Part shown: piece after piece, positions 1-47,818 of the stretch
How the letters are laid out: the number at the start of each line of letters is the position of its first letter
Numbering within the stretch: position 1 is the stretch's first letter
Origin: Acetobacteraceae bacterium B3987
Lineage (GTDB): Bacteria > Pseudomonadota > Alphaproteobacteria > Acetobacterales > Acetobacteraceae
Assembly: GCA_026537415.1 (NCBI GenBank)
Contig: JAFNMF010000026.1
Span: 1 to 47,818 of the forward strand
Direction: 5' to 3'
DNA length: 47,818 nucleotides
Position numbers and translations under genes: made by a program
Notes under the pieces: generated by a model
The model's database searches: none
What the model saw: the letters and a program-made list of their open reading frames with translations, nothing else
What the model was told of the DNA's origin: nothing

Positions 1-5
1 CTTTA

Positions 6-81
6 GTCCCGTTCGTCTAGAGGCCTAGGACACCGCCCTTTCACGGCGGCAACACGGGTTCGAATCCCGTACGGGACGCCA
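6..81 (+). tRNA. tRNA-Glu (anticodon TTC)
   Basis: The cloverleaf is complete. A 7-bp acceptor stem (GTCCCGT with ACGGGAC) closes the molecule, the anticodon stem CCGCC/GGCGG carries the loop CTTTCAC with anticodon TTC, and the T arm contains GGGTTCGAATCCC. The discriminator is G and the 3' CCA is encoded at 79-81. It reads GAA/GAG codons. It stands at the left edge of the window, so any partner tRNA to its left is not visible. The 185 bases between it and the catalase-like gene show no gene. Confidence 0.97.
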
Positions 82-266
82 CTTTTCCATGAGCATTTCT
101 TGTTATTTGTGGCTGAAGCGATACCCAGAAAAATGGCCGAACACTGGTTCTTCAGAACCATATGATGCGTCCAGACGGCAAGTCTCATACACCCCAAGCA
201 ATGAAGCGCATATACCCTGTCAGCCACATTCGTGACTGGCAGAGCGCAAGACATTCAAGGCTACAA

Positions 267-1343
267 TTAGCCGGACACCCTGAAATGAAGAGGGCACCCA
301 TTAAGGCGTGTCCGAAGTCTGGATGAAAAAGGATACATGGCACGACGGGCGCGCATGATATCTCCCAAAGGACGATGAGCGGTCAGACCATGCCACGGTG
401 AAAAAGATAAACCATCCTCCAGACGCTCTGCCCGTTCCTTTGACCAAGAATCCTGCGGCGGGACTTTGATCGTTGCAAGAGGCAGGAAAGGATTATCGTC
501 TTCTGACCAGACCTTGCTCGCATCTTCTATAGGATTCTCTTTCAGGTCACGGCAAAGCTGTGCCCTTAATGTCCACTCCCCTCCGTGTTCACTAAAAAAA
601 TGATTCAGCTTCTGACGGATAGCTACAGGATTTTTATCAATATCTATCAGCATACCCCGCTGACGTCTGAAACTCTCGGAAGACGGTACAATGTCAAACT
701 TGGCAACGTACTTCCCAAACCGTAACGGTACCTGACTAAAGAACCGATCACCTACAGGAACAGTAGGCAAATATCCCCCCAGCACGCCAATCATATCATT
801 TGACTTACCAAAACGGTTCAGTTGTTTCTGAAGTACACGCAAAGACCGTGAAAGCAGCTTTTTAAACCCGTTAAAACGATCTGTTGTAAGAGCCAGCAGG
901 CGCAACGTGCGTAAAAAATGGCGTGAATCAGGTGCCGCAAAAACAGGCCCATTGACCAGCAGCAGGTCCTGAACCGGAACACCTTCATTATCCGGCAGAA
1001 GCTCACCTTTAACATCGTTGATTTTCAGAGCAAAACCACGTGGTCCAGACACCGCATCATCTAACGGGTCCCCTGGAATGGACGAAATACGTATGATGAC
1101 CGAATGCTCCCCTGGCTGTGCAAACAGACCCTGCGCCAGCACATCCGGCAGATCATCATGTATCTGGATGGTTCCCTCCAACAGGGCATGACTTTTGGCA
1201 TGGACTCCCCGATCAGCCCAACCATTGTCACGATGTGTCGCAGTAATGATCTTATGAAATTCACGTGCAAGCCCCTGATGAACCTTTTCTTCATCCGAAG
1301 CAATATTTTCAAGAGCATCACTATATAATACTGGCTCTTTCAT
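267..1343 (-). CDS. Catalase-like heme protein (SrpA/catalase-related family)
   Basis: A 358-residue protein of the small catalase-related family, which uses the catalase core fold to bind heme and remove peroxides; the true substrate is unknown. The distal-histidine region is recognisable as RGVHAKSHALLEG near residue 45. The proximal heme tyrosine is in RARRAMYPFSS near the C-terminus, matching the R-x-x-x-Y ligand pattern. It is much shorter than monofunctional KatA/KatE catalases (about 480-750 residues). The ATG at 1343 was chosen because GAAGGAG lies 7 bases upstream. It follows the OhrR-like repressor gene by 22 bases on the same strand, so the two are probably co-transcribed and peroxide-inducible (inference). 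Confidence 0.85.
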   Translation of the reverse strand: MKEPVLYSDALENIASDEEKVHQGLAREFHKIITATHRDNGWADRGVHAKSHALLEGTIQIHDDLPDVLAQGLFAQPGEHSVIIRISSIPGDPLDDAVSGPRGFALKINDVKGELLPDNEGVPVQDLLLVNGPVFAAPDSRHFLRTLRLLALTTDRFNGFKKLLSRSLRVLQKQLNRFGKSNDMIGVLGGYLPTVPVGDRFFSQVPLRFGKYVAKFDIVPSSESFRRQRGMLIDIDKNPVAIRQKLNHFFSEHGGEWTLRAQLCRDLKENPIEDASKVWSEDDNPFLPLATIKVPPQDSWSKERAERLEDGLSFSPWHGLTAHRPLGDIMRARRAMYPFSSRLRTRLNGCPLHFRVSG

Positions 1344-1365
1344 AATTTTATCTCCTTCAACAAGT

Positions 1366-1836
1366 TTAAACGGAACGATTTTGCAACATCGTTCGAAGAC
1401 AATGTGCAAAGGTCTGTCCCTTCTCACGAAGTCCAGCCAACTCAGCATCACTCAACCCTGAATCACGAAGCAGCTGATCGGGAATGTATTTTGCCTTTTC
1501 CCGTAAAAACTGACCCTGTTGAGTAAGGCTGATGATGACCCGTCTTTCATCATCGGGACTACGCATCCGCTTCACATGACCTGCTGCTTCCATTCGCTTC
1601 AGTAATGGTGAAAGCGTTCCCGTCTCAAAACCAAGCTGACGCCCTATGGTTCCCACTGTCACATCACTTTTGCCGTCATGTCCCCAAAGGACCAGCATGA
1701 CCAGATACTGTGCGTAGGTCAGATTCAATGGAGCCAGAAAGGGCCGATACAACTGCTGCAGGAGGTTAGCAGCCTCATAAAATGGAAAGCATATCTGCCT
1801 CTTCAAGCTTAGACTGCTGTCTGATGGATCATCCAT
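1366..1836 (-). CDS. ohrR: OhrR-like MarR-family organic-peroxide repressor
   Basis: A 156-residue winged-helix MarR protein. The N-terminal segment RQICFPFYEA holds the single conserved reactive cysteine of the OhrR branch, near residue 17. The DNA-binding wing is in SPDDERRVIISLT. OhrR proteins repress peroxide-defence genes until the cysteine is oxidised by organic hydroperoxides. In-frame GTG 1851 has no ribosome site, whereas ATG 1836 is preceded by AAGG at 7 bases, so 1836 is preferred. No ohr peroxidase gene is next to it. The downstream partner is instead the catalase-like gene, an unusual target for this family. A perfect palindrome 41 bases upstream of the start may be its operator. 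Confidence 0.83.
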   Translation of the reverse strand: MDDPSDSSLSLKRQICFPFYEAANLLQQLYRPFLAPLNLTYAQYLVMLVLWGHDGKSDVTVGTIGRQLGFETGTLSPLLKRMEAAGHVKRMRSPDDERRVIISLTQQGQFLREKAKYIPDQLLRDSGLSDAELAGLREKGQTFAHCLRTMLQNRSV

Positions 1837-1876
1837 ATCTGCACCTTTCACATAGGAAAAACGTAAGGCATCATTC

Positions 1877-1892
1877 TTATTTCATGAAATAA
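1877..1892. promoter_or_regulatory. 16-bp perfect palindrome, candidate OhrR operator
   Basis: TTATTTCATGAAATAA is a perfect inverted repeat in the AT-rich stretch upstream of the MarR gene. A second, imperfect dyad, ATATTG-TATG-CAATAT, starts on its last base and ends at 1907. MarR/OhrR dimers bind such palindromes over their own promoters, so autoregulation is a reasonable inference. The sequence is not identical to published OhrR boxes. Confidence 0.5.
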
Positions 1893-1973
1893 TATTGTAT
1901 GCAATATAATATCCAAAAAAACTACCATCCAGACAGCCAACACGCTGATAAACCATATAAAGCCCTCAGCCCC

Positions 1974-2981
1974 TCACCCCACAAACACCCCCTCAACCTC
2001 CAGCAGCAGCTCTGCCCGGCAGATGTCTGCAATAAAAAGCGGGGACTGGTCCGGCGGGCACTGGAATGCCCGTGTAATGCCTTCCCGCACGACCGCAGCG
2101 TCTTCGGGGTGGCGAACATAGAGCTTCATGCTCTCAAAGCGACCATTTCCGAGGCGGGGGAAACGTCTTCCAGCGGCATCAAGCAAGGAATTGATCGTTT
2201 CAATCGTAACGACCACCTGCTCCTCCACCGTCTTCCCTACGGATTCATGGCCCCGGATGCTCGCCGTACCGGAAAGATACAGAACCGTCCGTTCTGTTCC
2301 TTCCATCACGGTCGCCCGGGCAAAGGATGGGGATCGCCGTCCGTAACGGGGCGGGTAATGATAGGCAGGAAGCTGACTGGGATTCTCCAGATTCACGCCG
2401 CTCACCCGCCGATGGGCAATCAGGAACACAGCCACACCACCCGAGGAAAGGCCGATGCCTGTCGCCGCAGGCAGCTCATTTAGACCAATATTCATGGCCT
2501 CAAAGGCCTGAGAGCGACCGCTACAGAAGTCCCGGTAACGCTCCTCCCCACGGATATTATCCTGATTGATCGCCCCCAGATAATTCCACATCCGGTAGAT
2601 GTGTCCAAAACCCTTCTCACGGGCCAGAGTAATCAGACGTTCGTAATGGGACTGCACCGCCGCACATAATTCCGGCTGGTCCTGCACCCAAAAGGCCGCA
2701 AAGAACACATCGCCTTCACTGCTCCAGCCGATGCCCTTTTCCATCCCAGCCCGCCGCTCTCCAGCAGCATTTTCCCCCAAGGGCCTCCCTGACAAAGAAA
2801 CCGGGCACCAATGTTCGTATTGCGCAGGCATGGGGCCGGGCAATGCCATGTAAACACGCCCATTCCTCACATCCAGATCAGCCCCGAAACCACCGTAACA
2901 AAGGGTCGCCAAAGGGGAGGCCCCTGCCTTGTCCGGCCCAGAATGATAGACGGGCAGCAATACCATCGTGTTTGCCATCAT
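1974..2981 (-). CDS. XanB2-like chorismatase (hydroxybenzoate-forming)
   Basis: A 335-residue protein of the chorismatase family (FkbO, Hyg5, XanB2), which has a RidA/YjgF-like fold. XanB2 in Xanthomonas converts chorismate to 3- and 4-hydroxybenzoate, the aryl starter of xanthomonadin and the ubiquinone precursor. Visible family segments include the Trp-Asn-Tyr-Leu stretch MWNYLGAINQ, the segment ERYRDFCSGR, the glycine-rich ATGIGLSSGG and a C-terminal AELLLEVEGVFVG with an acidic residue expected at the active site. The ATG at 2981 has GGAG upstream. It lies 126 bases after the COG4648 membrane-protein gene on the same strand, next to the polyene operon, which supports a starter-unit role. 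The exact product isomer cannot be told from sequence. Confidence 0.85.
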   Translation of the reverse strand: MMANTMVLLPVYHSGPDKAGASPLATLCYGGFGADLDVRNGRVYMALPGPMPAQYEHWCPVSLSGRPLGENAAGERRAGMEKGIGWSSEGDVFFAAFWVQDQPELCAAVQSHYERLITLAREKGFGHIYRMWNYLGAINQDNIRGEERYRDFCSGRSQAFEAMNIGLNELPAATGIGLSSGGVAVFLIAHRRVSGVNLENPSQLPAYHYPPRYGRRSPSFARATVMEGTERTVLYLSGTASIRGHESVGKTVEEQVVVTIETINSLLDAAGRRFPRLGNGRFESMKLYVRHPEDAAVVREGITRAFQCPPDQSPLFIADICRAELLLEVEGVFVG

Positions 2982-3107
2982 GCTTCAGGCCACTCCATGA
3001 AAATGAACCTCGACTGACCTGTTACACAGACCGTCCCAGAAGCCTGTTTCTTATGTGAAAGTCTTTCCAGATGACAGACCTTAATAAAAAGGGAAAAACC
3101 TCCCTCC

Positions 3108-3776
3108 TCACTTCAGGTCCTTCCTCATGAATACGGCACGACCCGCCATGAAATTCTGTTTCAAGGTAGAATGATTGTAATTCCGGATAACAAGACGCCG
3201 TACGATCATTTCCACAGCAAAGCAGACGAGAGCAGCCAGAAGAGTGCCACCCTCAAGCGGCAGACGCCACAAATCACCACGCATCGCACATAGCCACAAT
3301 ATAAGCGGGGCCAGAAGGGCAAGGATGAAGAAGGCGCACCATGCCCATGTCAGGCCAACCGTATAACGTTGCACATCTAGCCGCAGGGGGCTGCCATGCA
3401 CAGCCTCAGCCAGACGTGTCACCAACGGAACCTGCCCCCGCCTGAGAGAGCGGACGAAAATGCCCAGCATTCCCCATAGCATCAGCTCATAAATAGCAAT
3501 CTGATCGCATAGCCGAAGACCAACAGGGAAATACCATCCCAGCACCCCCACCACTGGCACGAACAAGAACCAGCCCGGATGTTTACTAAAAAGCAAACCA
3601 ACCAGCTGCATCATAAGCCCGAGACTGACACAACCAACAAACCAACCACAGCTAGATGGCACTAGACTAACTAGCCCAACACCCCCGAACAGTAGAGCAA
3701 ACCGCCATAATTGCCCGACCCGCCCCTTGCTGGATAGTAAACCCGCTGCTAGATTGTGATAGACCTTACCTATCAT
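3108..3776 (-). CDS. COG4648-like polytopic membrane protein of aryl-polyene clusters
   Basis: About 222 residues with five to six hydrophobic segments, for example FALLFGGVGLVSLV, LFVPVVGVLGWYF, WCAFFILALLAPLILWL and LLAALVCFAVEMIV, and a basic C-terminus. Proteins of this size and topology (COG4648) recur in xanthomonadin and aryl-polyene clusters with no established function. I assign it by context and topology rather than by a catalytic motif. The start is uncertain. ATG 3776 and an adjacent TTG 3779 share AGAGG upstream; a later ATG at 3614 is possible. The 5' end lies only about 18 bases from the oppositely directed carrier-protein gene. Confidence 0.6.
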   Translation of the reverse strand: MIGKVYHNLAAGLLSSKGRVGQLWRFALLFGGVGLVSLVPSSCGWFVGCVSLGLMMQLVGLLFSKHPGWFLFVPVVGVLGWYFPVGLRLCDQIAIYELMLWGMLGIFVRSLRRGQVPLVTRLAEAVHGSPLRLDVQRYTVGLTWAWCAFFILALLAPLILWLCAMRGDLWRLPLEGGTLLAALVCFAVEMIVRRLVIRNYNHSTLKQNFMAGRAVFMRKDLK

Positions 3777-3794
3777 CAATGGATTAACCTCTTA

Positions 3795-4079
3795 GTGACG
3801 ACAGTTTCCTCTTCTCACGATCAGACGCCTCTGGAACGTGAATTGGCTGCCCATTTAACAGAGGCCGTCCAGCTGGATATGGATCCTCTGGATATTGATC
3901 CCGAAATGCCCCTTTTTGGGGAAGGACTAGGGCTGGATTCAATTGATGTGCTGGAAATAGCCCTCATGGTCAACACGCAATACGGGATCAAGCTGGAATC
4001 ACATGATGATGACAACCGCGAGATCTTCCACTCCCTTCGCTCGCTCGCACATTATATCAGCACACACCGTCCGGGCTGA
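3795..4079 (+). CDS. Acyl carrier protein of the polyene pathway
   Basis: A 94-residue carrier protein that holds the growing acyl chain on a phosphopantetheine arm. The attachment serine is in GLDSIDVLEIAL, within the usual acidic helical bundle (EMPLFGEGLGLDSIDVLEI). The start is ambiguous. GTG 3795 gives a protein of family length beginning M-T-T-V-S, while in-frame GTG 3756 would add 13 residues and overlap the divergent gene. Neither has a clear ribosome site. Its stop overlaps the start of the ligase gene (TGATG at 4077-4081), indicating translational coupling. It is the first gene of a nine-gene operon. Confidence 0.85.
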   Translation: MTTVSSSHDQTPLERELAAHLTEAVQLDMDPLDIDPEMPLFGEGLGLDSIDVLEIALMVNTQYGIKLESHDDDNREIFHSLRSLAHYISTHRPG

Positions 4080-5722
4080 TGCCTGTCACACCTGACCTGT
4101 CTCTCATCACCGCGCCAGAACGCCCCGTCTTCCATACGGTCACGGGGTCTTTGTGTGGCACACAACTACTGTCTCATGCATGGGCACTGGCAGAGCGGCT
4201 TCCGGAACGCCCGGTCATTAACCTTCACACCAATCCGCTACAGTTCACTCTTGTCTTTCTTGCCACCCTGCTGAAGGGGCAATATTGCCTGCTCTCTAGC
4301 AATCATGCCCTCTCCCAGCTTGCCGCTCTCCAGAAGGACCATGATGCCTTCTGTACCGGCCCTTCCCTACCTGAATCCCTGACCGGCTTCTCTCTTCCGC
4401 CTCTTTCTGAGCTGACATCAACCCGTCAGGACAATATCCGTCTGCCCGCCACCTATGAGGCAGCCCATGTCTTCACCTCTGGCAGTACAGGGCAGGCCAG
4501 AGTCCACAAGAAATGCTGGGGAGAGCTAGTAACACGCAGCCATGCTGCTCTCCCTCTACTAGCACCCTCGCACCCGACAGACACAACTCTGCTGGGAACG
4601 GTACCGCCCTACCACATGTATGGCTTCGAGACGCTCATTCTGCAAAGCCTGCACACACCAACTGCCACAGCCAGCGGCCCCAGCTTTTTCCCCGGCGATG
4701 TAGAAAAACTGCTGAACAGCACACCGGGCCGCCACACCCTCATCACCACCCCCATTCACCTGCGGTCCCTCACGACAGCGCAGGCCAGCTTGCCGGGACT
4801 GGAACGCATCATCTCGGCCTCCGCCCCTCTGCCCCGGGAGCTGGCACTAGAAGCAGAAGAACGCTTCCATGCCCCTGTAATGGAAATTTATGGGTCCACG
4901 GAGACCGGGTCCATTGCCAGCCGCCGGACTGTCAGTGCTGACCCGTGGCGGCTCTATGACGACATCACTCTGACGGAAATACCAGATGATGAGCAGGGAC
5001 AGGCCCATATCTGCCACGCTCCCCATGCTACATCCTATCCGCTAAACGACATCATCACCATGGAAGGCCCTCATCATTTCCATCTGGTGGACCGCAAGGG
5101 AGACCTGCTCAAAATAGCAGGTAAGCGCACATCCTACGGGGCACTCAACAAAGCCCTTCTCCAGACTGAGGGAGTCATTGATGGCTGTTTCGCTCCCCTT
5201 TTCAGCGAGGACGAGCTAAAAGAGACAGGTGCCGAACCGACACGCCTACAGGCCTTTGTCGTTACCGGGGTAGATGAGACCACCACCATCATGAGAGCCC
5301 TCCGCCAACACATTGATCCGGCCTTCATGCCACGGCGGCTTGTCCGCCTGCCCAGCCTACCCCGCAACCCTGTGGGCAAACTGACACGGCAGACACTGGA
5401 GACGCTCGTCCGAGATTATGCAGAGAAACGCTCCCATCCGCCTTTCTCCATCCCTGCCGACCATCCGGCCTTACCCGGCCATTTCCCCGGAAATCCCACT
5501 ATTCCGGGTATTATTCTTCTGGAACGTATTTTTGCTTTACTGGGCGTGCCGGTGCATACAATCAGCAGCGTGAAGTTCCTTTCCATCGTCAGGCCTGATG
5601 AGCCTGTTCAGCTGCTCTCCAGTGCGCTGGGTGGTGGGCAGACACGCTTTACCCTCCATCACCTTTCCGGCCCTCTGAAAGGAACCATCATTCTCCGGGG
5701 GCAGGTCGGGAGTCCATCCTGA
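4079..5722 (+). CDS. AMP-dependent acyl ligase fused to a hot-dog dehydratase
   Basis: A 547-residue two-domain protein. Residues 1 to about 440 form an adenylate-forming ligase. The P-loop FTSGSTGQ is near residue 131, the adenylate motif MEIYGSTETG near 268, the hinge DRKGDLLKIAGKR follows, and the late core lysine is probably in NPVGKLTRQ. Residues from about 455 to the end form a FabZ/ApeI-like hot-dog domain with DHPALPGHFPGNP near 460, whose histidines match 3-hydroxyacyl-ACP dehydratases. The ligase would activate the hydroxybenzoate starter and load it on the carrier protein. The dehydratase would form the polyene double bonds. Similar ligase-dehydratase pairings are known in xanthomonadin-type clusters. 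It overlaps its neighbours on both sides (TGATG). Confidence 0.85.
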   Translation: MPVTPDLSLITAPERPVFHTVTGSLCGTQLLSHAWALAERLPERPVINLHTNPLQFTLVFLATLLKGQYCLLSSNHALSQLAALQKDHDAFCTGPSLPESLTGFSLPPLSELTSTRQDNIRLPATYEAAHVFTSGSTGQARVHKKCWGELVTRSHAALPLLAPSHPTDTTLLGTVPPYHMYGFETLILQSLHTPTATASGPSFFPGDVEKLLNSTPGRHTLITTPIHLRSLTTAQASLPGLERIISASAPLPRELALEAEERFHAPVMEIYGSTETGSIASRRTVSADPWRLYDDITLTEIPDDEQGQAHICHAPHATSYPLNDIITMEGPHHFHLVDRKGDLLKIAGKRTSYGALNKALLQTEGVIDGCFAPLFSEDELKETGAEPTRLQAFVVTGVDETTTIMRALRQHIDPAFMPRRLVRLPSLPRNPVGKLTRQTLETLVRDYAEKRSHPPFSIPADHPALPGHFPGNPTIPGIILLERIFALLGVPVHTISSVKFLSIVRPDEPVQLLSSALGGGQTRFTLHHLSGPLKGTIILRGQVGSPS

Positions 5723-6633
5723 TGCGACGTAATACATGGCTCCGCCCAGAAAAAGGCAACGGCCTAACCATCCGACTATTGGTATGGGTCGCCCTGAATC
5801 TGGGCTACCGCTTCACCGCCCTTCTGCGTTGGCCAGCAACGCTCTATTACGCCGCCGCCTATCCCACGGTCAGACGGGCATCATGGCATTATCTGTCCCA
5901 TCTGCACCGCGCCGGAAAGCTGCGCCGCCCGCACTGGAGCATGGTGCTGTTTCATATCCATGCCTACAGCACCAACGTGCTAGATCGCATCTATCTGCTC
6001 AGTGGTCGCTTCCCGCCACAGAATATCCACATCACCGGGCAGGACATCCTGCATGAGGCCCTACAGCAAAAAAAAGGCTGCATCATCATGGGGGCCCATA
6101 TTGGATCATTCGACGCCCTGCGCCAGTTCGGCCTGAATGCCTCTGTCCGGTTCCGCATGCTGATGTATCGCCGGTTCATCGGGGCAGCATCCCGCTTCAT
6201 CGAAACTCTTGCGCCAGGTTTCCATGAGGACATTATCGAGCTGGGCGAGTCCAACAGTATGCTGGCAACCTTCAAAGCACTACAGAATGGAGAGTTCGTT
6301 GGTATTCTGGCAGACAGAGCCCATGATGGAGGGCGGTCCATTCCCATCAATTTTCTGGGACAGGACGCCCCCATCCCGGCAGGTCCGTTCCATCTAGCCC
6401 GGCTGACTGGTGCGCCGGTTATTCTCGTCTCGGCGATACGCCAGAAAAATGGCACCTACCATATTGCCTGCAAACGTCTGACTGATACCCTTCCCTCAGA
6501 GGCAGAAGCAGCGTCTGCACAAGAGATGCTGGTACCGCCCATGCAGGCCTATGCCCGCTGGATGGAAACACTCTGTCAGGATCATCCTTATGCATGGTTC
6601 AATTTCTTTGATTTCTGGGAAGAAGGCCTCTGA
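5722..6633 (+). CDS. Lysophospholipid-type acyltransferase (LpxL/HtrB-like)
   Basis: A 303-residue membrane-anchored acyltransferase. The catalytic H-x4-D motif is in GAHIGSFDALR near residue 120. An N-terminal amphipathic or membrane segment (RLLVWVALNLGYRFTALL) precedes it, and DRAHDGGRSIPINFLGQDAPIPAGPFHLA is the second conserved block. Members in aryl-polyene and xanthomonadin clusters (XanB1-like) are thought to attach the finished polyene acyl chain to a lipid or sugar carrier at the inner membrane. The gene starts inside the stop of the preceding ligase gene and ends 4 bases before the LolA-like gene. Confidence 0.83.
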   Translation: MRRNTWLRPEKGNGLTIRLLVWVALNLGYRFTALLRWPATLYYAAAYPTVRRASWHYLSHLHRAGKLRRPHWSMVLFHIHAYSTNVLDRIYLLSGRFPPQNIHITGQDILHEALQQKKGCIIMGAHIGSFDALRQFGLNASVRFRMLMYRRFIGAASRFIETLAPGFHEDIIELGESNSMLATFKALQNGEFVGILADRAHDGGRSIPINFLGQDAPIPAGPFHLARLTGAPVILVSAIRQKNGTYHIACKRLTDTLPSEAEAASAQEMLVPPMQAYARWMETLCQDHPYAWFNFFDFWEEGL

Positions 6634-6637
6634 CATT

Positions 6638-7255
6638 ATGAAACGTCTGCCCCTCTTTCTTCTTACCCTGCCAATTTTCTGGCCAATGGCACAGGCGGCG
6701 GCACCTACTGCCGTGCCAACTCCCGATGCCCCTGCGGCTACAGCAGACGGCGAGGCTCTGGCGATCGATATCCTGCACCGTATCGGGATGGTCACCCAAA
6801 GAGAAAACCATTTTACCGAAACCCGCCAGTTACATGCCCTCCGGGTGCCACTCCATAGTGAAGGGCAACTCCGCTTTATTCCGCCCGATTATGTGGAAAA
6901 ACTCACCCTTTCCCCCGTACGAGATAGCTTCATCATGCAGGGCGACACGGTGCGGCTCCAGCATGGGCAAAACCCGGCACGGACAATCTCCCTGCATGTA
7001 AGCCCAGCCTTACAGGTCATGGCTGCTACGATCAGGGGACCATTGCAAGGTGATGTAGCCCTGCTCCAGCACTATTATACACTCTCAGCCACAGGCGACA
7101 CTGGCCGCTGGACACTGACACTGACCCCCCGCACGGCAGAAACCGCCCACATCATCCGGCTTGTCCAGATGGAAGGGCGCAATAACACGCTAGACAGTAC
7201 ACATCTTGTTCAGGCTAACGGCGATGTGACCGATACAGCCATCACCTCACCATGA
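6638..7255 (+). CDS. LolA-like periplasmic lipid-carrier protein
   Basis: A 205-residue exported protein. The signal peptide MKRLPLFLLTLPIFWPMAQA is followed by a beta-rich domain related to the outer-membrane lipoprotein carrier LolA (COG2834-like). Visible features are the start of the half-barrel (FTETRQLHALRVPLHSEGQLRF), PDYVEKLTL and RGPLQGDVALLQHYYTL. In these clusters it probably shuttles the pigment lipid through the periplasm. The ATG at 6638 gives a clean signal peptide; an upstream in-frame extension into the acyltransferase gene is a shadow. The stop overlaps the exporter start as ATGA. Confidence 0.78.
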   Translation: MKRLPLFLLTLPIFWPMAQAAAPTAVPTPDAPAATADGEALAIDILHRIGMVTQRENHFTETRQLHALRVPLHSEGQLRFIPPDYVEKLTLSPVRDSFIMQGDTVRLQHGQNPARTISLHVSPALQVMAATIRGPLQGDVALLQHYYTLSATGDTGRWTLTLTPRTAETAHIIRLVQMEGRNNTLDSTHLVQANGDVTDTAITSP

Positions 7256-9567
7256 AACGCCGCCTTCCCCTTCTGCTGGCCCTGCTCTGCGCCATCATGG
7301 TGGCCGCAGCAACATTCTCGGCCATTCCCCTCCGCATGGGAATGCAGGCTTTCCTGCCACGGCCCCATGATGAAAGCTCTCAATTTCTACTGGATGAGCT
7401 GAATCACGGGCCAACCCAGTCCATCATGATCGCCTCCATCAGGGGCAGCAATACAACAGACCTGCTCCAGACTGGACACCGGTTTCATCAGGCTCTGGAA
7501 GCAACGGGACAATTCAGTCTCATTCTGGATGGCCCAGCCTCCCTTTCATGGCAAAAAGACCAGCCGCTCTTTTTCGACCATCGGTACGGGCTGGCCCCTC
7601 ATGACCGGACACGGCTTTTCTCACCGGAGGCTCTAAAGGCCGATACGACCCGGCTTTATGATCTTCTCCAATCCATGGCAGCCCCACTGGTAGAGGAAAT
7701 CGGGCTGAAAGACCCAACAGGTGCCTACGCCGATTATCTGGCCAGTCTGGAAAGCAGCACACCCCCGACAAGCATGGACGGCCTCTGGCTAACGGCAGAC
7801 CATCACGCCACGCTCATGCTGCTTCAACTCCGCCAACCAAGCCTCGACCCGGCACAGCTAGGGCGGCTTCATCAGGCCATTCAGAAAGCCTTCGAAGCCA
7901 GTCGTTCCCGTAATGCAGACTGCCAGCTTCTGCTCACAGGCTCTCCCGCTTTTTCCTTCTTCGCCGCCCAGTCCCTCCGGCATGACATGGACCGCCTCGC
8001 CCTGCTGTCCCTTCTTGTCGTGGTCGGCATACTCTATTGGCGTTTTCGTTCCCTATGGGTTCTGGCAACGCTGGCAGTGCCTTTCCTGCTCTCACTCTCC
8101 GTGTCCATGCTGGTGGTCAAACTCTGTTTCGGTTGGGTCCACGGCATTGCTGTCGGGTTCGGCATGACCATGTTAGGCGTCTCGCTGGACTATCCCGTTC
8201 TGCTGCTGGGGCATCGGGACAAAGGCGAAAATATCCCCGTTGTGCTAGGTCGTATCGGTACCAGTCTGAAACTGGCCACACTCACGGCCATCGTCGGACT
8301 GTTGAGCATGATTTTCTGCGGCCTGCCCGGCCTCATGGAACTTGGCCTGTTCTCCGCCACAGGTATTCTGACAGCCGCCTGCATTACCATCTGGGTCCTG
8401 CCCCATCTCGTCACGCAGGCCGACCTTGCCGCCCATCATCAAGGTGTATCGCCTTCCCTGCTACGCTGGGAAACCCTCCGCCGCTATCGTGGACTCTGCC
8501 TGCTGGTAGCTCCTCCAGCTCTGGCCCTGCTCCTGCTGCACCCCTTCCACATTGAAAAACAGGGGGAAATCCTCAACCCCATTCCCCCCGCCTTGCTGGA
8601 AACAGACAGGCAGCTACATCAACAGCTTGGTTCTCCACAACCTAGCCTGATGGCCGTTATCCATGCGCCTGACGGTGAACATATCCTGCAACAGGAAGAG
8701 GCCCTCCTTGGCCAGCTTCCTGCCAATCAGGACATGGACCATGCAGCCCGCCTCCTACCTAGCAAAGCCCTCCAGCAACAGCGGCTTGCCATGTTGCCAA
8801 CGGCAGACAGCATAAGCACCAATCTTCAGGTGGCCCTTCAGGCCTCTCCCTTCCAACCGGACGCCTTTGCCAGCCTGCCAGGTGATGTGGAGCGTGCCCG
8901 ACACCTCCCGCCCCTAGGTCTGAACGATATTGCCGGGACGGCCCTTGCCCACCGCATGGACCTCCTCCTTATGGCCCGACACGGCCTCTACTATGGCCTC
9001 ATCCTGCCCCGCTCTCCCCAAGCTGTGGCGGCACTGGAACAACTGCACCAGCAGAGACCTGACCTCCTACTCGTCAATATGAAAACAGCCGTAGGCGACC
9101 TGCTGCACCCTTATGTTCAGAAGGCCGCCTTCTGGTTGGCTGCAGGGATTGTCCTAGCCCTGCTCACCCTTCTGATATGCCAGAAGAACCCAGCCCGTAC
9201 CGGGCGTCTCGCCCTCACTCTAAGCCTGACAGGGCTGAGCGTACTGGCCCTTTTGCGCCTTCATGGCCCTGTTTTTTCCATCATCCATATTGTGGCTCTG
9301 GCTTTTGTGCTGGGTGTTGGCATAGATTACGCCCTCTTCTTCAGCCGGCCCCAGCTGGACGCAGCCGAAAGGACCCGGACACTCCGCACCCTGCTGACCT
9401 GCAATCTAATGACCATTCTTTCTTTTGCCATTCTAGCAAGCTGTCAAACACCTCTCCTGCGGGAGTTAGGCCTTACCATTTCTTCCGGAGCGTTATTTGC
9501 CATGATGTTCAGCTTCCTGCTGATGGGCACCATCCCAGCCTCCTCCCAGCAGGGAAACCATCTATGA
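7252..9567 (+). CDS. MMPL/RND-family exporter (COG4258-like)
   Basis: A 771-residue inner-membrane transporter with two repeated units. Each has one N-terminal membrane helix, a large periplasmic loop and a cluster of about five helices (residues about 245-410 and about 625-765). Family cues are GIAVGFGMTMLGVSLDYPVLLLGHR and, in the second half, HIVALAFVLGVGIDYALFFSR, whose in-membrane acidic residues are used for proton coupling. This family (XanF-like in xanthomonadin clusters) is predicted to export the aryl-polyene lipid. It overlaps the LolA-like gene before it and the ketosynthase after it, each by an ATGA. Confidence 0.85.
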   Translation: MKRRLPLLLALLCAIMVAAATFSAIPLRMGMQAFLPRPHDESSQFLLDELNHGPTQSIMIASIRGSNTTDLLQTGHRFHQALEATGQFSLILDGPASLSWQKDQPLFFDHRYGLAPHDRTRLFSPEALKADTTRLYDLLQSMAAPLVEEIGLKDPTGAYADYLASLESSTPPTSMDGLWLTADHHATLMLLQLRQPSLDPAQLGRLHQAIQKAFEASRSRNADCQLLLTGSPAFSFFAAQSLRHDMDRLALLSLLVVVGILYWRFRSLWVLATLAVPFLLSLSVSMLVVKLCFGWVHGIAVGFGMTMLGVSLDYPVLLLGHRDKGENIPVVLGRIGTSLKLATLTAIVGLLSMIFCGLPGLMELGLFSATGILTAACITIWVLPHLVTQADLAAHHQGVSPSLLRWETLRRYRGLCLLVAPPALALLLLHPFHIEKQGEILNPIPPALLETDRQLHQQLGSPQPSLMAVIHAPDGEHILQQEEALLGQLPANQDMDHAARLLPSKALQQQRLAMLPTADSISTNLQVALQASPFQPDAFASLPGDVERARHLPPLGLNDIAGTALAHRMDLLLMARHGLYYGLILPRSPQAVAALEQLHQQRPDLLLVNMKTAVGDLLHPYVQKAAFWLAAGIVLALLTLLICQKNPARTGRLALTLSLTGLSVLALLRLHGPVFSIIHIVALAFVLGVGIDYALFFSRPQLDAAERTRTLRTLLTCNLMTILSFAILASCQTPLLRELGLTISSGALFAMMFSFLLMGTIPASSQQGNHL

Positions 9568-10769
9568 CCGACCTGCTCATCACTGCGGGAACGGCTGTAA
9601 GTGCTATGGGCCGTGGTATCGATGCTACCCGCACCTGCCTACTGGAACAGCATCAGACTCTCCAGCCGGATACGTTTCAATCCCCGGGGCATGGCTATAT
9701 CGGGCGTGTTACTGGCGTGGAAGCCCATCCATTTCCAACTTCACTGGCTCGGTTCGACTGCCGCAACAACAGGCTGGCCGACATGGCCTTGACGACTGAT
9801 GGCTTCATGGAGGCTGTTCTTGAAGCCAAAGCCTATTATGGCCATCATCGCATTGCCGTCATCATGGGCACCAGCACATCCGGAATCCTGACAACGGAAG
9901 AGGCCTACGCCGCCCGCCCCTGCAAGGATGCTCCTCTGCCGCCCGATTTTCCCTATAAGGACACGCAGGACCTCTCCTCTCTGCCACACTATGTGGCTGC
10001 ACGGCTGAATATCACCGGGCCTGCACTGACCATCTCCAATGCCTGCGCCTCATCTACCCGTGCCTTCGTGGATGCGGCGCATCTAATTGCCGCCGGCCTC
10101 TGTGATGCGGCTATTGTTGGAGGAGCAGACAGCCTCTGCCGCATGACGCTGCAAGGCTTCGCTTCTCTCGGGTTGGTTTCAGCAACCCCTACCAGACCCT
10201 GTGATGCAGAACGTAGTGGCATTTCCATCGGCGAAGCTGCTGGTTTTGTCCTGCTAGAGCGTAACAATGGTCGCCCCCGCTCTGCAAAGCCCACTGGCTA
10301 TGGCCTTCGTCTTCTGGGTTATGGTGCCAGCAGTGACGGCCATCATATGTCCTCTCCGGACCCGACAGGCAGCGGAGCCGCCCTCGCCATGAAGAAAGCT
10401 CTGGACCGGGCAAGTCTGCCGCCAGAGGCCATAGACTACATCAACATGCATGGCACGGGGACGCAGGCCAACGACCAGATGGAAGACAGAGCCATGGCGT
10501 CCCTCTTTGGCCGTTCCGTGCCCTGTTCCTCTACAAAAGGCTGGTCTGGGCATACATTGGGAGCCTCCGGAATTCTGGAAAGCATGATCTGCGCCATCGC
10601 CATACAGAACCAATATCTGCCCCACTGCATGAACAGCCAGACGGTTGATCCTCTCTTTCAGAGTGATATTCTTCTTGAACCCCGTCATGGCGCACTGAAT
10701 TATGTCATGAATAATTCTTTTGGCTTTGGCGGTACGAATAGCAGTCTCATCTTCGGGCCACTAACATGA
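9564..10769 (+). CDS. Beta-ketoacyl-ACP synthase (FabF-type, chain-elongating)
   Basis: A 401-residue ketosynthase. The catalytic triad is complete: Cys161 in SNACASST, His296 in MHGTGT and His330 in SGHTLGASG. The C-terminal NNSFGFGGTNSSL glycine signature is also present. It would condense malonyl units onto the aryl starter on the carrier protein. An upstream in-frame extension back to 9177 lies inside the exporter gene and is rejected. ATG 9564 overlaps the exporter stop. The following gene encodes a shorter partner without this triad, as in aryl-polyene ketosynthase/chain-length-factor pairs. Confidence 0.9.
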   Translation: MTDLLITAGTAVSAMGRGIDATRTCLLEQHQTLQPDTFQSPGHGYIGRVTGVEAHPFPTSLARFDCRNNRLADMALTTDGFMEAVLEAKAYYGHHRIAVIMGTSTSGILTTEEAYAARPCKDAPLPPDFPYKDTQDLSSLPHYVAARLNITGPALTISNACASSTRAFVDAAHLIAAGLCDAAIVGGADSLCRMTLQGFASLGLVSATPTRPCDAERSGISIGEAAGFVLLERNNGRPRSAKPTGYGLRLLGYGASSDGHHMSSPDPTGSGAALAMKKALDRASLPPEAIDYINMHGTGTQANDQMEDRAMASLFGRSVPCSSTKGWSGHTLGASGILESMICAIAIQNQYLPHCMNSQTVDPLFQSDILLEPRHGALNYVMNNSFGFGGTNSSLIFGPLT

Positions 10770-11563
10770 TCATTTCTATAGACGGTATCGGATGTTGGGG
10801 CGAAGGACTGCATGGCTGGAAAGAAACAGAAGCAATTTTACGAGGGCAGGCCCAGCATGACAGGACCAGCCTGAAACTCCCCCCACCGGAAAGTCTGCCC
10901 GCAAACGAACGCCGCCGGGCCAGTCAGGTCATCCGTCTAGCCATACTCTGCGCCGAAGAAGCTTGCCAGCAAGCCGGGTGCCATGCTGGGGAACTGCCCG
11001 CCATTTTTGCCAGCTCCAATGGCGATGGTTATATCATCAACCGTATTCTGGATTCTCTCGCCAGCCCGGCGGGTGCCGTGTCACCCTCACTGTTTCACAA
11101 TTCCGTCCATAACGCTCCCGCCGGTTATTGGATGATTAGCCACAAGAGCCATCAGCCCGCCGTCTCGCTAGGGCTGCATGATGAAACACTGGCTGCTACC
11201 CTTCTAAAGGCCGCTGCCGAAGCCCATGTAGAGGAAAGGCCTGTCCTCTTCTGCGTCTATGATGCTCCTATTCCCGGTTCATTAGGCACGGTCCGCCGGA
11301 CAGGAGCCTCCTTTGGCTGTGCTTTCATTCTGAATCCAACCCCGGGGTCGGTTCGCCAACTGGCACTTTCCTTCAAAGAAGGCCAATGCACGGGCAATCC
11401 ATTTGCCTCCCTTCCTGAAAGTCTGGCAGACATGGCCCGTCATAATCCTGCCGCCCAGATTCTTCCCCTATTGCAAGCCATTGCCCAAAGGAAAAATCAT
11501 ACCGTCTCCCTGCCCTACGGGGCCAATCATCTGACGATCGACCTGACTCATGCTCACTCGTGA
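10766..11563 (+). CDS. Ketosynthase-like chain-length-factor partner
   Basis: A 265-residue protein resembling the N-terminal half of ketosynthases. It has a thiolase-type block ERRRASQVIRLAILCAEEACQQAG, PAIFASSNGDG and HNSVHNAPAGYWMISHKSHQP, where a catalytic cysteine loop would otherwise be. No active-site Cys or HGTGT motif is present, so it is probably non-catalytic and pairs with the preceding ketosynthase to set product length, as reported for aryl-polyene systems. The start overlaps the ketosynthase stop (ATGA). The end overlaps the next gene by 14 bases. Confidence 0.78.
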   Translation: MIISIDGIGCWGEGLHGWKETEAILRGQAQHDRTSLKLPPPESLPANERRRASQVIRLAILCAEEACQQAGCHAGELPAIFASSNGDGYIINRILDSLASPAGAVSPSLFHNSVHNAPAGYWMISHKSHQPAVSLGLHDETLAATLLKAAAEAHVEERPVLFCVYDAPIPGSLGTVRRTGASFGCAFILNPTPGSVRQLALSFKEGQCTGNPFASLPESLADMARHNPAAQILPLLQAIAQRKNHTVSLPYGANHLTIDLTHAHS

Positions 11564-11984
11564 TGCCATCCTCCGCCATATTCCCCATCAGGGAGCAAGT
11601 TGCCTGCTGGATGCAGCAACATGCTGGGATGAAACATCACTTGAGGCCACAACCCGGCTCCATAACGACCCTGCCAACCCCTACAGGGTTGCCGACCATC
11701 TTCCTCCAGTCACGGGGATAGAAATGGCTATGCAGGCTGCGGCCCTTCATGGCGCTCTAACAGCCCATGAGGCACGGCAGGGGTGGCTGACCAGTGTCCG
11801 GGATGTCCTGATCCATTGCGACAGGCTGGACAATCCCGCATGGGACCACCTCACCATCACCGTGACACGGAAACATCAGGCCCATAGTGGTATGATTTAT
11901 GATTTCACCCTGACTGCCCCCTCTGCCGGGCTTCTTCTTGGCGGGACAGGTACCGTCATGCTTCCAACGGACAAACCATCATGA
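11550..11984 (+). CDS. Hot-dog 3-hydroxyacyl-ACP dehydratase-like protein (ApeP-like)
   Basis: A 144-residue single hot-dog domain. IPHQGASCLLD at the N-terminus matches the FabA/ApeP entry motif, DHLPPVTGIEMAMQAAALHG is the central helix with the expected acidic residue, and LLLGGTGTVMLP ends the sheet. It is the second dehydratase of the cluster, besides the domain fused to the ligase. ATG 11550 is inside the preceding gene. The stop overlaps the FAD-enzyme start (ATGA at 11981). Confidence 0.8.
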   Translation: MLTRDAILRHIPHQGASCLLDAATCWDETSLEATTRLHNDPANPYRVADHLPPVTGIEMAMQAAALHGALTAHEARQGWLTSVRDVLIHCDRLDNPAWDHLTITVTRKHQAHSGMIYDFTLTAPSAGLLLGGTGTVMLPTDKPS

Positions 11985-13246
11985 CCCAGTCTCCTACTCC
12001 CTGTGATGTTCTGATTATTGGCGGTGGCCCTGCTGGCAGCACAGCAGCGACCGTCCTTGCCCGGCGTGGGCTGGATGTCATCATGCTGGAGAAAGACCAG
12101 CATCCCCGCTTCCATATCGGCGAGTCCCTGCTGGCCTGTAACCTTCCCATTCTGGAACAGCTCGGCGTACTGGATAAGGTCGCTGCGATGGGGGTCTACA
12201 AACCCGGTGCCGAGTTCGTGACGGATACCGGCGAAGGGCGACTTTCCTTCCCCTTCCGCTACGCCATAGACCCAAAGGCTGACCACGCTTATCAGGTCCG
12301 CCGTTCCGAATTTGATGAGATGCTCTTTCGCAATGCGGCCAAAGCCGGAGCGAAGACCTTTGAGAAAACCCGGGTCACAAAAGTTTCTTTCCCGATACCT
12401 GATGCCCCTCTTGTTGAGGCCAAAACAGAAGGGGAAAGACCCCGCTTCTTCGCCCCCCGTTTTATTCTTGATGCCTCGGGTCGGGATACGCTCATGCTCC
12501 GCCAGCATGGGAAGAAATACAGCGACCTCCGTAATAACAAGGCTGCCATTTTCAGCCACTTCCGCAATGTCCCCCGTGCAGAAGGCGAAGGGATGGAGGG
12601 CTATATCTCCGTCCATTTGGTCAAAGGCGGCTGGTTCTGGATGATTCCCCTGCCTGATGACATCATGAGTGTCGGCTTTGTGGGCGACCATGACAGCTTT
12701 AAAAATCATGGTGGCTCCCTGGACACTCTCTTCTGGAAAACCGTGCAGTCCAGCCCCAGCGTTCGGCAGCGCATGGCCAATGCGGAGGCTCTAGCACCGC
12801 TTACAACAACCGGAAATTACTCCTACAAAGGCGACAAGGCTTGGGGCGAACGCTACTTCATCATCGGGGATGCTTTCGGCTTTCTGGACCCTGTTTTCTC
12901 CTCGGGTATCATGCTGGCCATGCAGGGGGCTCTTCGTGGAGCCGATGTTGCTAGCGCATGGCTGGCTAACCCAGCACAGGGGCGCAGAGCCGCCCGCAAG
13001 GCAGAACGCCAGACAAGACGAGAAATGCGGCTGATTGGCTGGCTTGTCTATCGCATCAATGACCCGCTGCTGCGTTATTTCTTCATGCGACCAAAGAACA
13101 GCCCGCTCAGGATGAGGGATGCGATCATTTCGCTTCTGGCGGGCAATTTCTCACCATCATGGCGAATCATGCTGCCCTTCCGGGCTTTCACGGCCATTTT
13201 CGCCCTGACAAAACGCTTTGGCAAACATGGCAAGAACAAAACCTGA
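11981..13246 (+). CDS. FAD-dependent oxidoreductase with flavin-halogenase motifs
   Basis: A 421-residue flavoprotein. The FAD-binding GGGPAGSTAA is at residues 14-24, and HPRFHIGESLL is the typical second block of the halogenase/geranylgeranyl-reductase superfamily. GGWFWMIPL matches the GWxWxIP halogenase signature. GDAFGFLDPVFSSGIMLAM includes F-x2-P-x2-S-x-G, a motif reported for flavin-dependent halogenases. Similar enzymes in xanthomonadin clusters are candidates for hydroxylating or brominating the aryl-polyene. Which of these it does cannot be settled here. It is the last gene of the operon and is followed by a small hairpin. Confidence 0.78.
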   Translation: MTQSPTPCDVLIIGGGPAGSTAATVLARRGLDVIMLEKDQHPRFHIGESLLACNLPILEQLGVLDKVAAMGVYKPGAEFVTDTGEGRLSFPFRYAIDPKADHAYQVRRSEFDEMLFRNAAKAGAKTFEKTRVTKVSFPIPDAPLVEAKTEGERPRFFAPRFILDASGRDTLMLRQHGKKYSDLRNNKAAIFSHFRNVPRAEGEGMEGYISVHLVKGGWFWMIPLPDDIMSVGFVGDHDSFKNHGGSLDTLFWKTVQSSPSVRQRMANAEALAPLTTTGNYSYKGDKAWGERYFIIGDAFGFLDPVFSSGIMLAMQGALRGADVASAWLANPAQGRRAARKAERQTRREMRLIGWLVYRINDPLLRYFFMRPKNSPLRMRDAIISLLAGNFSPSWRIMLPFRAFTAIFALTKRFGKHGKNKT

Positions 13247-13259
13247 ACAGATATCCGGG

Positions 13260-13282
13260 AGGGTGACTCTTTATTCCACCCT
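13260..13282 (+). terminator. Weak hairpin after the polyene operon
   Basis: AGGGTG and CACCCT form a 6-bp stem around an 11-base loop, 14 bases after the operon stop. An A-rich stretch follows rather than a T run, so termination here is only possible. Confidence 0.3.
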
Positions 13283-13377
13283 AAAATAACCGAAATGTTA
13301 CCTTTCCACATTCATTAGATATCTTTGATAAAATCTGTTCTATCTGCTGTTCAACAAACTAGAAAAGGTCTGACACA

Positions 13378-13794
13378 ATGATCATCCAAACACAGAGAAA
13401 TACTCTGCTTCTCGCCGCCCGCATCCTGCTGGCGACCCTCTTCCTCGTTATGGGATGGGAGAAAGTGACAGGTTTCGATGCCTCTGTCGGCTACCTAAAA
13501 AGCCTCAATGTTCCCGTGCCTACCCTTGCAGCCATCGTTGCTATCATCGCTGAAATCGGCGGTGGGCTGGCTATCCTACTTGGTATCTTCACCGCACCGG
13601 TTGCACTACTTCTCGCCATTTACACGATCGTTAGCGGGCTAATCGGCCATCATTATTGGACCATGCCGGCAGGTCTCGCAGAATATGATACACATATCCA
13701 CTTCTACAAAAATATAAGCATCGCTGGGGGGTTAGTTGCCCTTGCCGTGGCGGGTGCTGGCAAATACGCCCTTACGGGCCGTAAGAGCGCATAA
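13378..13794 (+). CDS. DoxX-family membrane protein
   Basis: A 138-residue protein with four hydrophobic helices and the DoxX-type N-terminal ILLATLFLVMGWEKVTGF. The segments NVPVPTLAAIVAIIAEIGGG and HFYKNISIAGGLV are also typical. The family includes subunits of quinone-linked oxidoreductases and many small proteins of unknown role. AAAGG lies about 10 bases before the ATG. A 131-base gap and a weak hairpin separate it from the pigment operon, so it is probably transcribed alone and ends at the strong terminator that follows. Confidence 0.82.
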   Translation: MIIQTQRNTLLLAARILLATLFLVMGWEKVTGFDASVGYLKSLNVPVPTLAAIVAIIAEIGGGLAILLGIFTAPVALLLAIYTIVSGLIGHHYWTMPAGLAEYDTHIHFYKNISIAGGLVALAVAGAGKYALTGRKSA

Positions 13795-13808
13795 CGCACG
13801 ACATAACA

Positions 13809-13843
13809 GAAAGCCCGTCAGACTGTTTCTCTGACGGGCTTTC
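13809..13843. terminator. Bidirectional terminator between doxX and argP-like genes
   Basis: A 14-bp perfect stem (GAAAGCCCGTCAGA with TCTGACGGGCTTTC) encloses a 7-base loop. It sits between two converging genes and can serve both, with A and T ends on either side. Confidence 0.88.
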
Positions 13844-13848
13844 CTCTA

Positions 13849-14757
13849 TCACTCTTCTGCCGTCCCTAACAACCAGTCCGCTGCCACCCGCTGAACATTC
13901 TGGCTCAGCCGGTTCAGTGCCGACCCGTATAGTCTCGGCACAGACCAAAATAAGGGCACAAAAAAACGATGCCCCGAGCTGATTTCAACCAATTCCCCCC
14001 GTTGCAAATACTCTTCCACCAAAGGCAGAGGGTGCATAGCCCACCCCAGACCATATAGGCACAAGTCCAGAAACGCCTTGGAAGAACCTACCCAACATGC
14101 TGGTGCCCCTAACGTGACACCATGCACAGTTTCGGCCCACTGCGCCTGAAACAAATCACTCCTGTCAAACCGTAAATAAGGTGCAGTCCGCAACGCTTCG
14201 GCCGTTACGCCTTGCGGAAAATGCGTTGCCATCAAGGTCGGGCTAGCACACGCCACATACGCCATACTGCCCAGAGACACCGTTCTGCACCACGGCACAG
14301 GGTCGGATGACGCCGTCACAGCCGCCATGACATCACCAGACCTCAGACGTTCTGCTGTATGCTGTTCATCATCAATCGAAATATCCAACGTGATAGCGGG
14401 CTCTTGCTGAGAAAAAGCCATCATGGCACGGGAAAACCATGTCGTAATACTATCCGCATTAACAGCAATCTTTACCGTTGCTGGGAGTGTCGCTGCTCTG
14501 TCCTTCCAAGCCAGTCGGGAGGACAGATCACTCTCCAGCACCCTGACACAATCAAAATGACGGCAAAGCATTGTTCCCAATTCTGTAAGCCGACAGGGTT
14601 GCCCACGAATGACCAGAACACCGCCTAAACGCTCCTCAAATCCCCGGACACGCTGGGAGACAGCCGAAGGTGTCAACCCAAGTGAAGCCGCAGCCCGCTC
14701 AAAACTGCCTTCCCGCACGACAGCACTGATGGCCGCTAGAGCGGCGTAGTCGAACAT
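13849..14757 (-). CDS. argP: ArgP/LysG-type LysR regulator
   Basis: A 302-residue LysR-type activator. The N-terminal helix-turn-helix is in GSFERAAASLGLTPSAVSQRVRGFEERLG, followed by LVIRGQPCRLTELG, characteristic of the ArgP branch. The remainder is the effector-binding domain. ArgP/LysG activates a divergent basic-amino-acid exporter when lysine or arginine accumulates. The divergent neighbour here is indeed a LysE-type exporter, 72 bases away. ATG 14757 has AAGGA about 10 bases upstream, whereas ATG 14775 has none, so the shorter form is chosen. Confidence 0.87.
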   Translation of the reverse strand: MFDYAALAAISAVVREGSFERAAASLGLTPSAVSQRVRGFEERLGGVLVIRGQPCRLTELGTMLCRHFDCVRVLESDLSSRLAWKDRAATLPATVKIAVNADSITTWFSRAMMAFSQQEPAITLDISIDDEQHTAERLRSGDVMAAVTASSDPVPWCRTVSLGSMAYVACASPTLMATHFPQGVTAEALRTAPYLRFDRSDLFQAQWAETVHGVTLGAPACWVGSSKAFLDLCLYGLGWAMHPLPLVEEYLQRGELVEISSGHRFFVPLFWSVPRLYGSALNRLSQNVQRVAADWLLGTAEE

Positions 14758-14829
14758 GATGAAGTTTTCCTTCATTGAGTGAAATAAAATAAGCTGTTCT
14801 GTATATATCCCGCCTGTCATAGACGGGCC

Positions 14830-15456
14830 ATGCATACAATCATTACCCCCATCATCACCGGTTTCTGTCTTGGTGCCTCGGCCATCATAGCCATTGGCGC
14901 GCAGAATCTTTTCATTCTGCGTCAAGGTCTGAAGAAGGAACATGTACTGCCCATTCTTCTCCTCTGTGCCAGCGTAGATGCCATCTTCATTACCGCCTCG
15001 ATTCACGGAGTTGGAAAAATTGTCGAGGCTATGCCCCTCTTTACGAACATCTTGACCTACGCCGGGGCGGCCTTCCTCATCTGGCAGGGGATTTCTGCCC
15101 TACGCCATATGACAACAAGCAGTTCCATCACACTGAATGACCAGCCCTCGCAAAGCCTGAAAAAGGTTATGACCATGGCTTGCGGCTTCACCCTGCTGAA
15201 TCCTCACCTTTATCTGGATACAGTCCTGCTTATGGGATCAGTCAGCCTGACCCAGCCTGAAGAAAGTCGGTCATGGTTTGGGCTTGGTGCCGTACTGGCC
15301 AGCTTCGTATGGTTTCCTCTGTTGGGCTATGGAGCAAGAGTTCTACGACCCTTTTTCAGCAATCCGCTTTCATGGCGTATTTTGGACGGGCTAACGGCAG
15401 CCATCATGCTCACTCTGGCGGGCACATTGCTCTATCACGCAGCGTTCGCCGGTTAA
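14830..15456 (+). CDS. LysE/ArgO-type amino-acid exporter
   Basis: A 208-residue inner-membrane exporter with about six helices. GFCLGASAIIAIGAQNLFILRQGL at the N-terminus is the family signature and LNPHLYLDTVLLMGS is the conserved second-half block. Members export lysine or arginine and prevent toxic accumulation. It is divergent from the ArgP-like regulator, the usual arrangement, and ends at a strong hairpin terminator. Confidence 0.9.
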   Translation: MHTIITPIITGFCLGASAIIAIGAQNLFILRQGLKKEHVLPILLLCASVDAIFITASIHGVGKIVEAMPLFTNILTYAGAAFLIWQGISALRHMTTSSSITLNDQPSQSLKKVMTMACGFTLLNPHLYLDTVLLMGSVSLTQPEESRSWFGLGAVLASFVWFPLLGYGARVLRPFFSNPLSWRILDGLTAAIMLTLAGTLLYHAAFAG

Positions 15457-15482
15457 GGTTCTTCCATCCGTTAGATACAGAA

Positions 15483-15514
15483 AAGGCCGCCTGATAGGCG
15501 GCCTTCCCTTTTTT
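15483..15514 (+). terminator. Intrinsic terminator after lysE-like gene
   Basis: AAGGCCGCCT and AGGCGGCCTT pair perfectly (10 bp) around a GAT loop and are followed by TCCCTTTTTT. It faces the end of the autotransporter gene, which lies just beyond. Confidence 0.9.
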
Positions 15515-15536
15515 ATAATCTGGCTCTGGCCTTCTA

Positions 15537-18500
15537 TTAGAAGGCAACCTTAACAGAACCGGTCGCCCCACTATCCATCGAATGCTCGCCATACTGCCCC
15601 GTGTAGGACAGATCGAGATCGACAGTATCGGTAACCTTAGCAGACAGACCGGCCTGAACCACAGCAGCATCACGAGACAGCAACACACCGCTAACCTGCA
15701 TGCCACTACCGTCATTCATGAAGCGTTCCGTTCTGCTGGAACCGAGGCTGCCATAAGCCCGACGGTAAGCCCCCATGGCATGAGCCCGTAGCCACATATC
15801 ACCAATCTGGAAGCTACGCGCCACACGGAAACCGAAGCTGGTGAAGCCTACGCTCCGATCTTTGGACTGACCATAAAGGGCAGCCACGCCACGTTCACGG
15901 AAGCTGCCAGCATACTGGTTAACGTAGGCACCTTCGAGGAACGGTTCAAACTGCACCTTACCAAAATCGAACTTGTAGCTCAGCTCCGTGAAGGCACGAG
16001 CTGTCCCACTACGATAGTTACTGGTCTGGCGACCGCCGAAATCAGCCACCTGCACATGCCGGCGCATATTCATCAGGTTCCATGTGTAGAACGCACCCAG
16101 ACGCAGATTGAACCGCCCCCAGTGAGACCCGGCATAGCTGCCCAAGCTGATGTTGTTGCTGTTGCCAGAAGAGTTGCTTGCACCGTTGGTGTTGAACATG
16201 GAGTGCCCATAGGCCACCATACCACCCACACGCCAGCGGTCATCAATCGGTGTATCCACACCCATGACGAACCCGGCTGTTTGATGGTGCAGCGAACTCA
16301 CATCACCACCACCGTTACGGCCCAGGCTTCCGTAAGCCTGACCCCACATGATGGTGTGGTTGCTATCGCAACGTGCCCCCTTGCGACGGGTATGGAGATC
16401 ATAATGTCCCTGAGACGACAGGATACCATCACCATCACTGTTGCCATCACAGCTTGCATCACCCAGACGATCCAGCACGGCCTGCTCCAGCAGGTAACTG
16501 TCCTGAATCATAGCTGTACGGGCAGACGCATGAATGTCACCAGACAGGTTACCTAGCGCACGACGTGCCTCACCCGTAGATGTAAGGCCTGTCATAGCCT
16601 GAACCACAGGGTTGCTGTCAGCCATACCATCAAGCGCATGACCAACTTCACGCTCGTTCTGGGTCCCTGCCACACTCGTGAAGGCCGTAGTATTACGTGT
16701 GTAAATCACGTCCACGGCCTGATTCTCGAACACCAGGTAAGGTGAAACGAAAAGGCTTGTCGGCAGGTTGCCTGTCAGAGCGTTATCATGATTGGCACTG
16801 ACAGTCCCTGTCGCCGTGAGGATACGGTAACCATCCCCAGCATAAACACGCCCACTGTCATTTTGCACAACATTAAGGGTTGCGCTGTTCAACTGGGCAT
16901 CGCCATTCACGTGGATCAGACCGCTATTAAGCTGACGATAAGACCCTGTCAGAGAACGACCCGTTGTATCGAGTGTCCCCGCAGCACGGTTATAGCCCTG
17001 AACATTGTTAAGCGTGATGTAAGAGTTAGAAGCAGTCGGCGTGGAGCTTGCCCCCACAGACAGAACAGACTGGTTACCCGCACTGCCATTCATCGTCAGG
17101 GCAGTACCCTGATGGCCAGAAGCACCAATGTTCAGTGTGCCACTGCTCTGATTCCAGTTGGCCTCGACCGTACCACCACCATCAACTGTTGTAACAGCAG
17201 CTGCGCCATTGTCGGTTGTGTTACCGGTCAGACGAGCACCATCCTCAACCTTGATACCAGACGAGGAACTATTGTTGCTATCGGAAGCCTGACCATAACC
17301 AGAAGCCAGAGCCAGCGTCGTATTCTTGCCAGAAACGACCGTCTCACCCTGATAGCTGTTGTCATGATTGGCAACATACAACGTACCACCGCCCGTTGCA
17401 GTCACACCGCCAGTCCCTGTCAGCTTACCCGTAAGATAGGTGTTCTGGCTGTTCGTATCAAACGTCCCATGGCGAACGGCCTCACCAGAAGGTGTGCCAT
17501 CAAACAGGGCGACATTGGAATCCACATGCAGGTCGCTGCCCTGACGGTTACGGATGATACCGTTACCATACAGAACTAGACCACCATTATCCTTGGGAGA
17601 ATTCTTATTCGTCTGGCTGGCATCACTGCTGATGCCGCTGCTGCCATTCGTATCGCCAACAACAAGAGTGCCGCTTGCTGCGCCCTTGGTGGACTGATCC
17701 TCACCACCAACATTCAGCTGACCATCACTCTTAATCTTGATATTACCAGCGTTGTTGATGACACCACCGGCTGTTACCCCAGCAGAGTAAAGCGGAGCCG
17801 TTCCCTGCCCCGTACCGATGGTCATACCACCCTGGCCAACATTCAGCTGACCACCGGCCTGAGATACACCAGACCCAGCGGAACCAACATTAACAGAACT
17901 GTTGGAAGCCAGATGCCCATCTGTATCCTGCCCACCGACAGACACACTGTAAGCATTCACCACACCGCCCTGCTGAACATTCAGATGGCCAGTGCCCTGA
18001 TTACCAACAACAAGGTTACCCGTGCTGCCGCTGCCCGTCAGATTTGCTGTGGACTGTGCATTAGTACCGACATTTTGACCATTACCAACGGTTACAGTAC
18101 CGACAGACCCAGCCTGATTACCGACAATGACATTACCATCGGTATTAAATGTACCGCCATTCTGGACATTAAATGTTCCCTGGCCTTTGTCACCGACAAC
18201 CGTCTGTACAGTCAGACCCGCATCGTTCTTAGCTGTCAGGGTCGAGCCTGAACCATCAACTGTTACACTACCCTGAGCGGTAGCATCCGCGCCAACGGTC
18301 ACGTTACCGCCCACAACGGTTTTACCACCCTGCTGAACAGTAAGGTCACCCTCGCCGCCAGCACCAACAAGCAGACCACCTGCACCAACGGTCATAGCAC
18401 TGCCATCGCCCGTGACGGAGATATCACCCTTACCACTGGCCTGATTCCCAATAGCGACAGTCATGACACCCACCTGACCGCCATTCTGGACAATCATACG

Positions 18501-19163
18501 GTTTGCCTGCTTCGTCGGGCTGGCACCGTAACTCTCATCACCATTACCAACGATCAACTGACCATAAGGCTGGGCAGGCTTCTGATTATTGTTAGTCTGG
18601 TTGAACAGCAGAAGCACGCCATTCTTATCGACCGTTAGTGTCGCAGAATCATTGGCAGCAAGACCAACAATCATCGCACCACCGTTGACACGGTTGGAAA
18701 TGATACCGCCCTGCGTGTTCCCACTACCTTTCAGAGTCAGCGAGCCATTACCACGAATAATTGTGCGCCCGTTATAAGAATTCTTCCCCGTGAACGTCAC
18801 ATTATTGGGCTGAGTCTGCTGCGTTTGGTTAATACTCTCGCCTGTATTGATATCAATACCGCCAGCCTGATCGATAGACGTCGTATTATCCGACAGAACG
18901 ACAACGGACCCAGGGAAGGTCTGATCCGTCCCATTGCCCTTAATACGGTACATAGAGTTGCCAGTGACGAAGCCGTTGCTGTCCGTCGGCAGATCTGACA
19001 GGCTCTGCACGTCCTTAACATTTTCGTAAGGAGGCTGACCATTTTCTGGCACCGGCAGAGCTGCTGAGGTCGTATCAGCAGCATTAGCAGGCGTAAAGAC
19101 AGGCCCGAACGGCGTCACGTCCACACAGAACAAAGCAGCCGTAAACAAGAGTTTATTCCGCAT
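15537..19163 (-). CDS. Type Va autotransporter adhesin-like protein
   Basis: A 1208-residue secreted surface protein. MRNKLLFTAALFCVDVTPFG and the following stretch to ANAAD form the signal peptide. The passenger is Gly/Asn/Ser-rich and repetitive. From about residue 250 to 430, imperfect units of the type VG..G.G.L.VQ.GG..V occur several times, as expected for a right-handed beta-helix. The last 270 residues, from MWGQAYGSLGRNGGG, form the translocator barrel, which ends in the usual aromatic residue (VKVAF). ATG 19163 has GGAG 8 bases upstream; the in-frame extension to 19220 lacks a signal peptide. No protease triad is visible, so adhesion or biofilm is more likely than proteolysis. Confidence 0.88.
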   Translation of the reverse strand: MRNKLLFTAALFCVDVTPFGPVFTPANAADTTSAALPVPENGQPPYENVKDVQSLSDLPTDSNGFVTGNSMYRIKGNGTDQTFPGSVVVLSDNTTSIDQAGGIDINTGESINQTQQTQPNNVTFTGKNSYNGRTIIRGNGSLTLKGSGNTQGGIISNRVNGGAMIVGLAANDSATLTVDKNGVLLLFNQTNNNQKPAQPYGQLIVGNGDESYGASPTKQANRMIVQNGGQVGVMTVAIGNQASGKGDISVTGDGSAMTVGAGGLLVGAGGEGDLTVQQGGKTVVGGNVTVGADATAQGSVTVDGSGSTLTAKNDAGLTVQTVVGDKGQGTFNVQNGGTFNTDGNVIVGNQAGSVGTVTVGNGQNVGTNAQSTANLTGSGSTGNLVVGNQGTGHLNVQQGGVVNAYSVSVGGQDTDGHLASNSSVNVGSAGSGVSQAGGQLNVGQGGMTIGTGQGTAPLYSAGVTAGGVINNAGNIKIKSDGQLNVGGEDQSTKGAASGTLVVGDTNGSSGISSDASQTNKNSPKDNGGLVLYGNGIIRNRQGSDLHVDSNVALFDGTPSGEAVRHGTFDTNSQNTYLTGKLTGTGGVTATGGGTLYVANHDNSYQGETVVSGKNTTLALASGYGQASDSNNSSSSGIKVEDGARLTGNTTDNGAAAVTTVDGGGTVEANWNQSSGTLNIGASGHQGTALTMNGSAGNQSVLSVGASSTPTASNSYITLNNVQGYNRAAGTLDTTGRSLTGSYRQLNSGLIHVNGDAQLNSATLNVVQNDSGRVYAGDGYRILTATGTVSANHDNALTGNLPTSLFVSPYLVFENQAVDVIYTRNTTAFTSVAGTQNEREVGHALDGMADSNPVVQAMTGLTSTGEARRALGNLSGDIHASARTAMIQDSYLLEQAVLDRLGDASCDGNSDGDGILSSQGHYDLHTRRKGARCDSNHTIMWGQAYGSLGRNGGGDVSSLHHQTAGFVMGVDTPIDDRWRVGGMVAYGHSMFNTNGASNSSGNSNNISLGSYAGSHWGRFNLRLGAFYTWNLMNMRRHVQVADFGGRQTSNYRSGTARAFTELSYKFDFGKVQFEPFLEGAYVNQYAGSFRERGVAALYGQSKDRSVGFTSFGFRVARSFQIGDMWLRAHAMGAYRRAYGSLGSSRTERFMNDGSGMQVSGVLLSRDAAVVQAGLSAKVTDTVDLDLSYTGQYGEHSMDSGATGSVKVAF

Positions 19164-19462
19164 GATTTTCTCCAACGCCGAACACACCACTCCCCCTTTC
19201 GCTCTGGCTAACATCATCACCTAGAGGAGGCTTACCTCATAAGGGGTTCTCAATTACTTAACGAGATATAACAACACGTTAAAAAATTCAAATAATTTTC
19301 TAAATAATTTTATACTTAGTTAAGCATCTTCTCGGGAAAACAGTGTGCCGATTCGACATAATTAACACAGTCTGACTCGCACACATTATCTAGATAACCA
19401 TGCGTATTCTCCAACATACTGGAGACATCAGATCAAATAGAGCTGTATCATTCTGAAATAAA
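19164..19462. other. AT-rich intergenic region upstream of the autotransporter
   Basis: About 300 bases without a gene. The half near the autotransporter is very AT-rich (19255-19325) and must hold its leftward promoter. TTGAAT and TATATC on the minus strand are 15 bases apart, a poor but possible match. No repeat or RNA gene is evident. Confidence 0.4.
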
Positions 19463-19918
19463 TCAAATAGTAAATGAAATAGGAGCCTGTCTTGGACGTT
19501 CCAGACCTGAACGCTCAGCCTGTTGTAAGAGATCAGCTAAAGTAATCCCTGAGAGACGTTCCTTAATTCCATCATTAAGTTCTGCCCACAACGGAGCAAT
19601 TACCAGAGACTGAAGTGGATTATTGCCTTTTTCCTGAAAAGCAGCCACCTGATCCCGGATGCCAACGGCACAAACAATTTCATGCAGGCTAACCACCCGC
19701 GGGGATCGCCCTAGCCGATAGCCCCCCTTCGGACCACGCACGCTATCCAACAGACCCGCCCGGGACAGTGCCTGAAGCACAGGCTCAATCCCCCGTCGCA
19801 GCAAACCGCTGCGCTTTGCAATATCTGCCCCACTTACAACACCAGACCGCCCGGCATGAAAGGCTACATCAAGCATAATGGACAGTGCCGTCAGGATACG
19901 GTCATTCTTCAGATACAT
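19463..19918 (-). CDS. Rrf2-family regulator, probably CymR-like
   Basis: A 151-residue winged-helix regulator. The DNA-binding domain is LKNDRILTALSIMLDVAFHA to SGADIAKRSGLLRRGIEPVLQALSRAGLLDSVRGPKGGYRL, with the RGPKGGY wing typical of Rrf2 proteins. Of the three cysteines that hold the Fe-S cluster in IscR, only one (IVCAVG) is present, so a cluster is unlikely. It is divergent from a cysteine synthase gene 189 bases away. CymR-type Rrf2 proteins sense cysteine status together with CysK, so control of cysK is a reasonable inference. ATG 19918 and GTG 19921 are both possible starts. Confidence 0.82.
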   Translation of the reverse strand: MYLKNDRILTALSIMLDVAFHAGRSGVVSGADIAKRSGLLRRGIEPVLQALSRAGLLDSVRGPKGGYRLGRSPRVVSLHEIVCAVGIRDQVAAFQEKGNNPLQSLVIAPLWAELNDGIKERLSGITLADLLQQAERSGLERPRQAPISFTI

Positions 19919-20107
19919 CACTCACTCTTCAGCCATCAAAGCCTATCAGGCCCTTTTAACTTATCTCACAACATAGGAAAGCAAATTATGCGAACGATTC
20001 TCGATGTCTTGATGATTCTATGATCAACTTTCCAAAGCAGCATGACGGATACCGGACAGACCTGCTAGGCTTCCAGTGATGTCCATTCATGGCAAGGAGT
20101 ACCACCG

Positions 20108-21109
20108 ATGACAGAATCACGCTCATCAGATTTTCCTTTCCCTCTTTCCAAAACAGCCTTCGCCCCTCCCCGCGGGCATGTCTATCCTTCCTTTCTAGAA
20201 GTCGTTGGCGGCACACCGCTGGTCGCCATTCCCCGCCTGACAGAAAAAGAAGGACTGAAAGCCCACCTGCTGCTCAAGCTGGAATTCTTCAACCCTCTGG
20301 CCTCCGTTAAAGATCGGATCGGCGTTGCCATGCTGCGGGAAGCACAAGACAAAGGGCTGATTACACCGGGCAAGTCTGTCCTTGTAGAGCCAACATCCGG
20401 CAATACCGGCATTGGCCTCGCCTTTGCGGCAGCATCTCTAGGGTATCGGATGATTGTCACCATGCCGGAAAGTGCCTCTACGGAACGACGTAAAATGCTG
20501 GCCCTTATGGGTGTGACGCTGGAGCTAACACCAGCCCGACAGGGCATGAAAGGTGCGATCAGCCGGGCTCAGGAAATCCTCAAGGAAACTGAGAACGCAT
20601 GGATGCCCAGCCAGTTTACAAACCCGGCTAACCCGAAGGTTCATACTGAAACGACAGCCGAAGAAATCTGGACAGATACCGCTGGAGCCGTAGATGCCGT
20701 GGTGGCCGGACTTGGCACGGGCGGGACAGCCTCTGGCATTGCCCATGCCCTTAAGCCACGCAAGGAGGGGCTGAAGGTCTTCGGGCTGGAACCCTCTGAA
20801 AGTGCGGTCCTGAATGGTGATGACCCCGGCCCGCATGGGATTCAGGGGCTTGGCCCGGGCTTCAAACCTGATACGCTGGATATCCGGGCTTTGGACAAGG
20901 TGATTCCTGTCAGTGAACATGATGCCCTGACGACCGCTCGCCTCTGCGCCCGCACGGAAGGTCTACCGATTGGCATTTCTGCCGGGGCTGCACTTTTTGC
21001 GGCGATGGAACTGGCAAAAAAAGATGAGTGGGCTGGCAAGACCATTGTTGCCATCGTCCCTGACTTTGCCGAGCGTTACCTTTCCACACCACTCTTTACC
21101 GGTCTTTAA
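20108..21109 (+). CDS. cysK: Cysteine synthase A (O-acetylserine sulfhydrylase)
   Basis: A 333-residue PLP enzyme that makes cysteine from O-acetylserine and sulfide. The PLP lysine is Lys68 in SVKDRIG. PTSGNTGIGLAF binds the substrate, GLGTGGTASGI holds the PLP phosphate, and GISAGAALFAA closes the site. An N-terminal extension of about 25 residues is Ser/Pro-rich. GGAG lies 10 bases before the ATG. It is divergent from the Rrf2 gene and followed by two hairpins. It completes the sulfite-to-cysteine route with the sulfite reductase genes downstream. Confidence 0.93.
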   Translation: MTESRSSDFPFPLSKTAFAPPRGHVYPSFLEVVGGTPLVAIPRLTEKEGLKAHLLLKLEFFNPLASVKDRIGVAMLREAQDKGLITPGKSVLVEPTSGNTGIGLAFAAASLGYRMIVTMPESASTERRKMLALMGVTLELTPARQGMKGAISRAQEILKETENAWMPSQFTNPANPKVHTETTAEEIWTDTAGAVDAVVAGLGTGGTASGIAHALKPRKEGLKVFGLEPSESAVLNGDDPGPHGIQGLGPGFKPDTLDIRALDKVIPVSEHDALTTARLCARTEGLPIGISAGAALFAAMELAKKDEWAGKTIVAIVPDFAERYLSTPLFTGL

Positions 21110-21120
21110 AAACCACTCCC

Positions 21121-21149
21121 CTGCCCGTGTCGTTTCCTCACACGGGCAG
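21121..21149 (+). other. Hairpin immediately downstream of cysK
   Basis: CTGCCCGTGT and ACACGGGCAG pair over 10 bp around a 9-base loop. No T tract follows, so it may be a 3' stabilising structure ahead of the real terminator. Confidence 0.55.
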
Positions 21150-21166
21150 AGAACGGAAAACCCCAT

Positions 21167-21214
21167 AAAGAAAAAGCCTCTGTCCTTATATATAAAGAAC
21201 GAGGCTTTTTCTTT
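21167..21214. terminator. Terminator between cysK and the convergent SDR gene
   Basis: AAAGAAAAAGCCTC pairs with GAGGCTTTTTCTTT (14 bp) around a 20-base loop. Because the outer stem is A-rich on one side and T-rich on the other, it can end transcripts from both directions. Confidence 0.8.
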
Positions 21215-21255
21215 ACCGGCAGGGGGACAAATACGGCCCCCTTCAGCTATCCGCT

Positions 21256-22026
21256 TTATTCAGCGGTGTAACCGCCATCGATCACCAGCTCAGTTGCCGT
21301 AACGAACTTGGATTCATCAGAGGCCAGATACAGAACCCCATAGGCCACATCTTCCGGCGTACCCAGATGACCAACCGGATGGATGTCTACCAGATGCTGA
21401 TAGGCAGCCTTGTCCGTACGGGTCAGCTCATCCACCAGCGGTGTCTGAATGTAGCCCGGGCAGACGCTGTTAATGCGAATCTTGTAACCGTTCCGAGCGC
21501 AATGCAGGGCAGCAGACTTGGTGAGCATCTTCACGCCACCTTTGGAAGAGCCATAAGCTGCCAGATTCGGAATACCGACCAACGCAGAGCTGGAACACAT
21601 GTTGATGATGGAACCGCCTTCACCACCATTCAGCTCACGCATAAGCTCGACAGCATATTTCGTGCCGAGGAACACGCCATCCAGATTGATGGACTGCACA
21701 CGACGCCACTCTTCCAGAGAGGTGCTTTCAATGGTGCCATCAAAAGCAATGCCAGCGTTATTGACGACGATATCCAGACGACCATCATGCTCCTTGATGG
21801 CAGCCATTGTCTTCTTCCACTCATCTTCCTTCGCTACGTTCAGCGACAGGAAGCAGGCCTTGCCACCGGCCTTGCGAATCTCTTCAACGACCTCTTCACC
21901 ACCCTTCGGGTTGAGGTCTGCTACGATGACCTTGGCACCTTCTTTGGCCAGAACCTTGGCAATCCCCTTACCGATTCCACTACCGGCACCGGTTACAAGC
22001 GCGATCTTTCCAGCAATCCGTCCCAT
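21256..22026 (-). CDS. Short-chain dehydrogenase (R-ADH/cyclopentanol dehydrogenase-like)
   Basis: A 256-residue classical SDR. Cofactor motif TGAGSGIG is at residues 12-19, NNAG follows, and the catalytic pair is in AAYGSSKGG. PGYIQTPLVDEL and the C-terminal VIDGGYTAE closely resemble the Lactobacillus R-specific alcohol dehydrogenase, so a secondary alcohol, ketone or acetoin-type substrate is likely. Asp37 at the end of the second strand predicts NAD(H) rather than NADP(H) use. GAGGAG stands before the ATG, and a perfect FNR box lies 60 bases upstream. It could be a redox-balancing carbonyl reductase used under low oxygen (inference). Confidence 0.85.
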   Translation of the reverse strand: MGRIAGKIALVTGAGSGIGKGIAKVLAKEGAKVIVADLNPKGGEEVVEEIRKAGGKACFLSLNVAKEDEWKKTMAAIKEHDGRLDIVVNNAGIAFDGTIESTSLEEWRRVQSINLDGVFLGTKYAVELMRELNGGEGGSIINMCSSSALVGIPNLAAYGSSKGGVKMLTKSAALHCARNGYKIRINSVCPGYIQTPLVDELTRTDKAAYQHLVDIHPVGHLGTPEDVAYGVLYLASDESKFVTATELVIDGGYTAE

Positions 22027-22085
22027 CTGTCATCTCCTCAGATAAAAGGTCTGTTTTCACGCTACTCTTTTCGCATAGAACCGCT

Positions 22086-22099
22086 TTGATTTACATCAA
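22086..22099 (-). promoter_or_regulatory. FNR/Anr-type binding site upstream of the SDR gene
   Basis: TTGATTTACATCAA matches the consensus TTGAT-N4-ATCAA exactly. Its centre lies about 66 bases upstream of the SDR start. A class II arrangement with a transcript start near 22051 would leave a leader of about 25 bases carrying the ribosome site. Confidence 0.7.
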
Positions 22100-22513
22100 A
22101 TTAACGGGCAAACCGATCTCACTCATTACTATTTCCGGTCATTTTTTCTGCTCTAATCCGCAGTCTACGGCGTTTTCTATATTCACTTTTCATTCATGCA
22201 TATCATCCATACCCATAAAGCACTTCCTGCCTGACTGACCGAAACCAGACAGCCTCTTTTAACCGAAATTTACGAGAGCAATCATTTCATACGAAACAAC
22301 ATAGTTATTTCAAAATCCCCACAATTCTGCTGCCAACCTCCCATATTGCGTCCTAAATTTTCTCAGAAAAGAGTTTAAAAAACAGTATGTTATGAAAAAA
22401 ATTGTCTAGGAAATCATTTTTCACTTTTAAAATACAGAGAATACTACATTATGACGATGAAATCTGTTGATTTAATAAACAACGATCGAATCAAGTTTTA
22501 TGGAGTTCCCGTC
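22100..22513. other. Intergenic region upstream of the TauD-type gene
   Basis: About 410 bases with AT-rich patches and no convincing gene. An in-frame upstream start for the dioxygenase exists at 22451, but it lacks a clear ribosome site. The promoter of the dioxygenase-permease-receptor operon must lie here; I could not place it with confidence. Confidence 0.4.
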
Positions 22514-23407
22514 ATGGCTTCTACCGCCACTGCTTTTGCGCCGACACCCTCCACCACACTGAAGGCCACACCTCTCAGCCCGGCTATCGGTGCTATTGTG
22601 GAAGGCGTGGACTTATCCATCCCTCTCTCCCCAGCCCAGAAAAACGAGATCCATCAGCTGCTTCTACGGCATCAGGTTCTCTTCTTCCGTAAGCAGAACA
22701 TCACCCCAGCCCAGCAACGGGATTTTGCACGCCATTTTGGCAAACTACATCTCCACCCCATCTTCCCCACAGTGCCGGACGTGCCAGAAGCCATCGTGCT
22801 GGACACAGCTAAGAATGATCTGCGGGACAATGCCCTCTGGCATACGGATGTCACCTTCCAGCAGGAACCGCCAATGGGTGCCGTGCTGACCAGCCGCCTC
22901 CTGCCGGAGACCGGTGGCGGGGACACACTCTGGGCCAGCGGTACAGCCGCCTATGATGCGCTCTCTGACGGCATGAAACAACGTATTGATACGCTAACAG
23001 CCCAGCATGACTTCCTCCGTTCCTTCCCTGTTTCCCGTTATGGCCGGACAGAAGAAGAACTGAAGAAATGGGCCGAGACACGCAATAACTTCCCACCCGT
23101 CACACATCCTGTTGTCCGTATCCACCCAGAAACAGGGGCGAAGGGACTGTTTGTGAGTGAGGGCTTCACGACTGAAATCAACGATGTCGACCCCGAAGAG
23201 GGTGCCGCACTATTGGCTTACCTGATCCGCCATGCCACAAAACCCGAATTCTCCATCCGCTGGCGGTGGGAAGAAGGTGATGTTGCTTTCTGGGACAACC
23301 GCATCACACAGCATTATGCCGTGAATGACTACCTCCCAGCCCGGCGCATCATGAACCGCATTACCATCATCGGGGACCGCCCTTATGGCCCCGGTCAGAA
23401 AGGCTAA
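22514..23407 (+). CDS. TauD-type Fe(II)/2-oxoglutarate dioxygenase
   Basis: A 297-residue dioxygenase of the TauD family, which oxidises sulfonates such as taurine or alkyl sulfate esters to release sulfite or sulfate. The iron triad is His110 and Asp112 (WHTDVTF) with distal His267 (TQHYAVNDY). The 2-oxoglutarate arginine is near 278 (ARRIMNR). ATG 22514 has GGAG 8 bases upstream; ATG 22451 would add 21 residues without a good ribosome site. The gene is followed after 8 bases by a permease and then a TonB-dependent receptor, suggesting uptake and desulfonation of an organic sulfur compound. The substrate cannot be read from sequence. Confidence 0.85.
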   Translation: MASTATAFAPTPSTTLKATPLSPAIGAIVEGVDLSIPLSPAQKNEIHQLLLRHQVLFFRKQNITPAQQRDFARHFGKLHLHPIFPTVPDVPEAIVLDTAKNDLRDNALWHTDVTFQQEPPMGAVLTSRLLPETGGGDTLWASGTAAYDALSDGMKQRIDTLTAQHDFLRSFPVSRYGRTEEELKKWAETRNNFPPVTHPVVRIHPETGAKGLFVSEGFTTEINDVDPEEGAALLAYLIRHATKPEFSIRWRWEEGDVAFWDNRITQHYAVNDYLPARRIMNRITIIGDRPYGPGQKG

Positions 23408-23415
23408 CAAACCCG

Positions 23416-24762
23416 ATGAGCCAATCCCCTGCTTCTTCATCCTCTCCTGATAGTCCAAGCCGTTTCAAAGGACTGCATGTGGCGATGATTTCCATTGGTG
23501 GAATCATCGGTGCTGGACTGTTCGTGGGGACATCCGCCACCATTGCAGCGGCTGGCCCAGCTGTCCTGCTGTCCTATCTGGCAGCAGGGATCGTAGTCTG
23601 GTTGGTTATGCGGCTGCTTGGCGGACTGGCCATCAACGCACGGGGACAAGGCTCTTTCATAACCCATATCGCTACCCATAATGGCCCGAAGGCCGCCTTC
23701 ATCACCGGCTGGAGCTATGCCTTTCTCTGGGCCGTCACAGCCGGGGCACAGGCCGTAGCAGGCGGGATGATTATTGGCAGGCTGGCTGACATTGCCCCAC
23801 TCTGGGGGGCACTTGTACTCGTCGCCATTGCCTGGACCATCAACCGCCTTTCACTGCGCCATTACGGACAGGCCGAAACGGGTCTTTCCATTTTTAAGCT
23901 GCTCTTTCTGGGGGGATTCATTGCCCTCGGGCTGGGCTGGCTGGCCCTCTCTGGCCATCCCTTCACCATAGCGTTTGACAATATTACCTCACATGGCGGG
24001 GTCTTCCCTAAAGGAGGCTGGGCCGTCATCGGGGCTGTGCCTATGATCGTGCAGACCTTCACAGGCTGCGAAATCGCCATCATCGCAGCCACAGATAGTG
24101 ACCGCCCCCTGCGGGCCATCGCCCACACCATGCGACGGCTCCCTTTGCAAGTCCTGTTCTTCTATGCCGGGTCGGTGCTTGTCATCATTTCCCTACTGCC
24201 ATGGAATGGTGTGCATGTAGGGCAGTCTCCCTTCCTGAGCGTGCTGGAATATCTCCGTGTTCCGCTGGCCCGCTACGCCGCCATCGCCGTGACGCTGGTT
24301 GCTGTCCTCTCCTGCCTCAACTCGGCTGTCTATGTTGTGTCCCGTACATTGCGGGAACTGGCTGACCTCCGTCTTGCCCCGCAGAAACTAACAGAGGAAA
24401 CCGCCCAGCAGGTGCCCCTCTGGTCTCTCCGCCTGACAACCCTGCTGGAACTGGCTGTCATCGCTGCCGCCATCGGTTCGCCGGAAACCGTTTATCCCAT
24501 TCTTCTGGGGTCCTCTGGCGGGCTGATTCTATTCATCTATTTCATGATCGCCATCGCCTACTGGCTCTGGGCACGGCAGTCACAGACCGCCACAGCCCTA
24601 CCACTAGCCAAGGCTCTGACCATCCTTATTCCTGTTCTTGGTGCCATTCTTCTCGTTCTGCCATCAGCACGAGGGGATGCCCTTCTTTCCCTCGCCGTCA
24701 TTCTATTGCTGGCACTGGCCAGTCTAGCCCTTGTCACCCGGCGATGTCTGAACAGAGCCTGA
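23416..24762 (+). CDS. APC-family amino-acid permease
   Basis: A 448-residue inner-membrane transporter with about 12 helices. The start of helix 1, GGIIGAGLFVG, is the APC substrate-binding signature. TGWSYAFLWAVTAGAQAVAGG and FTGCEIAIIAATDSDRP are further conserved blocks, as in the GABA/D-serine/aromatic permeases. It follows the TauD-type gene by 8 bases and so probably shares its transcript. In this setting it may import a sulfur-containing amino acid or a sulfonate (inference); the usual substrates are ordinary amino acids. Confidence 0.85.
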   Translation: MSQSPASSSSPDSPSRFKGLHVAMISIGGIIGAGLFVGTSATIAAAGPAVLLSYLAAGIVVWLVMRLLGGLAINARGQGSFITHIATHNGPKAAFITGWSYAFLWAVTAGAQAVAGGMIIGRLADIAPLWGALVLVAIAWTINRLSLRHYGQAETGLSIFKLLFLGGFIALGLGWLALSGHPFTIAFDNITSHGGVFPKGGWAVIGAVPMIVQTFTGCEIAIIAATDSDRPLRAIAHTMRRLPLQVLFFYAGSVLVIISLLPWNGVHVGQSPFLSVLEYLRVPLARYAAIAVTLVAVLSCLNSAVYVVSRTLRELADLRLAPQKLTEETAQQVPLWSLRLTTLLELAVIAAAIGSPETVYPILLGSSGGLILFIYFMIAIAYWLWARQSQTATALPLAKALTILIPVLGAILLVLPSARGDALLSLAVILLLALASLALVTRRCLNRA

Positions 24763-24777
24763 CACCTCCTCCATAAA

Positions 24778-24811
24778 ACCGGGACGCCCACATGTAAGGC
24801 ACGGTCCCGGT
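24778..24811 (+). other. Intercistronic hairpin between permease and receptor genes
   Basis: ACCGGGAC and GTCCCGGT form an 8-bp perfect stem, extended by a GCC/GGC pair with a bulge. No T tract follows. It may set the relative level of the downstream receptor mRNA by stabilising or attenuating the transcript (inference). Confidence 0.5.
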
Positions 24812-24846
24812 GGCCCGCCTTCCACTGCTCCAACGGGAATCCCGTC

Positions 24847-27375
24847 ATGAAATCGTACCGCCATCTGTTCTGGATGGGCCTCACCAGCCTATCCGCACCC
24901 TTTGTTGTGCCTACTTCACTCTATGCTGCTGGCCTTCATGACAGTCCAGAAACAGACCATCACACCCGGCACATCATATCTCGCCATACAGGCGGAAAAA
25001 CAGGCCGCACTCGAGCGTTACCCCCTCAGCCGAAAGGAGCTGCCACCGCACAGCAGGCCGCCCTTACTCCCGCCAAGACCAGAGTAAAACGTCGCCCCCG
25101 TAAGGCCGTTCACGGCGGATATGAATCCCTGTCCGTCCGTACCCGCCATATCGTGCAGGGCACACAGCTCGTACTGGGCCATAAACAGCTGGAACAGCAG
25201 GTACCCGGTACCAACCCACTCCGCACGCTGGCCCAGATGCCGGGGGTGCAGTTCCAGTCCGATGACCCGCAGGGTGTCGATACCTATTCGACCCAGCTTT
25301 ACATGCACGGCTTCGTCCAGAACGAGATCGGCATGACGCTGGATGGCCTGCCCCTCGGGGAGCCGACCTTCCGCAACTATAACGGACTGAACCCGCTACA
25401 GGCCATTTCCTCGGAGAATGTAGAGCGTCTGGAAGTCACCCAGAGTGCCGGGGCGGAAAGCACAGCCAGCACCAACAATCTGGGCGGCAGTATCAATTAT
25501 GTCTCCAGCAAACCCAAGGATAAAACGGGTGGGCTGGTAGCGCAGACCTTTGGCAGCAATGCGCTGTTCCATTCCTTCTTCCGGTTTGATTCCGGCCGAC
25601 TGAATGAGAGCGGCACGAAATTCTACGTCTCCTACATGCGCAATCAGGGCGAAAAATGGAAAGGCGGCGGGGACCAGTTCATGCAGCAGGTCAATGCCAA
25701 GCTGGTCCAGCCCATCGGGGAGCGGAGTCAGGTTTCTGCCTTCTTCAACTGGGACGCCCTCCAGATGGTGAATTATCAGGATTACGCCCCCAGCTGGCTG
25801 GATCAGGCAGGGTCCCGTCTGGATAATTTCTACGGGCTGCCCGGCGCATGGACACGAGCCTATCGGGCCGCACAGGGGCAGTATCCTGCTTCCTATAAAG
25901 GGCTGACGGACCCCAAGGATGTTTCCTATTACGACAGTACGGCCAGTTCGTCCGACTTGTTCGGGGGCATCAAGGCTGATCTTGCCTTGACGGACCGCCT
26001 GACATGGAGAAGCAGCCTCTACGGCCATAGCGAGACAGGGCATGGTACCTATGCCAGCCCCTATGCCTATCAGAATGGTGTTGATACGGTTCAGCTCAAT
26101 GGTGGTCCCATCTTCGAGCAGGTTCGCCGTCCTGCCATCGAACGGTTTGGCGGGCTGACCTCATTCGATTACCGACTGGAGCGGCATGAACTCTCGACAG
26201 GATTCTGGTACGAGAACAACCAGTATGATTCCTACGCCTATGCCTACCAGCAGCCCAACAGCCCTGACGGCACACCTCTGAACCCCTTCGGCAGCTTTAA
26301 AGGCGTTCCCAGCCGGACACTCTGGGGCCAGCGTTACAACACCAACAACTTTACCGCCTATGTGCAGGACACCTATCACCCCATCCGGTCCGTGGCCCTG
26401 CATTTTGGTTTCAAATCCATCCTCAACACGACCCGTGTCGGTCATGCCACCAACTGGGAACCACGCTTCCCCACTCTGGCCAGCGGAGAGAGCCTGACAA
26501 CGGCCAAGGCCTTCCTGCCCCATATCAGCGGGGACTGGCATTTCCTCCACCATCATGAACTGTTCTTTGATATTTCGGAAAATGCCCACGCCTATAGCCA
26601 GTCCGGCTATAATTCCAGCAACTCACCTTTTGCCGTGTCCCAACTGGCCTATAACGCTACAAAAGGTAACCTAAGGCCAGAAACAGCTTGGACCTTTGCC
26701 GCAGGCTACCGTTACACCGACAAACTCATCCAGAGCAGCCTGTATCTCTACCGGACGAACTTCCATAACCGTCTCCAGCAGATTCTGGGCAGTGCGGGTG
26801 CCGGGTCCATCCTCACCAACAACACCTCTACCGTGCAGAATGTAGGGGGTGTCACCATGGATGGTGTCGATGGTGCCATCACCATCACGCCGCTGCCCGG
26901 TCTCGCCCTGTTCAACAGCATCAGCTACGACAAGGCGACATACGATCAGGACATACGCAGCGGTGGAACGCTCTATTCCACAAAGGGCCAGCAGGTGGTG
27001 GCCTATCCCCGCTTCATGTACAAGGCCCGCCTCTCCTACGAATGGCGGCATCTACAGGCCTATGTCGATACCCAGTATTATGGGAAGCGCAACTATGACT
27101 ATGTCGGTGACTACAAGCTGCCGACCTACTGGCTGGCCAATTTCGGCCTCATCTACACGCTGGACATGACCCATCTCGGGATGCGCAACCCCACAGCCGT
27201 GCGTAATCTAGTCTTCGCCTTCAATATCTACAATCTGGCCAATACTAAATACGCCTCCACCGTGGGACAGAATGGCTTCACAATGGATAATAAAGGCGGA
27301 GCGGCCTACAACAACCAGTCCATTCTTCTTGGCGCACCCCGCCAGTTCTTCGGGTCCGTCAAGGCGGAGTTCTGA
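24847..27375 (+). CDS. TonB-dependent outer-membrane receptor (sulfur-gene associated)
   Basis: An 842-residue receptor. A signal peptide (MKSYRHLFWMGLTSLSAPFVVPTSLYA) is followed by an unusual basic, His/Pro/Arg-rich segment of about 75 residues. The plug domain then starts around LRTLAQMPGVQFQSDDPQGV and continues through LDGLPLGEPTFRNYNGLNPLQAISSENVERLEV. The rest is the 22-strand barrel, ending in FFGSVKAEF. Its position behind a TauD-type dioxygenase and a permease suggests uptake of an organic sulfur compound rather than a siderophore, and no Fur box precedes it. A terminator follows directly. Confidence 0.88.
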   Translation: MKSYRHLFWMGLTSLSAPFVVPTSLYAAGLHDSPETDHHTRHIISRHTGGKTGRTRALPPQPKGAATAQQAALTPAKTRVKRRPRKAVHGGYESLSVRTRHIVQGTQLVLGHKQLEQQVPGTNPLRTLAQMPGVQFQSDDPQGVDTYSTQLYMHGFVQNEIGMTLDGLPLGEPTFRNYNGLNPLQAISSENVERLEVTQSAGAESTASTNNLGGSINYVSSKPKDKTGGLVAQTFGSNALFHSFFRFDSGRLNESGTKFYVSYMRNQGEKWKGGGDQFMQQVNAKLVQPIGERSQVSAFFNWDALQMVNYQDYAPSWLDQAGSRLDNFYGLPGAWTRAYRAAQGQYPASYKGLTDPKDVSYYDSTASSSDLFGGIKADLALTDRLTWRSSLYGHSETGHGTYASPYAYQNGVDTVQLNGGPIFEQVRRPAIERFGGLTSFDYRLERHELSTGFWYENNQYDSYAYAYQQPNSPDGTPLNPFGSFKGVPSRTLWGQRYNTNNFTAYVQDTYHPIRSVALHFGFKSILNTTRVGHATNWEPRFPTLASGESLTTAKAFLPHISGDWHFLHHHELFFDISENAHAYSQSGYNSSNSPFAVSQLAYNATKGNLRPETAWTFAAGYRYTDKLIQSSLYLYRTNFHNRLQQILGSAGAGSILTNNTSTVQNVGGVTMDGVDGAITITPLPGLALFNSISYDKATYDQDIRSGGTLYSTKGQQVVAYPRFMYKARLSYEWRHLQAYVDTQYYGKRNYDYVGDYKLPTYWLANFGLIYTLDMTHLGMRNPTAVRNLVFAFNIYNLANTKYASTVGQNGFTMDNKGGAAYNNQSILLGAPRQFFGSVKAEF

Positions 27376-27382
27376 AAATAGA

Positions 27383-27420
27383 AAACGGGCCGGAAAGGAA
27401 TATCCCCTTCCGGCCCGTTT
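27383..27420. terminator. Terminator after the receptor gene
   Basis: AAACGGGCCGGAA and TTCCGGCCCGTTT form a perfect 13-bp stem with a 12-base loop, 7 bases after the receptor stop. It separates converging transcripts and can act both ways. Confidence 0.88.
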
Positions 27421-27446
27421 CTGTAGGCTCTCTCAGAAGCCACCCG

Positions 27447-27851
27447 TCAGGCAGGGCTGACAGCAGTATTCTGATAATAGAACTGGTAACGGCCAAGCTG
27501 TTCTTCCCAGTCCTTCACATTGGCGTCTTCGGACAGAGCCACACTGTCAAACCCGCAGCGTCTGAGATGAATGGCCTGATCCGGCAGAAGATGACCGGAA
27601 GCCCGGATTTCCCCTTCATAACTGTCATATTCCCGCAGGGACCGGGCCTGCGTGAAAGCCCGCCCGTCCCGGAAAACAGGAAATTCCAGCACGATCAGTG
27701 TCAGGCTGCCAAGGTAAGGGCGAAGCTCCTCCACCTCGACATCCTGCGGCAGGGAAATGGCCGTGCCCCGCTGGCTGTCCCTCCACTCCGCAAAAGGAAC
27801 GGAAGAGGCAGCTTCCAGCGTTTTACGCCCGCTGAGATCAAACAGTTTCAT
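27447..27851 (-). CDS. DUF934 protein of the sulfite reductase operon
   Basis: A 134-residue protein of the DUF934 family, small proteins encoded next to sulfite reductase and CysH genes and of unknown mechanism. Family segments visible are FRDGRAFTQARSLRE and GHLLPDQAIHLRRCGFDSV. It overlaps the end of the sulfite reductase gene by 14 bases and is the last gene of the leftward operon cysG-DUF2849-cysI-DUF934. In many alphaproteobacteria a PAPS/APS reductase gene (cysH) is also part of this operon; none is present here. Confidence 0.87.
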   Translation of the reverse strand: MKLFDLSGRKTLEAASSVPFAEWRDSQRGTAISLPQDVEVEELRPYLGSLTLIVLEFPVFRDGRAFTQARSLREYDSYEGEIRASGHLLPDQAIHLRRCGFDSVALSEDANVKDWEEQLGRYQFYYQNTAVSPA

Positions 27852-29520
27852 ATGCCACCTCCTTGAAGGCCTTCAGGCCGCACCGCTTGAGCATGGCAGA
27901 GAAGGTCTCCCCTTTCTGCCGCTGCCCCAGATAGAACTCCACAATCCGGGCCACGGCATCCACGGCTTCATCCTCTGCGAAGGACGGCCCCAGAATTCCA
28001 CCAATGGCGGCATTCTCTCCAGCATCACCTCCCAGAAGAATCTGGTAGGTCTCAGCACCCCGCTTGTCGACACCCAGAAGGCCGATATTGCCCACATGAT
28101 GATGCCCGCAAGCATTGATGCAACCCGACATATGAATGCTCAGCGCACCAATCTCAGCCTGGAGGGCAGCATCTCCGAACCGGGCACCCAGCTTCTGCGC
28201 CAGTGGCAGGGAACGGGCATTGGCCAGATTGCAGTAATCCAGCCCCGGGCAGCTCACGATGTCGCTGATGAGACCGACATTCGGGGCGGCAAGGCCCAGC
28301 GTCTTCAGGCCCTGCCACAGCTCATGGAGCTGATCCTTGCGGACATGCCCGAACACCAGATTCTGTAGATGCGTGACACGCACCTCACCGAATGAATAAC
28401 GCGCGGAAAGGTCTGCCAGACCGTGCATCTGCTCGGACGTTACATCACCGGGAATGTCCCCCGGTGTCTTCAGGGAAATGATCGCACAGATATGGCCTTC
28501 ATCCTGATGGGGATGGGTATTGCTCGCCACCCAGCGGGCAAAGGCAGGATCAGCCTTTTTATGCTGCTCCAGAACATCAGAAGCTCCTGCCGGAGCCTTG
28601 AGGTCTGGCAGGGCAAAGCGGGCACGGATCTGTGCCACATGTTCCGGTGTCAGCCTGTAGGCAGCACGGTCCATGCGGGCCAGCTCTTCTTCCACAGCCT
28701 TTCGGAAGGCCTCCAGACCAATGGTCTGCACCAGAATCTTGATACGGGCCTTGTAGAGATTATCCCGCCGCCCGAAAGCGTTATAGACACGCAGAACGGC
28801 TTCCAGCGTGGCGATCAGGTCTTCTTCCTTCACGGAATCAAAAAGTTCCTGACCGACCACCGGCGTCCGCCCCAGGCCACCGCCAACAAAGAGACGGAAG
28901 AGCGGACCCGTCTCACCGGGACGGGCCAGCAGGCCGATATCATGGAAGCGAGCCGCCACACGGTCTTCCGGGCTACCGGAAATGGCAATCTTGAACTTGC
29001 GGGGCAGGAAGGTGAATTCCGGGTGCAGAGTGGACCACTGCCGCACGATCTCAGCGTGAATGCGGGGATCCATCAGCTCATCCTGTGCCGCCCCGGCGAA
29101 CTCATCGGACGTGACGTTACGGATGCAGTTACCGCTGGTCTGGATGGCGTGCATGTCCACCTCAGCCAGCTCCCGCAGAATGGTCGGAACATCCTTCAGG
29201 GCAATCCAGTTGAACTGGATGTTCTGACGGGTGGTGAAATGACCGTAATTCCGGTCATATTTCGCTGCAATATCCGCCAGCTTATGAAGCTGCCGACTGT
29301 CCAGCACACCATAGGGAATAGCCACCCGCAGCATGTAGGCATGAAGCTGGAGATAGACTCCGTTCATCAGCCGCAGGGGCTTGAACTCTTCTTCACTCAG
29401 CTCACCGGAAAGACGGCGGCGGACCTGCCCTTCAAACTCGTTGATACGCTCCTGAAGAAAAGCCCTGTCCCGCTCTTCATACTGGTAATGCCCGACAGAC
29501 CGTGACGCAGGCTGTGTCAT
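27838..29520 (-). CDS. cysI: Siroheme/4Fe-4S sulfite (nitrite) reductase
   Basis: A 560-residue one-polypeptide reductase for the six-electron reduction of sulfite to sulfide. N-terminal repeat one includes MNGVYLQLHAYMLRVAIPYG, and NYGHFTTRQNIQFNWI carries siroheme-contact arginines. The 4Fe-4S cysteines are in CPGLDYC (near residue 424) and CINACGHH (near 466), the C-x5-C and C-x3-C pair that bridges the cluster to siroheme. Nitrite reductases share this architecture. The neighbours cysG, DUF2849 and DUF934 point to sulfite. It overlaps the DUF2849 gene by ATGA. Confidence 0.9.
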   Translation of the reverse strand: MTQPASRSVGHYQYEERDRAFLQERINEFEGQVRRRLSGELSEEEFKPLRLMNGVYLQLHAYMLRVAIPYGVLDSRQLHKLADIAAKYDRNYGHFTTRQNIQFNWIALKDVPTILRELAEVDMHAIQTSGNCIRNVTSDEFAGAAQDELMDPRIHAEIVRQWSTLHPEFTFLPRKFKIAISGSPEDRVAARFHDIGLLARPGETGPLFRLFVGGGLGRTPVVGQELFDSVKEEDLIATLEAVLRVYNAFGRRDNLYKARIKILVQTIGLEAFRKAVEEELARMDRAAYRLTPEHVAQIRARFALPDLKAPAGASDVLEQHKKADPAFARWVASNTHPHQDEGHICAIISLKTPGDIPGDVTSEQMHGLADLSARYSFGEVRVTHLQNLVFGHVRKDQLHELWQGLKTLGLAAPNVGLISDIVSCPGLDYCNLANARSLPLAQKLGARFGDAALQAEIGALSIHMSGCINACGHHHVGNIGLLGVDKRGAETYQILLGGDAGENAAIGGILGPSFAEDEAVDAVARIVEFYLGQRQKGETFSAMLKRCGLKAFKEVAYETV

Positions 29521-29858
29521 AATGCACTCTCCTTTTCCCGCACCGGGGCATGATCGTAAGAAAAATCAGGGTGAACACTCGGCCCGTGGGCACGGATGGC
29601 TTCCCGTGCTGTCACGGGTTCAGGCGGCTGGGTATCTTTCGCCACAACCTCATAGACGGCCACGACCTCTTTCTGCTCGGCCTCGGCCAGAGCACGCTCC
29701 AGAGCAGCACCGGCATCCTCATAGGTAAAACGGGTGGCCTCGGCGATGGATTCACGCCAGTGGTCTCCTTCACCAAGCCAGACAATACGGCCATCCAGCA
29801 GGCGGCTTGCTGTCAGCAGCAGGATTTCCCCTTCTCCCGGACGGGACAGACGTTTCAT
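29517..29858 (-). CDS. DUF2849 protein
   Basis: A 113-residue protein of the DUF2849 family, found between siroheme synthase and sulfite reductase genes in alphaproteobacteria. LLLTASRLLDGRIVWLG near the N-terminus and a C-terminal FSYDHAPVREKE are visible. The function is unknown; it may assist heme insertion or assembly (inference). It overlaps both neighbours by a few bases, showing tight coupling. Confidence 0.87.
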   Translation of the reverse strand: MKRLSRPGEGEILLLTASRLLDGRIVWLGEGDHWRESIAEATRFTYEDAGAALERALAEAEQKEVVAVYEVVAKDTQPPEPVTAREAIRAHGPSVHPDFSYDHAPVREKESAL

Positions 29859-31303
29859 CAGGCACTCTCCTTCGGTGTGCTACAATCGGGCACGGCCTGC
29901 ACCACCTCACCCCGGTGATGCACCACTTCCCCTATAATGATCAGTACGGGACTCTGAAGCCCCTCCCGGCGGACATCCTCAGCAATCGTGCCCAGCGTAC
30001 CCGTCACGCAACGCTGGTCGGTGCAGGAACCCTTATGAACAACCGCCACGGGCCAGTCCTCCGGCAGGCCATGAGCCTGCATCTGCTGGCACAGCTCCGC
30101 CATGGAACTCAACCCCATATAGATGACAACCGTCTGACCTTTTCGGGCCAGACTGGGCCAGTGCAGATTCAGTGTGCCATCAGCCCGGGCATGGCCCGTC
30201 ACGACTACACAGCTCTGAGCACAGTCACGATGGGTCAGAGGAATCCCAGCTGCCGCAGCACAGCCATTCGCCGCCGTAATACCGGGAATGACCCGTACCG
30301 GTACATTGGCCGCCAGCAGGGTCTCCATTTCCTCCCCCCCACGACCGAACACGAAAGGATCGCCACCCTTCAGCCGCAGGACCCGTTCGCCACGGCGGGC
30401 ACGACGCAGCATTTCGGCCTCTATGTCGCTCTGGGGGAGTGTATGGTGGCTCCGCTTCTTGCCGACATAGACACGCTCGGCATCACGCCGCACACGGTCC
30501 AGAACCTCCGGGGCCACGAGATTATCATACAGCACGCTGTCCGCATTCTGCATCAGGCGCAGGGCCGCAAGAGTCAGCCAGTCAGGGTTTCCCGGTCCGG
30601 CCCCCACGAGCCAGACTTCACCCTGCGGGCGATCCGCCTCGCCTTCAGCAGCTTCCACGAGCTGCTCCAGCTGTGACCGTGCCCGGTCTTCGTCTCCAGC
30701 CAGAGCGGCCTCATAGGCCGGGCCATCAACAAAGGATTCCCAGACACGCTGCCGCTGCTTCATCCCCGGCAGACGGTCTTTCAGCCAGCCACGCTGCTTC
30801 TGCATGAACCGGGCTGCATCCCCCATTCTGGCAGGGAGCATGGCCTCAACCATCTGCCGCACACGACGTGCCAGAACCGGAGACGCTCCCCCTGTCGTGA
30901 TGGCCACCTGCACAGGTGACCGGTCCACCAGAGCCGGGGTTATGAAACTGGAAAGAGCCGGTGCATCCACCACACAGACCGGCACCCGCAGCGCATGAGC
31001 CTGACAGGCCACCATCTCATTGACAGCTTCATCATCCGTAGCTGCAAATACCAGTGCCATATCGGGCAGAATGGCCCGAAGAGCCTCTTCTTCCACCATC
31101 CCCTGCCGGAACACGGCCTGCCCCTGCTCCACCAGAGCTGCCAGCTCCGGATGCAGTGTTTCCGCCCAGATATGAATCATCCGGCACCGCCCCTTCAGCA
31201 GACGCATCTTCTGCACGGCTACCTGTCCGCCCCCTACAAGAAGGGCATCACGCTGGTCCGTCCGCAGAACGATAGGCAGATAGGAAAAGGGCTTCGTCGT
31301 CAT
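29858..31303 (-). CDS. cysG: Siroheme synthase, multifunctional CysG
   Basis: A 481-residue fusion. Residues 1 to about 200 are the dehydrogenase/ferrochelatase part (LLVGGGQVAVQKM NAD-binding motif, FAATDDEAVN, ITTGGASPVLARRVR). Residues from about 225 to 465 are the SAM-dependent uroporphyrinogen III methyltransferase (VGAGPGNPDWLT, RLKGGDPFVFGRGGEE, GITAANGCAAAAGIPLTHR). It makes the siroheme used by the reductase two genes downstream. The ATG at 31303 has no strong ribosome site. The promoter lies in the AT-rich stretch 31320-31380, which it shares, divergently, with the siderophore receptor. Confidence 0.93.
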   Translation of the reverse strand: MTTKPFSYLPIVLRTDQRDALLVGGGQVAVQKMRLLKGRCRMIHIWAETLHPELAALVEQGQAVFRQGMVEEEALRAILPDMALVFAATDDEAVNEMVACQAHALRVPVCVVDAPALSSFITPALVDRSPVQVAITTGGASPVLARRVRQMVEAMLPARMGDAARFMQKQRGWLKDRLPGMKQRQRVWESFVDGPAYEAALAGDEDRARSQLEQLVEAAEGEADRPQGEVWLVGAGPGNPDWLTLAALRLMQNADSVLYDNLVAPEVLDRVRRDAERVYVGKKRSHHTLPQSDIEAEMLRRARRGERVLRLKGGDPFVFGRGGEEMETLLAANVPVRVIPGITAANGCAAAAGIPLTHRDCAQSCVVVTGHARADGTLNLHWPSLARKGQTVVIYMGLSSMAELCQQMQAHGLPEDWPVAVVHKGSCTDQRCVTGTLGTIAEDVRREGLQSPVLIIIGEVVHHRGEVVQAVPDCSTPKESA

Positions 31304-31463
31304 GCGGGGAGCATGTCAAATCTGCGCCAAAAATCAACTTATTATTTTGTTGTTTTTATAAATAACTATTTTTAGTGGTTTAAAGAACTGCCCTTTCATC
31401 TACTTTTCAGGCAGACATCCCGCCACTCTACATCCTGGCCTATCACAGAAATGTGAAAAGCAC

Positions 31464-31490
31464 TTGTCAGACTAAATCATTTTTTATATT
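31464..31490 (+). promoter_or_regulatory. Possible promoter of the siderophore receptor
   Basis: TTGTCA and TATATT are separated by 15 bases, a little short for a housekeeping promoter. The Fur box begins immediately after, so a bound repressor would cover the start point. Confidence 0.35.
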
Positions 31491-31511
31491 TGATTATGAT
31501 AATCATTCTCA
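31491..31511 (+). promoter_or_regulatory. Fur box upstream of the siderophore receptor
   Basis: TGATTATGATAATCATTCTC closely matches the classical 19-bp Fur consensus built from GATAAT repeats. It ends 5 bases before the GGAG ribosome site of the receptor gene. Iron-loaded Fur bound here would repress the receptor. Confidence 0.82.
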
Positions 31512-31524
31512 ATTTGGAGAAATA

Positions 31525-33708
31525 GTGTTGCCCCGTCCCGTTTCCTACAAACCGCTACAGGGGCTTCTCATTCTGGGAAGTATTATCCTGCCGCCCTGTG
31601 TTATGGCCGCAGAGACGCCGCAAACATCCCAGAGTAAGAACCATAAGACACACAGCAAAACGCCTACTGCTCGAAAACAGCCCGTAGAATCAATCCATGT
31701 TTATGGGAAAATCCGGTCCCTTCTGGCGGGTACAGGGCATGCTGGCCTAAAAACGGCCACACCACTGGAAACCACTCCTCAAAATCTGACGGTCATTTCC
31801 CGTGGCAGAATGGACATGCTCAACAGCCGCACCCTGACAGAGGCCATCCGCTACAGTGCGGGCGTCTCCGACTATGGCGGGAAGGATGATCCACGAGGCT
31901 ACTTTGGAACCATCCGCGGCTTCACACCAGATATATATCTGGATGGCACACGCACCCCCAATGCTGCCACATCACAATCTCTTTCCATCGAGCCTTGGGG
32001 CATGGAAGAAATGGACATCATCCGTGGCAGCAGCTCCTCCCTTTATGGGTCTGGGCAGCTTGGGGGCATCATCAATGCCGTCAGCAAACGTCCTACGAAG
32101 AACCAGACCAATGTCATATCTATTCAGGGAGGGAGCTACGCCCGGCGTCAAGGAGCCGTGGATATTGGCGGCACCATTGACAAGCAAGGCCATTGGATGT
32201 GGCGTTTCAACGGGCTCATCCGCAAATCTGGCACCTTTGCCCATCACATCAAGAACAATGAAATTTATGTCGCCCCGTCCCTACGCTGGCACCCCTCTTC
32301 TCGGACGGATTTCACCTTCCTAAGCAGCTATGAGCAGCTTGATGCCGGGTCCAGTTCGCAATTCCTGCCCTATGTCGGCACGGTCGTGCCATCCCGTTAT
32401 GGGTATCTGCCACGCAATTTCCTGTCTGGAGACTGGAACTTTGATGTTTATTCCAAAAGGCAGCTTTCCGTTGGCTATGCCCTGAGACAGGAACTTCTAC
32501 CAGGCTGGACCATCTCGCAGAACATGCGCTTTGCCCATATGGATGTTCTCTACCGAACAGTCGCCCAGCCCAAACTCATCAACACGGATACAATTTCCCG
32601 CACGGCCCTTCTGCAATCGGGCAACTATAACACGACAACCCTTGATACACGCTCGGAATGGAAGGCCCATTTCGGGTCTGTCCATAGCACATTGCTTACA
32701 GGTGTTGATTTCCGCAGTGATTTCATGGCGGAACGACGCGGGGAAGGCAAAGCACCCAATCTGTCCCTCTATCACCCGGTCTATTCTGCGGTAGCTATGC
32801 CCCGCTACGCTACCAAGCGCAATTACAACACAACCGGTACACAAACAGGCATTTACGGGCAAGAACAAGCAGACTGGAAACGCTTCTTCCTAACCCTTTC
32901 CGGTCGTGGCGACTTCACGCAGAGTCTACAGGTCAACAATAACAACGAAGGACGCACTCCTCAAAAGAACAATGCCTTTACCGGGCGTGTAGCCCTTCTC
33001 TATCAATCTGTCTGTGGTGTCGCTCCCTACATCTCCTACGCCACGTCCTTCAGCCCACAGCTCGGCACAACCCATGATGGTACGGCCTTTTCCCCAACAC
33101 GAGGCCGCCTACTGGAGGCTGGAATAAAATACAGACCCCGCAAGGATTCCATCTTCGGAGACCGGTTCCTGCTCACACTGGATATTTTTACCCTGAAAGA
33201 GCGAAACGAACTGGTGCAGGACCCTGTTTATTCCAGCGATAAGATACAGCTAGGTGCCCAGCGAACACGTGGCTTTGAAGCCGAATTTGTCGGACGCCTC
33301 CCCTATAAAATCGACCTTCTCGCCGCCTTTACTGTGCAGGACCCTCGCATTACGAAGGGCAGTGCTGCCACGCAGAACCAAGTCGGCCAACGTCCAACGA
33401 CAGTTCCCTCCCGCATGGCATCCTTCTTCATACGGCGCAGTTTCGCCCTTACACGCTCCCTAAGTGCCGGAATTGGTAGTGGCCTACGCTATACAAGCAC
33501 CACAGCCGGTGCCCTGCCCAACACCATCATCGTTCCTTCTCAATTGGTTGGCGACATTGAGGCCCATCTTGATTACCAACGCTGGCACCTCCAGCTAAAC
33601 GGCACCAATATTGCCAACTCCAAATATGTCTCTGTCTGCACCAGCACGACCAACTGCTCCTACGCTCCCGGCCGTGCCCTGTATGGTGATTTATCTTACC
33701 GATGGTAA
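31525..33708 (+). CDS. TonB-dependent siderophore receptor
   Basis: A 727-residue outer-membrane receptor, probably for a ferric siderophore. After the signal peptide (LQGLLILGSIILPPCVMAAE) comes a short linker with a TonB-box-like QPVESIHVYG. The plug domain follows (TPQNLTVISRGRMDMLNSRTLTEAIRYSAGV, IRGFTPDIYLDGTR, IIRGSSSSLYGSGQLGGIINAVSKRP) and then a barrel ending in GDLSYRW. A conserved late Cys pair (CTSTTNC) is typical of FhuA/FoxA-type hydroxamate receptors. GTG 31525 follows GGAG by 5 bases (TTG 31528 by 8). An in-frame ATG-like extension to 31453 would read through the Fur box and is rejected. Confidence 0.87.
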   Translation: MLPRPVSYKPLQGLLILGSIILPPCVMAAETPQTSQSKNHKTHSKTPTARKQPVESIHVYGKIRSLLAGTGHAGLKTATPLETTPQNLTVISRGRMDMLNSRTLTEAIRYSAGVSDYGGKDDPRGYFGTIRGFTPDIYLDGTRTPNAATSQSLSIEPWGMEEMDIIRGSSSSLYGSGQLGGIINAVSKRPTKNQTNVISIQGGSYARRQGAVDIGGTIDKQGHWMWRFNGLIRKSGTFAHHIKNNEIYVAPSLRWHPSSRTDFTFLSSYEQLDAGSSSQFLPYVGTVVPSRYGYLPRNFLSGDWNFDVYSKRQLSVGYALRQELLPGWTISQNMRFAHMDVLYRTVAQPKLINTDTISRTALLQSGNYNTTTLDTRSEWKAHFGSVHSTLLTGVDFRSDFMAERRGEGKAPNLSLYHPVYSAVAMPRYATKRNYNTTGTQTGIYGQEQADWKRFFLTLSGRGDFTQSLQVNNNNEGRTPQKNNAFTGRVALLYQSVCGVAPYISYATSFSPQLGTTHDGTAFSPTRGRLLEAGIKYRPRKDSIFGDRFLLTLDIFTLKERNELVQDPVYSSDKIQLGAQRTRGFEAEFVGRLPYKIDLLAAFTVQDPRITKGSAATQNQVGQRPTTVPSRMASFFIRRSFALTRSLSAGIGSGLRYTSTTAGALPNTIIVPSQLVGDIEAHLDYQRWHLQLNGTNIANSKYVSVCTSTTNCSYAPGRALYGDLSYRW

Positions 33709-33787
33709 GAAGGAGCAATAGGACATGCTACTTACTGTACAGAATAAGACTCTTGACGTCTTCTTCTCTATTGGCATCAACTCACTC

Positions 33788-33885
33788 TGATGCGGCGTGA
33801 CACGGTGATAATCTGCAGGCCGTAGCTGTGGCTATCAGCCACGTGGCGCATTGCGGGGTTCATTGCAGGCCCCGCCGCCGCATCA
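33788..33885 (+). ncRNA. Structured element A (unrecognised RNA-like motif)
   Basis: About 98 nt with a 10-bp closing stem (TGATGCGGCG with CGCCGCATCA). Inside, in order, are the conserved block GGTGATAATCTGC (33804-33816), a variable arm with hairpin GTGGCT-ATC-AGCCAC, and a 6-bp hairpin GCGGGG/CCCCGC with an 11-base loop containing GCAGG that abuts the closing stem. CTGC 33813-33816 can pair with loop GCAG 33865-33868 as a pseudoknot. Element B has the same layout with different but still paired stems. It lies 80 nt after the siderophore receptor stop, on the same strand. No known RNA family is recognised. Confidence 0.6.
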
Positions 33886-33925
33886 CTTACGTCCAGCTTA
33901 TTCCCTCGTGGTGCGAGAGTTTAAA

Positions 33926-34022
33926 CAGCACATGGGTGGGGCCTGCCAGAAACCCCACAATAACGCAACTACCCTAACAGGCGGCCCAGGCCGGCAGAAT
34001 ATCACCTGATCACCATGTGCTG
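33926..34022 (-). ncRNA. Structured element B, convergent homologue of A
   Basis: Read on the minus strand, it has a 10-bp closing stem (CAGCACATGG with CCATGTGCTG), then TGATCA, the block GGTGATATTCTGC, a variable 35-nt arm, and a 6-bp hairpin GTGGGG/CCCCAC with an 11-base loop TTTCTGGCAGG directly joined to the closing stem. Element A matches position for position, with paired changes in both stems. The loop GCAG can pair with CTGC of the conserved block. It lies 56 nt past the distal end of the CRISPR array in the array's transcription direction. TATATT (34045-34040) is a possible -10 of its own. Confidence 0.6.
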
Positions 34023-34077
34023 CATTTCATCAAAACAATAATATAGAACAATAAAAACACCAGAATGTTATCTTAGT

Positions 34078-37000
34078 CGGTTCATCCCCGCATGGGCGGG
34101 GAACAGTCTTTGCGCTCCTGCATGATCTGGGTGAGCGACGGTTCATCCCCGCATGGGCGGGGAACAGGATGGCAACAACAATCCGGTCTCTGTCACCTAC
34201 GGTTCATCCCCGCATGGGCGGGGAACAGTCCCCATGATCGAGGCACCACCTGAAAATCCCCGGTTCATCCCCGCATGGGCGGGGAACAGATTGAAGGAAT
34301 TGATGATAAGCCTGTGGAATTCGGTTCATCCCCGCATGGGCGGGGAACAGGGAGAGTTTAATAAGAGACACGAGACGGGAATCGGTTCATCCCCGCATGG
34401 GCGGGGAACAGATGCCAGAGATTGCCTGCGAGAAATGACCCGTCGGTTCATCCCCGCATGGGCGGGGAACAGCCTTTGAAAGGTGGGAAACGACGGGGTT
34501 TCTCCGGTTCATCCCCGCATGGGCGGGGAACAGAGGTATATATTGTCTATACTTGATTAATGTGTCGGTTCATCCCCGCATGGGCGGGGAACAGCTTTAA
34601 CTGATCGCCGAATCCATAAACAAAATCGGTTCATCCCCGCATGGGCGGGGAACAGTATACAGGTCATCTGGTGACCTTGCATATAGGCGGTTCATCCCCG
34701 CATGGGCGGGGAACAGTATTAAGATTGAAACGGTCACGCCATTCTCTCCGGTTCATCCCCGCATGGGCGGGGAACAGCTCATGCAGGCTGTGATCGCCGT
34801 CAGGAAACTCGGTTCATCCCCGCATGGGCGGGGAACAGATTAAAGAGACCATTATAAGTGACAAGATCATCGGTTCATCCCCGCATGGGCGGGGAACAGG
34901 GAATGTCATCTGCGAAGTCTTCAAACGACGTAGGTTCATCCCCGCATGGGCGGGGAACAGCTTTTCGTGAGAGTAGGAGGGCTGGATAATATCGGTTCAT
35001 CCCCGCATGGGCGGGGAACAGTTCCATCACCCCGGGCGGGAAAATGGACGAACCGGTTCATCCCCGCATGGGCGGGGAACAGTTCGGGGAGATCGGTAAT
35101 CGCATTTTGGCGGCCGGTTCATCCCCGCATGGGCGGGGAACAGGCGAACACATAGGGGGAATGGGCCGTGAAGGGCGGTTCATCCCCGCATGGGCGGGGA
35201 ACAGTTCATGAAACTTTTTTAGAAAAATTGGGAAAACGGTTCATCCCCGCATGGGCGGGGAACAGTCTATGGTTTTTTTTGATAATTTTTAAAAAAACGG
35301 TTCATCCCCGCATGGGCGGGGAACAGACTGGCTGAAGATAGAATGGACATTACCCCACCGGTTCATCCCCGCATGGGCGGGGAACAGATGAGAGGGGAAA
35401 CAGCCCTTGTTTCCAAAGTAGGTTCATCCCCGCATGGGCGGGGAACAGTCACCCCGTTATGAGGTCGCTGTTTTTGAAAACGGTTCATCCCCGCATGGGC
35501 GGGGAACAGTCATTATTATTTAACATTAAGAGAGGCGTGGACGGTTCATCCCCGCATGGGCGGGGAACAGCTGTCTCTGAGTGTTGGCGTAGAGGATGTC
35601 ACCGGTTCATCCCCGCATGGGCGGGGAACAGTCCGGCGGCTCTGGATTGTAATTCAGACCACACGGTTCATCCCCGCATGGGCGGGGAACAGGGGAAAGA
35701 TATAAATACAACAAACCATAAATACGGTTCATCCCCGCATGGGCGGGGAACAGTTCCCGCTTGTCTTCCGTCTTCTGGATTGCCTCGGTTCATCCCCGCA
35801 TGGGCGGGGAACAGCTATGGGAAATATTATAGGAGGTGGAGCCTATCGGTTCATCCCCGCATGGGCGGGGAACAGTCGACCAGCTGCTTTACCGACATGG
35901 CGAGCGACGGTTCATCCCCGCATGGGCGGGGAACAGTTTTTAGTGGATATGGGGATACTGGGAAAGCACGGTTCATCCCCGCATGGGCGGGGAACAGCGT
36001 TTCTTACCGTCTGGCCCGATAATGACCTTCGGTTCATCCCCGCATGGGCGGGGAACAGTAAACCCTAGCCTAATAGGAGAATGAAGATGGCGGTTCATCC
36101 CCGCATGGGCGGGGAACAGGGGCAGCCTGTGGCTTTGCTGATGGCCCTCTCCGGTTCATCCCCGCATGGGCGGGGAACAGTGCCGCATTGTTGGTGCTGT
36201 AGTCGTCTGGTGAGGTTCATCCCCGCATGGGCGGGGAACAGACAGGGTATGCCTATTCCTGAGACTGGCTTTTCGGTTCATCCCCGCATGGGCGGGGAAC
36301 AGTTGAGGGCCAGAGCTGAGATGAGCCGGTAGGGCGGTTCATCCCCGCATGGGCGGGGAACAGAATGTCGCTGCCACTAGCCCTTAGAATGCCTGCGGTT
36401 CATCCCCGCATGGGCGGGGAACAGAACAGCGTGTCAGCCCTACTCAAAAATTAGTCCGGTTCATCCCCGCATGGGCGGGGAACAGTATAGATGAACGGGA
36501 ATATCAAGTATTTCCTCAGGTTCATCCCCGCATGGGCGGGGAACAGACGGGTCTGGTTGTGCTGTTCTGTCAGCTGTGCGGTTCATCCCCGCATGGGCGG
36601 GGAACAGGCTATTCGCTGACCTTTCCGATCAGCCAGATCGGTTCATCCCCGCATGGGCGGGGAACAGTTCCAGACAGATGATGTGGTCAGGGAATACGGA
36701 GGTTCATCCCCGCATGGGCGGGGAACAGCGTTTGCGGGTGATGCCGTAATTGTGCCTCAACGGTTCATCCCCGCATGGGCGGGGAACAGGGCCGTGAAGC
36801 AGATCCTCAAGCTCCGCAAGCAGGTTCATCCCCGCATGGGCGGGGAACAGGCAGTACCGCCATGACGGTGCTATTCTGGCTGCGGTTCATCCCCGCATGG
36901 GCGGGGAACAGTTTTTCGAGGCCCTGCGTAATATCCACAGGCGCGGTTCATCCCCGCATGGGCGGGGAACAGATTGCAGAGAGCAGCCATTAGGGAAGGG

Positions 37001-38681
37001 GCGTCGGTTCATCCCCGCATGGGCGGGGAACAGTGCCAGAATGGTGACAGGTCCGGCGGCGGCGGCGGTTCATCCCCGCATGGGCGGGGAACAGGACGGC
37101 TGGAGAGGTGGCCGAGGTGCTGGAGAGGGTTCATCCCCGCATGGGCGGGGAACAGGGCGGCGGGGTATACCCCACCAATTCGCCACCCGGTTCATCCCCG
37201 CATGGGCGGGGAACAGGGCTGGAGCGTGGCGATAATGATGGCGTCACCCGGTTCATCCCCGCATGGGCGGGGAACAGACGGGCATTGATGGCAGCGTTAT
37301 CCTCAAACTCGGTTCATCCCCGCATGGGCGGGGAACAGAGATGTCATGGATAGGAGACCACTTCATCTGTCGGTTCATCCCCGCATGGGCGGGGAACAGA
37401 GTTCGCCGGGCTGGATATACTCGCCGCTAATCTGGTTCATCCCCGCATGGGCGGGGAACAGTGTTGGGCCAAAAAAAATGGGATATATCCCATCGGTTCA
37501 TCCCCGCATGGGCGGGGAACAGCGACTGCCAGCTCTGAAGGTCCGACAAGGCCGCGGTTCATCCCCGCATGGGCGGGGAACAGCCTGATTGGGAGCTATT
37601 GACGTATTCTACGGCCGGTTCATCCCCGCATGGGCGGGGAACAGGAACGTCTTATTAGTGTTCATGCGGCATAAACCGGTTCATCCCCGCATGGGCGGGG
37701 AACAGGTTCATCTGAACCTCCATCAATGAACCATCGCCGGTTCATCCCCGCATGGGCGGGGAACAGGACAAATGACCCCATTCTGTGCAGGTCTCCTTCG
37801 GTTCATCCCCGCATGGGCGGGGAACAGAACCCGTTGAACCTGTCCAGAACTGTATTTGCCGGTTCATCCCCGCATGGGCGGGGAACAGGTTCTGTTCCTC
37901 TGTGGTCTGGACGGGTGAAACGGTTCATCCCCGCATGGGCGGGGAACAGCTTTTCTCTGGTGGAAGGGGTGCGTTCTTTGACGGTTCATCCCCGCATGGG
38001 CGGGGAACAGCGCATATCATCTCACGTCAGTTAAATTGGCTCTGGTTCATCCCCGCATGGGCGGGGAACAGGATGGCTAACGTCTCTGCTTTTTCATTGG
38101 CTCCGGTTCATCCCCGCATGGGCGGGGAACAGGTTCCCCGGATTGTTATTGCGGATGCCTCGGGGGGTTCATCCCCGCATGGGCGGGGAACAGGGGGGCA
38201 GAAGCGGCGGGGGATATGCAGAGTAAGGTTCATCCCCGCATGGGCGGGGAACAGAACAAGCAGCTGGTTTTGCCGCATATAAAAAACGGTTCATCCCCGC
38301 ATGGGCGGGGAACAGGAAATAACCTGTCCCTCCTCACCCAGCTTACAGGGTTCATCCCCGCATGGGCGGGGAACAGTTTCAGCCCCATAGCGTCAAGACA
38401 TTCCAGCACGGTTCATCCCCGCATGGGCGGGGAACAGGGCCCGCTGGCCAAAATTGCAGATGAGGCAGACGGTTCATCCCCGCATGGGCGGGGAACAGTG
38501 CAAGCGTGGCTTTCGTCAGCTCGTTCCGCTCGGTTCATCCCCGCATGGGCGGGGAACAGTTTCACGCAACCGTAAGTTCCTGCATGGCTTACGGTTCATC
38601 CCCGCATGGGCGGGGAACAGGAGAGTCAGTATTTCTAAGAATCTGATGCTCACGGTTCATCCCCGCATGGGCGGGGAACAG
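34078..38681 (-). CRISPR. Type I-E CRISPR array, 76 repeats and 75 spacers
   Basis: The 29-nt repeat, read on the plus strand, begins CGGTTCATCCCC and ends GCATGGGCGGGGAACAG. On the minus strand it is the usual I-E form beginning CTGTTCCCCGCC and ending GGATGAACCG, with a stem-loop for Cas6e. The period is 61 bp; counting the lattice from 34078 to the repeat starting at 38653 gives 76 repeats. Spacers are 32 nt except a 31-nt one (36608-36638) and a 33-nt one (37400-37432). Repeats are identical except for the leader-distal terminal base. Orientation follows from the repeat and from the leader and cas2 lying at the right end, so the newest spacers are near 38680. There is no degenerate terminal repeat. 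Confidence 0.98.
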
Positions 38682-38750
38682 ACTTCTTACAACGCATTGT
38701 AAGATATATCTTTTTTTATTGTCAAAGATCGTACCAACTTAAAATAAAAT
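38682..38750 (-). promoter_or_regulatory. CRISPR leader with promoter
   Basis: A 69-bp AT-rich leader lies between the cas2 stop and the first repeat. On the minus strand, TTGACA (38725-38720) and TACAAT (38701-38696) are 18 bases apart, a strong sigma70-type match. The -10 box lies within the inverted repeat TTACAACGCATTGTAA (38687-38702). The predicted transcript start, near 38689, is only about 8 bases before the first repeat. The leader is shorter than in many I-E systems. Confidence 0.7.
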
Positions 38751-39999
<1,249 letters not shown>

Positions 40000-40003
<4 letters not shown>

Positions 40004-40683
40004 GAAGCCCGCCGGATCAGTATGAGGCCACAGCCGAAGGCCTTGGCACGCCCAAAGCCTTTGACCAGCTGGGCCAGAAAGGCCTCAGGGTCTGTCACTT
40101 CCAGACGCCCTTCGAAATCCAGAATACCCAGTTTCGGCCTATCCGCCCTGCGCCCATTGAAACGGGGAAGAAGTTCAACACGATAATCATCAACCCGCAC
40201 ATCATCAGGGCTGAAAATGAAACCGGCTTTCTCTCCCTGTCGGGCCAGCCACGCCGTTCCTTCCTCCTGAGCCAGACACATACGCTCTTCTGCCCTGTTC
40301 TCCTGTGGCACGGCATGGAGTGCATCCATCACGACATCAACACGCTTGCCAATGTCACGGCGCATCTTTGTCGCATTGGCCTGAAGTTTGAACTCCAGCC
40401 TGTCACCAGCTTTCAGGGCAGGCGCAAACACCTTGTGCTGCGACGTCTCAAACAGCTCGTTATCGCCTCTTGGCGGGTGTGACGAAAGTGTCAGGAAGCT
40501 CCCATCACTCTCCGCACGCCAGAGGTAATCACGCTTCTGGTTTGGGTCCGTGGCAAAGGCAGACCAGAGCATATGATGCTGGGAGGACCGCCGATACCCT
40601 GCGTCGGGATGCCTCAGAGCCTCCTCCAGAACACGAACGGCGGGACTGCGGGACAGACGAAGTCTGCTCAGATACCAGCTCAT
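40000..40683 (-). CDS. cas6e: crRNA endonuclease Cas6e
   Basis: A 227-residue Cas6e (CasE) that cuts the repeat hairpin to release crRNAs. MSWYLSRLRLSRSP is the standard N-terminus, QHHMLWSAF holds the likely catalytic His, and the C-terminal glycine-rich GFGRAKAFGCGLILI is typical of the RAMP fold. ATG 40683 overlaps the cas5 stop (ATGA); the extra 7 upstream residues of the open frame are rejected. Confidence 0.93.
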
Positions 40684-41369
40684 TTCGACGACTCCCTCGG
40701 CCACGCCACATGCCGTATTCCGACTTCCCGTGCAGCAAAGTGCCAGCGTTGTCGATCCAGCGGCACATCATGCACGAGATCACGCTGACTGCCCTCCTTC
40801 CCGACAACCATGACGTTTTCAACACGGCTGACACGCCCTGCAAGCCATTCAGGTATTCTCAGCTGCCCCAGAGCATCATCAACCGTATCAGCCTGCACGA
40901 TCTGCGGGGCAGGTGGGGCGGAAAGAGGGCAGGACTTACGGCCAAGATAGAGCATGAAATACGGCTTGCGTAACGCTGCCGCTATTTCTTCCAGCCCTTC
41001 ACCCTGCACGGCCACGCCATAAAACACACCGGCACGATAATCACGCAGGGTGATGCTGGTTGTCAGACGTCCCCCTGCGGCCCGGATGGCTTCCGGGCGG
41101 GAGTTCGGCTTCTTCACAGCTGCGGCAGGAACAGACTGGATGGTATGAAAATCCCGCAAAGCCGCACCGCTACTGAACACGGCCACGTCAATCTCCAGAG
41201 CATCCAGCATGGAGAAATCACCATCCCGCCGGATACCTAGAGCCGCTCCCATCAACCCGATCAGCGCAGAACGGCCCGGCCAGAGCAGCGATCCCCGCCG
41301 CTCATGCCCGGCCAACTCACCCATTGCTCCTAAAGAAGCCGCAAGTGAGAACACCAGATAGGAGGACAT
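40680..41369 (-). CDS. cas5: Cascade subunit Cas5e (CasD)
   Basis: A 229-residue Cas5e that binds the 5' handle of the crRNA. SYLVFSLAASLGAMGELAGHERRGSLLWPGRSALIGLMGAALG is the family N-terminus (residues 3-45). DFHTIQSVP and TTSITLRDYRAGVFYGVAV are further family segments. The ATG at 41369 overlaps the cas7 stop (TGATG). Confidence 0.93.
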   Translation of the reverse strand: MSSYLVFSLAASLGAMGELAGHERRGSLLWPGRSALIGLMGAALGIRRDGDFSMLDALEIDVAVFSSGAALRDFHTIQSVPAAAVKKPNSRPEAIRAAGGRLTTSITLRDYRAGVFYGVAVQGEGLEEIAAALRKPYFMLYLGRKSCPLSAPPAPQIVQADTVDDALGQLRIPEWLAGRVSRVENVMVVGKEGSQRDLVHDVPLDRQRWHFAAREVGIRHVAWPRESSK

Positions 41370-42469
41370 CACTCACCCCGCAGTGCGGCTTTACCAGCAA
41401 AGGTAGCAACGTCTTCCAATGTACCAGTTTTATTCACCCATAGCTCTTTTTCAGAGTCCCATTTACCCGTATACACCTTAGCCTCAGCATTCCAGCACTG
41501 CCCATAGACATCATCAATGGCTTTCCGGGTTGCTTCTAACTTTTTGATAGAACTCTCCAAAAGGCTCGCCCCCTTCACGGCCTCAAAGAACGCACCTGAC
41601 AAATCACGAGGGGCCTGCTCACCCTGTTCCGCAAGCATGTAATTTGCCCGTGGATGATGTGCATAACTATTCTGCTTTCCACGAGGCGTGGCCTGAGACA
41701 GACCTCTTGCCAGTGCCTCCATCCCCCTGGCAGCAAGCTCCTTATCACCGTCCAGATTCTCAATAAGCAGGCCCACATCCACGCAGACATACTGATAGAA
41801 GACACCCGTCCCGAAGGCACTCTCACCAATATGACCGGCTCCTGTCTCATCATCCCCGGCAAGGTCATCAACAGCAGAGAACCAGTCTTCCTGCGCTACG
41901 GAGCGATGGGTTGTGAAAGCATGAGCCACCTGTACGGCAGCATCCCGGTTAAAATCGGCATCGGAAGCCAGCATACGCCCGAACATGGCCACATCCACCG
42001 CACCATCGGCCCGACGGAGGACAAGTTTCTTCAGCTCTTTGTCCTTCGGCAATTTCTCACCAGCAGCAGCCTTCTCGGCCAACTCTTTTGCCAGCGCACG
42101 TTCCTCGGGGGAAATGAAAGCCAGCGTCGTCGCCACCTGTTCAGAAGACCCTTTTTCAACAGCTTCGAGTTTACCAAAAATGGCTGCCACAACATCCGCT
42201 GCTTCCAGAGCCTTCTTTTCAGCAATCCCCTGCCCCAGAAGATGCGTCACTAGTTCACCATGAAGGCGTTTGGTTCTCACCCCCATATGATCTTTCAGAT
42301 CCTGCGCAAAGAAGGTGCTTTCACGCAAGGCACGCTTCACCGACTGTGATGAATGACGCATCCGTATCTCACCACCAATCTCCGCCTGTTTGGGATTCCC
42401 CAAATCATCACGGTTCGGGTTGGAAGGCCCGTAAGTCGTCAGAACATGAAATTGAACAAAATTCGCCAT
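41369..42469 (-). CDS. cas7: Cascade backbone subunit Cas7e (CasC)
   Basis: A 366-residue Cas7e; six copies form the crRNA filament in Cascade. The standard start MANFVQFHVLTTYGPSNPNRDD and the block EIGGEIRMRHSSQSVKRALR are present, as are SAFGTGVFYQYVCVDV and QATPRGKQNSYAHHP. ATG 42469 has GAGAGG about 9 bases upstream; the longer open frame to 42589 overlaps cas11 and is rejected. A 49-base gap separates it from cas11. Confidence 0.95.
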   Translation of the reverse strand: MANFVQFHVLTTYGPSNPNRDDLGNPKQAEIGGEIRMRHSSQSVKRALRESTFFAQDLKDHMGVRTKRLHGELVTHLLGQGIAEKKALEAADVVAAIFGKLEAVEKGSSEQVATTLAFISPEERALAKELAEKAAAGEKLPKDKELKKLVLRRADGAVDVAMFGRMLASDADFNRDAAVQVAHAFTTHRSVAQEDWFSAVDDLAGDDETGAGHIGESAFGTGVFYQYVCVDVGLLIENLDGDKELAARGMEALARGLSQATPRGKQNSYAHHPRANYMLAEQGEQAPRDLSGAFFEAVKGASLLESSIKKLEATRKAIDDVYGQCWNAEAKVYTGKWDSEKELWVNKTGTLEDVATFAGKAALRGE

Positions 42470-42518
42470 GATAAAATTCCTCTCCACAGCCTGAATACCA
42501 ACCTGCACAAGGCAGGCC

Positions 42519-43046
42519 TTATCCTGCTTTTCCCTCAGATATTGAGGCATCAAAATAATCGAGACACCAGCGGATCCTGGTCTGCTCATTCCAGACGATC
42601 ATGTCCCATGCGAGCCTCGCCACATTGCAGCGACCTCCCACCAGCCGCACGGCACGACGCAGCAAGGCAGCCCGTTTATCATCATCAGCCGTTACCAGCT
42701 GCCTGAAACGCATATGAGACAATACCGGCTCACTACCCGTCCCTCTCAGCAGCTCCGCCAAAGGCCTGGGATCGTGCTCCCGGATTTCACCAAGAAGATT
42801 GAGCAGATAGCTGAACCGTTTCAGCTCATTGTCCCGCAGGCCAAGCTGCTTCCTCAGACCCTGCGTCTCTGGCTCGAACAGAACCGCAGGGAAAACACCC
42901 CGCCGCAGCTTTGCACTCAGAGCCCGCGCTGCGGTCTGAGACGCTCTGCTCGCCCGCTCATCTTCATTCTCACTCTGTGTACGGGCTGACAGACTGGTAC
43001 GCCACCACGCCAGTACCTGCGCCCCTACATCCCTTTTCTCGTTCAT
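42519..43046 (-). CDS. cse2: Cascade small subunit Cas11 (Cse2/CasB)
   Basis: A 175-residue mostly helical protein; two copies stabilise the R-loop in I-E Cascade. WWRTSLSARTQSENEDERASRA and RFRQLVTADDDKRAALLRRAVRLVGG are recognisable Cse2 blocks. The start overlaps the cas8e stop by ATGA. Confidence 0.93.
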   Translation of the reverse strand: MNEKRDVGAQVLAWWRTSLSARTQSENEDERASRASQTAARALSAKLRRGVFPAVLFEPETQGLRKQLGLRDNELKRFSYLLNLLGEIREHDPRPLAELLRGTGSEPVLSHMRFRQLVTADDDKRAALLRRAVRLVGGRCNVARLAWDMIVWNEQTRIRWCLDYFDASISEGKAG

Positions 43047-44554
43047 GTAGCCTTCCTCTCCTTTTTCTTTTTGGGAAGGGGGAGGTCCAGAGTCTCAAAC
43101 AAAAGAGCCCCTGCCTTGCCATATCCCCGTAGCTCCAGACCAAGAACCCTCCGGGCTTCAGTAATCTTTTTCATTTCCTGCATCGTACGATCTGCCAGCC
43201 CCGACAAAGCTAGAGGATCAAACTGCGCCCAGACCTGCCTGCGCAGAGCCTTTAGCCAGATGATGGAAAGAACATCCTCATCATCTTCATGAGGGCATAT
43301 GATCTTGCGGAAACAGCTGTAAAACTCAGATTCGGTTTTTACATAAAACTCTTCACGCTGTGCTTCCCGTGCCTCTCCCACTGATAAAAGCGGTATAAGC
43401 GCACGATTCAGCATGTCCGCTACCACATGGGCAGCTTCAATAAGAACTGTCAGCTGCTCCATTTCGTCATCAGAAAGACACTGTATGGGCTGGCGTGAAC
43501 AGATAAAATCCCTCGGACTCATGTTGTTCATGGCCCAGCCTGCCACAATAACCGAAGGCTCCTGCTCTGGGTCTCTCTCGCCTCTTTTTCCCCTTCGCCA
43601 TTCACGAAGGGTCAAGGCCAATTCGGCCAACCCCTGCTCTTTCTGATGCCTGTCAGGTTTTACGGCAACAACCCCTAACCAGTTACGATAGCCAAACCGT
43701 CCTGCCCTTGGATGGCGGGGTAACAGTTCAGACCCGGGTTTCAGCCTGTAATAAGGGCTTAGAGGATGCCGCCACTGGGCATAATTGGCACCGTAAGGCT
43801 TCTGTATGACGCCTGTGACCTTTTCCCCATCCCCCACAAGGCGCAGACGGCGAGGCATACCGAAAAAGGCTTCAACACCAAAACCCTTCACCGGATCAGG
43901 AGGCTGGACTATCTGTCCTTTCTCTGAAGTCCGTGTCGGTTTCATCCACGGCAGGTCTTTCATTTCAGAAGGACTACCGAAAGGGACATTCATCCAGATG
44001 AGGTCCCATAAAGCCTTGCCCGGATCAACAATCGTCACAAGAGGGCCACCACCGCGCATGGATGTCCGGTTCCCCGCACCACCGGATGGAGCAAAATCCT
44101 GCAACGTATAAAGCGCCATAGCGGCTTCTGGCAGTGGCAAGGACTCATATCGATCCCGGTGGACCATGACATCAATATTATTGCGCTTTGTCTGACCACC
44201 AGCACTATCGATAAACAGCATGTCCACCGGGTTAGGTGCCCCCTCCAGCTTCTCCTGATCCTGAAGAAAGCGAGGGCCATCCCCAAGCAGAAAAAAAGCC
44301 GGAGCAAAAGGAGCCAGTCGGGCCTTCAGCCGTTCCGGGTCAGGCTTTTTCCGTTCATGCCAAGCCCTCGTATCCTCAGGAGGATCGGCCATATAGATAA
44401 GCCCAATGAGCAACTCCAGACAGGCAATATTGAGATCAGCCCGGAACCAGTCAGGGAAAAGCACATCCGCTTCTGCCATTTGCCACGGAGCAATGACCCG
44501 TTTCTCACCATTGGCACACTGCACTGGAATCCACGGGTCCGTAATCAGATTCAT
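43043..44554 (-). CDS. cse1: Cascade large subunit Cas8e (Cse1/CasA)
   Basis: A 503-residue Cse1, the PAM-recognising subunit, close to the 502 residues of the E. coli protein. MNLITDPWIPVQCANG is the family start. FFLLGDGPRFLQD and QTKRNNIDVMVHRDRYESLPLPEAAMALYTLQDFAPSGGAGNRTSMRGGGPL form the central block around residues 120-170. The C-terminal four-helix bundle is present. It heads a tightly overlapping operon that runs to cas2. Confidence 0.95.
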   Translation of the reverse strand: MNLITDPWIPVQCANGEKRVIAPWQMAEADVLFPDWFRADLNIACLELLIGLIYMADPPEDTRAWHERKKPDPERLKARLAPFAPAFFLLGDGPRFLQDQEKLEGAPNPVDMLFIDSAGGQTKRNNIDVMVHRDRYESLPLPEAAMALYTLQDFAPSGGAGNRTSMRGGGPLVTIVDPGKALWDLIWMNVPFGSPSEMKDLPWMKPTRTSEKGQIVQPPDPVKGFGVEAFFGMPRRLRLVGDGEKVTGVIQKPYGANYAQWRHPLSPYYRLKPGSELLPRHPRAGRFGYRNWLGVVAVKPDRHQKEQGLAELALTLREWRRGKRGERDPEQEPSVIVAGWAMNNMSPRDFICSRQPIQCLSDDEMEQLTVLIEAAHVVADMLNRALIPLLSVGEAREAQREEFYVKTESEFYSCFRKIICPHEDDEDVLSIIWLKALRRQVWAQFDPLALSGLADRTMQEMKKITEARRVLGLELRGYGKAGALLFETLDLPLPKKKKERKAT

Positions 44555-44716
44555 TGCTTATGTTGCCTTCCGCTCTAGTCCCACACAGCCACTTCTCAAA
44601 GCAGAGACCACTTAAACGGGCTGTGCCACGTTTCAGCCTAACGCTTCTTCCTCGGATTCATCTCATTGAATATTCCTGAAAAGAACCAGAAAGACAAGAG
44701 AAAACCTTATAACAAC

Positions 44717-44745
44717 AAAATACAAAACAAATCATACTCCATCAA
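44717..44745 (-). promoter_or_regulatory. Possible Cascade operon promoter between cas3 and cas8e
   Basis: The 235-base gap 44555-44789 between cas3 and cas8e is AT-rich and has no gene. On the minus strand TTGATG and TATTTT are 17 bases apart. If real, cas8e-cas2 would be expressed separately from cas3, as in E. coli. Confidence 0.35.
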
Positions 44746-44789
44746 ACATTACCATGAAAAGTTACCATCATTTTCCACAGAAATAGCCA

Positions 44790-47327
44790 TCAAGATGAAG
44801 ACACAAAATCAATCCCTCTCGCCTTATCGTAGCGTAATCCCTTACAGATTTCTCCCCCCGGGAGCTGAACAGGACACAACTTAATAGTCGACATTTCCCG
44901 TTTCCATTTAGGCCAGTCTTTCTTTACCGCCTGAATGGCTGGACTGTTCTGGTCAGGCAAATCCAGTCCCTGAAGCTTCTTTGTCCGAACAGACACTTCT
45001 GAAAGCATCCACAAGGCTCTCATTATCTGGGCATCATCTCCCCCCAGGTGCGGATGATCTTCAGGCAAGGCCCACGGAATCAGACCTTCTTCCGTCTGCC
45101 GGGCCAGAACCAAAGTCTCGGTTGGTTCTGCAAGGCGTGTAGGATAGGCCACATCATCCTGTCCCAATCCAGCGTCCCGATAGCTGGCCTCAAGATTCAC
45201 GATATTCTGAGAAGCGACCCCTCTTGCCGCTGCACCCTTTCCTTCCTTATCCAACTCTGCCTGTTCAAATATTGAAGGCAAAGGCTCAGCTTTCTTGCCA
45301 TGCACGGCTTCAATCAGATGCCGCAACCCTTCTGGAGCAGTAATCTGCCCTTCCCTGAACAGGACAGAGGCTGTCCTCCACATGTCAGGCAATGAATAGA
45401 TCATGGCATTCTTGGCCAGAGTTCCTTTCTCCCACTCACCACCCTGTATGTCCGCAGGGTCTGGAGACAGGAGCTTCAGGACAGGAAAGGGGACAGGACG
45501 ATCTTTAGCAGGACGCACATCCATATGCCGCCAGAGCCGTCCCACACGCTGTATCAGAGACCCGATTGAAGCCAAATCGGAAACCATCAAGTCAAAATCA
45601 AGATCAAGGGAAGCCTCGACAATCTGGGTCGATACCAGAACAAAGCCCTTACGATTCTTCCCTGTTTTTCCCACACACTCCAGAACATCTTTTTCCAGTT
45701 TTTTCCGGTCACAAAGCGCAAAACGGGCATGTAACAGATGGGCATCAATACCCGCCTCTCGAAGAGCATCAACAGCAGCAATCGCATCGTCCACGATATT
45801 ACGTACCCAAACACAGGCTGCTCCCTGCGCTGCACCCTGTACCAGATACTGGACGGCTTCATCCATCGTGGCGATCCGCTCGACCTTCACACTGCCTTTT
45901 GTCGGGCGTGCATCAGCCGCAAATTCGGTAACACTCTCCCCACCTGCTACTGTTATGGCCGGATAGGCCAGTGATTCAGATACTCCGCCATATGTAGCAA
46001 GCAGTTCGGATCGCCATTCCAGCGGCAATGTTGCTGTCAACAGGATGGCTGAACCACCCATAGCACGATGCATTTTCAGCAAGGTAACCAGTATTTCCGC
46101 AACGTAAGGTTCACCCATCTCATGAACCTCATCGACCACCAGTATCTTGGAGGCCAGACCGTAATGCCGCAATGTCTGGAAGCGCACACGCAGAGCAGAT
46201 AACAGTGCCTGATCGATCGTTCCAACGCCCACATCCGCCAGAAGGGCACGTCTGTTATCCATCGCCAACCACTCTGAGCTGGTCATATCTCTCGCATTAT
46301 CATCCGATGCCGTATTGCTTCCATCCGCCACGACATCCTTGAAAAGAACAGATAACCCCGCACGCCCATGAGCAAGAGTTACTGAAGGATTCTGGAACAA
46401 CTTGCCCACAGTCTGCGACGCTCTGCTAAACATGGCATCGGCCGTAGCCATGGTTGGCAGGGCAAAAAACATGCCTTTTCCCTTACCTGCCAAAGCCATA
46501 CGTTGTGCCAGAATAAAGGCAGCCTCTGTCTTTCCAATTCCAGTTTCCGCCTCCAGCACAATCAAGGTAGGACCATCTGGCAGAGGAAGAGTCTCACAGG
46601 CCTGCTGTATAGGACGTAAGGCGAAATCAAACAGCGGCCCCTTCTGTGCCTCTGTTCCTTTCAGACCCGCCTCCTGTACAGCCCTTTGCGCCACAGAACG
46701 TGCCCGTTCAAGATATTCCGCTGGGGAACTGTTCAGTTCTCTAGGCGGGAACCATTTTGTATTGGAACCAATCCAGTCTGCCGCCGTACAGAAACCCGGC
46801 AACCACCAGGAAAAACGTCGGGCAGATTCCTCATCCAACGACTCTAGTGATGCTTCCGGCCAGAGCCCTCTGAAGATATCCAGCAACTGCTGAGCCGCTT
46901 CTCTTCCCTCCCCCACGGCTTTTAAGCTTTTCCTGCGTTCACGCAGAATCCACACATCGATGTCTGGAGGACGCCCATGATGACCGGCTACAGCAGCATA
47001 AAGGATCTGGCGAACCTCTTCTGTTCCACCCAGCCAGGTCTCCAGCCTTTCATCTTCTGCAAACAGAAGGACTTCTGTGAGTTCCCAGTGCGAATAAGTT
47101 TGCACCATCCCTTCCCGCAACATGCCGCGGAAGCTTTCACTAAATTTTCCGAGATCATGCAGCCCTACCAAAGCAACGAAAGCCTGCTTCAGTTCATGCG
47201 ACCACGGCTGTGTAGAGATCAGCTGCTCAGCCACAGCGGCTACATCAAGCATATGATAGATGGCAGGATGTTCCATATTCTCGGGCGGCCGGGCACTTTT
47301 GGCTGGCCAATTGGACCATTCCTGCAT
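44790..47327 (-). CDS. cas3: CRISPR nuclease-helicase Cas3
   Basis: An 845-residue Cas3 that degrades target DNA after recruitment by Cascade. The N-terminal HD nuclease domain has the metal ligands His57-Asp58 (LHDLGKF) and AGHHGRPP. The helicase domain has Walker A (ETGIGKTEAA), the DEVH box (VVDEVHEMGEPY), LLTATLP and QRVGRLWRH. Both activities therefore appear intact. ATG 47327 has GAGGGG upstream; a TTG at 47345 would add 6 residues and is less likely. It is the first cas gene in the direction of transcription. Confidence 0.95.
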   Translation of the reverse strand: MQEWSNWPAKSARPPENMEHPAIYHMLDVAAVAEQLISTQPWSHELKQAFVALVGLHDLGKFSESFRGMLREGMVQTYSHWELTEVLLFAEDERLETWLGGTEEVRQILYAAVAGHHGRPPDIDVWILRERRKSLKAVGEGREAAQQLLDIFRGLWPEASLESLDEESARRFSWWLPGFCTAADWIGSNTKWFPPRELNSSPAEYLERARSVAQRAVQEAGLKGTEAQKGPLFDFALRPIQQACETLPLPDGPTLIVLEAETGIGKTEAAFILAQRMALAGKGKGMFFALPTMATADAMFSRASQTVGKLFQNPSVTLAHGRAGLSVLFKDVVADGSNTASDDNARDMTSSEWLAMDNRRALLADVGVGTIDQALLSALRVRFQTLRHYGLASKILVVDEVHEMGEPYVAEILVTLLKMHRAMGGSAILLTATLPLEWRSELLATYGGVSESLAYPAITVAGGESVTEFAADARPTKGSVKVERIATMDEAVQYLVQGAAQGAACVWVRNIVDDAIAAVDALREAGIDAHLLHARFALCDRKKLEKDVLECVGKTGKNRKGFVLVSTQIVEASLDLDFDLMVSDLASIGSLIQRVGRLWRHMDVRPAKDRPVPFPVLKLLSPDPADIQGGEWEKGTLAKNAMIYSLPDMWRTASVLFREGQITAPEGLRHLIEAVHGKKAEPLPSIFEQAELDKEGKGAAARGVASQNIVNLEASYRDAGLGQDDVAYPTRLAEPTETLVLARQTEEGLIPWALPEDHPHLGGDDAQIMRALWMLSEVSVRTKKLQGLDLPDQNSPAIQAVKKDWPKWKREMSTIKLCPVQLPGGEICKGLRYDKARGIDFVSSS

Positions 47328-47571
47328 GACTGAACATCCCCTCAAAAACTTCTCTCAACCGAGGGAAGCCTAGCAGCCTATTGCAGAAAACTGAAAGCTC
47401 TTCCCTTCAATCATCCGTTCACTTTTTCATAATATTGTAGATACACCTCTTGAGCATTATCTACGGGAACGCCGAGGGGTCGTCATATACCGCCCCCGTT
47501 AGAGATTAGCGGGACTACGAGACGCATATCTGAGGTGGTATGACGTGATTTATATGTAAGGGGGGGTAATT

Positions 47572-47648
<77 letters not shown>

Positions 47649-47687
47649 TTGGTGGGTGGTATATATAGATGTAGGGTGAGCGAGGGG

Positions 47688-47804
47688 ACCTGGCGGCGAC
47701 CGACTTTTCCGCTTCTTAAGAAGCAGTATCATAGGCGCTGGAGGCTTTAACGGCCGAGTTCGGGATGGGATCGGGTTTGGATCCTCCGCCATAGCCACCA
47801 GGTC
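47688..47804 (-). rRNA. rrf: 5S ribosomal RNA
   Basis: About 117 nt. The ends GACCTGGTGGC and GCCGCCAGGTCC form helix I, and the conserved CCATCCCGAACTCGG block is present. It reads leftward into the initiator tRNA, so the 23S gene should lie just beyond the right edge of the window. The exact ends are set by pairing and may shift by a few bases. Confidence 0.93.
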
Positions 47805-47818
47805 TTCCCGCTCACCCT

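Follow-up and report, generated by a model that had tools for sequence, protein, structure and literature searches.

Elements A and B of the window (the whole 47,818-nucleotide stretch of Acetobacteraceae bacterium B3987 contig JAFNMF010000026.1 that was analyzed) are, as judged by comparison with many further copies, two members of an RNA family that has no match in Rfam 15. We consider it fairly probable that both are copies of a free-standing RNA of ~100 nt acting as an antidote to a phage-borne RNase. The comparison revealed a conserved fold, a -10-like box, convergent pairing with a predicted nuclease, joint presence or absence with its intact domain, and orphan copies that remain intact.

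Covariation, fold, and spread of the RNA

The preliminary description had read A and B as copies of a conserved, covarying RNA fold and had predicted that more would be found. A model built from A and B alone (R1; R2 and R3 are later models of the same RNA) did find strong homologues when run against Acetobacteraceae genomes, with matches in 28 of 200 genomes at E ≤ 0.1, the four weakest of which are doubtful, and with E-values down to 2.5e-15 outside the genus. The weak R1 matches L043, L044, and L046 were left unused. In an alignment of 27 sequences made with MAFFT (A3), 95% of the pair cells were paired and 18 of 29 pairs had changed on both sides, while 0 of 500 shuffles reached any of the measures. 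In a larger alignment (A7, 98 sequences), whose members were fitted to the model and are hence biased towards it, pairing held in 96% of the pair cells and both sides had changed in 17 of 22 pairs; 9 of the 10 pairs of helix P1 change on both sides in the same 98 sequences. The kissing pseudoknot was absent from the model used for that fitting, yet it covaries, as seen at column pair 32-127 of A7 (CG 49, GC 35, AU 5, UA 3). The predicted further copies with paired substitutions were thus found in quantity. With regard to family assignment, which the preliminary description had left blank, Rfam 15 gave no match at its gathering scores in the window and 45 loci (a few of which hold no copy), and the best result of an E-value search of the A/B region was an unrelated family at E 6.9. 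Over all pair cells, G-U pairs outnumbered A-C by 184 to 20, with 89 of the 184 belonging to one nearly invariant U-G, and because of this excess the wobble pairs favor the strand assigned to A and B.

The fold consists of P1 (10 bp) abutting P4 (6 bp, 5 in some), with P2 (xxGG/CCxx) and P3 in between, and the P2 loop (about UGAUAUUCUnCC) kisses the P4 loop (GGnAGG). By eye, many of the non-Acetobacteraceae relatives carry an extra hairpin in the P4 loop. The anatomy of the window copies (Table 1) agrees with the coordinates, strands, and pairing first reported, including the 10-bp P1, the 6-bp P4 with its 11-nt loop, and the GCAG/CTGC loop pairing, which is present in both A and B. The segments formerly termed the joint and the conserved block are likewise present, but part of the joint together with the block makes up hairpin P2, with CTGC in its loop, and the former variable arm is really a third hairpin, P3, with two covarying pairs at its base. 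By itself, folding energy is poor proof of structure for A (z -2.30; 5 of 200 shuffles as good) and B (z -1.53; 16 of 200), the opposite strands of which fold with better z values (-3.29 and -2.97, respectively); it is the comparative evidence that is decisive.

Table 1. Features of the window around RNA copies A and B.
Feature	Position	Strand	Remarks
RNA copy A (98 nt, orphan)	33788..33885	+	R1/R2/R3 model matches 114/97.5/87.9 bits
A: P1 5' strand	33788..33797	+	pairs with 33876-33885; pairing checked
A: P2 5' strand	33802..33805	+	pairs with 33820-33823; pairing checked
A: pseudoknot strand UCUGCA	33812..33817	+	pairs with 33864-33869 (UGCAGG, P4 loop); checked
A: P3 hairpin	33825..33847	+	outer 33825-33826/33846-33847; inner 33828-33833/33837-33842; all pairs checked
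A: P4 hairpin abutting P1	33853..33875	+	stem 33853-33858/33870-33875; pairing checked
RNA copy B (97 nt, orphan, past CRISPR trailer end)	33926..34022	-	R1/R2/R3 model matches 111/86.7/81.5 bits
B: P1 5' strand	34013..34022	-	pairs with 33926-33935; checked
B: P2 5' strand	34005..34008	-	pairs with 33987-33990; checked
B: pseudoknot strand UCUGCC	33993..33998	-	pairs with 33942-33947 (GGCAGG); checked
B: P4 hairpin	33936..33958	-	stem 33953-33958/33936-33941; checked
Type I-E CRISPR array, 64 exact repeats	34078..38681	-	near end 34078, 55 nt from B
Type I-E cas operon (cas3, cse1, cse2, cas7, cas5, cas6, cas1, cas2)	38751-47345	-	NCBIfam

The RNA occurs in records titled Alpha-, Beta-, and Gammaproteobacteria, Desulfovibrio-type bacteria, and SAR324, as well as at single loci titled Nitrospiraceae, Chitinispirillia, and Roseithermus; several of the RNA-bearing records are MAG contigs. 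Class-wide sampling with R2, in which the first look scored only 10 candidates per genome, gave at least 10 of 385 genomes with the RNA. Among the at least 118 loci listed, R2 found it in 31 of 80 and R3 in 16 of 38. L065 and L066, which came from another search, were left unconfirmed. Genomes carry one to four copies. Orthologues of copy A were present in 3 of the 10 other same-genus genomes searched, and BLASTN of copy A against the INPHARED phages returned no match.

A TANNNT box starts at positions -20 to -10 in 50 of 96 copies, as compared with 14, 3, 6, and 11 copies in control windows. Since the box peaks at -12 before the first RNA base, transcription probably starts at the first base of P1, and the RNA is most likely encoded by a gene of its own, about 100 nt long. 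The preliminary description placed A and B in 3' flanks, of the receptor transcript and the CRISPR transcript, respectively, a context that is not family-wide; many copies instead have a -10-like box upstream and a convergent nuclease gene. Tandem copies without an adjoining nuclease occur at L177 (three, 5462-5868), L158 (two, 5779-6035), L035 (two, 1501-1759), and L108 (two, 4145-4520). Every one of the three copies at L177 has its own TATACT-like or CATACT-like box.

Pairing with a predicted nuclease domain

Elsewhere, the RNA and a gene encoding a C-terminal domain predicted to be a BECR-fold RNase (PBECR-like) often stand tail-to-tail. This domain is usually the end of the Mu-like head protein gpF and sometimes a short free-standing frame. 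With gpF, the RNA is antisense to the gpF-gpG junction and adjoins the F stop codon; it also adjoins nuclease frames that are too short for gpF and hold no gpF part. At three loci, other sequence lies between the RNA and gpF (L063 5969-7053, L151 3657-4486, and L185 4706-5747), and the intervening frame at L063 looks DNA methylase-like by eye. A His and a Lys are invariant in the 50 members of the domain, its consensus contains a TSFRR-type motif, and its predicted model has the order helix then strands. Pfam PBECR3 matched 9 of the 50 members (best E 9.1e-6); one match, scored at 24.7 bits, falls short of the Pfam cut-off of 30. The fold matches of the model had middling Z and may mean merely a common arrangement, Foldseek with the model returned nothing under E 0.001, and a PDB sequence search with the domain found nothing related. 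We regard the partner as a predicted BECR-like endoribonuclease. In tblastn searches of INPHARED, one domain query had no match and another gave four weak records (three Helicobacter, one Dulem virus); with these two queries, this form of the domain is hardly seen there.

We compared the presence of RNA and domain at 122 MuF/PBECR loci that were not chosen by RNA, namely 30 PF04233 loci (the best 30 among 72 matches, which came from 58 of 299 genomes), 12 domain loci, and 80 IMG/VR MuF loci (the best 80 of at least 550 relatives, found with gpF parts from RNA-bearing phages). Where the domain retains its His and Lys, the RNA was present at 27 of 32 loci, or at 27 of the 31 with enough sequence once L254 was left out, as its contig ends 62 nt past the gene. 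The domain of L270 is split by a frameshift in its contig. A degenerate domain was accompanied by the RNA at 1 of 12 loci and a missing domain at 1 of 78, or 1 of 69 assessable (L240, L243, L275, L277-L279, L318, L326, and L328 were left out for want of enough sequence or a MuF-N match). The two latter classes together thus had 2 of 81, one being a weak match (L237) and the other having a Lys to Arg change (L257). The association between RNA and intact domain was strong (Fisher, 1.8e-19; 3.7e-16 without six contigs shared with the RNA-selected set), with loci counted singly and kinship ignored. Intact vs degenerate domains only gave 2.5e-6; the degenerate class is partly circular, as the domain profile was built from RNA-coupled proteins, and it includes a 48-residue piece (L258) and eight rows of one clade (L236, L263-L268, L300) that represent about one event. 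Among the 69 MuF proteins without the domain, 27 end 21-50 aa past the MuF part and 42 carry 134-305 aa of other sequence. In a tree of 112 MuF parts, which still includes truncated loci labeled as no-domain and has eight tips cut by contig ends, the domain-plus-RNA type and the type with neither interleave in several clades (for example, L301 beside L299 and L305, L312/L316/L321 beside L309, and L281-L285 beside L288). At the four loci with an intact domain and no RNA found (L252, L256, L261, and L336), an RNA search with filters off gave nothing above 13 bits, and reading L336 and L256 by eye for a divergent RNA yielded nothing convincing. The weak match at L237 (445-547; E 2.7e-4) lies ~200 nt beyond a MuF gene whose C-terminal part is different and is possibly a divergent RNA subtype.

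Orphan RNAs and CRISPR arrays

The window's genome gave neither a PF04233 match nor a domain match, and A and B are orphans. Across 200 Acetobacteraceae genomes (R3, E ≤ 0.001), the RNA was found in 27, the domain in 14, and both in 10; 17 genomes had the RNA only, and 4 had the domain only, with weaker matches (E 1e-10 to 1e-14). RNA and domain were again associated (Fisher, 2.7e-7), in searches that each score a limited number of candidates. The nuclease is commonly missing where the RNA is present, and the RNA is rarely missing where an intact nuclease is present. Among the 41 RNAs, from 35 loci, that have no domain frame, 95.5% of the cells are paired, and to judge by this pairing these RNAs are not decaying. 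Of two weak matches, L098 (G537) was kept within the 116 rows and outside the orphans, while L045 (G150) was counted as an orphan. In genome G010, copy A has a remnant at its 3' end that matches 38 domain positions, and copy B sits between a gpF C-terminal fragment and a gpG-like frame. On this evidence, copy B is the relic of a Mu-like prophage at the CRISPR locus; copy A is most likely another such relic. At this locus (L017 2280-4042), type I-E-like CRISPR repeats flank the Mu-like gpF-gpG fragment, degenerate ones on one side and intact ones on the other, the arrangement that insertion of a transposable phage into the older end of the array would give. Between 33788 and 34022 of the window, B lies on the minus strand, and in G010 it runs parallel to A, so a local inversion may separate the two species.

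The array end at 34078 was taken as the trailer end because the cas genes are at the opposite end. Counted by hand, 6 of 39 orphan lineages have an array close to the orphan RNA; several of the 39 are near contig ends, where arrays could be missed. The distances are 7 to about 190 nt in the window's genus, 1.4 kb in G023, 95 nt in G247, about 70-130 nt in Nguyenibacter, about 55 nt in Roseithermus, and, in G521, 0.8 kb from the first exact repeat and about 170 nt from decayed repeats. No array was found at 49 + 22 RNA-less loci, 30 MuF loci, 6 own-genome loci, or 42 viral loci, and the comparison of 6/39 orphan lineages with 0/107 controls (viral loci left out) gave a Fisher value of 2.7e-4 for stretches that differ in length. 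Ten Acetobacteraceae RNA-plus-nuclease loci had no array within the stretch fetched, and a three-copy repeat run lies 6.5 kb from the coupled locus L383 (G582). In all six lineages, the RNA lies past the presumed trailer end, which was assigned by the degeneracy of the last repeats, by the presence of decayed repeats, or by the side on which the cas genes lie, and in Roseithermus by an orientation rule that we take to hold there. Window copy B and the RNAs of the other five lineages follow the direction of the array, which is not true of copy A of the window's genus or of G010 copy B. Adjacency by pure chance is disfavored. Mu-like phages landing in old array ends may leave the RNA behind, or the location may be useful.

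A proposed RNA antidote, its alternatives, and known systems

In the mechanism that we propose, the RNase would be the PBECR-like (BECR-fold) domain at the gpF C-terminus or in a short frame, encoded convergently with the RNA. The latter would be transcribed from its own sigma-70-type promoter, fold with its 10-bp P1 abutting P4, its P2 and P3 hairpins, and its P2 and P4 loops kissing, and then bind the nuclease and mask its active site. A cell making or receiving gpF would survive until the protein is packaged or diluted. As a prophage decays, the nuclease would die first and the RNA would be kept, leaving orphans such as A and B. Transcription, RNase activity, binding, neutralization, and a benefit of the orphans are all steps that we infer. 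We read the pair as toxin and antidote because the intact nuclease rarely occurs without the RNA, whereas the RNA often occurs without the nuclease. Against this reading stand the 4 of 31 intact domains without RNA and the 2 of 81 other loci with it, as well as the -10-like boxes of A and B themselves, which are weak by eye. More tentatively, and with considerable doubt, we suggest that phages protect their own lysogens with the RNA, and that bacteria keep orphans, repeatedly at CRISPR trailer ends, as a second RNA-based protection against an injected nuclease that possibly attacks crRNA.

The co-loss of RNA and domain would also fit a cofactor, guide, activator, or processed substrate of the nuclease, in an RNP perhaps packaged with gpF. 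Such a role explains co-occurrence with the intact domain equally well and would agree with the strong conservation of unpaired nucleotides. Without its enzyme, a cofactor would be expected to decay, yet searches that each scored a limited number of candidates gave no domain match in 17 of the 27 Acetobacteraceae genomes with the RNA, the fold is retained in RNAs that lack a domain frame, and tandem copies exist without an adjoining nuclease, so we judge this role unlikely. The position opposite the F-G junction, by the F stop codon, might instead suggest a type I-like cis-antisense RNA that restrains expression of the gpF-gpG late mRNA by pairing with it. We find this quite improbable, as the compensatory changes preserve the RNA's own fold, for which antisense pairing has no need, the RNA is mostly absent from MuF genes that lack an intact domain, and it also adjoins frames too short for gpF. 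Phage phi29 pRNA is a packaging RNA with kissing loops, and the location among head genes together with the kissing loops here would suit a similar structural RNA for head assembly or DNA packaging; given that no RNA was found at 68 of the 69 assessable MuF loci that lack the domain and that it is present beside nuclease frames without a gpF part, this is very improbable. The asymmetry between lone RNAs and lone nucleases argues against the cofactor, antisense, and packaging roles alike.

Hardly credible, in our estimate, is a DNA element (insertion-sequence ends, REPIN, or attC) or a terminator or riboswitch in the 3' UTR of the receptor and CRISPR transcripts. A and B are indeed convergent inverted copies between two genes, with opposite strands that fold at least as well, but the wobble pairs favor one strand, many copies start just past a -10-like box, there are one to four copies per genome, and most of them do not share the receptor/CRISPR context. 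Pfam scans of 30 flanking frames named no transposase outright, with an L036 frame giving a weak HTH_32 match.

If the antidote reading is true, the RNA would represent a widespread class of RNA antitoxin whose fold is new, and it would provide MuF/PBECR phage effectors, for which protection of the producer is unexplained, with an immunity partner. What protects the maker of an injected phage RNase would become a simple, plasmid-testable question, and the link to CRISPR trailers raises the testable idea of stacked defenses. The protein half of the system resembles two described groups, the MuF polymorphic toxins and the PBECR polyvalent proteins: head proteins of the gpF type that carry RNase-like domains at the C-terminus are thought to be injected, and small immunity-protein genes after MuF toxins have been proposed (PMC5512222, PMC5576092). 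The PBECR passages of PMC5512222 name this domain, suggest RNA binding by an inactive domain of Mu gp30, and suggest that some PBECR domains may attack crRNA, while those of PMC5576092 propose MuF toxins and leave a Proteobacterial C-terminal extension unexplained; an RNA partner is unmentioned in these passages of either paper. Among CC-licensed PMC articles, we found no publication joining MuF/PBECR to an RNA.

With ToxIN, CptIN, and TenpIN, the present system shares a small pseudoknotted RNA genetically tied to a protein gene, for an endoribonuclease there and for a predicted one here, and type III systems also have phage-related biology (PMC5086642). As described there, the type III RNA consists of an array of repeats that precedes the toxin gene within the same operon, a terminator separating the two; this order speaks against the antidote reading, since here the RNA is convergent with the nuclease gene and has a separate -10-like box. 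Furthermore, a single 100-nt multi-helix RNA stands beside the nuclease, with only some orphans in tandem, the covarying pseudoknot is of the kissing type, whereas that of ToxI is described as H-type (PMC5086642), and the BECR-fold domain is often fused to a virion protein. Because the RNA departs from type III antitoxins in two defining features, operon order and tandem repeats, we do not file it there, although it is proposed to work like one. In AbiF-RCd22, a phage-encoded toxin is neutralized by an RNA through direct binding, much as we propose here; that toxin is an Abi_2/AbiD/F protein linked to Cas13, its partner is an abiF-motif RNA, and the abstract reports no virion fusion (PMC12373285). 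The present RNA has no abiF match in Rfam. Phage pseudo-ToxI offers a precedent for an RNA antitoxin that is separated from its toxin and protects in trans (PMC3475682). There, a phage holds the orphan RNA against a host toxin, whereas here the host would hold the orphan against a phage toxin.
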